Shown here: piece by piece, positions 1 through 64,000 of the stretch
How positions within the stretch are numbered: the first letter of the stretch is position 1
Layout of the letters: the number at the start of each line of letters is the position of its first letter
Assembly: GCA_013398955.1 (NCBI GenBank)
Contig: VWPU01000961.1
Coordinates: forward strand, 43,230-107,229
Length of the DNA stretch: 64,000 bases
Origin: Callaeas wilsoni
Lineage: Eukaryota > Chordata > Aves > Passeriformes > Callaeidae
Direction of reading: 5' to 3'
The notes under the pieces: generated by a model
What the model was told of the DNA's origin: nothing
Database searches by the model: none
Seen by the model: only the letters and a program-made list of their open reading frames with translations
Made by a program: the position numbers and the translations under genes

Positions 1-2979
1 TTTACAGTGGGAATTCTGAAACTTAGATTCTTGTGGGTAGGAAAAGAGATCTTTTTATCATTTGGATTCATTTTTAGGTTGTGGAGTGGCACTTATCTGC
101 TTATGCTGTAAGAAATATACTTTTCATAGGTTTAGCATCCATTTTAAAAGCCTGATCTGAGGAAAGGAAGCCAGAATGGCAAAATTTTCTGCATCCCAAC
201 TGTTACTCTGGTTCTCTTTGAAATGATCTGTGAGCAATAAGACTGTTGACAAAAGGTCCTATCCACTGTGAGAAAACAAAAAATAAGAAATCCTAGTTCG
301 TCAAGCAAAGACATGTCCACTGTTTTCAGAAGTTAGTTTCATCTGATTGTTTTGATCCAGCTTTTGTAGTAAGAGCACAAGCTGCTTTTGCAACAGCAAT
401 ATTAGAAAATGTAACTAGTGAAGGATTGCCCAACATGTTCTGCGTGTTTTAATGAGCATGCAGCTCTGAATTTTTTTATTTTGAATTGCCATTTTGTTGT
501 TCATGTCAAGAACAATGTCTCCTTACAGATTTCCCAGGAGAACAGACTTTTATATGATCAGATCAGAGTATATAATCAAGGTAACATAACAAAAGGAAGG
601 TCTTAGAACAGCTATTTGAAACCAAAAATTATTTTTCTTCCAAACTTAACACTTGGCCTTGCTGTCTTTTTGGGAAGAATATCTGAAAGCCTTGTTGGGT
701 CAACCAGTTGTTGCTAGGTCTTCATGGTAGCTAGCCTGGCTGTTTGTAGGTTCATTTCAGATTCATAGTCCAAGTTTTCCATAAGTCTCATCTTCCTTCT
801 GTATAGAGATGGGATATTTGTGCATGTAAAAGGCAAAGAAAAGAAGAAGAAAGACATCTCTTAGGTAAGTAAGCTGACATTATCCTAATTCTTGTGGCTT
901 CTGAGATCTGTTTGTGTAAAATGATGCATTACTTCTTGAATAAAGTAAAGTCTAAGGAAAGTGGAATCACTCCTTCTTTTAGGGTCTCCATTTGGAGCAT
1001 TTCTTCTGTCACCAGTTCTGGAAGTTCTTGTCTCATTCTTCAAAAGAGGGCAACACTCCTTCAGAGATATTTTCCAATTTTGCTGAAAATCAAGGCTATA
1101 GCACTTCAAAATACTCTAACTATAATTACATAGTTGAATTACTTCTGACAAAGTCCCTTTGGAAAGAAAAGGTCTTGAAAAATTCCTCTGGTTTCATATT
1201 GTACTTGGGTTTTACCAGGTGATAAAGTAAAGCAAATATTCATGAAGAGTAAGTCCCTGCTTTCTATAATTTTTGTTTGTAGTACTAAGGAATGTTTTAT
1301 TTTGATAGAGATCAGGAAACTCAGTTGGTTATGCTGATGGAATTTCATGAGAAATGTTGGACCACAGTAACATCACAGTGTGGGAAGAGTTCTTTCATGA
1401 AGCAAATCACACTGAAGAGAATGGAGGGAACACCTAAAGGTAAGACAAAAAGAGAGATGAATTCTTAGCATATGGCATTCTCCAAAAACATGGCAACCCT
1501 GTTAATAGTACCTCAACAAGTAAGCAGTTCAGACTAAGTGGAGAGGAGTTAACACATTTGCTCCCATTTTGATGGGATTAGGAAAAGTCTGTTGAAACAT
1601 TGGGTCAGTCCATGCTGAAATCTTCCTGAGCAGCAAAAAGAGCACAGGGAGAGCTCACAGTTTTACCTCCTTCCCAGATATGCTGAGCTTTTTTCATTTC
1701 TTATGTTCCACCCTATGGTCATCGAGATGTGGAGGAACTTAACTCTGATTTAAACCACTCTCAAATACTGCTATTGTATTGCATGACCTGTAATAAAAGC
1801 ACTTGCCTAACCTCTTTCTTTCCATGTAGTGGGGACATAAATCCTCTCCATAAAGCTTCAATTAAGCTTTTTATAGAAACATCTGTATGTTCGCAAACTG
1901 ATGTCTCCCCATAGAATAGCTGTCTATATAAATTACACTTTTGAGCTCAGTCGTGCTCCTGTATTTTATTTTTTTAAAAAAAATCACATTTATGGACTTC
2001 ATAAAATGCTCTCATGCATATATAATCAAATTAATAACATATGCATTAGCAAAGAGCAATAGTTGAGATGACTTTTGACAAAATTTGAAACAGCTGAAAT
2101 CAGGGATTTTGCAGCTGTCTGTGTCAAGTGTAATTATGACCTGTAAACTTTTTGCATCACTCTTCTTCTTAACTTAGCTTCCTGGTGTTAACAGTCAGCT
2201 GTTCCAGGCTGTCTGCATTCCTTAAGAATTGATAGTGCGCAGTGGTTTAGCACAGGGCAGTCTGTCAGCATGCTGCATTGTGCAGCCTGTGGATCAGTGT
2301 GCCTTGGCCTTTTCCCAGGGTCCACTCATGTACAGCAGAGAGTTTAAAGCTGCCTGCAAGGAAAGTGAAATTAATGTTTCCTAAATTAGTAAGAAAAAAT
2401 TAGGATCTGGCTCCAACTGGTCCATTGTGAACCAGGATAAAATAGTAGAAAGTGTCAAATTTTGACATGACAATATAGAAAATATTTTTATTGGAGTATT
2501 AGGTTTGGTTGTAACCTCTTTTGTGGTCCATATGTGTTTTCACCACTCAGGGTTGCTAATGAAAGCAGTGATGTTAGATTTGGTGTAAAATGCCTGAACA
2601 CCATCTACTTCAGCAAAATTTGAGGATTGAAACACAGTACAGCCTTTGTGTTAAAGGCCAAGTATTTGTGTCTTTATTATTGTCAAATTTTGATTATATG
2701 ATAGTTTTTTTTAATTTTATTACCTGGTCAGTTACCCAGTTCTGCTTTGTGAAGGAGGGGGATTAATTTTCACAAAGCTTAGATTACTAAGCACCACATT
2801 GTAAACATGAAGTATTTATTATTATCTTCCATGACTGTATTAGTAGTGTGGCTGAAAAAAACCTCATCAGAAACAACCTCCCCTTCCTCTGCCAAATTAC
2901 CTTTTACAATTAAATGTGGTAACTTCCTGATATGTTTCCTGAGAATTTGTGAGCAATGACTGTAGTGAAGAAATTTGTT
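1..2979. other. Flank downstream of the ACP3-like gene, no gene seen
   Basis: AT-rich sequence with many stops in all frames. I looked for another acid phosphatase exon on the minus strand (RHG, WQPIPVH, LPGC blocks) and found none. No recognisable repeat is present. Confidence 0.6.
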
Positions 2980-3905
2980 TAGTGAATCATTACTTGCTAA
3001 TTTTTCATTTATTCTGGCCAGACTATGTCCACTCTGTTAATGGATTCAAGATATTTAACAGGAAATTATTTTCAACCAAATGAGTTGGCTGGTCTGCTTT
3101 CTTATAATCTCTGAAAATTCAAATTCTTCTTGAGATCAGTGATTCAGAAAGCCATATGGGATGTTTTAATGTTGGATACAATATTTGATCATTTAAAAAG
3201 TGAGGTTTCTTAGCTTTTCATTTCCCTTAAGTAATATAGAGCTATATAAAAGACAGACAATGTCATTTTGTCCCTTCCTGTTCCCTCATTCTGCAAAACT
3301 AAATACCACCAGTGGTCAAAATGGAAATTTAAACACCCTGTTATGGTGATACAGACAACCTATGAGAGAATGTGTTAGTATGCCAATGTGTGTCTGTATA
3401 TGTTTGACATTCTAGTAAGTACCAATCTGGTATATTATTCAATATTCATCTGTTTTGATCTCTGAATGCCTGCTAAAATCAAGAGAATGCATAATTGCTA
3501 ATTGTTGTTAAGCAGCTTGGACAAATACTCTGCAGTTAGAGAAGAAAAGGTGACTGTTGTAAGTCAGTGCATTTACATGTACTTCTTCAGTAACTGAAGG
3601 TCTTTTTGACTGTACCAAAACAAAACAAAACAAAAAACCCCACATGAAAAACAATACCCTAAAGTCAGATCAGCCTTGATTTCATTTCACCAGAAATTTG
3701 AGCTGAAATAGATAAATGTATTGATGGAGTAGAAATGACAGCCATGGGTACAATTCTCTTTTCATGGATCTGCGTATTTTTCATTTCAGACCAGACCCTT
3801 ATGAAAACGATTGTCACTTCAGATGAGCTGTTGGCTCAAGATGTAATCCTGACTTTACTTTTGGGGACATGTGCCCAAAGCACTTAGCTTACCTCTTTTG
3901 ATGTC
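2980..3905 (-). other. Probable 3' UTR of the ACP3-like gene
   Basis: From the TAG stop downwards, the first canonical AATAAA on the minus strand is at 3008-3013, which would give a 3' UTR of about 0.9 kb. An ATTAAA variant at 3165-3170 is an alternative. The interval has no coding potential; it holds an (AAAAC)4 run at about 3617-3637. The exact cleavage site is inferred. Confidence 0.4.
3008..3013 (-). terminator. Candidate polyadenylation signal AATAAA
   Basis: The plus strand reads tttatt, so the minus strand carries AATAAA, the first canonical signal downstream of the ACP3-like stop codon. No strong GT-rich downstream element is obvious, so this is only the best candidate. Confidence 0.4.
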
Positions 3906-4062
3906 CTACATTCTGCATTCTCTTGTCCAATAGTGTACGAGGATGGGAGAGACCAGATGAGTAAACCTCTCCAGCGGACAGCGAAATTTGCAGCCAGGGA
4001 GAGTGAGGGGGTAAGGCTCCCTCAAAGAATTATTCCGGTAGTACATTTCTATGGTGTATTGC
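3906..4062 (-). CDS. ACP3: ACP3-like exon 10: C-terminal end and stop
   Basis: One base completes Gly323, then 51 codons and a TAG stop (3906-3908): [51 protein letters not shown]. Human reads YFVEMYYRNETQHEPYPL and LPGCSPSCPLERF, with TEC near the end. The GC..RC cysteine pair and the terminal Cys are kept, and NNS (333-335) replaces the human NET sequon. The chain ends two residues after the Cys, without the hydrophilic tail of secreted human ACP3 or any membrane segment. The acceptor is ttgaaacag|G. Confidence 0.94.
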
Positions 4063-7000
4063 CTGTTTCAAAATACAGAAGGGTCAAAATAAAGTTAGGT
4101 ATGCAAATCCACGCAGCCTTTCCATGTTGCAGTTATCATACATGGGATCAAACTTTTAGCCAGCTTATTTGTCTGATTGCTAATATGGATATGATTTACT
4201 AATATAATTAGTACTCTGAAGAGAATGTTTTAAACATTGTGGGGTCAACACCAATTTGCATGTAGTTCGCTGCCTTTGTTAAGGAGTTAAATAGATTAAA
4301 AAGATGGAATAAAACCTCTCATAACTGTAATATGTATATACATGGTTTTCAGGCTTATTCTGCTACTGACTACTAAACTGAATCCAATTACAGTAATTAA
4401 AATTAATATGTAATATTTTCCTGAGTAGTGAACCTCATGTATCCACTTTAATTAGCCTGGGATATCAGAAAATTCCTTTTTAGGAAAAGTACCTATTAGC
4501 AGTATAGCTTGCAGATACTTGCCCATTTTTTTCCTGGTAGAGTTCAAAAAAATGACAGGCACTGTAAGGAGGCATTTTCCCATTGAAGACATTGAGTGCC
4601 ATCTGTAAGGCAGCAATGGTGGCTGCATGCTGTGAAAAGAAGAAACCTTTAATTAGAAGTCTATTGAAAATGATTGCATGAACCTATTATATAACAATAT
4701 TTCCAGCACATTATCTGTCCACTCAACATTGACATTACTTGTGTGGCCTCATTAATACTTGCCCTCTGCACTGTTGAGCAAATATTTTCCCTTTATGTCT
4801 GTATAAACTGAAGTGCTGCATGTGTAAAGTATACATATATGTAAATATTTAAGAAGTCTTAGTCACTTGCAGCTCTTACCAAAGCTAATAGGAGCTGTGA
4901 AAACATCTTTGGAAAAGAACTAGTGGTTTTGCCTGTTAAGTATTTGAGATCAGATCAGTAAGCTCTTTAGCTGATATATACCAAATAGGTCATGATACAA
5001 CTGCAGTTTAGAAACAGGAGCTTTTTACTGAAAGCAGTCCAAAATTTCCTCCTCCGTGCTCCAAATGAGAGCATTTGCACATTCTAAACAAAAATACAAG
5101 ATCACAATAGAGTAACTGCCTTCATAAGGCCTTCTAAAATAACTGTAACCTAATTATTTTCTTCTTTTTTTCCCATTTGCACTTGAAAAAGATACAGGAA
5201 GAAGGAGATTTTATTTTAAATTAACTTTGTGATCCAGGTTTAATAAAACATGAGGCATGGTTTTCCCAGTTCTCCGGTCAATCAAAACGTTATTACAATG
5301 AAAAAACCATGATATGAGGTGAAAAATGGAATACTTCAGGTTTCAAAGAAGTATATGATCATTAAAAAATTTTATAAACCCAAAGATATTTAAGGTTAAC
5401 CAAATAAAAAATGCTTGTAACTGTATTTCATGAAGGAAATAAAATTTCATGGCTTTCACTGCATTTAATAACTGAAGAAAGGAAACACAAGAGAAACAGA
5501 AAGCACTCACCGTGGAATACATAACCATTTTTTGCTGGTGTGAAGGCTTTCTAGCATCTGAGATATGCTTTAGAATAGTTTTTAAAAGAATACCTGAAAG
5601 AAAATGGGGAAGCAGTGACAATGAAAGAGATGCTTGTGTTAACATCTGTATTGATTGTTGCCATTTTAGCATTCTCTCACTAAATGCACCAGATTTATTC
5701 GATTGACTTAAACGATAATTTGTGCACAGCGCCTGGATTAGTAGTGACAGTATCTTTCAAATGAACAGTGGGCCTATTTTACTTCTGTGTAAAATGTTTT
5801 GGAGATCCCTAATAGCCTCAACAGCTTCAAACAGTGCATTCACAGCTACTTTGTGCCAGCAGAACAGTGCAAGAGCACAGTAATGAATACTACCCTGTTG
5901 TGTGTCTAGCTTGATTGATTTCCTGCTTTCCAGAGGAAAAAGAAAGAGCATATCCTCTCTACTCTGGGGCTTTATAAATTGTGTGGTTGTCTGTATTTTG
6001 TTAATGTTAACTGCTGAAAAGTTGTAAGACAATCTACTTGATTTAAATCAATGGCTGTGCTAGTATGTTAATATAAGGTTGGCATCTCAACAAATTAAAA
6101 TCCTAAAAGTAGAACTGTACCAGCTAGCAAATTAGACAGAATTAGTCTTTAGCTACTAGCACATTTTTAATAGCAATTGTTAGTAAAGCAGGGGCAGAGG
6201 TTTGAACTTTGTGCTGTTTTGCAAGTTGGAGCTTTGAAAAATGCAACAAATTGATTCATGCTTATATGTTTATTTATCTTCACAGCTCACAGATCATGAC
6301 TGTACATTGTCCATAAAAACCAAAAAGGAGGCTCAAAAGATGGCAGTGTATGAATGGAGGAGAATGAGTGATTAAAAAGGTATAAAATATTTTCAAATTT
6401 CAGCTACTATTTTCTGAGCAGAGTAAGGTTTAGAAGCAGTTCAGTAATCTCATTTTAGGACTCTCAGTAGTGCAATATGAAGACTGTTAGGCAACAAAGT
6501 CACCATTCTAGACATTACTACAAAAAACATTTTTTTTAAGTAAGTTACAGGTGGAGGCTTACACTAAGTTCAGACTTGATTCAATTCAACAGGAATCTGT
6601 ATGTTACCTTGAATTTCTTATACAGTGTAATCTAAATGATACTTCAATTATAATGTTAGATTAGGATATTCATGATTCATGTGTGCACCATCTCCCTCCC
6701 CATTAATCAAAATCTTTCAGTGCTGCCCACCAATACCTCCTTAATGACATCTTTCACCATTCTACTATGGAATCAGCAGCAATGTTTGTCATTTACCCTT
6801 TCTTCTTTCTCATCCTACTTTTGATTTTAAATGGGGTAAGAAGTCAGCTTACCTCCCTGCAAACGTGATTTTTGTATTTGTTTGTGGAACCCAAATTCCG
6901 CCTGCAGTAACAATTCTGAGAGATTTATCAACTTGGTCCTGACACCATGAGTAGCCCAAACAGGTAAAGTGTAATTGTTAATATCCTACAGTGAAGAAAG

Positions 7001-10000
7001 AAAACATGGTGATTTTCTTACTGATTCCTGCTGCTTACTGTTATTTATTCTGGCACAAAATGCTTCTCAGAACAAATTCTGAATGTTTCACTCCAGTAAC
7101 ATTTTCTCATTGTAATAAAATTATGACTATATTTTGCATTTAGACAGATGTAGCATTCCTATTTATAGAATCATAGTGCTTAAAAGAAATTTGAAGGGCA
7201 GTGTTTAGCAAGAAGAGGAAATAAAATACTAAAAATTATGCAAAAAGAAACTTGGTATTATTTATGTTGTCAGGTGAAAAAAAAATCACTATATGACTTT
7301 TTCAGTCATGTACTGGGATGTATCTTTACTGAAACAAATCCTATATAAACATCAGGATTTTAAGGACTGGTAGCTCTCAGTTGTAAGTGGAACACAGAGA
7401 TCAAGTAGGAATATGTATAGCTGTAGTAAGGATGTACCCAAGTATGGGGTAGAAGTATAAGGATGAGATAAAAATGAAACTCATACCTACTATGGTCTAT
7501 TGGATACTGTCACAGTCCTGAAGCTAAAGTGGAATGGATTAGTCTTTCCTTGGCGGTGCAGTCCAAGGTATATTAGTGGTCACAACTGAGAGAAGGAAAG
7601 ATACGCACAACACTCCCAGTTTGCACTACCCTGAATTCCTGTTTAAACAAGGTCGGTAACTTTCCTTTAGAGCAACGTAACCTTTGGACTGAGCTCACCA
7701 AAAGGACTGTTCTTGTAACAAGTGAGCTCAAAGGAAAATGTCAACTAATTTAAGGGTTTGTTTAAACAAGAAAACAATAAGAAGTTGCTAGGTTAAACCA
7801 GCTCAGATCACAATGTTATCCATTTCTCTTTTAACAAGTGTGATTTATGTCTTGAGGAAAGAATGCTATTTAAGACAGTCTGTAGGCAAGCAAATACCTC
7901 AGTTTCCAAGTTACCTGAAAGTCAGATGACACTTAGCTGAAAGTAACAAATACAGAGAGATGTATGCTACTGTAGTGTCATGAACTCTATTAAAAACCTA
8001 CGTAAGGACGCTCTCTCAGTACGCTTGAAAAATGAGAGGGGCTTTTATGGCAGATGTCTTAATTGATATCCCCAGAGTCCTCAGTCCATAGTATCAAAGA
8101 CCAAGGCTCATCAAATTTAACGCTAGAAGGAAAAACACAATTTTTTTTTTTTTTAAATTTCAGTGTTTAGCTAGATTCTTGATGGTAGCTGTGGGTTTTG
8201 CATATTTGTTTGGTGGCACAGGTTCTCAGTATGATTTAACTATTGAAATAGAAAGTTGTCATCCTGCATTTGCAAAACATGGAAGGGTGACCTCACTGAA
8301 ATTACAGTGAAATGTCCCAACATGTTTACATTTAATTTAACTTAAGGTCCTGGCTAACATTCTATTCAAGTCTGCTTTGACCAAAGTTGAACTTTTGCAA
8401 AAACTGCAGGAATGAAGGTAAACTCATTAGCCTCACATCCAAATATTACAAGTTGCTCCTGAAATCCACCTTAAAACTGCCTCACTAATATCCCAGTACT
8501 GATAACCAATTTATCATTAATATTTAAGTTTATAAATAGTTATGCATGAAAGTGTAGCAAAAGCTGCCTTCAAAAAGAACTTTTTAACACAAGACTCTGT
8601 AATTTTCAGTTGTGTCTGCTGAGGTAAGTCTAGACTTTGAAGTGGGACTTCTTGCTAAATTAAGGGCAGCCAGGATTTTTTCAAATTATGAAGTTTCCAG
8701 ACTGTAGGACCCAGATACCCATGCCAGTTTGACACCACAATACCCCTTTTGTTATAAAATCCGTGGGTTTTTTGTGATATGCCTGGTACCTTTGCTTAGA
8801 ACAAGCTCCCAAACTTGCACAAATAGCCATTTGTGTCATTCTAATGGCTGCTTAATTCCTGAGAATACTCCATCCACTACTGTCCATGTACAAATAATGA
8901 CTTCTCTTGCTTATACAATTTGCATAAAATATTCATGGAAAGATGCTTATGTTTCTTTGCCAGCAACATATTTTTTCTCTGTGTCTCTTCTAGTGGGGTC
9001 TGGCAGAGTTACAAGACAATTTTATCCAAAGGTGTGCTTTTACCTAATTCTTCATATGCAGTCACTGACTGGATCTTGAATATGAAAGATTAGTTTGTGT
9101 TCCTTATAGTGGGGGATGACCCACAGCAGCCTCACCCAGAAAGTGTTTGCAGGCTTTTCGGTTGTAAGTTTGATGTTAGGTGAGGGTTTCTGGGGAAGAA
9201 GCTGAAAAAAGTCTATGCTTAAAAAATTTTTGAAGCACAGATCTATGATCTTTTCATGCCTTAAAATAAAAAAATAAACCACAGAAAAATATCAGGTTGA
9301 AGGAAGTGTAGGAATTTCTATTGGACTTGAAGATCTTAAGGGTCTTTTCCAACCTAAATGATTCTATGATTCTATTTACCTCATACTGTAAAGTGTCAGA
9401 GAGCTTCCAAATCTTTTCAGTAGTCAACTTCTTCAATGGGTATCCTGTATGAGTGGCTAAAAACTTCAGAAATATCTGGAATACAAAAAAACCCAAACTT
9501 GTAGTACTGAGGGCCTTTTTACATGATTTCTACACACTGCCATACTAGTACATAGGAATTTTTAGAAAGAAGAGAGTCTTTGCACTTTGCACTTAAGAAA
9601 TGAACCATTGCCTAGATGTAAGAGAATTTGTCCTATTCATCTAGACAAGGTTGGTGATGTTAATTCAGATTTGAAGTATGGTGATTGTTTATGCTTGGTG
9701 GAAATGTTTAGAAGGAAGTAGAGGGAACACAGGTATATGAAGAAGTCTGGCAGAAATCCAAAAAGTGCTTAAAGGAAGTGTGATAAACAGAATTATTCTG
9801 ATATTGGTACTCAGGAGAAGGAGAGGTATGATGCAAATTTGGTAAAATGGAAATTGTAATTTATTTGCATATAATACCCTGATGCAGAGCCACAGATGGA
9901 TGATTGAAGTCAGTGGTGAAAGATAATAGAAAAACACTAGAGGTTCGTAGTGTCCTTTTGAATACATGTGTGAAGAAGAAGGTTGCAACAGAATAAATGT

Positions 10001-13000
10001 CATTGTATACTCATGCAAAGATTTTGATGCTGGAGAAAGAAAGGAAAGGATACCATATGGAGATAAGCACAAAACATAAGAGAACACCTACATTAAGATT
10101 TTGGGTGGGAAACATGAATAGGTACTTGAGGAAAACACTGAGACTGTTATAGAAATTCTGGGGAATTGAGCTGAGAAAACGAATCCGAACTCACATATAG
10201 GCAGAGATGTCATAGGAGTTGCTTCACATGGGAGTAAACAGAGAGAGGTATTGGAATAATTTGAGAGGCATTGGCACTGATTTTATCTGAGTTCTTGTTT
10301 TGTCTGGTCTCCTAGAAAGTAAGTTTTTGCAAGTAGGTCAATAATTTATCTTTTCTATGACTTGCCATTTTCAATTGTTGCGAATAGCCCAGTCCAGCTG
10401 AATCTGTAATGTAGTAATTGATTTTGGGTATGTTGTCTACAGCCACTGTTAAGATTAGAGGTCTGAAAGGAGCATATTAACTGCAGTTTTTAAAACCTAC
10501 CTGTTAGATGGTGTTGAAGAAGTGGTACACTTTAACTGGATTTCCAGAACTGAAAATACTTTACCTTATAGTGCTTGAATTGCCTTTGGAAATCCCTTGT
10601 TGCAAAGGTTTGTCTCAGAAGCTCCTTGTATTTTGGGCAGTGTGAGAAAGGGAGGTATAGCAACTGGAAAGAAAATTGCAAAACCCTAGTTAGACAAGGT
10701 GCATCTTGTTCTGCAATTCAATATACCCTTGCAGGATTGATGTTCTGATTGGCTGCACTAGTTAGGACAAGCTGAAAAATAATTTGGGAATGTAGTTTCA
10801 AGGATATTCATCTTCAGGACTCTAGGAGTCATACTGATGACTACGTACAAAATAATCTTTAAATGTTCAGAGGAGTAATAGCTGCAGTAGTTCAAAGTTA
10901 AAGGATTCATTTACACAAGATGAAATTTGTCCTTTGACAGAACACTAAGACAAGCCCTCATGAACTCCTTTGTTCTTAGCTTCTCCAGGGATGATTTCAT
11001 TCATTGTGTTGTCTTTCTTTAAACACACCATCACATTTTTACAACAAATTACCAAGCAGAAGCTGGACTCCAATAGGAGTCTTTGTGCATACTCAGCTGT
11101 ATTGAGTGTATTTAACACAGCTTCATTTAGTTCAGCTAAAATGTAGAAACTTGTGAACCTTCTGTAACTCGGCTTTGTCTTTCATTAATCTAAGACATAT
11201 GAAGGTTAAAGGTTACATGTGGCTGGAATAACTTAAGAACTTGTTATTTCATTTATGTAAGCTAAATTTTGTTTATTCTTGTTTTCTGTGTTAAATTTTA
11301 AACAAAAGTTAAAATTTGACACAGATATTATTAATGCTTTTCTCTAATGTTCTTTTTGTCCCTTTTCTAGTAATGTAGCTCCATCTATATAGTCCCAATG
11401 TTAAAAGAACTTTTAAAATAACTTGAGAGTTTTGAAGAGATAATTAGCTTGGAATGCTTCACAGCAGTTCCTCAATCTTTTTAGAAATACAATCTATCTA
11501 TTCCACAAGAAAGGAAAGTATTTGCGAATTATAGCCATAGGTTTATGAACAGGCATGACTTCAATAAATGACGGGCACTTGTTTTGTATTGTAGGATACA
11601 TGCGGTCCCAGGTTTAACCTGTATATGTGGTAAGGATGAATAAAGTTAAAACACAAATAGTTGAAAAAAGTATGAAAATTGTGCATGTGTTCATGACTTT
11701 ATGATTTGTTTGAATAAATTTACTTGCTCCCCTAGATGTGAATGAGGTGCAGCACCTGCTCGCTGAGTTTGCCATCTCTGTTGATACTGGCCAGGTATTC
11801 TTGACTGTCTGCTGGGATATCCCCACCTGTGACAGTGTCAGAAGCAGCTCCTGACTCTATGCCTGGCTGTGTGTGTGAAGAGGAAGACATGTCTCCATAT
11901 CTTCCATCTGCATGCTGTCATCATCCTGAGGTGAGAACCATTGCTCCATGACCTATCTAACCTGATTCCCTTATCATCACAGACTGTGTTAACTAGACTT
12001 GTAAAGACCACACAATTTATCTTGCATCACATGTGCAAACCTGCTCTCGCAAACTGGGACTCATACTGCACGCTCCTGATCTTCCCTAACTTTTTACCAT
12101 AGATTTTCCACACACAGGAGATTCCAGCTCCAGTCAGCTGCACGGCTTTCCCCTCTAGAACAAATATATGCGGGCTACAGAGCTGCTATGCACAGGATTC
12201 CTCACAACTCCAAAGTGAAGAGTTGAGGAAGGGAGATGAATAAATACATTGCCTTATGCACTCGTACTTAAAGCTCTGAGTCCTCCTTCCTTTTCGCTAT
12301 TACTTTTTTCACCAATCCTCAAAGTGACCTTCAAAGTGCATGAAAAACAAGCCTATAGCTCAATTCTCACCGTAATGTGAGTCCCAGAATGATTCTTTTG
12401 TCTTTTCTGTTGGCTGTGGACTAAGCAATATTGAAGCATTAGTGAGATTATGTTTCCTCTTCTCACACAAAGAAAGTCATGTTTGAATTGAATCTACTTC
12501 TACAGTGATTTACTCACATTATAGATTAACTCTTTTTCTCTATACCTAGTACTTCCATTTTTCTTCCTCTTTGTTAAGATCATGTCTCTGACATGTAAGT
12601 CCATTCCTGTGAGAATACTTGCCAATACTTCCATTCAGCCTGTTAGGCTTTTCTGCACAATATACTTTTCATTGACTTTACCGTGCACTTTTTGCTGCAC
12701 CTTCAGCCCATATCCTATGTACTTTACTAATGATTAAGGGAAAGCAGATGCCCCTAGTTTATACTCACATTATCATGTGACAGTGGCACTGTGTGAACTG
12801 GAATCGGCTGCCAAAGGATTTTGGGGTTCCAAATCTGTCCCTGTGTCGGTGGGTACAGTCCAGCAAGACTTGCCTGAGCACTCATAAGTGTATGATCACA
12901 GTCAGTGCTTTGAACATAAATCTGAAGGAAGAAGAAAAAAAAAGAAACATTTTGGAAGGTAATTTCTCCCATGAAGTTTACTTTATTTTCCTCTTGGAAG

Positions 13001-16000
13001 GAAAAAAAGGGGCTGGTACTGTGCTGCAGAAGTTGTCATTAAAATGGAGTGGCATGAAGAAGGACTATGAGAAAGAAGGAGGAGAGAGAAAGACTGAAGT
13101 TGGAATAAAATTTTGTTGGATGACTGAGCTGCAACATGGTAACATTTACCTGAGGAATCCTGGTAGACAGCATGAAATTGACTCTCTTTGGCCATCTAGG
13201 CTTTGGGACATCATATATGCACTGAAAAGCTGGAACCTAAATGAAAACTGAGTTGTATCTGCATTCCATGTGGAAGTGTAGCATTGGAGGTATTTGACAT
13301 AGATGCTGTCCCATACAGCAGTGAGGGGGCTGAACCTGATGTGCAGCCTAAAAAGCCTTTCACGTGGTTTTCAGTTGGCTATCAGTCTGAATAAAAGCTG
13401 ATCCACAGTTTCAGGGATACTTTGGAATTACATTGAATTCAATTGCTATTAAATTTTCTCCAACTGCACCAGGTTTAGACTCTTATGCATCCAGGAAGTC
13501 CCATTAACAAGCATTAAAAACATCTTCCTGCCCAGATCCAGTACTTGCCTCACACTGCTGGTATACAACGCTCAGGAAGTGAGAGTATCTCCTCCGCATG
13601 TACTGGCCAAGCTCATACTGTTGTTGTATGCCAAGCTGTAGAAGTAACACAAGAGCGTAAGAGGCTAAAGAAATGTGCTATCCATCCATTCCTACAACCA
13701 AAAAAAGAAAGCAGTAATAATTGATATCATTTTAATAAAGACCTTTTTCCTTTCCAAAGTGAAGTAGGAAAGAAGACATGAAAAAAAGTAGTGAAGTTGC
13801 TGCGTGTATGGTATTGGATAATGTTGGATGCAGTTCTGTATTTTGCTCTGTGGAAAGCTATGTGTATGTTTATCTGAGCTAGTGAGACTAAAAGCAGGCA
13901 TAGAGATGTTCCAACACCATCTGTCTAGTTTCTACTCTATTGCTGTCTCAGAGCTGATTAATGGGAGTGCAGACAGAGCAGCCACCTGTCCAGGATGTGA
14001 ATCCCATAGAGTGTCACTAGTGATTCCGTATGGAGGCTACAGTTTTAGCCTGGGCAAGATCTAGTTTTTCAGAATAGAAGACTTGAAGTAAAGGTCCTCC
14101 AAGCCTTTGGGCATTTTGCTGCAATAGTTAATTATTGAAACATTCAATTTTTGATTCTTGCCTGACTATGTTCCTAGCTTTTAGTCACTGAATCTTGTTA
14201 TACTTTTGAGTAACATTCACCATCACAGATCTTATTCACAGTTAAACAATAATCCATAAAATGGAGTCAAGTCACTTTATCTCTGTGTTAAATTAAACTG
14301 ATGACAATTCCCTACCTTCACAGCAAAATGGGTTTTTCAGTCCCAACATTTTAGTAGCTCTTAACTGAACATCTCTCAACTTATCTACATAATTTTGTGA
14401 ACATATGACATATGAATCACAGAATCATGGAATCAGTTAGGTTGAAAAAGACATCTGAGATCATTGAGTCCAACCTATTACCTAATGCCACCATGTCAAC
14501 TAGACCATGGGACTAAGTACCATTTCCAGTCTTTCCTTAAACACCCCCAGGGATGGTGACTCCACCACAATCGCACACAGTGTCCGTGTAATAGTCTCTA
14601 TATTGTAATCTTTTTACTTGTACCTGGTGTTTCCTGGCCTAAATTTAAATATATTCCACTTTGCTCATGTAAACATTACTGTAAACTGGGATCTCAAGTA
14701 CTGTGATTACTCATTCCTTCCTAAAGTAATTTTCTAAGTCATGGGATTAGAGGATAATTCAGGCTGAAAGGGGCCTCAGGGAGTCTCTAGTCCAACCTCC
14801 TGCTCAAAGCCGAGTCAGCTATGAGGTCAGACCAAGTTACTCAGGACCGACTGTGTGTGCATGTGATCACCTCTTTGTCTTGCTGGAATTGTGCATCCAG
14901 TTTCCTAGGGTGTAAGTTTGGTTTAGGTTTCTGCCCCAACTTGCCTAATATGCATGTTGTTAAGTTCTGACACCTGGGTCTTGAAGTCTTCCATGCCCTG
15001 GAGCAAGCTGGCATGGATTGCTGAACTCGCATAGTGTTTATATGGAATGATTGAGTCACAGCTGAGTTGGGAAGCTGGTCTGCTACTCCTGTTTCTTTAA
15101 GGGAGTTGACATGAGCAGAAACAGGCCTGATTTTGCTTTGGAGAACAGTTTTGTCCTGGAGATCAGGATCCCCACTCCTAAGAATGGTGAGGAAGAGCAA
15201 CCCCTCAGGCAGCTTGTTCTATTCTGATTTTGGTGAAGACCTGGCAAGTTCCCCTAGGAGAGAGACCCACTGGACATAAGGTATGTGTGCCTAACAGAGA
15301 GACATGCCTCACAGTCTGCCTCCACGTGCACTGCAGCCATTTATCTGGGACAACCAGACTTCTGGCACTTCTAAACTTCTTCTGGGAGACTGGCTGGTTC
15401 TGAGTGCTGGGCAAATAACTAGCAACTTTTTCCATCCAAATAACATATCTTGGGGAAAAAGGAATGAAGCACAAGCACACAGACACAGTGGGTCCTGCTG
15501 GTGGGAGGGGAGCACAAGTAGGGTTAAAACTACCCAGTGCCCAAATATTGCCTTACAGTCTGATAGTACAATTCACCCTTGGCATCATTGTAAAACTTGG
15601 CAGCTAATAGAAGTTACAGTCAAAGCAGGCACAGCATCAGTCGGATACAGTATCTGTGGTTGCTTCAGCTATTTCTGGTTACTACCAACAGCTGATTCCA
15701 CAAATGCCTGCACTAAAATAGCTGAGTTTTAAATCAGTTTTCCTGGGCATAGCATAAGAAAAATTTCTGCATGTACTGATCTTAACAATTTATGAGTAAG
15801 GAAGCACTTCTAATCAGCAGAGATTGAGGGAGGGGTGTGTGTGTATGCACTTCCACCACATTATGCTACTGATGGTTAAATCTTCCTGTATGGTCTCAGG
15901 TGAACTTATCACTCTCTACAACTCCCTAAAAGCTGATTGTAGTCAGGAGGGGGTTGATTTCTTCTCCCAGGCAACAACTGACAGAATGAGAGGACACAGT

Positions 16001-18084
16001 CTTAAGCTGTGCCAGGGGAAGTTTAGGTTAGACATCAACAAAAAAATTCACTGAAAGAGTGATTGGGCACTGGAGGTGGTGGAGTCTCTGTCCCTGGATG
16101 TGTTTAAGAAAAGACTGGACGTGGCACTCAGTGCCCATGGTTTAGTTGATGAGGAGGTGTTAGGTTAGATCATAGGCTGGACTTGATGATGTCAAAGGTC
16201 TTTTCCAACCTAGTTCATTGTGTGATTCTGTGGTTCTGTGAGATGGTCACCAGTGCCTGGCTCCTCCCAGAAGAACCTAGTATGCAAACTAGCATTTTTT
16301 AAATCAAAAAGCTCAACATATGCTGACACTGGACCAGAACAGGCTGACTCAGTTTCATTTAAAATTAATGAATGCTGTTGCTGTAGTTTCCTAATAAGTT
16401 CCTTGGCTGTCCTTAAGTGGCAACTTAATAAGAGCTTTCTCCAAGTGAAAGCAAAGTTCCAACCCCCAAATATCAACACACCATCTCCCAATATTTCAGT
16501 ATCTTGGCCCAGGTAAACAAACTCACCTTGGTAAGTTGACCATATCCCTGTTGCCTTGCAATTTCTTTGTGCTTATCAGTTGGAAAAAACTCCTGTGGGG
16601 TATGATCGCCATGGCGAAATACCTGATAAAATAGATTAAATTGCTTTTGTGTTACTGGTATTTTTTGTGGGGATTATAGCTAATTAGTGTAGTCACAAGG
16701 AATAGGTAGTGACAGTGAGTACTGTATCTGGCAGATGCTAAATATATTAATGGTGCTTGCCTTAAGTTGAGATAGCTACATTTCCTGTTTGATTTATTTA
16801 GACAAATATAACTTGTTCTTTTCTTGGCATTTGAGAATAAATTAGCTCAAATAAATTTTTGCAAGTTATAAAAACTACAGGATACCCTATTATATTTTAA
16901 AGAGGTTTTATGTATTTTAGGAGGTATAGACCATAATATTAAAAAAAAGGAAAACAAACAGAAGCATGTAAGTTATTTTGCAGATATACTTGAGCATTAG
17001 TATTTTGGTATGACTAAGTTGGAATCCAGAAGGAAAAAACCCAAACTATTACTCGAGATAACAGTTGTGTGGCTGACTGCCGTGAAGTTCTCCTACTTGG
17101 CAGAAATTAGCCTTAAAAAGTCATATGTTGGCTTTTTCATCATAAGAGGTGATAAAAGTGTTATCTAATATGTAAACACAGGCTAAGCTGTTACTCTGAA
17201 AACATTGAACCTGTTTTGGAATTTCACTTCAGATAAAAGATGTATTTATACAGGTACATTAGATTTTTCATTCCTGCGATGAATTCTTTGCTTCATATGC
17301 TTTGCAGCATAATTCCTGTAGATATGTGCCATATGATTCTAAAATTTTAACACCAGACTTTTTAAAAATTTCTTAATCCAAGCAGGGAGAAATGAAACCA
17401 AAAACTGCAGCACAAAAATTATATAAATGATTTACATGTGTCTGTCATGTTCAGAACAAGATTCAGGCTTTCTGCAAACAAATGGTACATTATAATCATT
17501 GCAAATAGCATTAGTTTCACAGCACTGGTTTCTGTGTTGTTTGTTCAATGTCGTTATACACTTGTTTGAGTTTCACATACTGAAAGTTATTTTTGCATGT
17601 TAATCCATTGAAACCACTGGAAAAGTGGAAACTCTTCCATGGTAGAGAGGGTTTTTGCACAGTTGGTATTTAGTTATGAAATCCTCTTTTACATTTTAAA
17701 ACAGAATCCTGTGTTATTTCTCTCTTAGTGCTATAAAATAAGCATTCTATATCCATCTAGAAAGTGAAGGTCATCTAGGAGTGCACAAAGGACACAAAAT
17801 TATAAAATCTCATTTAAAATTGAGGGGCTTTTTTGGACAATGCAATAATGAATCTTGAATATGCAGGAAACATTTAAATATTTGAAATGGTGCCCCCTGC
17901 TACCTACCCTAGAGTACAAGAAGAGTAGTAAGAGACAGGTTTTGAAGAAATTTCGTTTGCACATACTTACTAGCGACACAAACTTCAGTTTTCTTTTAGC
18001 TGTTGTTTGGTGAAGAAAAATGCAGAAAAGACAGAACATGAAACACAGACTCCAGATTCCACAGACCAGCTGCCTTGCTCTCAT
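3906..18084 (-). CDS. ACP3: ACP3-like (prostatic acid phosphatase-type) gene, 10 coding exons, active site altered
   Basis: Join, in transcript order: 18084-17971, 16622-16527, 13635-13549, 12921-12769, 10663-10565, 9475-9380, 6985-6853, 5593-5511, 4629-4523, 4062-3906. The lengths sum to 1125 nt, that is 374 codons plus a TAG stop, close to the 386 residues of human ACP3. The family dephosphorylates phosphomonoesters such as AMP and lysophosphatidic acid in secretions and at the cell surface. Seen here: signal peptide (residues 1-29), RHG motif at 41-43, a conserved block at 104-112, [12 protein letters not shown] at 137-148, the altered HD motif at 288-289, PLTLPGC at 341-347, and a C-terminal REC. 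Two of three human N-glycosylation sequons remain (N219, N333). Catalytic Arg15, Arg79 and Asp258 (human mature numbering) are replaced by His45, His109 and Ala289. PLTLPGC and WNPKILWQ point to ACP3 rather than lysosomal ACP2. Whether this is the only ACP3 of the species or a tandem paralogue cannot be told. Loss of activity is inferred. Confidence 0.94.
4523..4629 (-). CDS. ACP3: ACP3-like exon 9: HD motif changed to HA, with a GC donor site
   Basis: There are 35 codons plus two bases (residues 288-322 and two bases of Gly323): [17 protein letters not shown], then [18 protein letters not shown]. In human the exon begins HDTTVSGLQMALDVYNG. The catalytic-site His is kept, but the proton-donating Asp (Asp258) is Ala289, and the next Thr is Ala290. 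The acceptor is tttcacag|CAT. The donor is TGG|GCAAGT, a second GC-type donor. The split codon joins cleanly to exon 10. Confidence 0.94.
5511..5593 (-). CDS. ACP3: ACP3-like exon 8
   Basis: Two bases complete Gly260 and 27 codons follow (residues 261-287): [27 protein letters not shown]. The human exon reads VLVNEILNHMKRATQ and ends IMYSA. The acceptor is ttctttcag|GT and the donor ACG|GTGAGT, phase 0, just before the HD motif as in the family. Confidence 0.94.
6853..6985 (-). CDS. ACP3: ACP3-like exon 7
   Basis: There are 44 codons plus one base (residues 216-259 and the first base of Gly260): [44 protein letters not shown]. The human counterpart has NFTLPSWAT and KSRLQGG. The NYT sequon at 219-221 lies where human NFT is glycosylated. 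The acceptor cactgtag|GAT is short of pyrimidines but usable. The donor is GAG|GTAAGC, phase 1, matching the split Gly in human. Confidence 0.95.
9320..9375 (+). mobile_element. CR1 LINE fragment, 3' end, in ACP3-like intron 6
   Basis: The plus strand reads ggacttgaagatcttaaggg, then tcttttccaacct and two copies of gattctat. This is the standard avian CR1 3' end with its 8-bp tail. Only about 55 bp remain, so the copy is severely 5'-truncated. It is antisense to the gene and ends about five bases inside the exon 6 donor site. Confidence 0.85.
9380..9475 (-). CDS. ACP3: ACP3-like exon 6, next to a CR1 insertion
   Basis: There are 32 codons (residues 184-215): [20 protein letters not shown], then [12 protein letters not shown]. 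It aligns with the human block ending IWSKVYDPLYCE and with ACP2 ending VWNVYDTLFCE. The conserved Cys before the last Glu is Tyr214 here, so one family disulfide cannot form in the usual way. The acceptor is gtattccag|ATA. The donor is GAG|GTAAAT, and the following intron bases are already the tail of a CR1 fragment. Confidence 0.93.
10565..10663 (-). CDS. ACP3: ACP3-like exon 5
   Basis: There are 33 codons (residues 151-183), the human length: [19 protein letters not shown], then [14 protein letters not shown]. The human exon starts LLYLPFRNCPRF. The Cys159 that pairs with the C-terminal Cys in the human enzyme is present. The acceptor is ctttccag|TTG and the donor AAG|GTAAAG, phase 0. Confidence 0.94.
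12769..12921 (-). CDS. ACP3: ACP3-like exon 4: conserved substrate-pocket block with Arg79 changed to His
   Basis: There are 51 codons (residues 100-150), the human length, and this is the best-conserved exon: [13 protein letters not shown], then [19 protein letters not shown]. In human the first block reads IRSTDVDRTLMSA. The active-site Arg79 is His109 here, and the Arg of IRSTD is Gln103. Trp138 and His144, whose human counterparts are reported to matter for dimer formation, are kept. The acceptor is ccttcag|ATT and the donor AAT|GTGAGT, phase 0. Confidence 0.96.
13549..13635 (-). CDS. ACP3: ACP3-like exon 3, with a GC donor site
   Basis: There are 29 codons (residues 71-99): [17 protein letters not shown], then [12 protein letters not shown]. 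This aligns without gaps to the human LGMEQHYELGEYIRKRY segment. The human NES glycosylation sequon is absent, and C98 has no counterpart in human. The acceptor is ttctacag|CTT. The donor reads GAG|GCAAGT, a GC-type donor with otherwise perfect consensus, and no alternative GT keeps the length and frame. Confidence 0.94.
14410..14585 (-). mobile_element. CR1 LINE fragment in ACP3-like intron 2
   Basis: Reverse-orientation CR1 3' end: cacagaatcatggaatc tail, then ggttgaaaaagacatctgag, gagtccaacc, and further on agggatggtgactccaccac, all hallmarks of avian CR1. The element lies sense to the ACP3-like gene. The 5' border is blurred by divergence. Confidence 0.88.
14738..14845 (-). mobile_element. 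Second CR1 LINE fragment in ACP3-like intron 2
   Basis: The motifs ggctgaaaggggcctcaggg, ctagtccaacctcctgctc and a degenerate gttactcagg are the 3' region of a CR1 subfamily on the minus strand. It lacks the 8-bp tail and differs from the neighbour at 14410 in its gtccaacctcctgctc block, so it is probably a separate, older insertion. Confidence 0.8.
15905..16241 (+). mobile_element. CR1 LINE fragment, about 335 bp, in ACP3-like intron 2
   Basis: The longest repeat copy in the window. It runs from ctctacaactccctaaaagc through tcttctcccaggcaac, gaggacacagtcttaagctg, gtttaagaaaagactgga and ggtcttttccaacctag to the tail attctgtggttctgtg. This is the 3' end of avian CR1 on the plus strand, antisense to the gene. 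A small internal deletion removes the usual gggctgcccag block. Open frames crossing it are not genes. Confidence 0.92.
16527..16622 (-). CDS. ACP3: ACP3-like exon 2: RHG catalytic motif with Arg15 changed to His
   Basis: There are 32 codons (residues 39-70), exactly as in human ACP3. The exon opens [16 protein letters not shown] and ends GYGQLTK. The human motif is RHGDRSP: the nucleophile His (H42 here) and the first Arg (R41) are kept, but the second phosphate-binding Arg (Arg15 of the mature human enzyme) is His45. The acceptor is tttatcag|G and the donor AAG|GTGAGT, both phase 0. Confidence 0.95.
17971..18084 (-). CDS. ACP3: ACP3-like exon 1: start codon and signal peptide
   Basis: This exon encodes residues 1-38. 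The basic N-terminus MRAR is followed by a hydrophobic core ([16 protein letters not shown]) and a likely cleavage site after TTA at residue 29, so the mature chain should start KRKLKF. It aligns with the human leader and the mature start KELKFVTL. The start is supported by an in-frame TAG seven codons upstream (18103-18105) and by A at position -3. The donor is CTA|GTAAGT, phase 0, the same place as in human ACP3. Confidence 0.93.
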
Positions 18085-18144
18085 CCTGAAGGTAGCTTTC
18101 AGCTATTTTGCACACCAAGGTCCCTGGCTGGATGTGGTGATACA

Positions 18145-18153
18145 GTATATATG
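18145..18153 (-). promoter_or_regulatory. Candidate TATA box of the ACP3-like gene
   Basis: On the minus strand CATATATAC lies about 60 bases upstream of the ATG. A start site 25-30 bases further on (near 18120) would leave a short 5' leader of about 35 bases, free of upstream ATGs. Just upstream are a CCACCCC box (about 18162-18168) and an AGTTCA half-site resembling nuclear-receptor sites. The position fits a tissue-restricted TATA promoter; there is no CpG island. Confidence 0.55.
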
Positions 18154-21100
18154 TGGCTAAGAGGGGTGGAGTCAGTTGTGCTTAGTGAAGTCCAAGAGTG
18201 GGCTGTGAACTTGACTCGTCCAGCCTCTCTCCCCTTCCAGGTTTAATGTTTTTCAGGGAACTCTTGAAATTAAAAGTGTATTTTGCATTTGTACTCAATT
18301 TCTGTGTCCCGTGTATAGTATGGAGTGAAATCTCTGAGCTCTCCTGCCCGTGCGAAGGCAGGTGAATGTACAGAACTAGAGGTTGCCTTCTGTTATTTAA
18401 GCTAGGATTTAGTATTGGTCAGTCAGCCTTCCCAAATACAAAAATGGTGTAGATATCTTACTGTATGCAAAAGAGCTACTAAACCATCTGCATTCCTAAG
18501 TGCTCACAGTCTTCTCTGAACACTTTGTACTAGAAGGCTAGAAGGAGCAGTTCTGACAGACGTTCTTTTATAAAGAATCTCTGGATTTTCCCTAGATTTG
18601 GCTGGCATTTGTAGGAGGAATAAGCAACAGAAGGTTTTGCTACAAAGGAGCAGGAATAAGCCTAAATTCCTTGCAAAAAATGTAAAGATATATGAATGAA
18701 CTTTTAACCTCATCAGTAGATTGATTCTGTCTTCAGTGGCAAAGCATGTGCCACTGTTTTCTAGAACTATCCCCCAGAATTTCATACAGTTAGATTCATT
18801 TTTTATTTTCAGATTTCTCTTGCTACAAACACTCATTGTTACAGCGTGCATATATTAAGAGTTGTTTCTGTCATTTCCCCAGTATATTTTAAATAAGAAA
18901 AAAGTCTAGCTCAGAGACACCATTGCAAAAGACAGGATTGATCTCGCAAGTTATTGATCTGTGTTCAGTCCCATTCATGTGTTAATGAAAGTCCTGTTAA
19001 TATGTTAAAATTGAGGGTGATTTCTTAGTTATGAAAAGCTCTCTGTAAGAATTTAAAAGAAATTACTGAAAAAATTATCATGTTGCTACCCAAAAAGGAT
19101 ATATAAACTCAGCCTAGTTGAAGGCACATAACAACACTTTTCTTGTGACTATTAGATATAGGCTTGTCTAGGGGGATCAATTCTCCTTCCTGAGGTAACG
19201 ATGTTGTATCTTTCACATCTGTCAGAGCTAGAGATTCCTCTGTGAAAAATCCAGAGGTCAGACTTTCATTTCTGCTTTTATGCCTGACAAATTTAAGAGA
19301 TTCAGAAACAGAAAAATGTGGGGAGTTACCCATATTTATTGAAAAAGAAAATTCCTTTCTTTTTTTTTTTTGGAGGCACCTAGAGGGAGACATAGGTCAA
19401 CTGATTAAAGCTATTCACACCTTGTACATTTTCTTGCCTTCTCTGGCTGTCATACCTCAAGAATTTCTCTGAAGAGTCTGTGTTTTGCTGTTTCTAAAGA
19501 ACATGGCATCAGACACTACTCCTATAATACACTGCTCTGCTTGACAAGATTTTTAATTAGACCAACTCAGAAGAAATAGGCAAGTTCTCAGAATTGCAAG
19601 GCTCCATTCAGGTTCTTCATATACTGTGGATATGTCTAGGAGGGACAGCAGATCTACAACAGGAATAGAAAGATTTAACTTTCCTCTTTTCAGGCATCCA
19701 TTGCCTCACACTTTATGTGAGAGTCTTGTAACAAGGAAGGTGAAATTACTCTTACTTTGGGGATGACAAAATATTAGTGTAAATATTGGTGTAAAATATT
19801 CATGAAATGTGAAAAAATGTTAGTGTTAAAGCTGATACTGGCTTTCTTTGGTCTGTTCCTGATGCTTCTAATTCTGTGAGAAGAGACATGTCAAGGGCCA
19901 GAATTGTTTTTAAGTACACCATGTTGACTAATTCTGTTCCTGTTGAAAGTCATAGAGGGAGAATGAAACAGTGTGCTGTGCCATGGTGAGAGGTGTGAAA
20001 ACTGTAGCTGTTTCAAAGTCAAGGTAACTGCTTCTTTAATATGCTTGCAGCCTCTGTTAAAGCAACAGCTGAAGGTGGAAGAGAAGATAATGATAAAGGT
20101 AATAACTGTACCTCTCTTACATCCTTGGGAGTACAAAGGACAATATATGAGGTGTAAATCACATGCCTTTATCTTACCAATAAACTTGATGAAATATTTA
20201 TGGGATCATGATAAACATAATATTACTAAGCAAGTAAAAGTACAGCTTTGTGTTGTGTTCTGTACTGTGATATCTGAAGGCCGTGTTAAGAGATGCTGCT
20301 GGATCTTTGACATTGTTGAAGGAATGCAAATGTTCATTAACAATGCTCCAGTGCTTTAAAACTGTTCCATGGTTTAAGTGCTATTATTGTATTTGAAAGC
20401 TTATTGATCCAAAGAACAAAATTTGACCCTCTATACCCAAATTACAATATGAAGAATTCTTTCCAGGCTGTGATGCTTACCCCGTTCCCCCACTTTTAAG
20501 TCTAGAGTTAAATCTGCTTGGTGTGTAAGCACAGTGTAGGATTGGACTTGCAGTTTGAGATGCCACTTCTTCATTTACAATGGAGAAGGGTCAGAATTGG
20601 TTGAAGATACAGTGATAAGCATGTTAGAAGAGGACTCCAGTGTGGAATTAGTGTGGGGAGAAGGAGGCAGGTGGAGGACGATTTCAGCCTGCCCACCCTG
20701 CCTCCCCTTCTACCCCCTTCCTGAAACAACTCCTTTGAGGAATTGTTACTCCACCCTCTGGTGTTGAAGTCATGACTCTGTGGCTTCTGCAGTTTTGATA
20801 TCTATGTCCACTTCCACGACTTTTTCTCATGTTCTTTTCTTAGCTGCAGTCATATCAGGACTACACCTGTCATGAGAGTTCAAGGTTTCCTCTGGTTTAC
20901 AGGGTACCTCTTTGTCTCCTGCTTACACGCCTTGGTAAAAGATGAAGAAAAGTGAAGGTATAATTTCTTCAGCTGCGGTAAACTAATGGCCAGAACAAAA
21001 ATAATCCAACTCCAAGCCACTTGCTTAACATGTAAATAGATAGGAATCAGCTGCCTTTATTTAGCTAATGCTTAACATAGACTTCTTTGGTCCTTTACGC

Positions 21101-24100
21101 TAAGAAAACAAAGGCATGTCATGTCACCATGCCTGTGCCTCTGGGACACATTACCCCTGCCTAAAAAAGAGTTCTACTCCAATCAGATACACATTTGCTG
21201 TTAATGATTTCAGTGCTGGCATGAAATAATACTCTTTCAATAGTGCTCTTTTCTGCCCATTTTCAGACTGAGTTAGAAGCATGTCCAGCTGCTTTGAGGA
21301 GTTGGGTTAAGACTCGTTATGAGTGTGAACAAAATGGAGCACCTTTGTCCTGCAAATAAAGTAATCTTCACCGGTAGCTGGGGCCCTTAAGAGCTATGCA
21401 TGATTTTATTACTGCTTTATTACAGCAGTCTTTATTACTGCTCGCAGAATACATCACTTATTACCCCATATTCTCTGATCCTTCCTTGAATTGCAGCAGA
21501 AAAGAGGAGACAGCAGTCAGTGTTGGGATTTTTAAGGAATACAGCTGTGGTTGTTCTCAGGCCATTCAGCATTCTAGGCAATTGTCTTCTCTTTGGCTTC
21601 AAAGCTGCACTCTTGGTGTCATCTGAGATAAAGTACTTTTTTTGCACAGTGGCCAGCTTCTTCTCCATTACACTGGTGCAAATATAGAGTAACTGTTTGG
21701 AAACTGATGAATTTATTCCAGATATATTTTCTTTGAGGTTTACGCAGGTGTTCTTCCACTGATGATGTTCTCAGCATCTTCATCTGGAGTTTTGCTGGAC
21801 TGCAAAATTCCCTTCTCTCAAATGTGAGCACTTTCTCTCCAGTTCTGTATGATTCATCAACTTTGTGGTCATAAAATACATTGACATGCAGGAGCTGCCA
21901 ATTAAGATTCAGTTTGGTAGTTGTGTTTTAACAGATGATTGCTATAATATCATAATAAAGGGATTTAGCTGGCAACAAGCTGGTGCTTGTTTTGGTCTTG
22001 GACCATCAGTGGGTCACAAACCTGAATTTTGTGCAGTGTAAAAGTCCATTATTCTTTTTTTTTTTTTCCAAATTCCATGAACAAATTTAAGTAGTGCTTG
22101 AGTGTGATGGATGGCTGTATCCCATAACCAGACTGTCACTGCAGAAAAGAAGTAAGGGTTGTAGCAAATGGCTAGGAGATGAAGGCCTTTACACCACTGA
22201 CACTATCTAGTCATCTAGACTTGCTAATGAGTTGTATGGACCAACAGGATCATGTTGTTTTGACAAGGAGAGATGAAATATTACTCGTACTGAAAGAACA
22301 TTTTCTCCCAGCCAGCCATCGCCACAGCTGTCTAGCTTGGGCAAAAAGCAGAAGTGTTCCATGCAGGTGCTGACATCAGCCCAAACAACCTCCCTGTGTG
22401 TAATCAAGCATCAAGCTATTGTCCTTGTGCACCTTAGAATACCTGAAGGGTTTGGGTTGCTGCTTTCTTTAAATTTTAATAACTATATTTACCTTGGAGG
22501 TAGGCTGCAATAACTATGATTAAAGCAATTGTTCCGCTCAGCCGGAATTATTTCTGATCATGCCTTAGCACAATGCTGCAAGATTTGAAATGCAAATATG
22601 TGGGAGGGAAGAAATGTTCTTTCAATAACTTTTTATTTCTACTGGAATAAAAACAAAAAGTCCTTTATAAAAATACCAGCTGAGGTAAAATATAAGCCAA
22701 CCATTTCTCATAAATATTGTATCTTTCTGGTAATCAGTGTCATTAACCCCTATGGGTAATTTACTTCTTGGTACTTAAATCCTGACTTAGTAGTGAAGAA
22801 TTAATAAATTAGCTGTTCCTTCAGAACTATTTCCTCCCCCTTCTCCTTTCTGTTCTGTTCCTGTGCTGTTATCATCCTTCAGGGTCATTTGATTTTTGAG
22901 GTTTTAGTTATATTTGTTCTTCTTCCTTTAAATCACTAAAGCATTTTATGCTAGGACATAGGCATGCTTTCATGGCACATTTCAAATCCTTTTCAATCAG
23001 ATGTTTTCTTGAGAGGCTGGTGATCGATTTAAATATTGCCATAGACATTTTCTGAATGAAACTGTCAGGACTGTTAAAATGGATGACTATGCTTTTATGT
23101 CACAACGCTGCGTTTATTAATACTAACTAGACTGCCTGGTGGTGGTGTTGCTTCAAAGCTCTCCTTGACATTTCCAAGGAAATTTGCGTTGACTATCAAT
23201 ATGACTCTTAGAAACAAACTGTATATTTTTCCTTTGGGTCATATGTCCAGCTTCTCTCACTTTAAATCAAACTAAAATAAATATTGCATATCAGGGTAAT
23301 AGAAATTCTCAAATTTTCCTGTAATTTAGAAGTAACAATAAGTTTGTTCTGTCAGATATCTTGATTGGCCTCAACAAAGTACCTCAAAAATTGTCCCATT
23401 TTTTTACCTACTATTGTCTTGTATTGTCCATATTTATCTTCACAGACACATCCATAAAGAGCACAAAAGGTGTAAAATTGCCTTTTGCATAAATATGGGA
23501 CAAACCATCCAGAGCAATATGTAAAATGGTGAACAGACAAAATGGTATTGGCAATCACCCTGTTGTTTTGTTTTGGTATAGGGAAGGGAGAATAAGTTGT
23601 GTGTGGGAGTGCTAACAGCTTCAAGGACCCAATTTCATAGAAAAAGAAGTGCCAGTAAAGGGAAGATGCACCTAAAAACATGCAGGGAATTGGCCAAGGC
23701 CTTTCTGAGCTGCTGCCACTGCTGAGACAGATTAATGTTACCTTCAAATACTGATAATTCTTGGAAACAACCAAGCTACCCATTATTTAGGAGCTTAGTT
23801 GATAATTATAATGTGGGTTAAGTTTTACAAAGTGTAGGTTTATTGGTTTGATTTATAACATGTTGAACTTTCCAAGGAATTGGGAAAAGCCCTACACTAA
23901 GTACAGAATGCTTTGATTTTTTAACTCAGATGAAGTACCTTGGATAACTGTAGCACAATCCAGGCTATTCCAACGGCATAACAGACTTGGGCTTTGGTAG
24001 AAGCTACTTGATTAGGTGAGAGCAAGAAGTGAATAAGCAAGTCTAATGCTCCAGGTAATGGGAAAAAATGCTACCCAAAGGAATCCTGAGTTTAAAGGAT

Positions 24101-27100
24101 ACATGGTTAGGTTCATGTTCTGATTTACATCAGTAGGAGGAAGATGGTAGCCCACAAAACAAGCTTCCTTTTGATTTACAGTTTGCAAAGCAGGGGAGAT
24201 TTGATCAACATTCCGCATGTGATTCTTCACATGTTTTTCACACACACTAAATAGTGAATAATTTGTGACATACTTTCAGTAAAACTGTGAATCTCTTCTG
24301 CTTGGATAAAAGTATTGACTAAACTTAATTTAAAGCAAACTATGAGAAAAATACAATACCATGAAATGCGAGTTTATTTTAGTGCAAACCAAAGAAAAAC
24401 TGTATGTCTAAACCTACATGAGAACTAAGAAATAGTACAGTAGCTTGAAGAATATTTGCCTTTATCTACAGGCACCTCAGATAAATATTTTGCAAAAGCA
24501 TATTGCCATCTAGTGTTAAACTCTCTTCTGCTCATTGTAATTTGGGCCACTGTGGCTGCAGTAGGTTCCTGGTGGACACTTTTGTGAGACTCATTGGAAA
24601 TCCCATAATGTGTTGAGAAATGCAGATCGGCATTACTGCATTGCATTCAGACACTGAGAATACAAGGCCACATTTCCAAATTTAAATAAAGATTAATTTC
24701 AATCATTTTTCACTCCTATATTCAGGGTTGCTGGCAATATAAATGTACCTACCAGAAGTTAAGAGGTTGTTTAAGTCAGTGTCTGGTTCTTCTTTCAACA
24801 CTGTGAGAAGTGGTGAAAAACGATGCAGTGATTTTTATATACTTGTGTTATTAACTCTTAAATAATTTTCTCTTTGTGTGTTTTCATCTGTGTTGTAATA
24901 GGAGCTCAGCAAGAGAGAGAGGCTTTTGGATTAATTTTGCAAAATGAGAGAATTGAGAGGTCACAAGGATCAAGCTAGGGTAATGTAGATTCTTCTCTTC
25001 CTCTTTTCACATAGTTTGCTGGGTTTTTTTTCTCCTCTATGCCCCCCAGTTCTCAGTTTTACTTAATGTGACAGAGAGAAATTCTGTATGTTTTATTTTT
25101 GGTGGTATTCAAAGACTACATAGCTTGCATATCTCTCTTTCCATGTTTTATTTTTAATTTGAACTCATTTGATTAATAGCAATGACTTTCAGATAGTGAG
25201 CTGAAGATTAGAACTTTATCAGTTGGCTGGAAACACTTCCTTTTAAAAAGAACTCTTACATTTAGGACATCCTGCTTTATAGTTGTATAAAACTTTGCTG
25301 TACTTCAGTGATTGAAGCTGTAATTTCCTATCTGTATGATGTCAAAAAAAAAAGCATTTTCACCTAGAAGCAGTATAAAAAAAGCTCCAGCATATCCAGC
25401 AAAGCTGCCTTCTCTGCTAAGACATTTTTTTCAACTGATGGGAGGAAAGAGTTTTCAACCATTCAGACTAATGTATTTGCATGGAACCATTTGCCGGAAG
25501 TTGTCGAGTAGGCAAAGAAAAGGAAAAGGGAGAAGTTTACTGTACATGTATACGTTAACTATTGGACTGCTAATACAGCTGGTTTCTTTTCATCCTGAGA
25601 ATGAGCAATGAAGAAGCATGAGAAGCGTTCTTAACTCTGTGAGCATATTTAAGAATAGCAGGTATCGTTTCTGTGCTTGCACTTGGACAGACGTGTCCAC
25701 GTCAAGTTAGCAGCCTCTCCTTTGCTTGCTGTTTCTTACTAAACCATTTTATGTAGCTGGTTTGGTTTCAGTTTAGATTTTGTTTGTTGTTGGAAAATCA
25801 TAGCTGAAATGGAATTTTTTTTTCTCATACACTACCATATTCTATTTTCTCGTCTTTGTCTTTTGATACGCAGCTCTGATTCCTGCTCACTCTTTTTCAA
25901 GCAACTAACCTTTGTTGATTGCTAAGTTTGTAATTTCTGGCAGATTTCATAGCACTTTCACCACCTCCTGTCAATAATGCTCTAAGAAAATTACTTCCAA
26001 GACGTTTCTTTACTTTTTTCCCGTTCATTATCACCTTGTGAAACTACAAATATCTAAATCTCCCCCTGCTGTTTAAATTTTATGTTCCTGGAATAAACAT
26101 TTTGGAAGTCATATTGGAAGTCTTAGTATGGCTTTGATCTATCTCTAAACCATTCAAGAAAATCTGTATTTTATTGAAGTCACCGTATCACACACATGAG
26201 ATTTTAATAATAACAAAGGCAATCTTAGACATTTTGGGTAAATTGCAAGTAAATGCAGTTTGGGAAATTATATAAATTATTTCTCTTTAAGAAAACGAGA
26301 AAAGGAGAGATAGCATTGGCAGAGATCATGATGCATTTCTAATTGAGTTACCATCCATCTGTAAACCCATGAGACAGTCACAGTGTTCTGGAACATACTT
26401 GTGTTCTTTAATGGCTCCAGATGTATTCTGTAAAGTAAATGACACTACTATGGAATTTCATCAGTGGAACATTGCAAAAGTGTAATGCAAGTATTGCAAT
26501 TTACTTTCAATGCATTTTGACTCGACTGTTTTGTGCATTGGATAACTGAATTTCCCCCTCCTTTTTGGTCAACTGTGGGCAGAGATTGTCACTGCCTTCC
26601 TAAAGGTAAGGTAAGAAAGGAGATGGCCAAACTTCCAGTCCCTATGAGCCATAGACTGAGATTTTCCTATGCCAAAGAGCCAGAAGATGCATATCTCAGA
26701 CACTTGAGAGTTCTGAGAGTATTTCAGAGGAAAGGGACAACAGCTCCTCTCTTAGGATCACCCACTTTGCTGGGCGAAAAAGTAGAACAAATACGCAGCT
26801 GTTTGTCAGCACTCTTTGTGCCAGAAGCTTTGTTGGTTTGTTCCTTCACATAGTCAAATATTTGGACAAACTTTCACCCTTTATGTTCGTTGCTGTTGAC
26901 CTGGGATGTCTCGTTGCTAATAAATATACTGATTCCTGAGGACCAAAACATTTCCCTCATGTGAACATAGTACTGCTGCATGAAGAAATGTCAGTCACAT
27001 CAACAGTGTGAAGTACATTTGAAACTGTGACATCTCCAACTGTGAAGCTGTGGGGAAAACTGTAACATCTACTCAGAAAAGATTGTTAAATAAATGGCTA

Positions 27101-28472
27101 TTTTAATTGCCATGGACTTAAGGAAAGGTCGTTTTAAGCACTTGGTCTTCATACTGCTCTGGCCAGATGAATGGCTGAGAGAGTATTTTGGTTAGACTGA
27201 CTCAATTAAATGGAAATCATAACAGCTGTTTAACAAAATACTGAGTTCTCCTAACTCCATTTTCATAGGAAAAACTCCAGCTAAATGACAAAAAAATCAG
27301 AGCCCTTGAAGTATGAATTTCTATAAAGTATCAATTTATCTGTGAAGACAGCTATAAACTTGGGTTGGATACCGAGATAGAGCAGGTGAGATTAGTGTGC
27401 TGCATACAGGGAGTTTGTGCAGTGCTTGAGATCTTCCTCTTTATATTACTCAAGGAATTGTTAACAAAAGCTAGATGAGAGGGTAACTCATAAATCAACT
27501 GTTCTATCTTACAGTTTGTCTGATCTCTGTTACTAATTCTTTCACTAATTTTAAAGTAGTGTTAGATGCATCTGGCAAAACTAGTCTAAAAGTGTTTTCT
27601 ATTTACAGTTGGTAGTAAAATTAAACTGAGCCAAAAAAGCACTGGTTTTGGCTACATTGCTTTTTGTGACAGCAATCTTCCCTAGAAAAACCAAGGACCT
27701 TCTTTGGATAACTAACACAGTATGGAATTGAGGAAGAAAAATGCTCATTGCAGCAAACAGTGCGTTTATTGTACTGTGTCTCTTTCTCAGTGTATATTTC
27801 TAGTCCCATCTGTGAGGCAGCTGTAATGTCTATATAAACATGCTGTGAGTGCCCATATACACACACATGCATCCAAACTATTGGTCTCCAAAAGTTTCAA
27901 TGACCTGCCTTGCAAGAAATTGTAAATCATTTTGCTGTGTCTTATAGGAACATCCGATGATTACTTGCTTCAGATCCTGACCTCTCTGATCTGTAAAACA
28001 TATTTCTTTCTGCTGGCTTTCTCACTCAGGGAACGTCAGACTGCCTATAGTGTTCTCTTCCTGGGTAAAAAAAGCCAGGTCAGATTTGTGTTGTTCTTGA
28101 ATTTCAGTGGAGGTGGGGCTGTGCAATATCAAACATAAATCTTCTCTCTTTTTGATGATTACCATGTGCAGTAAAAAAATTAATATTCACCTTATGTCTT
28201 TTGTAAGAATCACAAGTTAATTAGCCAATGCATAATTCAGTGAATTAATTTTCACGTTCTGAAAAACATGCATATTCTGCTGTACTGCCTTAGAGGTATA
28301 GTTAGGCCTAGAAAACCTTCACTGGACACATACAATTATGAAAGCAGGTTTATTTCCTGTCCTAAGGAGCAAACAAATGCAATCCATAAACAAAAAATCT
28401 AGTTTGGTTCATCTGATTTAACCCTTTTGGTCTTTTTGCTCTACATCTTTAAATTACATGTAGTTGTCTCCT

Positions 28473-28504
28473 CTTTGCAGTATTAAAAAAAAAATACTGC
28501 AAAG
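28473..28504. repeat. Perfect 12-bp inverted repeat around an A8 loop
   Basis: CTTTGCAGTATT is followed by eight A and then AATACTGCAAAG, its exact reverse complement. The hairpin could form in DNA or RNA. It is too short for a microRNA precursor and has no transposon flanks that I recognise. Confidence 0.8.
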
Positions 28505-31500
28505 TCAACACACTGTTCATGTTTTTAGAATTATTTCCCAGGATTAACATTCAAATAATGAAAGGAAGAGCAAGCAAGCATAGATTTCCTGTCAGTGTTT
28601 ACATTACATGAAATATTCTGTACTAATTTATAAAAGATTATATGTGGACCTCAGTGATAAAAGTAATTTGGATAAATTATATAGTTTGCTACTATTTGAT
28701 CCAAACAGTCTTCTTATTTTAATGATTTTTAGAGGAAAATATCAGGATTTCAGTTTTGTCCATAATATGTGCTGCATATAAATTATGAGGGTTACCCTGG
28801 GAGAAATTCTTCCTTTGAACTTGCCAGCATAAAATAGAAGTATATCTAGGGTAAACTTGAAGAGGACAGCACTTGTACATGTAGTATGATATGTAACAGT
28901 GATTATTTGATTGAATGTTTTAATTTCTTACATGGAGCTGCAGCATAACAACTGTGTTACAGTGAAGGAAATTAAAATGACTGGTAGGAGACAAACTCTG
29001 AGGGAGGAGACAGTAAAGAACCACATTCTCTGGCAGTGCAGTATTTGGATGGAGGACTACTACTAGGATGACTTCTTTTTAATCTCCTACTACATGCCAG
29101 ATTGAAAAATCCACATGCCAATAATATTTTGAAAACTGCTTTATGTTGGTCCTATAATTGAACGAGTGTTTCTTTTCTAACTTATTTCTTTTCAAGGATA
29201 GTGTCCTTCCTGACTATGTCAGAGTATCTGACAGGTCCCAGCACTATAGAAATTGCTGTTGTAGGCTGTTCTGAAGTAAGAGCAGCCTTCCGTATGGCAA
29301 ACTACTCAACCCTCCTTTTTTTCACAAAATAACCCCACCAAGCAAAAAAACTAGCAAGAATGAGAAAGTACAAATCTCTCTGAAGTGCTGCCCCTTTCTG
29401 AAGTCCTTGCAATTGTAACCTTTGTGATTTCATGCCGTATGTGACCACTTTTCCCTGTGTTGAATGGGACCCATCCAACAATCTCATCTTGCTCACAGCA
29501 GCTCTGTAGTAATTTTCAGCTTTTTGTAGCCTATTCTGTGTTAGCACAATGCACATCTCAAAGCACCAGCTCAGCTTGTGATTGCTTTAAGACAAATGCT
29601 CTATCAAAGTGAAATGTGCAGTTTCCAGAAGGTAAACAAAATAACACCAGTGGGTGTCTGCTGGACACTTACATGGGCCTTTTATCCACACCAACACCAC
29701 GCACTTTTCACATCAGCTCTGAATTGTGACTAGAAGCAACAAACTTGTGTTTGTGTGACAAAAATTACACAATTTTAGGAAAAGCATCCAAGCTGTTGTT
29801 CCTCAAACCATCCCTTGTTTGAAATCCATTGAATAGAAAATGACCCACTTTTGCAACTTTTGCATTGCCAACTTTCCATTGCATACTCTTAAAGATGGAA
29901 TTGCCTGTACAGTAACTCTGCAAGCCAGAGTGGTCTGATAAGATTGGAACAGGAGGTTACTTTGTACAACTCAGTGGCATTACCTGGCCAGTCTCTGGTT
30001 TCCTGGTGGGAAAAAAAAAATTAAGGAGCAGGTCCTCTCTTCTGTTTTACTACTCTTGGCATACTCTGTGTTTTGCAATCTAATGCAATGACACTTCTGG
30101 TTCATGCCCTCAGTTTCACAGCTGATGCACTCTTCAGGTAAGTTTTTCACACAAAATGAAGCTAACTAATATTCAACCATTGCACTGAACCACAACAGAC
30201 ACTGTTGTGCCTTTGCTCTTTCTCAGCCTTGGAATATAAATTCTCATATCATGTCATCTGTGGGGCTATTTCTGGTCAGCAATATTGGTTGATAACTTGA
30301 GGGCAGAAAGAATGGATGGATAGCACTGTGGTATTTTCTGGCAACATTTGATGAGAGAGCTGAGGGAATTTTTATTGTTAATCTCCAAGCAGGAATGGAA
30401 TTACTCAGGGAAACTCAGCCAGAATAATGACAGTTTCTGAAGTTTTTTTATCAGATCTTAGCAAAAAGTGTGAAATGAAGGTACCCAGACAAATAATGAA
30501 GTACAGCACCCAAAAAAGATGACCACTGTGACAGACCATAGTCTTTTTTTTAAAGCAGGATAGTCAACACTTTTGGCCAAAGTGTCAAAAAAAAAAGGTA
30601 TTTAGTGACTGTAAATGAGCTGAGATGACACAGATTTGTCTGCTTCAACCTCACAATCCTTAACCCTAACTAATACTGAGATTTTCTCCCTAAGTACAAT
30701 GTTAGGGTCTATTTCTGAGCATTTGCTTCTTTCTTTGCATTCTGAAAAGACACTGCAATGCTTCCTAGCTCGTGCTTGCCTGCCATGTGGAAATATCTCT
30801 GTTTCACTGAGCTATTTTATCTGTATTCATCATTGTTTCAAAGCTTTTTTTCTCTGTGTTTATTGATCCTATTAGCATATTTTTTTCCAGCTGAAAACCA
30901 TCAAACAATTACTATGTGGAGATTACTATGCTATAGAAATGGTCTCCTTTCCTAGTGAAGAGTAATACACTATTTGTCCTTGGGAGTGAAGCATTAGTCA
31001 GCTGGTTAATTGGAGTCCCTACACTGCACTTCCCATCAGGTGATAGTGTTATGGACATGGAGCTGAGTTTTATGGCCACTGATATCATTTTCAAGCTTCC
31101 CATCAGCCAGTAACTCAAAATTTCTCTCTTGAGAGGAGAAATAATTAATCCAGGTTGTAAGTAACTACAATTTTAGTTTAAAAAAAAAAACCAACAGGTT
31201 TGTCCTCCCCCTCAAACACCTGTGAATAGAAACCTGGGAGAGGGTACAACTGCAGCACTTCTCCAACATTCCCATATTACATTTTAAAAAGCTTTTCAAG
31301 TGATGATCACATCAGGATTGTCAAATTCCCATCACACATGCATCAGTACCAGTTTCTTCACAAGAAAATGAAGGCAAGAGAAGAGGTGATTTGTTCATGG
31401 ATTCCCAGGAGATGAATGAAAAAGGTGGGATTTCAAAGCCACATATGTTGGCTCTCAGTTCTCTCTCCCATCATAAAGTCTGTGTTGTGGAAGCTAATAC

Positions 31501-34500
31501 ATTTTTTCTACCACATTTTTCCCTTTTAAAGCTACCCATATTTTCACTTGCTGGGAACATGACTTGTGTTCAGTCCTTTGATAGCACTAGAGAGAGGCCA
31601 AAAAGTTGAGTGGTATTTCAATAATGAGATATGTCTACTGCTTTATATTTATTGTATAAAACTCTGGATGGGTTACTCATAATTACATCTCATCCATCCT
31701 ATATTTTTTAGCTTGGTTACCTTGATTGTCAAACTGGGTGACTGAATTAATTTCTACCCTCTAAACAATGATAGTTTCATCCCCCCGAGCAGTTCCTCAG
31801 AATGGTTCCACCTGATCTTGTGGGGTTTCTGTTTGTTGTTTTTGACTTTTACATCTATATCTCCACACTGCTCTAGATACAGCTCTTTTGTTCTCTTTTG
31901 TATGGTTGAAGTACACCTAGAGTGTCTGTGAACAGTGATATTTTTATCACATAGGAGATCCACTAATTGTGCTTTTGCAGAAGTTGTACGCAGAGCTCTC
32001 CTCATCTCCTCTTACTTTTTTCAAAGACTCTATACATTTCAACTCTGTATGAATTATATTTCCTACCTGCCTCTTTTTAAATATCCTTCTTGCTTCTATA
32101 TCCCATCTTTCATTTGTTTTATCATGTTCTGTTCAGCAGGATATATTTCAGAAATATTGCTGAGAGTAAAGTACAGCCAGATTAAAATCTAGTAGTAATA
32201 TGCCCTATTGTTAAATGGCTTGTGTAAAAAATCAAGGGCCAAATCCCAAAATCAGACCTGTATTAACATGACTTTTTTCAAGACTAGCAACAAATTTTGT
32301 TTGGAGAAAGAGGTTTTAACAGTGGTCAGGCTATTTCCAAATTATCCTTCTTTGCTTTCATATTTTCCCCAAAGGACCTACTTCTCTTCACAGTTTCATA
32401 ACCAGACAGACAGCTAAGGGGATTTTTTGTGGTGTAGTTTTGCTTGCTCTACCATTGCTCCTTCAGAAATACCCTTGTTTATCCCACTAAATCATCCTAA
32501 GACACACTAGTCAGGAAAATGGATCATCTTGGTGCTAAGGACGCCTGTTTCAGATGGCTGTAATATCCTAACTGGCAATACTCCTGGAAAATGAAGGGGC
32601 TCTTTTGTACTGCATATTAATTATTTTTACATTGAAGTGCAGTTTTCCCCATCATCTGTTGTGAATATATCTAAAAATATGTTTCTTACCGTTTATATTA
32701 TAAAATATTCTATTGTCAATGAGATTTGAAATGCTTTACATAACTTCTGCCACCAGGAAGAATTCCTTTTTCTCCCCTACTTCTTGACTGCTGAGGTGAG
32801 AGCTGTCCAGGCAATAGAAACCAAGAAACATTGTGTGGGATTCTGGACTGAGACATTTTAGTTTCTTTAAGTCAGCTGGTCCAGACCTCTAACAGGTACT
32901 GGTAAAAGATTTGAGGAAGTCATTTAGCAGGGTGAAACTCTGGAACACCAGGACTTGAGATAGGTTTTTATTCAAGATCGGAAATTCTACAGTCCTCACC
33001 AAGGCTCCCAAAGTTGCTGCAGCAGGGATGAAGTGCTGGCCGAGTTGAAATTGAAGCTTCTGGGTGTTTCAGACACAGTCCTCTAGCACTACAAGCATTT
33101 CCAATGCTTGGTCATTCCATCTTACAGTGTGTCCCAGGTCAGTGACCATGAAGTCCAATGCATAGTCACAAAGTCAGGGAATCTCACTTTTGGTTTTCCT
33201 GAAGTCCACTGAATTCCGGATATCCTGGCAAAGCACTGCAGTATCACCCCAACATTTTTTTTTTAAGTGAAATTCTATTTCATGCACACAAAATGTAACA
33301 CTACAACATCTACAATCAACTAGTGTTATCATCGGAGAGGACTGTTGCTGATAAATTATGAGGGTCCCAGTACCTATGACAATATTCTAAGAGTGGTATA
33401 ATAAGAAGAAAGGGTGTGGGGTCAGTCCTGCACTTTTTTTTTTCTTTTTTTAGCTAAGAACTAGAATGCAACATATATTTTCAATAGCTAACCCGTATTT
33501 TCTTAGGATAACACACGGTGTTTTCCATATAAGGTCTTTTCTGGTTGAGTTCTATCATCCTCTGTCATCCCAGTCATTGTATACAGGATGTGCATCTCTA
33601 ATTTCACAACCATTTTTAATGCCAAAATCTGTCCAGAATAGTTCAGTGAAGAAGCATGTGTTTCTACTGTGTCTGAAATTGGCTCATAACACATTACAGT
33701 AATGTCCCTTCAAGAAATAGCTGGTGGAAGACTCCAATTCTTTGTTCTGCTTTGCAGCTCTCCTACTTTCTGACATTAAATTACTCAGGCGAGATGTTTC
33801 ATTTGAATATCTATGGTATAAATTACCAGTGTTGTTCTTCCCTAGCATTTGCTTGACAAATTAATTACCAATACGGTTTTGTGCAGCCTGTGCATTTGCA
33901 AGGCTGTGTAAGGTAGCAGCTGAGAGTTCAGCTTGTATAAATTAATTATAGGTGCAATTGACCTTGTATGAAAGTGGCACATGGATGATTCAGAGCCATT
34001 GTGTTTGGCTGTCACTACAAAGCACCTGCTCTTCGTATTTCTGATTCAGTCGGTGTAATGAGCAGGATTTTATCTGATAAGAGAGTGTGATATCTTACTC
34101 TGGGAAGCAGAAGAACTAGAGAAGGCATGTAATGCTTGAAGAGACTCAGCCTTGGGTGCCTCCATTACTTGATGCAGATGTGTAGAGAGGGCTATAATCC
34201 AACTTTATTCCCACAGATTGTTGGGTTAAGTGGCATTCTGGAGATGTTAGGACTGGCCTGACTGAGGTGCTATGGGGGAGGGCAGAGCTACATGGAGTTA
34301 TACTAACACTCCCCTTGTGAGTGGCACTCACCAATTGCTGGTGCCTGTGAAGCCTACTTAGCTCTTCTGATGTATCTGCCACATAGGAAGGAGTCCTTTG
34401 GGCAGTGAAAATGAGAAAAGGAGAGGACACAATGTAACTCATCATTAAGTTTGGAGAGGCATCTGCTTAGCCAACCCTCATGATTCATAGATTGTCCAGA

Positions 34501-37500
34501 TACCTCACTACTTTGCTGAATTAGGGCTATTATTTGTCTACTTGTTTCCCAGGAAAAAAGTTTGGAAATTGTTACATATATAGTTTACCTGTGTTCTGGT
34601 TTTTTATACTGGGAGAGGAGAAAGTTTTCAAGAATGCTTTTTTCCCTGCAGGTTTCTTCATCTCCTGCTTATTTCTCAACTGAAAGAATAATCTGTGAAA
34701 TCAATTGGTTCCTGCAGGAATGATTATGCACCTCAGGATGATTTCAGGTGGGGAATAAATGAAAGGATCAGACACTTTTGAAAGAATAAATAGCTTGTAA
34801 AATTTCAGATGTCTTTGGCAAAAGTATATATATAGCATCTAAAAAAAAAATTTTCTGAGTGTAGCACTGCCTTCTAAGTGTTACCCAGAGCAAGAATTAC
34901 AAATATAAACATCAAAATTATAGCATGCATAAGCTTTTACAGTGAGACCTGAAGTGCTGAACACTGCTGAGGCAAAGTGTTTGACCACTCTGACAATTTT
35001 TTTTTTTTTAATGGAAATTTCCTAAGTTGCATATTGTGTCTGTTGCTTCTCCTCTACTCTCTGTGTAGCTGTAGTCTGGCCATTTCTCTACTCCCTCCCA
35101 TCTGACAGCTGTAGACAAGGACTCCTCAAGTCTTCTCTTCTTAAGTCTGGGCAAAGCAGACTCCTGGCAGATATCCATTCCACTTACCTGAGTCTAGCCC
35201 AGGACTCTCCCCGTTCTAGATTATAATTAACTGATGCTAAAAATGCTGTGCAAGGACTAGTAGTCTTTCTTCGTTTCAAAGACTGAGCCCAAAGTTGAGG
35301 AACTTAATATTACACTAATAGTCTCTGCCGGCTATTGTATTAGAACTCCACCTTGTAGTAAGTAGAAAATTTCCATTTACTTCAACCTATTTCCATTCAA
35401 TACCATAGAAAGCAGCTAAAATTTTGCTGCTGAATTTAATGGGTCTAGGATTAAACATTCATGTTAGAGAAAGCTGATCTGAATGTGTTCTATATATTTC
35501 TGAAAGGTTACTGGTGGGTGGCTTGAACTAGAACATTCTCAGATCTAATGCTCATTTGGATCAGGATATTAGTGTCAAAGTTTAGGTGCTAAGCAAGTGT
35601 AAGTGCTGTGAATGTTGGCATAGATGATGCTAGTTTGTCCTGATGCACTTATTCATTCTGCTCACAGAAGTGAATGATTTGGGCAATTCTGGACTGTTAA
35701 ATCAGCACTGTATCTTCACAATATGTGGAAAGCAAAAAACTTTGGGAATTCCAGGTTTTGTATAGCAAACCCACAAAAAACACCAGTTATGCACTGCTGA
35801 TTTGTAGCAACCCTTTTGAGCGAACTTCTGTCCAAAGAACATGCAGTTACTCTGGAAGAGCAGGTGAAGAAGGTTTGCCAAAGCTGGGTAAATTTGGACA
35901 AATGATAAGTGGTTGTGGGTCAGTCTCTTTACCCCCAAAGTTTGGATTTTACTTCAAAATGAGCTTGGAAATAAATGGGAGGTGTTATTTCTTCTGGGCA
36001 TGTAAATCTAGATTTTTGTATAAACTGAACATGGGGTTTGTTCAAGGGAAGAAATACTGTCTGATTTCCATATGAAAGACCACACACATCAGAGATAAGT
36101 AAGCCCTTCAAATTCAAGACACATTTTGTGCCCTACTCTCAAAATGCTAATTTATAAAAAAGAAATGAAAGGTTCAAGTAAATTACTTTGAGTGTTTGGA
36201 AGAAAGCTTTTCTTCTTCTTGTCCTTCTTTGAAGTGTTGCAGTTTCTGTGTCCAGATCTGGACCTGCAAATTGTAAATACATGTGCAGGTATATACAGTA
36301 ATACATACAATGCAGTAATATGGTACTGTGAAATGACAGTATGGATCCTAGAGTCAAAAATACGATCCTCATTCTCTGTATCCTGGTGTTTCACTAAAAA
36401 ATTTTTTAAGGAGTTTTTTTCATGAAAACTGCATGGAGCACTACCACGGGATATTTTTAACCGTGTGGCCAGTTGCCAGTAATGATTAGTTATAGGCAAA
36501 GAAAAGGCTGGGAGGTTTTAGCATTTGGTACGTGATGAGAGGATAGAAAATAACATTGGTGTGTCAGGACAGAGACAGGGCATCATAGCCGGGACCAAAT
36601 CTTAATGTTCTCAACTGCTCTTTATGTAAGACATCTTAATTATCCCCTTGCTTTCCGTGTGATGAATTAACGATACAGCTCACATCCTCCAAGAGAAGTC
36701 TGTGTGGTGACTAGGATAACTCTCTGCCCTCACTTAGCTCCCTTTAAGTTGATGGCAACTCTCTCTGAAGCAATTTTGTAACACTGAGAATTTAGGTTTG
36801 ATACCTGAAACTGCCAATTTTGGTTGGTCAGGAATAGAGTTAGGAATAGTGTGAGCGGGTGGTTACAACAACAGGCGTGGCACAAAGCTGAAACCAAAAA
36901 GCTCCTTAGCAGTCATCCATGGGGCTTTTCTGTGGGAATTCTGAATTCGGGTAACAGCCTCCAGAGAGACTGGTTCTGAGGGAAGCACCTTGGGAGAAAC
37001 CCTCCAGCAGAGTTCTTCCTAAGGAAGCCTATCAGTGTAAGTAGCCTGAAATAAATCTTTAACCTTCTTAAGAGTTTTGACCATCTCTAAAAGCCTGACC
37101 TAAATGGAAGTCAGTACTGCTGATAGCACATTGCACAAGAGGCCACCAGTTTTGCACTATGTCTATCTCGAAGGCTGGAAAGTGATGTGCTCTTAGGGAG
37201 GCAGGGGTAGTAGTCTACTGTGCATGTATCTCAGCCTAATGTTGCTGACTTTTAAAGATGCTGCTTATTACCAAAAATAGTAACAGTGGTAATGAACAAA
37301 ATGATAAACGTATAAAGTCCCTTTTCTCTTACAGTCGTGACTTGCTGCCATCTGGATTTTGTCACCTGCAGCTTCTCACAAGAATCATGCATTTAACACT
37401 AAGCTTGTCCTCAAAATGTTTTATCCCTTGATGTCTTTAGTTAAGCCTGGCTGTACCTGCAGTATTGCCTTTACCTGTGCAGTGCTTTCCACAAAGATTT

Positions 37501-37509
37501 TTTTTGCTT

Positions 37510-37557
37510 CCTGCAACCATTCATAGCCTGCAACCATTCATAGCCTGCAACCATTCC
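37510..37557 (+). repeat. 17-bp tandem repeat, about 2.8 copies
   Basis: The unit cctgcaaccattcatag occurs twice in perfect tandem, followed by a partial third copy, cctgcaaccattcctg. The lack of divergence between copies suggests a recent duplication. Confidence 0.9.
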
Positions 37558-40500
37558 TGTGTGGTATCATCTGTTCAATTATATTTTATTTCTGACTGTT
37601 TATGACTTAGTATTTTAAAAATTCATTCGGAGTGCTTGCTCCTTTCTGAATTGGCTGTACCTGGTTTTGTTTCTCTTACTAAATTCTACTCAACAATTTT
37701 GAAATTACAGTTTCTGGCAGCAGTGAATGTAATTAATGTAAATACTTTGATACTTTCCCTTCAGAATTTTTTGTTTTAGTTGGAGCATATAGATGTTGTA
37801 AGTGTGGCAAAACCACTATGGTTTTGTCAGTGTGTGTTTCTAGCTTAGTGTTTAAGAGGGAAGTACACAAAACTATGAAGGTGCATATTTCACTATGGAG
37901 AAGAGCTACTGACGACTTTATTTTGAGCTCAACTATTTAGGGAAAAGTATTCCTCCTCACCTTCTCAATTTTTATCTTTGAGTTAGCTTTTGTTTAGTTA
38001 GCTAAGCTGTCAAGCTACTTTTGTGTGAGAATGCAGAATTACATTAAAAGGATTGTCAGCTCATTCCCCTAACATAGGAAAACAATATATAACCACAAAA
38101 ATTCAAGCAGCAAAGGGATCAAAAGACAGAACATAAAAAAATCTGTTACATGTTCTCATATTCATGGGCTTCTGTTAATGGTCTTTTTCGCTGGTTCCAA
38201 TGAACATTACTGTCAGAAGTAGGAGTTGCACGGATGGATAACACAGGCCATATTCCAGCCGTATGGCAATTTTTTTTCTAAAGTGGTGCTTGAGAGGATG
38301 AGGCTGTTAAGGATATTCCTGTAAGGAAGATGTATAATGTTTATGACAGGAGGAAAAGACTATACTTTTTTTTTCTGTAGGTATCAATATCAAATAATTC
38401 ATTTTATTTTTGAGCTAGTATAGCCAAGAATTAATGTTCTGGAGAAATCTTTGCTGTATTTGTTATATCCCTGAAATGCTATTAAGCTGTCATAGATAAC
38501 TACGGGATGTCACATAGCCTTTATATTTTACCCACTGGCTTTGGTTGTTTGGGGTTTTTTAATATATTTTATACTCTTGAATGCTTTTACCTGTCATGGT
38601 TCAGAGCTTTGACTTAACTAAGTATTTAGAAGCCTAGATGCCTTGTCTTAAACTTTTTCAAAGTCCATTGACTGGAAATAAATATTTATAAACTTCTTCA
38701 GTTTCGTTCAACAAGGACTGTCTTGTGTAGTGCCTTTTACTGTTTCAATACTTTCATCCTTTGAAAAACGGGTATACCAAAGTATGTAATATAGTACTAA
38801 TTCACTGTTAAGTTTGGAGCAAAACTTTTGATAGATTATTATTAAATAATAATTTATGCAATCTATATTCTTTATGGGAAATTTTTAAAGACATTATAAA
38901 TGTTCTGTTTTGTAGATAAAAATTTGGAGATTGTCCCTGCTTCATTCAAACATAAAAACAAATAAAAATTATACAGACCACTTCGTGTTTGTCCTTTCAA
39001 AGTTTCAGCTTATTTCTCCATGTAAGAAAAATCTGGAAAAAGACTTTGTTAGAGTGGAAGTTTTATTGAAATCACCTTTAAAACTTAAACGAGGACCCAG
39101 AGTTCTCATGGCCTTTTACCAAAGGCAGATTTGGGACTTTAGTATTCTGCCAATCACCAAGCACTAGCCAAAACTGGGGAACATCTGTGTTTGTTTTCTC
39201 TTGCCAATCTTCAGTATTACTGCAGGAGTAAGGAGGAAAATCTGAAATTGCAAGTGTAACTTACTCTCTGTCTCCAGAGAATTTTACCTTCTGTCCCCCA
39301 TAAATCAATTTATAGTGACATGTCATGCAGACGGTCTGTCAGCAACCAAACATTTAGTGTAGCTGTCCATGTAGCAGACATTCAGGTTCCAGGATATAAT
39401 GCCCAGTTTAGTTTGCTAGACATTCAAATAATGGAACCACTACTTTGATGTATGGTTGCATAATTTTATGGGAAGAGAGAGATCAGTGCCATTGCACTCA
39501 GACAAAATAGCTCTGTCATTCCAGTTTTAGGGCTGTAGCCAGGTACTCAGTGGTGTTTCATTTCCCTGGGTTTTAGGAATTAGCACTGTGTATTTCCCTT
39601 CTAAAATGGTTAACATAACACTAAGGAGGGACTCCCTCACAAGCTGGGCTGTCAACAAAGATAACACAAACTGTGACACAAGCTGGAAGGAAACAGTACT
39701 TATCACACAAAGGGGGAAAAGGAAAACAAAGTTAACTGGTATTGATTGCTAAGGCACAGGCAGATGTTAAACGTACACAGCACAATTACAGCACAATTAG
39801 AATTATAGAGCTGGCTTCTCACCACAGCTAAAGGGAAACCTGGTGTGGGCAGTGTGACAGGAAGGAGAACTGTTCTCTCCTTTCCTTTTATCTTTTGAGA
39901 TGTTCCTTTCTATGCTTCCGTGGACTGTTTTGTCAGGTAATTCATTTGCCTTTAGAAGAGATGTTAATTCTCTCTGCTGTCCTGTGAGAAATTTCATGCT
40001 TAAGAAGTAGAAAAAAGGTCAGTTCTGAAAGCTGGGAGAAAATCTCGGTGTCTCAACTGCTATTAACTGTTGCAGGTCTTCTGACTTCAGTATCCTTCCT
40101 CAGGCACTCTCCACAAATCTTTCTCTCCTAATTTTTCAGATCCAAAATGACTTCCCATGATCACTGACTCACTGCAAGAAGTAGAAAAGACCTGGATGTG
40201 GACACCTGTGCTGGCTCCTCAAATCACTGTTCAGCTCCTTCCCAAATGAGCTTTGAAGATGGAAATCCACCCTCCAAATGAAGGTACTTAGCAGTACAGA
40301 ACAGCTGTTTCTCACCACTATCTGAAGACATTTTTATCACTGTATTCTGTTATGTGTAGAAATGTCTTTCATTATTTTTAGTGCTGAAATATAACCTAAT
40401 AGATCATCTTGTAACTTCTTATCTCCTCGTCAATATCACCAGGCAGCATCTGGGTTGCTGACCCTGAGGGTGAAGGGAAGATGAATATTTTTTCATACAA

Positions 40501-40746
40501 TTTTAAGACACTGTTCAACCTAATGTTAAAAATTGAATGAAGATGAAAGAGTCTTGAGAGTGCTTCCTCTAAGTTGTCCATCTGACTCTATACTTATGAA
40601 ATTATTGCTATTTGACAGCCAAAAAAGTAGTTTCAAATAGTTATTTAAATTATTTCTTTCTTCATATGACCGTTTGCTAGTTGCTGGCTGGAACTCTCTC
40701 CTGTATGAAAGGGTAAGGGCTGGAGTTAACATATACCAGAGTTTAA

Positions 40747-40810
40747 AATATACATATATATATATATACATATGTACACACACACATATATATACACATA
40801 TATACACACA
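40747..40810. repeat. Compound TA/CA microsatellite
   Basis: About 64 bp of alternating purine-pyrimidine: tatatatatatata, then acacacacaca, then mixed tatacaca. It is likely length-polymorphic. Confidence 0.93.
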
Positions 40811-43800
40811 TTTGTGCAAGTGTACCTTCTAGGTTCCATGAGTAACACAGTTAAAAAAGAAAAAAAACCTACCTGCTTAAACTTGGCATGACCATACCTG
40901 CATAAGAAGCTGATGTTAATTAATGTGTGACTGTAGAGTAGAAGGGAGTACTTCTGAAAGATGGACCGAGATGACCTCTGAACTGAGTGCTTATATTAAA
41001 TTTGGCCTCAAAGTCCAAAGAGTATGACTAAGGCTGCAACCTCTCCAGCTTTCTATGTCTTGTGTTTCTGAAGACTTTTCTTCAGTCTGGTGTGATGAAA
41101 TTTTGCAAAGCTGGCTAATATCATGCATCTTACCTGTTTTCTTCCACCTCTTCTTGCAAGGTCTTTGCAGAGAAACCGTGTTTGTCAATTTTAAGGATAT
41201 GCACTCTTTATCCCTTGTTGCAGGGTTGATACCTTAGAATTTTAGCTTTTATATTTTTCATACATTTGTAATCCTGCAATTCTTCAGTCTATAACTCTAA
41301 ACTCCATATAGAGTGTTAACTACTGCTTTCCCATTTTGGTCAGACACAACAATTCCTCTCTAGGCCTGGGAATCAAGGACACCTTACTGTCTCAGGCCCT
41401 GAGAAATGTAAAAGAAAAGTGGGTTGGGGGGAGCAAACTTGGGGTAAATGACTTCATTACCTGAAGCTGTAATTGGAAGATTAACTCCAATACGCAAATA
41501 GACGAAACTTACAACAGTATAAAAACCAGTGACCCGTCATCCATTTTTGGGTGTAGCCCCTGGGGAGGGCTTTGTCTGCCCTGTACCTAAATGTACCTAA
41601 AGGCCTTTCAGTAGATATAACCACTTTCCATTCCCTTAATTTTGTCTGGCCTCTGTTTTTAGGTAGTCCCAAAAAGGCTTCAGGGTCTAGGTTTTTTCTG
41701 TCTATATGGACTGCCAGTGGTTTTGCTTTTTCTTGACTGCTTTGTGTCTGTCCTGTTTGACAGAATGTATTCCTTTGGTGTGTAATAGGAGTGAATAACT
41801 GGAAACTGAAGTCAATGAATGATTGTCATACTCCGTAGGGTAAGCAGAAACCAAAATTACCTGTTTTATCTTAATACGTTCAGTCTTGTTCCTATGGGAT
41901 AATGCTGAAAACTAATACATAGCTTTGGTTTAAATCGATTCATTGAGTGTTTATTAAAATGGACATTGTTTCATTTTCCCATGGTTTACATAAGAACATC
42001 TTCGTTATTTTGGTTTTCTCTTTAAGAAAATCAATTCTGTTTAATGAAATCTGAATTTCCTGTGGTACTGGATGGCACAAAACATGAGTTTTATCTTGAA
42101 GTTTTATGTGTCTAGTATATAGATCAATTGATCCTACTTCTTCTTTTACTAATAGGGCATTTGCAAATATTTGCTCCAACATAGGGAATTTGAAATATGG
42201 GCGCAAGTTTCATGAAGATAAATTAGAAACAGATATTGTCACAAGCTGCAAATCTCCTTCTAACATTAGGACTTTGCATTATATTGGTCCTGAGCTGCAT
42301 TGTGTATTTATGAAAACTCTGTAGGCAGAGAAGAGGTGATGTAAGATGTACTTTTACTCTAATAAATGTTTAGGACTCTTATTTGGGCACAGGGGGCATA
42401 GAGGTTTTTTTGTTGAGTTTCAGTTGGGGGTTTTGTGGTGTTATTTTGTTTCTTAGGATTTTGTGCTTTGTTCGGTATTTTTGTGGTGGTGTTTTTGTTT
42501 TGGGGGCAGGGAGTTTATGGGGTTTTTTTGTTGTTTTATTTTGTTATTTTATGGACAACTGCACTTTCCTGGTATATGATTGAGTTTGAAGTAATGAGGA
42601 CCAGAAAATTCTGCTTATTTACTGCTCAGAGCAGTAACATTCATCTGAGAATCTGCATTATGACACACAGTGATGCAGTGGAAGCTCCATCTACATTCAG
42701 CTTTCTTTAAAAGTTTATGAGGTTGTTCACTGAAATACTGCATCCTTGGAGAAAGAAGCAAATAAATATATTTGTATGGTTAGCAGGTTTTGATTTTGCA
42801 GATAATCTGTCCCAGTCTTAAGTGAAAAAAGGTAGAAAAACCAACTCTGGCAGCAACATCTATATCCACAAGCCATTCCATGCAAGGGTTTGTAAAGGTC
42901 ACAAAAGATTTTGTGCCCAAGAACAAGTTGTTCTTTCTGAAAAATTACTCTATGTCTGGACTTGACTGACTGGTGAATAATTAAAAAAAAAAAAGAGAGA
43001 GAGAGTTTGCCTGCCATAATTATATGAGAGAAAAATCCTACTCAAACTTTGATTTGTAAGATGATGACTCTTATGTAAGTATTCTACTTGTTAAGTAGAT
43101 CTCAAGATCCTGAAACATGTCCCCACAAAGCTTGGAATGTGGTCATGTCATTCAAATGGATCTCCTTGATTCAAAACAACAAAAGGATAGTTCTGACACT
43201 TAGTTTTTAAAAAGAGCCATGTATTGCATTCAGGTGGTGATAAACCCCTTTCACGCTCTCTCAGATGGCTGAACTATTTGAGCAGTTTTAAGATAGGAGT
43301 GCAAGTGTCGATCCTGATATGAGAATACCAACTTAAACATTTTGAGGATTTCCTGAAAAAAGCAAACACTCCTGTCTGAAGGAATTACAGAGGCTGAAGT
43401 GTTTTACCCTTGAGATTTTGCACTGCAGTTAATCAACAGCATGGGTATATCTTCTCTGCTTTTGTGATGATGAGCCTCGACAGGTAAGCCTTCTGTGGAC
43501 AGAAAAATTCCACTTCTCTACAATCAGTCTGTCACATTTTGAAGAGCACAAACTTAATTTTTAAAACAAACATCTGGAAATAGAAATGTAGGTTAGAAGA
43601 AATAGAAATATGAGGTCAGAGGCAACAGCCTTCCCCCAGCAGTCTATTCTGAGAGTCCAAAATTTTTCCAATATTGAGTTCACTCTAACAAGAAGAGCTC
43701 CAGGTGAGTTTTCTGATAAGGTTGTGGGAGGTAGAGACCACTCTAATATGATTCATTGCTCGATCCAGAGTGGCCTGCAAGCTTAGCGTGAAAGTTCATT

Positions 43801-45148
43801 CTTCTGCAAGTCAGTGTAGAATATGCAGTTCTTAAGGTGATTGGGGCACTCTGCTAGGGAAAAGGTGGAGGTTAATATCAGTTAATTAATAGTAGAAGGC
43901 TAAATAAAATGATTTCTTCTTAAATGCCTAGCAGTGAAGCTGTGACTCTCATGAGTCAGTGTTACACAATAAGCTTGAGCAGCATCATAGTTCCTCTGCC
44001 AGAGGGAGGTAGAGTTGCAGGTAGGTGAGAATTATTGAAAATAAGAATAGAGGATGCGATTTGTTTGTAACAATGCCTATGAAGAGCAAATGAGTTTTAG
44101 CATTTACATGGGACTGTGCTAAATGTTTAATTTGCTGATGGTCAGACAAAGACTAGAATTGCACTAGACAGGAATGAAGACTATTTATTGTTGGACTATG
44201 AGATTCAGCAGTTAAAACAAGACTGATATTTCCAGGACACAGTGTTGTACCCCCATTATGCTGGTCGCTGCTCAGATTAGTTCTGTGTATGGAAAAGATT
44301 TGTGTTTGAAGAAGGAGCTGGCAAAACAACCAGCTTACATGGACCTTGTCTGAGTGGTATGGATGGAAATGCCACCCATCACGCTAAGTTTGCCCAATGC
44401 TTTAAGACACAGCAATGAATGGTAGCTTCCTTTTTCCTTTAAGATTTTCAATGGGACTGTTAACAGGAAAAAGAGAAGATCATCTTTTATATCATTCCAA
44501 TGAGACAACAGGGCATACCAGGTATGAATTTGGTTATTTTAGTGTCCTAGAAACAATTTATTACCCAACAGTCCAGATGTCTAAGGATAGCTACTAGAAA
44601 TTTCCAGAAACACAGCTCTATCAGACACATTGCGTAAAACAAGTGCTTCTTCACAGACATTTTACTTTATTACATCTAAAAAGAAATGTTTTATATGTGT
44701 GTAGGTACTTGTAGCAGGATATAGAAGGAAGGTCACAGGTGGCTGTGGGAGTTTGATGCTAGATTACTGAGACAAATTAAGTTTTCACTCACTTTAAAAT
44801 GATGAGGGACTTGAGGGTGTCAAGCAAAAGTGCTTCTGAATAGATGCTGACTGCTGGTTGGGATTTTGGGAAAAAGTGTGGCTCATCACTGCTCAGCACT
44901 TGTCTTCTTGATTTTAGCGAGTAATTAAGTTGTAGAGGCCCTTTTAGTGATCTGAGCTACACATGAGAGAGTCAAAGATTCAAAATTCAATAGTGTGTAC
45001 TCTCCTGTTTCCTGACTAATCCTGTAAGGTACAGTGGGTTGAACAGATGATCTAATAAGAGAACACAACTGCAGTCAGCTAACTCTCCTATAAAAATTAA
45101 TAATGAAAGCCCACTGAAATAAAGAGAAAGAAACTAATTTATGAAGGA
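40811..45148. other. Non-coding stretch with a G/T-biased segment
   Basis: No gene seen. At about 42390-42560 the plus strand is strongly G+T biased, with repeated tttttgttg, tggggg and gttttg motifs and few C or A. A (GA) run follows an A12 tract at about 42983-43005. Confidence 0.55.
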
Positions 45149-45194
45149 ATAATAAAATAAAATAAAATAAAATAAAATAAAATAAAATAAAATA
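45149..45194 (+). repeat. (AAAAT)n microsatellite, about 9 units
   Basis: About nine uninterrupted units of aataa/aaaat. No A-tail-bearing SINE is recognisable next to it. Confidence 0.93.
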
Positions 45195-48100
45195 GCTAAC
45201 ATGGGAAGTTGTCTATTGGACAATCAGATTTTGTAAGCAATTGTGTGAAGTATAAAGTATGTGCACTGTGCTGCATGCACCTGTGATTGCTGAGTTTCTC
45301 ATGTCTGCTCCCTCCAGTAACCACATTGACAGAAGGTGGCCTGGGAAGATGGTTTTATGCAGCACATCATTCAGAAAGTTTGAATGTAGAATCATTTATA
45401 AGTGCAAATACATCTAAGATACTTCCTCACTGTCCAAGGAAGTTTGCAAAAGAAATTATTACCACATACATACAAAGTATAAATTCTACTTGTATAGCAG
45501 GAAAGGAAAGGAAAGGTAGATGGAGAATTGCAGAAGTTGGCTTATTGGGTCAGTTATGAAATTGTTCCTCTATAACTTTACACACAGTGAAATTTTTTCA
45601 CTCTTCTGTGGGGAAAAGGTACATGTAGAAGAAACTTTGCAAGCTATGGAACTGACCAAATATATCTATGCCACTCTGGAAATATTTGCAGCCATATATC
45701 ACTTTTTCACAAAACTTCCACCAATCCTTCCCCTTTCTCTGAAGTGGAAACATCACTTCCACTCCAGCAATTTCTCCTTGCTCCAGGACTTAATCCTGCA
45801 TGCTTTCTCCACCTCTTTCCCACTCATCTCAGACTCCTAATGCTGTTTCAAGCCAGTGCAGAAACAAAAAAGAGGAATTAAATACAAGCTGCAGGTCATT
45901 CCTCACTGCAGCTTCTTTTCCTTCTGCTTTGGCAGCAGCCTGATGCTGCTCTCCAGCAGCTGGCAGTTTACCATACTGCAGCTCTGCAAGACAAATCAGA
46001 GGCCAAGACTGATCAGCTGTTTTGAAAAAGTTAGGAATTTATTTCCCTGGAAAGAATTTCAGCTAGTGTTGTAGGACTGTCTGTACCAAGCCACCCTAAG
46101 GCATTATGAACTTGGCAACTTCCTAGTATCAAATTCAACTTGTGAAATTTTCTTTGGGTGGAGGAGACTGGATTTTGCATGGAAGTTTGCATCTGCAGTC
46201 ACCTTTCTGGGGTACATTACAACTTATATGTCCCTTCCACATACCTGTAGCTCTTTGGTCCTTTGTCCTCCGTGCATCTGGACCAAGTGCTCTTGCTCTT
46301 CCCAGGGAAAATCATGCAGTAAGTAGCTTCCTTTTCTGACTTGTGAGGACACCTGGGTAAAATATCACAGCCCTATTGCCTAATAAACTCAGTTTGGGCC
46401 ACAGCTTTAGTGAGGAACAATGACAGAATGAAAACATCTCACCTAATTCTCACTTAAAATCAATTTGGCAAGCATGTCTCAGTTACCGTCATACGTAACA
46501 GAGAAACAGGCATCACTGAAATATTGCTGGTTTCTTTTTTGGGGCTTCAAGGCCCTGGGTGAGGTCTTTCATATTTTTGAAGTGTCCAACACACAGGAGC
46601 TTGGATTTGAATATAACAATAAAGTCCCTAACAGTACATAAGTAGACCATTGACACGGGGAAGGCAGAGGGTGGTTCATTTGCTGGGCCAGAAGACAGTC
46701 CTACAGCTCACACCTTTGAAGCAAATCCTCTGCTCTAGTCTCTCTTCTCCCACCAATGAGATGAAAACTGGTAACTCTGAGTACCAAGAAACAGAGAGGA
46801 AAGAGAGGAATCCTTTGTGGCTGTTTGCCATACTCAGTTCTAGTCATCTGTATGACATATTCCTATCCAAAATAGCATCAGACAAGGTCCATCTTAGTAT
46901 GATCATATTCTGAGTGATCAGGATCAATTATAGAAATCCAGTCTCTTATGCTTTCATAACAACAGTGGAAGAGTAAAAGATATATAATATTTTGACTCCT
47001 GATATTGTTCATATTCAGGTTATGGAATATCCCTATGACTTATTTTGCAGTTATTTTTTCTGAAACGCCACTGTTCAGAAGCAGATTCCTATGCCAGGAA
47101 ACGGCAGTGTTGAGTTTCCAGAAGGTTTGTAACTTTGGGTGCTTCTTACGGGAGGAGCCCTGGTTTGTTACTTGCCACCAACCTGGAGCAATTTCCCATC
47201 TGACTTCTGGGTTCTATTGTTTTTCAACATGATGGGCAAAACTCAATTTTATTTTAGCTCCAGGACAGTCAGCGAAGGTTTGGTTTGAGTTAATTAGGAA
47301 CAATATATTAACTTCAGCATTCAGAATTGGAGTACTTTGCTAGGTGTCATGGGCCTGCCGAGGCTCATTCTTTTTCTGTCAGAACAGTCTTTTAACCAGT
47401 TGTTTTGTTAAAGGATGAGATTGGAAGGCAGTAGACTGGCTTGTGGTGCAAATGCTCATTCCCATAGAAGACGATCAGGTCACAAGCACCTACTTGCTTT
47501 CTACAGACCATCACAGTTTAAGCAGGGTTTGAATGAGCACTGTTACCCAGAAGGGCTTTTATGTCATGGGCAGATTCTGCTCCTTCCTCTTAATGAAGAA
47601 ACTGAGAGGTCTTCAGCCTGTGGCAGCTATCGTTCTCACAGACGTAAGCATCCATCTTTTAGTGATGTCCTTCTGGGATTTTGTTTCATTTTACCAGAAG
47701 TATTTACAATTCTATGGGTCGTTTTTGTTTTGTTTGGGGTTTTGTTTGTTTGTTTGTTTGTTTTTTAAATTGCAGCATAATTACATTTGCGTGTGCAAAG
47801 GGCAAAACTGAACTTAGTTGTCTATCGCACCTGGTCTTACTCAGCAAAGGCAGTGCTGCCATGAACACCTTTGGCACAGCATTAGTTGCCAATCCTGAGA
47901 CCATTGGGTAGAGAGACCACACTCCTCCTCTACTTCTGTGTGTCCCTGCAAGGCATAGGCACACTGTAGTCCTTAATAAATGCATTTTCCTTCTTAGTTT
48001 ATATTAAGATCTATACCATGAATCACAACACAGTCCTGGTGCCTGTATTATACTCCTACTGCACACACCTACAGCTATCTCGCCACAAACCAGCTCACAA

Positions 48101-51100
48101 ATTACAGCCTCTCTCTGCTACTTTGTGACACTGATCCTGGTATTAGCATGCTGACTTATTAGCAGACTCTTCTCTCTAATCCACTAACAGCAACAACACT
48201 AATAAGTGCATTGCCTGAGGTCTGACTGAACACAGTCAATTCTTCTACTGATCTCAGGGAGGGCGGGAGTAGTTTTGAGGTTGATAAGAGACTAATTTCC
48301 TTGGAAAAAATCAACCATGAAAGATTTTCTTTCTTTCAATTAAAGAATGGGTCTTATGGCAGGGACGGTTAAATTATGCTATTTTTCTTGTTTATGTATT
48401 GTCACTTCTCTTGATATTTCCCCAAAGACATGCTATTTGGGGAGAAAAACATGTTCAGTCCACCATCACTATCTTCCTGTGTGGTAAGGGAAAACAGACA
48501 TATTGTATCATCAAAAATAGCATTGCCTGACAGCGTCTGAAAATATACATCACACATCACTAGCTATTTTAAATATCTGGCTAAAGGAAGAAAACCTCTC
48601 CAACACATCTCAGCTATAAAGTATTGACACATTATCATTTTACATGAAAAAAACAGAGCCTCATTAGCAGAAACTTATAATGAAGTTACTAAGCACTTTT
48701 AGCCATTTTGAACAATAGAATAGGAAGCTACATTAGACTACTTAGATACTCTGAGGATATAGGTTTGGGAAATGCCCACAGAGAAATTACGTGAATCAAT
48801 ACACTAGGTACTCACTCCATCCCCTAGAGAATATTGCCCAGTTATTATACAAGCTCAAAGCTACCATTAATGACTCAAGATCAGACTGTTACACTAAGCG
48901 AAAATAAGTGCTGAAGGGAAACCATACAAATCATGGGTTACAATTCTGTACTCTAGCATCATTCTGAAGTGCTCTCGTGTAGTTCAGGATAGTTATTTAG
49001 CATTTGCACAGAAATGAATTGTGAAAATTGTGCCAGGTCTTGAGGGCAGATTTTGCTTTCTTCAAACTTGCCTGGATTATGGAGCTAGTAGAAGTGCAGC
49101 ATCTAGAGATATTTCAGCAGGCAGGGTGGCATCTGGGAACTGAATGTTCCTTTTCCTTACTCTATTCACTCTTCAGAGAAGCTAACCAAGTTTTGAAGTA
49201 TGAAATGTGCTGCACCTTTTCATCAACCACACTAATACCATTTCCATCTCAACTATTATCTGACAGTACAGGACTGTCTGCAGGTCACTGTACTGTTATT
49301 GGGGGCAACACCTCAATTATTATATTTTGCTTGACCAGAAGACCCAAAGTGCACTTTAGTCCTGGAAAGGGATCAATTTAAGCACTTCTGTGCAAGTAAA
49401 AATGTTTCCTTTTGAAAAATCTTAAATTTACTTCATTCATTCTTTGCATATACTAACTTTGCAAGTGATTGTTCTAATTTTTGCTCTGATAGGGTGGTGA
49501 CGAGGTCATCAGCAGTCTGATATTCCTTACAAGGCAGGGGCATACCCCTGTGGGCTCTGAATACAATTTGACCATCAGTTCCAGGGATGCTTAAAATGTC
49601 CCTCAGCGAGGAGCTGACATCAGGCATCCTCTGAGGGTGTCCATCTTACCTTCATTGCTCAGAAGACTGAAACACGTTATCAGAATGTGCCATGGAGTAA
49701 GAAATTCAGAGCTTTCATTCTTCTGAACTTTTATTTGCCTTTAAGACTATTTGCCTTTTATCTGTATATTACCTAGTTTTTCTTCTGTTAAAAAAAAATC
49801 TCTTGCTGACACCATGTTTACCAGCAGACACGTAACGTATGCAGTGATTTCTGGTCATCTTGCAGCTGCATAGTATGGAATGGTAGAGGTTTTTCAGGGC
49901 TCATAACAATAAACTTCTTTTCTGTAGGTGTTGTAGTCTCCAAAACCCAGATACATCCTGCACTGTGAATTGGGAAATTCTGATATCATTGGTGATGCTT
50001 TTGACTGGCTGCGAGACCTTGAATAAAAGACAGTTCCTCTATGTTGCCTCAGTTTACCTTCCCAGACACTTGTCTGTGTCTCTGAAACCTTTGGAATACA
50101 GATTATCCTTTAAAATAAGGAAAAATAGATTTAGAAAGCAAATCTTTGTATGTAACAGCTTTGCAGTTGCAAGTAATGACATGATATTGTTGCTTGTTTC
50201 CTCATCTTTGGAATTACTCAGTCTATGGAACTGAAATAAGTAAAATTTACCCGGTATACATTACAGAATATAGGAAAGCCATATGAGTTGCATAGCTCCA
50301 TCCTGGAATTATAATAAGCATTTGTAGTGTTGTCATGTCAGTGAATATTGTCAGAGTTTATTGGTCTGGTCGATGTTAGATGATTTAAAAGTAATTTTTA
50401 AAGTAACTTGACTAAACCTCCATAATTTACTCTTCTAATGAAACAGCCCATTTTTCTTAGGGAATGGCTAACAAAAGGAACTTCCTGTTTCAAAAAATGA
50501 AACTCTAAAGTAATTGAAACTTTGCATTGTTGTAGCTTTAAGGAAAGTGTTGTCAATTTGAGAGAAAACATACTCTCTCTGCTTATTTGTCCTCCTCTCT
50601 GTTTCTGGCAAGTGAAAATCTGCTCTTGTGTCCTGCTGATTTTTGGAGCGCATGCAGCAGAGTTTCACTGTCAGCATGAAAAGGTTTAATAGTGAATAGT
50701 AAACCAGCACGACCTGGTCATGCTTTACTACTGCTTCACCTCTCTAGATTTGTTTTCTGGACAGCCTCAAAAAATGTTGCTTTTGTGTCAGAGAGCTCAT
50801 GTGAAAGATTTTCCACTTGCTAATGGTATCTTACATTTCCTTTCTGTTTTCAGAACTGTGTGATGAATTTACAGGAGGCTTAAGGACTCCCCAGCAGAAC
50901 TGGCATAAATTATTCCTTTATAGTAGTACTGGAATGCTCCTCTATGCAAACCCTCTGGATAAAGGTTGTAGTATTTCAGAATACTTATTTCCCCGTAGAA
51001 AGAGAGACATAATGGTTTTGAGAAAGGAGATATGGACTGTGAAGTGTACTGTACACAAAGGTCACCATCCTGAGGTAGCTATGCCTCTGCTGCTCACTTT

Positions 51101-53120
51101 CACCAGTTAGGCATGCCCTGGGACAATAATAATGTGCAATCCCACATCTATGGGTGTGACAATATCAGTGTGTAAGTCCAGCCAGGAAGAGCTAGCTAGG
51201 AGGAGGGAGATTTGTTATCTTCTTCACCAGAAATCTGTCTGTGAGTCGAGTCCTTGTGTAGCAATGTTTTTTAGGGTTAAAATGAAGACATGAGGATTTT
51301 CTATTTAGATTTCTGTAGCAATGAGAATGGGAATTGCTTTTTACACTCAGGTATGTGTCTTATGAATAGGTAAATACCCTTGGTAAGTGGTGATACAGAA
51401 ATACAAAAATAAGGATATTTCAGAGTTACCTTGGGATCTATATTCCAGCTCTCATCTGCAGAGTGCATGTTTAAAATGTCTATGACAGGGTGGTAGACAC
51501 CTGTCCATTTTGACAACTACAGACAGACCATGGCATTTAGTCTCAGCTTTGTTCTTTATATTCAGTTGTTTTCAATACTTTCTTACATTAATACTTGGCC
51601 ACGTCTTTGTTTCTTGGGGAGTGTTTCTCCAGATTCCTTGTTAGAATGCAAGTATGTTTTTGCTTGCAGATGATATGCCTATTTATATGGAGAAGGAAAA
51701 GACAATAAATGCAGTGTTATCTAGGCAACTGGCAGACTGTGAAGACAAAAGTGGTATACATTTTGAGCTTCTGAAGGATAATTGTGATTTGGATGGTTTC
51801 TCAATGGCAAGTTGCTTCAGTTTTCTTCCTGTTGTTACCCTTGTTTGAGAAATCATGAGGCTTAAAGTATTACTGCTTAAAGTTCTTTAGAAGTGCAGAG
51901 AGTTGTCCAAGTGTTCCTCCTGAAAACTCAGGCTGAAGGGAGTAAACTCTTCCCTTGCTATGCTGAAACTGGTAAATAAAATAAATACAGACCTGTCACC
52001 TTTCCAGGTGCTGGGGTTAAGGGTTAGTCATCCTCTGCCCCCAGATTTACACAGCAATTTCTTGTTGTCATGCTTCAGAAGTGAAGGACTTTCTGAAGCA
52101 GCATATTTCAATAGAAAAGAATACTTCAGCTGAAAAGAAATGTGTTCAGGTGGCAATGCATTTGGGTTATGAACTATTTGTGGATAATGAATTAGTCTTT
52201 CTCTAATAATCAATTTGTGCAGCATCCAGGAAGGGGGGAAAAAAAAAAAGAAGAGCGTAGATACCTTCCAACTGTTTTGCCATTCTCCAAAAACTGCTTT
52301 CGGCAAGATATCAACAGGAATTAATAAACATTAATGAAACTTGAGAGCAACAGCTAGAAGTGTTTGATTCAGAGGTGGTAAGTACTTGCCTGCTGCCACT
52401 CTAATTGGGTGCTCTCCAAGCACGGGCAGGCTGTACAGAGAGGAGAGAGCACTTCGATGGAAAGCCGTAAGGGGTGGCTCTGGCAAGGGTGTGGAAGGCT
52501 CACCTTTCACAATATGCTGTGTAACACTGGTATAAAATGGCTCCGGTTAGCAGGTCAGCAGGCTGGAAAGAAGATCAAAAAGCATGTCTGGGAAGGTGAC
52601 TGATGGGAGGCATGGTGGAGATGAAAGACCCTGCAGCTCCACTCTCTTGGGAAGAGTCATAGAAAAGAAAGCGAAAGATGGATGGCCTGGAGAGGAGAGC
52701 TCCAGCAAAGGTAGGAATGTGCTGCCCTGTTAGATGTTGGTCAAACTGGAATCCAGAGGGTCCTTAGAACCAGCGTTGGAGATGGTCAGCCAAACTGGGG
52801 GCTGTATCAGAGATGTAGCTGGTGTGGTGGATGTGCTCTTTCCCTCTCATGGACAGAGGGCATATTCCAGCTGAGAGTTAAATCCTGGATGAATCAAGAC
52901 AGACAGTGGTCTGGGCTGTGGAAAGATGTAGCAAACTGTGTTTGAATATTTGCAATTTTATAGGCACCAAATTGTGGACCATCTGATTCTGTATGGCCTT
53001 TCAGGGCTCTTACAGAGACCTCTGTCCTGTTGCCCTTGCAGTGAGGAAGTGTGGACTTTACAGTGCTGGGAGGGAGGCCAAGATGGAGTCAAGAATAAAA
53101 ACTGGCCCAAACAAGAGCAA
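45195..53120. other. Non-coding stretch, no gene seen
   Basis: About 8 kb with only short, unrecognisable open frames. A short (GGAAA)3 run is present at about 45500-45516, and a (TTTG)n tract at 47.7 kb. From about 52.4 kb the sequence is somewhat richer in G+C, without splice pairs or domains I can name. Confidence 0.55.
47721..47766 (+). repeat. (TTTG)n microsatellite
   Basis: Imperfect gttttgtttgggg is followed by five TTTG units and a T-run. The long hydrophobic open frames overlapping it are repeat artefacts. Confidence 0.85.
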
Positions 53121-53379
53121 GAGAAGAGATGATGGCTGCAGTATCTTCATGCTGCTGTTATCCTATTCAACTGGCCCTTTTTATTTCTTCCTGATGACCC
53201 ATATTTGTTTCTGTCCATAGCGGGGGCAAACACTTCATTTACTAAATCCTCCTTGAAAGGAAAATCTCCAGTTCTCAACACTAATATACAGGATTTTTTG
53301 TTTAGCCCCTCAGCATCAGTGTTACCAACTCTTGCAATGAATCTGATGTATAAAGGTTTTATAGTGGTTACTGTCAGCA

Positions 53380-53910
53380 TGCAGAAGTGCCAGCTGCTCC
53401 CTAAAGGACAAGGACCTGAGGGCACTTCCTTCCCAGGACAGCAGGACAGAACCTCACAAGTCAGGGCCCATCCCACCATCCCAGAAGTGAGGCATCAGGC
53501 CATCCCAGTCCTGGGCATCAAGGATGGGATAGGATGGGATGGGATGGGATGGGATGGGATGGGATGGGATGGGATGGGATGGGATGGGATGGGAGGGGAG
53601 GGGAGGGGATGGGATGGGATGGGATGTGGGCCCAACTCAGTGGGGCCCTTGGCCAGCCAGGGCTGTGGGATGCCAGAGACCAGCTCTGCTGCTTCACTGC
53701 TGGGGCAGGGTCTGATGGTTCTGGGCATGCTGGTCAGTGGTCACAGTGAGCCAGAGACAGTCAAGGCTGGTGATGCCCTCAGGGCTTGGCTGTTACAGTG
53801 GGTGGCCTCCAACAACCCAGAAAGACTTCAGCAGCTGACCTGTGTGTGTCTAGAGAATGGCATACGGGAAATAACGGGCTCTTTCGTAGCTAATGATGAC
53901 CCTTGAGGAC
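53380..53910. other. GC-rich island around the GGGAT repeat
   Basis: This stretch is clearly richer in G+C than its neighbours, with many ccagg/cctgg motifs but few CpG. I recognise no exon, LTR or known repeat apart from the minisatellite. The 233-codon frame lacks any family resemblance outside the repeat and has no splice or Kozak support. Confidence 0.5.
53521..53626 (+). repeat. (GGGAT)n pentanucleotide minisatellite, about 21 units
   Basis: Units of GGGAT on the plus strand, with two early AGGAT variants and a central block of three GGGAG units. A period of five that never makes a stop lets a 233-codon frame (53205-53906) run through it as a GWDGM-type repeat, and a PSHPI-type frame on the other strand. 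Many closely spaced GGG runs make it a good G-quadruplex former. Confidence 0.95.
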
Positions 53911-56900
53911 AGTGTGTGGATAACAGATGATGCAGGATTCCCTCCAGTAAGCAAGTGCAAATCTTTGGACAGGAGCTGCTGAACCCACTTATTCATCACT
54001 GATGGATTTGCTATGGGAAATAAACTCTGTGGATAGGTGGGACTCAGTAAATAGAATCAATAGCATTCAGGTTACTGCGTGTTGTAAGCTACATTTTAAT
54101 GGGAACGTTCCTGGAAAACGCTTTTTTCTGGTGCTAAGCCAATTTTCTGCTCAGGCTCTGGAAGATAATTATTTTTCTAATTGACTTCAGCAGTACAGCA
54201 GATGCATAATGAAAGATTGTTAATAAAATGATAAAATATGTCATTAATGATAATGTTGATAATCTTGAATATTGTCTAGAAAGGAAAATAAACCCAAGCC
54301 TAAGGTTAGTGAAGCAGAGCAGGAAGAGTTTATTGCTGGAGGGTGAGGAAAGAGACAGAAAACAAAATACTGGAAGCCCAGATGACGTGCCAGAGGTAAG
54401 ATTCATGAAGAGAGACAAGACGCATACAGAGAAGATAAAAAAGGATCCTAGAAAAGATAAACCCACAAATTTCTGATTTTTTTCAGGCTTCCTGCATGGA
54501 GCATCAGAACTGTTCTGAGACACAGATGTGCATGAGCCCTTTCCCTTTGGTCATGAATTAGAACTTCAGCTAACATTTTTGATTTAAGCAAGGTGCTATA
54601 TAAAAATTATTTCAGCAGAGGTTGAATGTCTTCACAGGTAATAGTTTGGGTCAATCAGGGTAAATTCTTGGAAATATTTTGTTAACTTGAAAAAAAATGT
54701 TGAAAAGGGACACAACAGGAGATAACTTGTTCTCATTAAAACTTAGGTATAAATCACCGTCCCCTTGAAGTTCTTCTCATTACCTTCAACCTCTATCTTC
54801 AGCAAATATGCAGAAAAATATCAGCTCAGCAGTGTTAGTCACAGTACAAAAGAAAACCTTTCTGTAGGAAATCTAAGGATTCCTCAACCCTTTTATTTAT
54901 GACGCAAAACGGCTGAAACATTGAAAGATCACAGACTCAATTTTTGGAAGCCCTGTTATAGGCTGAAAAAAACACATGCATGCACAGCAGTCTGAAGAAA
55001 GGAAGATGACAATCTTTCTCTTTTTTTTGTTTAATACACTTGTGTGTGAACTAAAGTCAGTGAGGATAAAAGTCAGCACTTTGGGGAAAACCTTAAGCAC
55101 CAGCATGTAAGAATTTTCATGCTGAATCAGACCGATGTTTAATCTTGCTCTGACATCTTATCTTTGTGAAGGCTACCATTCCCTCAGTGGGCAGGTGATT
55201 AATGCAGAATAACCTGTGCATAGGCAGAATTTCTTCCTAATCTTGTCAGAGAGAGTTTGGGATTTGCTGAATTGTATGAAAAGTTGCACTCCTAAACAAG
55301 TAGGGTTTTAAATACTCATAAGTTCTAAAAAGTGCAGTTACAAATATAGTGGGTGGAGTTTTTTCAAGTCCTTGTCTTGTCACGTGATTTGCTGTGACTG
55401 ATCCCTATCGAATTCTGCATTAAATTCATCCTTGTATTCTGTCAAGGCAGGAATCTCCCTGTAAGGATCACCTTATTCTTGTTTCACTCAGCATATTTTA
55501 TTTTCTGTTTGAATTTCTGTGGCTCACACCTGTTAAAAATACTTGCTCTGTTGCTAGGAGAGCAGAAACAAGAGAGAAAATGGTCTGCATCCTGCTCCAC
55601 ATGTTAGTAGTTATAATAACTGCAAATAACACATTTCATGTATCCTTTTGTGTAAAATGCTTTTAGTGTATATTTTCATCACCCCTGAAAGCCTCTTCCA
55701 CCCTTGTCACTGTGGTAATTCTTTCTCTTAGCACTAGCCACAGCAGCTGGCAGAATGGTTCAGGCCTCTCTGTTAACATCTGACACCTCCTCATCTTGCC
55801 CTTGCTACAATTCTTGCTAACCAATTGTGGAAAATATATTGTGTAAACACACATTTTTTTGGTAATTCTCTGCCTCTCTTCTGAAAATCTGGGGTTTATC
55901 CCAAACCAGATTGCTCATATTGCCTGAAATGTTCACTGGGATCACTATACATTTCAAAATGTAAAGTTTGTCCTTTTCTTGAAAAAGGAACAGCTGCTTA
56001 ATAGTAAGTACTTCCCTAGGCTCAAAACCTCTCTGTGAGTTGAGGCCATTTGGTTGTTCATAGAGTTTTTACTCACCAGGTGCTGATCTGGGATGGTTAT
56101 TATCAGAAGTTATGGGTCTAGTGTTGGCTCTGACCCTGGTTTGTTAACAAATTCTTTCAAGAAATCACATTTTTAATCTGTGCCACTGTTTGCCCTCTCA
56201 CATCCACCTTCTCTAGTCATCCTCTTAGGCACAAGCTGCTCATTTTACTCCTGTAAAGTCCCAACAAAAGGGGCTTCAGTTTCAGCTGGGATCCCTGGCT
56301 TCAGCAATTAATCTCACCAATTTATGCTATGCAGAAGTGGAGCTGGTGTCCAGGCCAGCTTCTACAATAACAAAAATTTAACCTCAAGTTTAGCAGAATT
56401 AAATCTGATCTTTTAAGAGAGAGAAAATTAATTTTTCATCAGTCTTGAATTTCTCATGTATTTCCTTCTAATGCGTTTATCTATGAGCTCCTGAAGCTCC
56501 CCATTCGGCAGCTTCTTCATTGGAAATCTGCCTTCTCTTACCTGTTCCAGGACACCTGCAGTCCCTTTAAAGAGTGAGGGGCAAAGAGCTGAAGCAGCCA
56601 CGTGTAATCATAACACTTCAGATGACCAGACTAATACCATTGCACAATACAGAAATGAAAACCAGGCTGTGGCTGCTTCTGGGTCAACTATTGAAAGGAG
56701 CAGGAAATCGTGTCCTTGTGACTAGTCTGTGAATGCTCCCTGCCAGACATCAGTGATTTTAGTTCTGATTTGCTAGTTGCAAGGGTCGATGGCAAAATTA
56801 TGTTCTTCTCTACATTTGTCCCCAGCTGCTTTGCAGGGAATCTCAAAGGCTTTCTAAACTTGACAATGAAAAAGAGAAAATACTGCGAGATATTCTTCAT

Positions 56901-59900
56901 TCTCTTCCAGTTGTGAAGCCAACTCTTTTCCTGTTCAGAGCCCCATTTTCGTGGCCTCTCTTTGTTTGCCCTGGACATCACAACTGGCTTTCCATAGCAA
57001 GAAGATGGAAGCAAAGGTTTCCATAATCATTACTGCTAAAAAAGACGGCATTGCTTAATGGCACGACTAGAAGAGAGTTGCACTAGAGGTCATTTTGGCC
57101 TAGAAAAGCTGATTTTGATGCTTAAAATTTAAAAAAAATACTGAGAATGTAGCAACCAGTTAGATAACCTTTTTTTCTGTGGTGAAATACTAAAGAATAT
57201 TATAAATTAAAGTGGAATTCATCAGCTGCATTAAAGTGTCCCCTTTTTCTATTAAAAGCTGTGCAGAGCAATTAGGAGTCTTAGCTTTGAATCAGAAGAT
57301 ACTGAAATCATGTTTTTCCTCTGTTTCTTGCTAAGAGGATACTAAGAGGATATGTGAGGAGGGATTTTCTGTTGTGATGGTGAAAAACTAATTTTTTTAT
57401 CTTCATACAGTATTACCTTATTATAGGGAACAGGCTTAACGAGGTTTTTAAATGGTGAAGATAACAAGCTATTTAAGGGCTCTAAATGTACTTTTATTGG
57501 TAAATTCCCATTTGGTACAGTACCTCCTTATTCATGGTCTCATAAAAGCCAATAAAAATCACCATCTGTAGGATACAGGGAATAAGGGATATTAAATATC
57601 TGTATGGTATCAGGGCTTTAAGTGTTGCCAGGAATCATGGTACCTGGCAAAAAAACACCTCTGACCCTGACAATAGAGAAATTTTATTACTGAAACACAT
57701 ATAGTCTCCTGCTGTGTGTGAATCTTCAGCACAAAAGGAGCTGGGTGTTTTTAAGCAAACCATTTGTAACAAAAGATGCTTTTTCTCTCTCAGACAATTG
57801 TTGAGAGAGAGCGACAGACTCTTCCTGTTAAACAAGCTTTAGAGTTTTTCGTTCCAAGGAAAACAGCATGAGGCTGGCATAATCAATTGCTATTTGACAA
57901 AGTGATAGAAATGCACATGCTACACAGTAGCTAAAAATCTGTCCAGAAACAGCCAGAATAGCAAATGGCCAAGCACGTCGGCAACAGCATGACCAAAGTG
58001 TAATCTTTACCCTTTATTAACTAATGGACCAAAAAACCACACTAAACTGAATCTTTATTTCTAGGTGAAATGTCATGTTTCATTCAGAAAAAAAGGTTAT
58101 GATAGACCAATTATTCTCAGCTTGGTTTAGGTTAGAACCTTTTCTCATTCATGGCTCTGCTCTGGGGGCAGTGGAGGGGGGCACAGGAAAAATATTATGG
58201 GCTGCCAAAACACAGAAAAGGCTGGCAAGAGGAAAAGGTGTTGATATATTAACATATCCTTGCAAAATTATCACCAAAGTATATTAGATAAGTCCTACTA
58301 TAATTCCTCCCATTTTCACCATTGCTATAAGGAAAACTTTATTCAATAATGTAATACCACTTTAAAAAATTTTATCTCTGTCTAGATGCTGTGATCTGTC
58401 TTCATTTTTCCACGATATTTAGCAGCTAGATTACATCTTTAACTTTAAATTCCCCCACATTCAATTTAGACATGACCAAAAAGCTTGCAAACAGCTTCCT
58501 TCCACACACCATGAACTTGCATCCTCCTTCCCTTCCCACGATGCGGAAGTTTGGTTATGCCACCCTGACCAATGCCATTTTGCAGTGTTGCCAATGACAG
58601 CATCATACTTGTTGGATAGGTCTTGCATCACCACACCACTGGCCAGTGAACGACTATTTTGGCTGCTTGTATTGAGCTTGAAGATCCATATAGGGATAAA
58701 CGGAGCCAAAATAGTGATCCTATAGTGACAGGGAGGAACAGCCTCTCCTTACTACTTGTCTGATGACATGAAGACTCATGAAATATGGGAGGTGTGGCAC
58801 TATGGGACTTGCAGTAAGGTAAATCCTTAACGTTGTCTATCTGCGATATGCAGTAGCTGTAGCTGAATGTGTTTTGAGTACAATTACAGAGCCTGTAGAG
58901 AAGTTACAGGTCCCCTTCAGTAATGGGCTCCTTTGTTTTAGGCAGTACTAGGTCTGAACATGGGCACGAGCCCTGCAAGTTGTGCAAAGTGAATGGTTGG
59001 CTGCTTACTCTGATTTCTGCTGAGCTACGTGGTTCTTCAAAATTTAACCATCAAGTAAAGCCAGAACCACCCAGACGGGTACTGAAATCAGTAAAGCTGT
59101 ATGCCTGAACCCCACAGGTGGAAACACAATTGCCATAAAGTTCCACATTGCAGTTCATTTACAGTTGCATTGCATTGCTACAAGACAAGAGATGCTCTGG
59201 CGTCACTGGTGGCCACCGTCACCAGCCATGAGAAATCCCCTGAGACTTTTCTGGAGAGGACAAGGGAGGACATTTAAAACCGACATTTGCTGGTCTTTTA
59301 AGTTTTGGGCAATGACAAATGTTTTTATTTGGAGGTAGGATTATTTTTACTGTTTTCTCTGTTGACCAATTTGGTATCACTAAGCAGGGCTGTGAGATTG
59401 CACAAAAGGGATGAATATACCCAGGAAGGGAAATAGTACCACCCATGGCAAAATGGCACGAGGTTCCCCTAGCAAGCTGGGTAGGTAGAAGGTGGGGTGA
59501 TCCTGTGTGCCTCAGAATCTTCAACCCTTATCACTTTCTTTGATTATTTTCCTTTTAAAATAATTTTCTTCAAGAAGGGGATCTTTTAGAGAAACAAGGA
59601 TATCTTTGTCTTTTTCACATTCTTTCACTTGGTGTCAATTCTCAGAGATGTCAGATAGCTCAGCAGGTGGCACTGAAGATAATACAGTCTTGAAAAGTCA
59701 CTGGAATCAATTTCTGCATCAGCTATTGCTTATGATTGTCTTACTTGGGATGTCTCTTGTTTCATGGGAGCTGCTGAGCACTGCTCAGGCTCCTCACAGT
59801 CATGCCATGGCATGAGTGACCGTGACTCAGCAGTGGCAGGCAGCAAGAGATTGTACCACTTAGCTTTCTTTTGCTACAAAGAACAGCCCTGCCTGCAGGC

Positions 59901-61600
59901 TAATGTGTACTTTGTCTTGTCACACTGCTCAATACCACATCCTAGTGTCAGCAATGGTGTCAGCTTTATTGCTATTTGGTGCCCAGAGCTGTGCTAAGGG
60001 ACCACGGGATGATTATGGATTGAAGCCAAAAGAGTCCAGTGTGAGGGTTCAGATAGTGCCACGCATCACACAACTGCCTGAATGATTTCTAAAACCATTG
60101 GGATACAAAGTTATAGCTGTAGTCCAAGTAGATTTTGTTGTTGTTGTAGTGGGTTTGGTTTTTTAATATACAATTCCTGAGTCTTTCTCCTTTCCTCTAA
60201 TATGTTTAGTAGCTCTGAATCCTCTAAAGGCAACAATGTGCTGGCAGAGGCTCTTGGGAACTGTTGGTTAAAATTCTGCTGCCAAGATGATGAGACTTTC
60301 AGGATAATTTCCTGGACTGGGAGATCAGCTCATCTCTGAATATGATCAAAGCTGCCAATGTGTATCTATTGTGCCTATCTAAGACACACATAAGGACCAC
60401 ATACAAAACTAAGAATAGCATCACTGCTGACAAGAAAAAAACCACTCATTCTCTGTGATGACTATTGTACACACAGACTCATAACTCTAAATCTCATGAG
60501 AACAAATCTTGGGTTTTTTTCAATACTAACTTTGTTAAGAATAAATTAATGGAAGGAAATGATAGGCTGGAATTGATCCTCTATCAGTACAAATCAGAGA
60601 TGAGTTTTAGGGCGGCATATTTCTTTTCCTGGAAATACTCTGAAAGAACCCAGTTTTTCAGAAGGCAGATGATTTGAACTTCAGCCTTCTTTCACACACC
60701 CACCTCACTAGTTGTTGTAGAGATCAAGTATTCAGTCTCTAATGAAATTAATCCAGGCTTTTTGCAAGCAACAGTGTCAATGAAGTTCCTAAGCAAAATC
60801 ACTAGACTTTCTGGTAAGAAAGTCAGATGTAAATGTCAGATGAACAGATCAATGCTTGCAAGGGCAACAAACACCAACTTATAACATTTAAAATGCTTTT
60901 AAAGAAGAGGAAGGGAAAAAAAAGAAACGAAAAAGACATCAACATTTTTCCTGATGTGTTTTTGAAGGTCATACTTTCCTCCTTTTACAACTGATGGTGG
61001 TTGCTGGGCACAAGTTGACTAAGGTTTATTGTGGTTATGGTCTCAGGCAGTGCAATTTAGTCATATGGGCAACGGAATAGTACAAGGCATGATCGAATTC
61101 TGAAAAAATGTGTTCTAAAATGAGCACAAGATAGTCGGCAGGTAAGGCAGTCATTTCCTCAGTAGTTAGACTCATAGCACTTGAATGTTCCCAAGATGTA
61201 TATTGGCTTGGGAGGATGCACTGACGTGTCTCAGTGTAATGAGGTCTTTCCTCATCTATATAGGTACCAAAAATAAGCATGACAATTGTAACACAACAGT
61301 TTAAAAACACTGGACAGCCCTGCTCTGTTTGCATCTGCAGCCTTTGTTATCCTGGCTACACTTCTCACTTCTGTGTCCTGTTGGGCGACTGTGGTGATCC
61401 ATTTGTGTTCATCAATTTGTAACCGACTCATTGATGCTTACATGAAAAAATATGAAACTCTTTTTGGTGGTGATAAAGTTCCCATTGTTCTGAAGCTGTA
61501 GAAGCTGAGAGTTTAAACCACGCATTTACATCCCCCTCTTGTGATAACTATAACCTGTACAGAGCCTGGCTGTGAGGTTTAATAAAGTTTTCTTTGCCAG
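53911..61600. other. Non-coding stretch, no gene seen
   Basis: AT-rich, with short open frames only and no recognisable repeats. The frame at 54228-54476 is rich in charged residues but resembles no family. Confidence 0.55.
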
Positions 61601-64000
61601 AATTAAAAGGGCTGAGGGAGTGATGTTAATTCTTACTACTTTAAATCATGCGTTTAATTTAAAGATCTGCTGATTTATGTGAATTTCTTAGCAGCACTCG
61701 CACTGTAATGCGTGTAATACTGATTCTGGCGTTTGGCAAGCGGGAGTATCATCCCTCTCCCATCTCTTCCCTAGGCACGCCTTGGTCCTCTGAAGACATT
61801 CTGATGCCACCCGCAGGAGGACGCAGGTACTGTCAGCACTTCGGTCCTAATTTACAGCAGCAATCTGCCCTTCTAAGGGTGATTTAGCAATGCAAGCAGG
61901 TAATATTAGCAAGCAGAGGGGATGTCAAGGCATGTAGCTGTGCGGGCACAGCGTGATATTCAAGGCCCTTATTGGATCTGTGCCTCAGAATGAGAAGTAT
62001 TATTTTAGCGCTGGAGTGTAAGATAGGGAACAGAAAGCTCCCTCTTCGTGTTCGTCTGGACTCAGATAAACACAGATGGAGGTTAGACCTTGCTCCTTCT
62101 CAGAGCTCCCTACAGCAGGTTAACCCAGCGGTAGGCTCCAGCCTACAGCTAGACCACAAATATGTTCTGTGAAAGTCCTGCCAAAGCCACAGATGCATGA
62201 GGTCTCCCTTATTCCTGCAGGGCATCCTGTGTTTCTGGCTGTTTTCTAGAGATCCGAGCACAACATCCAGCATCCTGGTGTGCAAGAGGCTGCGTCCCAC
62301 TCGCAGGAAGCAGTGCCAGTGTGCAGTCACAGCTCCCAGCCATGACACAGCATGCAGAGTCCGGGAGTCAAGCAGCCTCGCCCAGCAGTTACTCTGGGAC
62401 ACCACAACCTGCCTTTGTATTAATTCACAGATTTTCCCTGGGGGCTTCACCTATGCATATCTGTGCAATATGGTCCTGCTGCTATTAAGCTAAAGACTTG
62501 TGAGATCCAAGTAAAATTAAGGGAAATCTTGGCTTCCTGGAGAACTTGATTACTTTTATGGTTATGCTATTAAGTACTGGTGCATAAGGAAAAAAAAAAT
62601 CACAGCTTTACAAAACAGTAGCAGAGAAGAGGTAAGCAGAAAAGACAAGGGGAATAATAATGTTTATTATATTTAGATGAGTTTTGAGTAGTTCTCACTG
62701 TACTATAAAAGTAATATAAGTTGATTTCTGTGAGTGCATAAATAGAATGACTAATTTTTGATTTTAATGCTGTGAACAAATTACTGATCGGCAGGATTTT
62801 TTGCATAATATGCTCAGTAAAATGCTGTTTTTTGTTGCACTTTATCAGCAACATGAAAAAAGATCAGGTTTACAGTGCATAGTTCTAACATTTGCACCAG
62901 CATCATGTTGAAGTCTCTAATTAGAGAGTCATGGGGTTCTGACAGAAGACTTCAGCTATACCCCAAGAGGTGTCTCTTATAATTTTTAATTTGGAAGACT
63001 TGTCATGAATGTTCCTGGTTCGGGCTATCAAATGTGTTTGCCTGCCTGTTCTCTGTTTCACACTTCACAGTGTCAGGAGCAGTACTCCAGGATTTGCCAG
63101 CTCAGCAAACACCTGGCATCAAATTCACGGCACACACTGACTTGTTTCTGTCTCGCACTCCTTTCCTTTCCTGAAAAATTTGCACCCCCTGAGATACCTT
63201 CTTTTCAAAATGTTGTGTGTTTATATCTTTATGGCTGTTTGGAGGAGAATGGGATGAAACTGCAGCATCTGTCTCTCAGTGGATATTATTCAGGAGCTCT
63301 CTCATGAAATCGCTGTTTCTCAGATAGGTCTTCATCAGATTCTTGTAAGGTAGGGAGGGGGATTTGATAAGAGAGATGGGGAGCTATGGCACAAAGATGC
63401 CATATTCTGCAAATATTTGGGCACTTGTTTAACTGACAAGTATGAATCCAATTCCCTGCATAATCTGAGGATTTCTGGGAAGCCAGCCAAACTTTCCACA
63501 AGAACACCCTTCAGCATCACCACAGTTGCTCAGTAGATCAAGAACTGAGTGGCTGCCATGGGTGGGCAAAGTCAAACAGTGAATCCTGATATCCTTGTGC
63601 TGTGTTTTAACTGTACGAACTCTCTTTTTGCTTAGTTGGGGCCATCCTATCCCTTCTCCCTGTTAGGACGTTTAGTGGGGCATTGCAGAGTCAGCAAGAG
63701 CCCCGATGCCAGGAGGAGCAGTGGCCCCACAGCAACCATCCAAGCCTGTTTCACTCTCTCAGGCTGGCACTGCTGCCTCCTTACCTTGTGGGCCCCGATG
63801 GATTTTTAATTCTGCCGGCATGTGGATGCTACAGCCCGAATCTACCGCAATATTTAACTCACTGAAAACACTGTTTGGACTGACTTAGCCCGTTACTGGT
63901 GGCCCCTCAGCAGGACAAGCAAACTGCATCTCCAGCCCGGGTGTGCTGAAAGGGCCCTCGAGAAGAGCCCGGTGCTCCCCGCAGGGAGGGCAGAGAGGTG
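61600..64000. other. G+C- and CpG-richer end of the window
   Basis: The last 2.4 kb contains more CpG (for example 61.65-61.95, 62.2-62.4 and 63.7-64.0 kb) than the rest. It may be the approach to a promoter or 5' exon beyond the right edge. A splice-like segment lies at 61775-61826. No coding homology was recognised. Confidence 0.4.
61775..61826 (+). other. Splice-like segment, possible non-coding or 5' exon
   Basis: A pyrimidine-rich tract (ccctctcccatctcttcc) and CTAG acceptor are followed 52 bases later by CGCAG|GTACTG, a plausible donor. The segment holds an ATG at 61804 with an open frame to the donor (MPPAGGR), but no protein family is recognisable. Such pairs also arise by chance. 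Confidence 0.2.

Follow-up and report, generated by a model that had tools for sequence, protein, structure and literature searches.

The closest described relatives of the gene reported here are human and rat prostatic acid phosphatase (PAP, the product of ACP3) and three salivary proteins of fleas. For the human enzyme, the review PMC3676848 reports that substitutions matching Arg15, Arg79, His257 and Asp258 severely impair catalysis, and counts ten exons in the gene. The flea proteins, XcAP-1, -2 and -3, are inactive and bind ligands, and their authors suggest an origin by duplication (PMC10728186). Their similarity to human PAP is 18-23%; both His12 and His257 are replaced in them, and XcAP-1 is without strand 3.

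We analyzed a 64,000-nt stretch of Callaeas wilsoni contig VWPU01000961.1 (the window), which carries an ACP3-type gene on its minus strand (18084-3906). Like the flea proteins, its product is acid phosphatase-like and has lost catalytic residues; the flea proteins are secreted, and the bird protein is probably so. The residues concerned are different, however, in that the bird protein retains both histidines and has lost Arg15, Arg79 and Asp258. This window copy is probably a real and old pseudophosphatase that is secreted.

An active paralogue had been suggested as something to look for on adjacent sequence, and a paralogue with all six catalytic residues was found there: a tandem ACP3 gene lies 9 kb downstream of the window copy, outside the window and in the same orientation (contig positions 38034-20576). 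The protein of this tandem copy is 52-53% identical to that of the window copy. A genome-wide scan for PF00328 gave 12 exon-level matches, one of them tandem exon 4. A third ACP3-like copy was not recognized among them, at a threshold that missed the window's own exons and that a diverged third copy could escape likewise. Among the long frames in the right part of the window and the left part of the contig there is no nameable gene; from the human map, we take copine and DNAJC13 to be the expected neighbors of ACP3. Rfam gave zero matches within the window at gathering scores.

The window copy consists of ten exons (Table 1), as does human ACP3 by the published count, and its intron phases are those of the tandem copy. 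The spliced frame is uninterrupted and encodes 374 amino acids (375 codons including TAG, with zero internal stops), which bears out the intact ten-exon frame described in the initial annotation. The accompanying statement that all splice sites are usable is true provided that GC donors, here both in a GCAAGT context, are allowed for introns 3 and 9. The intron 9 GC donor is common to the window and tandem copies and is therefore inherited; by comparison with the tandem copy, that of intron 3 is new. We also considered that a frameshift at exon 9/10 had made the gene a pseudogene, as the nearest GT donor of intron 9, 4 bases downstream as read off the sequence, gives the wrong phase and would put exon 10 out of frame; since the tandem copy has the GC donor as well, we rejected this. 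The signal peptide, described earlier as kept, is a candidate one, judged by eye from the hydrophobic N-terminus in exon 1.

Table 1. Features of the window copy, in window positions.
Feature	Positions	Strand	Remarks
Candidate TATA box (TATATA-like motif)	18146..18152	-	Upstream of start codon; read off sequence
Exon 1	17971..18084	-	Carries start codon; N-terminus hydrophobic and signal-like; ..KFVSL at its end; GT donor
Exon 2	16527..16622	-	VFRHGDHTP..; carries R41 (Arg11), H42 (His12) and H45 (Arg15 replaced)
Codon 45 CAT (His) at Arg15 position	16602..16604	-	
Exon 3	13549..13635	-	Followed by GC donor (GCAAGT)
Exon 4	12769..12921	-	H109 (Arg79 replaced); WQPIPVH stretch; both duck primer sites
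Codon 109 CAT (His) at Arg79 position	12892..12894	-	
Duck primer "Prostatic acid phosphatase-like-F" site	12864..12883	-	19/20 bases
Duck primer "Prostatic acid phosphatase-like-R" site (reverse complement)	12784..12803	-	20/20 bases
Exon 5	10565..10663	-	
Exon 6	9380..9475	-	
Exon 7	6853..6985	-	Phase 1 at its end
Exon 8	5511..5593	-	Ends ..MVMYST
Exon 9	4523..4629	-	Opens with H288 (His257) and A289 (Asp258 replaced); phase 2 end; GC donor
Codon 289 GCA (Ala) at Asp258 position	4624..4626	-	
Exon 10	3906..4062	-	TAG stop; GT donor-like site directly past stop

The sole Pfam match of the window protein at E 0.001 is His_Phos_2 (PF00328; E 7.4e-31), which pairs residues 32-331 with positions 1-353 of the 354-position profile. 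Its matches to prostatic acid phosphatases in the PDB (8xj4_B, E 6.5e-119; 1rpa_A, E 2.6e-120) exclude a chance frame, and it is 52.4-52.7% (about 53%) identical to human and rat PAP. Also among its PDB matches is chain 8gdl ("secreted salivary acid phosphatase"), which we take to be the flea salivary pseudo-acid phosphatase of the XcAP study. The ACP2 of the same genome shares the family and the exon layout with the window copy (47.6% identity, lower than that to human and rat PAP), but unlike it retains Arg15, Arg79 and the HD pair.

With human and rat ACP3 (8xj4 and 1nd6; 1rpa) the window protein has in common the family, the RHG motif with its nucleophilic His (VFRHGD, 39-44) and the WQPIPVH stretch, presumably a dimer contact in PAP. 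In the PAP alignment, Arg11, His12 and His257 are kept (as R41, H42 and H288), while Arg15, Arg79 and Asp258 are replaced by His45, His109 and Ala289; the full RHGxRxP motif is thereby absent (RHGDHTP), as is the HD pair (HA). The codons agree with the alignment (41, 42, 45, 109, 288 and 289 read CGC, CAT, CAT, CAT, CAT and GCA), so that the three replacements and three retentions listed in the initial annotation stand as given. One G-to-A transition within a CpG suffices for each Arg to His change, and these two changes therefore need no selection; Asp to Ala is a transversion. Other positions at which bird ACP2 agrees with human and rat PAP are changed as well, for example the WP of WPQGFGQLT: there are 167 such columns, of which 125 are conserved in the window copy and 139 in the tandem copy. 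That hydrolysis should be crippled, as had been proposed, is a reasonable expectation, since three of the four positions at which, according to PMC3676848, substitution severely impairs catalysis in PAP are changed together.

Outside the active site, the window protein matches the human cysteines 129, 281, 315, 319 and 340 and the human N-glycosylation sequons at 188 and 301. Unlike human PAP, it has no sequon at 62, Cys183 is replaced, and its pI is 9.6. We considered the loss of a disulfide through Cys183, but dismissed it, since PMC3676848 describes Cys183 and Cys281 as free in the human protein. The strongly basic pI may be compared with 7.8 for the tandem copy, although selection for basic charge is not significant (the shift was reached in 37 of 300 codon-model simulations). 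Unlike in ACP3, the stop codon of the window copy comes ahead of the membrane-exon donor, that is, of a donor matching the one that leads in the tandem copy to a possible transmembrane last exon (..YLLYHYGHCRRRNNYQDI, then a stop, near contig position 19746). A scan for hydrophobic stretches 3' of the window copy gave three (near contig positions 42737, 44690 and 41348), which were judged on their endings; in none of them was an ending recognized that is charged and contains tyrosine, as in the tandem exon.

The duck provides a link to the oviduct. LOC101805018, named "prostatic acid phosphatase-like", is reported as a differentially expressed gene of that species in work for which the shell gland was sequenced (PMC6339300, PMC10887599). 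It was measured in that gland, and its qPCR primers (ncbi_101805018) match exon 4 of the window copy at 39 of 40 bases (1 and 0 mismatches), against 14/20 and 13/20 bases in the tandem copy (6 and 7 mismatches). On these matches, LOC101805018 is very likely the orthologue of the window copy; the primer sites lie clear of the catalytic codons, so that the duck protein may or may not share the substitutions. A "prostatic acid phosphatase-like" protein is reported from the zebra finch eggshell proteome (gi|449493197; iBAQ 0.29%), and chicken eggshell membrane lists contain prostatic acid phosphatase-like LOC428451, either of which may correspond to either tandem copy. The main text on the turkey eggshell proteome names no phosphatase, and the zebra finch eggshell table has no such entry for turkey or quail. 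The suggestion of an egg protein has thus gained support from the shell-gland primers, by way of the likely duck orthologue.

The reading that we favor, with a probability of roughly 0.6, is that ACP3 was duplicated in tandem and that the window copy has been retained for a non-catalytic role, as a secreted protein that acts by binding in the oviduct and eggshell. The protein would have the acid phosphatase fold and little or no phosphatase activity, because it lacks the aspartate that donates the proton and two of the three arginines that hold the phosphate; as Arg11, His12 and His257 remain, some residual activity is possible. The protein is basic and keeps the WQPIPVH stretch. Its partners could be acidic ones, among them eggshell phosphoproteins, or small ligands, by analogy with the flea proteins, or it could pair with the intact ACP3 chain. 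Its site of action would be the oviduct and eggshell, and it is most likely a protein of these.

The strongest competing explanation, which we regard as unlikely, is that selection was recently released in the lineage of this species, that the active site was lost first, and that the frame is intact for lack of time. The CpG transitions and the new intron 3 donor are in its favor; the transversion at Asp258, the frame without indel or stop, the GCAAGT context of both GC donors and the transcription of the likely duck orthologue are against it. In a five-sequence tree, rooted beforehand on the genome's own ACP2 (identified as such by similarity), the window and tandem copies join with 61% support, and the window branch is the longer (0.60 vs 0.375), which speaks for decay. 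Between the two copies, dS is about 1.7 and dN/dS 0.21, and omega = 1 is rejected (LRT 97). If dS is set equal on both branches, omega for the window copy is 0.21-0.23 and omega = 1 is again rejected (LRT 67 and 72), although equal dS as such is borderline (p 0.04 and 0.085). In the free three-branch fit with pooled codon frequencies, the window branch has a dS of 0.04 and an omega of 4.7; the test against omega = 1 gives p 0.66, short of rejection, whereas an equal omega for both copies is rejected (p 0.029); with ACP3-pair frequencies, its dS is 0.20 and its omega 0.97. The free fits leave room for decay, but their low dS goes with an ACP2 outgroup that is distant and GC-richer, with dS above 2 on its own branch. 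In neutral simulations of 1000 copies each, run to 0.2, 0.4 or 0.8 substitutions per site, none stayed stop-free. At 0.02, 0.05 and 0.1 the stop-free share was 33.6%, 8.5% and 1.2%, and a release recent enough would be compatible with an open frame. The selection for another role proposed in the initial annotation is consistent with the lack of stops and frameshifts at this dS and with the pairwise dN/dS, but the branch test that was to measure dN/dS on the lineage is decisive only with equal dS, where omega is below 1; with free branches, omega = 1 is not rejected.

Somewhat less probable again is a working phosphatase of altered design, slow or of narrow specificity, in which His12 accepts the phosphate, protonated His45 and His109 replace the arginines at acid pH, and the proton comes from water or from a different group. 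Retention of Arg11, His12 and His257 is consistent with this, but a change at Arg15, Arg79 or Asp258 severely impairs human PAP (PMC3676848), all three are changed here, and so are further positions at which ACP2 agrees with the human and rat enzymes. We are more doubtful still that birds turned the duplicate into a structural or ligand-binding egg protein whose basic surface would anchor it to acidic eggshell phosphoproteins; its pocket, with four histidines (42, 45, 109 and 288) and without the aspartate or the second and third arginines, may for that reason bind a metal or another ligand. An error of sequencing or assembly, or a gene model stitched from chance exons, is very improbable: the evidence is a single assembly, but three wrong codons in three separate exons would be needed, the alignments to human and rat PAP and to the tandem copy (52-53% identity) run through all ten exons from end to end, and the duck primers match.

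If the window copy is indeed a duplicate retained for binding, it would be a vertebrate case in a family whose pseudophosphatases have been characterized in fleas. It would differ from these in the residues that were lost, and it would lie beside a parent-like copy in which the catalytic residues are complete. As a binding protein of the egg, it would parallel the flea pseudo-phosphatases in a vertebrate, by way of other residue losses. The duck and chicken lists already name "prostatic acid phosphatase-like" genes, passing over the active site without comment. If those genes share the substitutions, what the lists describe is not an enzyme, and there would be a concrete candidate protein of the eggshell to test.

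The ACP3-like gene of the window comprises ten exons that encode 374 codons plus a stop, with no internal stop codons, and all of its introns have GT donors except introns 3 and 9, which have GC donors, both in a GCAAGT context. The only Pfam family matched by the window protein at E 0.001 is His_Phos_2 (E 7.4e-31), and the protein aligns with solved prostatic acid phosphatases (PAPs) starting at residue 31 or 32 and ending at 372 or 373 (8xj4_B, E 6.5e-119; 1rpa_A, E 2.6e-120). In this structure alignment, the catalytic residues Arg11, His12 and His257 (human PAP numbering) are kept as R41, H42 and H288, while Arg15, Arg79 and Asp258 are replaced by H45, H109 and A289, which bears out the three kept and three replaced residues of the initial annotation.

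The contig was also examined beyond the window, where a second ACP3 gene begins 9.1 kb past the stop of the window gene. Its ten exons correspond to those of the window gene, with identical intron phases, and the GC donor at intron 9 is common to both; this exon-9 GC-AG intron is inherited. The tandem copy has the motifs VFRHGDRTP, STDYDRTIMSA and SAHDTT, and thus all six catalytic residues, so that the active paralogue which the initial annotation had suggested seeking nearby appears, from its sequence, to be present. Several acceptors would put a candidate exon 11 of the tandem gene, which contains a hydrophobic segment and ends in RRRNNYQDI*, in frame with exon 10, consistent with the membrane splice form of PAP named for mammals (PMC10766772, in the part available). 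In the window gene, a stop codon precedes the donor corresponding to the exon-10 donor of the tandem copy, and a scan of its 3' side turned up three comparably strong hydrophobic stretches, of which none ends like RRRNNYQDI*. Given this stop and the outcome of the scan, the window gene most likely makes the secreted form only.

Positions of the two ACP3 genes and of other features on contig C540 (VWPU01000961.1), of which the window covers 43230-107229, up to the contig end
Feature	Window position	Contig position	Strand or remark
Window ACP3-like gene	18084-3906		minus
Tandem ACP3 gene		38034-20576	same strand as window gene; left of window
Candidate exon 11, tandem gene		near 19746	
Intron with GC donor, both copies	after 4523	after 21324	GT in ACP2
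Likeness to the 3' end of a (presumed) CR1-type retrotransposon	~16040-16240		intron 2 of window gene
17-bp unit repeat	37510-37556		2.8 copies, 100% matches
GGATG tandem array	53522-53626		21 copies, 96% matches

Over aligned residues, and with ranges because the alignments vary slightly, the window copy is 52.4-52.7% identical to the tandem copy, 52.4-52.9% to human PAP and 47.6% to ACP2, the lysosomal acid phosphatase of the same genome; the tandem copy is 59.1-59.4% identical to human PAP. A tree of five sequences rooted on the bird ACP2 joins the window and tandem copies (branch lengths 0.60 and 0.375), and since the support is only 61%, it is compatible with a duplication either before or after the mammal-bird split.

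The initial annotation had read the intact frame as a sign of selection, and this very probably holds for most of the gene's history. Pairwise codon maximum likelihood between the two copies (374 codons) gives dN 0.37, dS 1.75 and omega 0.21, and rejects omega = 1 (LRT 96.8). Branch-wise estimates hinge on whether dS is left free or set equal on the two copies. Equal dS is only marginally accepted (p = 0.04 and 0.085), and under it omega of the window copy (omega_win) is 0.23 or 0.21, with omega = 1 rejected (LRT 66.6 and 72.5) and no difference from its counterpart omega_can (p = 0.36 and 0.35). With free branches neutrality is not rejected: using ACP2 as outgroup (334 codons) and pooled codon frequencies, dS of the window copy drops to 0.04 and its omega of 4.7 is not distinct from 1 (p = 0.66), and the same omega on both copies is rejected (p = 0.029); with frequencies of the ACP3 pair, dS is 0.20 and omega 0.97. 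The free fit is weakened by the higher third-position GC content of ACP2 (0.58 vs 0.46 and 0.39 in the ACP3 copies). In neutral simulations from the tandem copy, the frame stays stop-free in 33.6%, 8.5% and 1.2% of runs at 0.02, 0.05 and 0.1 substitutions per site, and in none out of 1000 at 0.2, at 0.4 or at 0.8. From these fits and simulations, the window gene has very probably been under constraint through most of its history, and likely also after the loss of its catalytic residues.

Of the 167 columns that are invariant across ACP2 and the human and rat proteins, 42 are altered in the window copy and 28 in the tandem copy. Those altered in the window copy hold, among others, the three catalytic residues, the WP of WPQGFGQLT, Cys183, and also the Thr beside Asp258. 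Both replacement His codons are CAT and their tandem counterparts CGA and CGC, so the Arg to His changes are G-to-A at CpG, with an extra third-position change needed unless the ancestor was CGT; Asp258 to Ala requires a transversion (GAC in the tandem copy, GCA in the window copy). Retained are the WQPIPVH stretch, with the PAP dimer contacts Trp106 and His112, and the cysteines that correspond to human 129, 281, 315, 319 and 340. The sequons at human positions 188 and 301 have counterparts in the window protein, the one at 62 has been lost, and a further sequon lies at N236. The mature window protein is basic (pI 9.57, net charge +19; tandem copy 7.75, +1), and over 331 columns common to five sequences the net charge is +14 for the window copy, -3 for the tandem copy, -5 for ACP2, -10 for human and -8 for rat. 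A codon-model simulation halted at the observed amino-acid differences (160/342) attains the observed +19 shift in 37 of 300 runs, and we therefore regard the charge as a property of the protein and dropped it as proof of selection.

Evidence of expression comes from the "prostatic acid phosphatase-like" qPCR primers of a Putian duck shell gland study (PMC6339300, in the part available). These sit in window exon 4, 100 bp end to end, with mismatches at 1/20 (a third codon position) and 0/20 bases; the corresponding tandem sites have 6 and 7 mismatches, and every other site on the contig at least 6. This fit, at exon 4 sites outside the catalytic codons, makes it very likely that the duck gene is the window copy rather than the six-residue tandem copy. 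A duck ovostatin primer, which may straddle an intron, had 2 or more mismatches at every site, a thin hint that the genome is perhaps not that of a mallard. The gene was among seven chosen for a qPCR check of RNA-seq in the shell gland of laying ducks (same part of PMC6339300), and the same locus name, LOC101805018, occurs in duck ovary data, where its values, 0.00 and 0.86, are very low (excerpt of PMC10887599). At the protein level, reports go by name and may concern either ACP3 copy: a "prostatic acid phosphatase-like" protein makes up 0.29% iBAQ of the zebra finch eggshell matrix, and is low in chicken, with no entry under turkey or quail (excerpt of PMC4666066), and a table for chicken eggshell membrane gives LOC428451 a YES in both of its columns (excerpt of PMC6811977). 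A term search of the main texts of a turkey eggshell proteome (PMC3766105) and a hen cuticle study (PMC8586345) found no acid phosphatase named.

Human PAP uses His12 to accept the phosphate and Asp258 to give the proton, and its catalysis suffers severely when a residue corresponding to Arg15, Arg79, His257 or Asp258 is substituted (PMC3676848, in the part available). Lacking three of these four, the window protein would be expected to show weak phosphate binding and low turnover. By analogy with rat-flea XcAP-1 to -3, which belong to this superfamily, lack His12 and His257, are inactive and bind amines and leukotrienes (excerpt of PMC10728186), it may be secreted in the oviduct as a binding or matrix protein, and it may also pair with an intact ACP3. 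The gene itself, its residue changes, the neighbouring copy and, by way of the primers, transcription in duck are established here; secretion, lack of activity, binding and occurrence in the eggshell are inferred. The flea proteins differ in having lost both histidines, which the window protein keeps while losing Arg15, Arg79 and Asp258. XcAP-1 also lacks strand 3, through which the rat enzyme forms its dimer (same excerpt). In listings and passages of the open-licence literature, we found no description of the loss of these catalytic residues in birds, and those joining prostatic acid phosphatase with pseudophosphatase concern an amoeba and Toxoplasma. Pseudoenzymes of the histidine acid phosphatases are already known from the flea proteins, and the window gene would be a vertebrate case, in which other residues have been lost.
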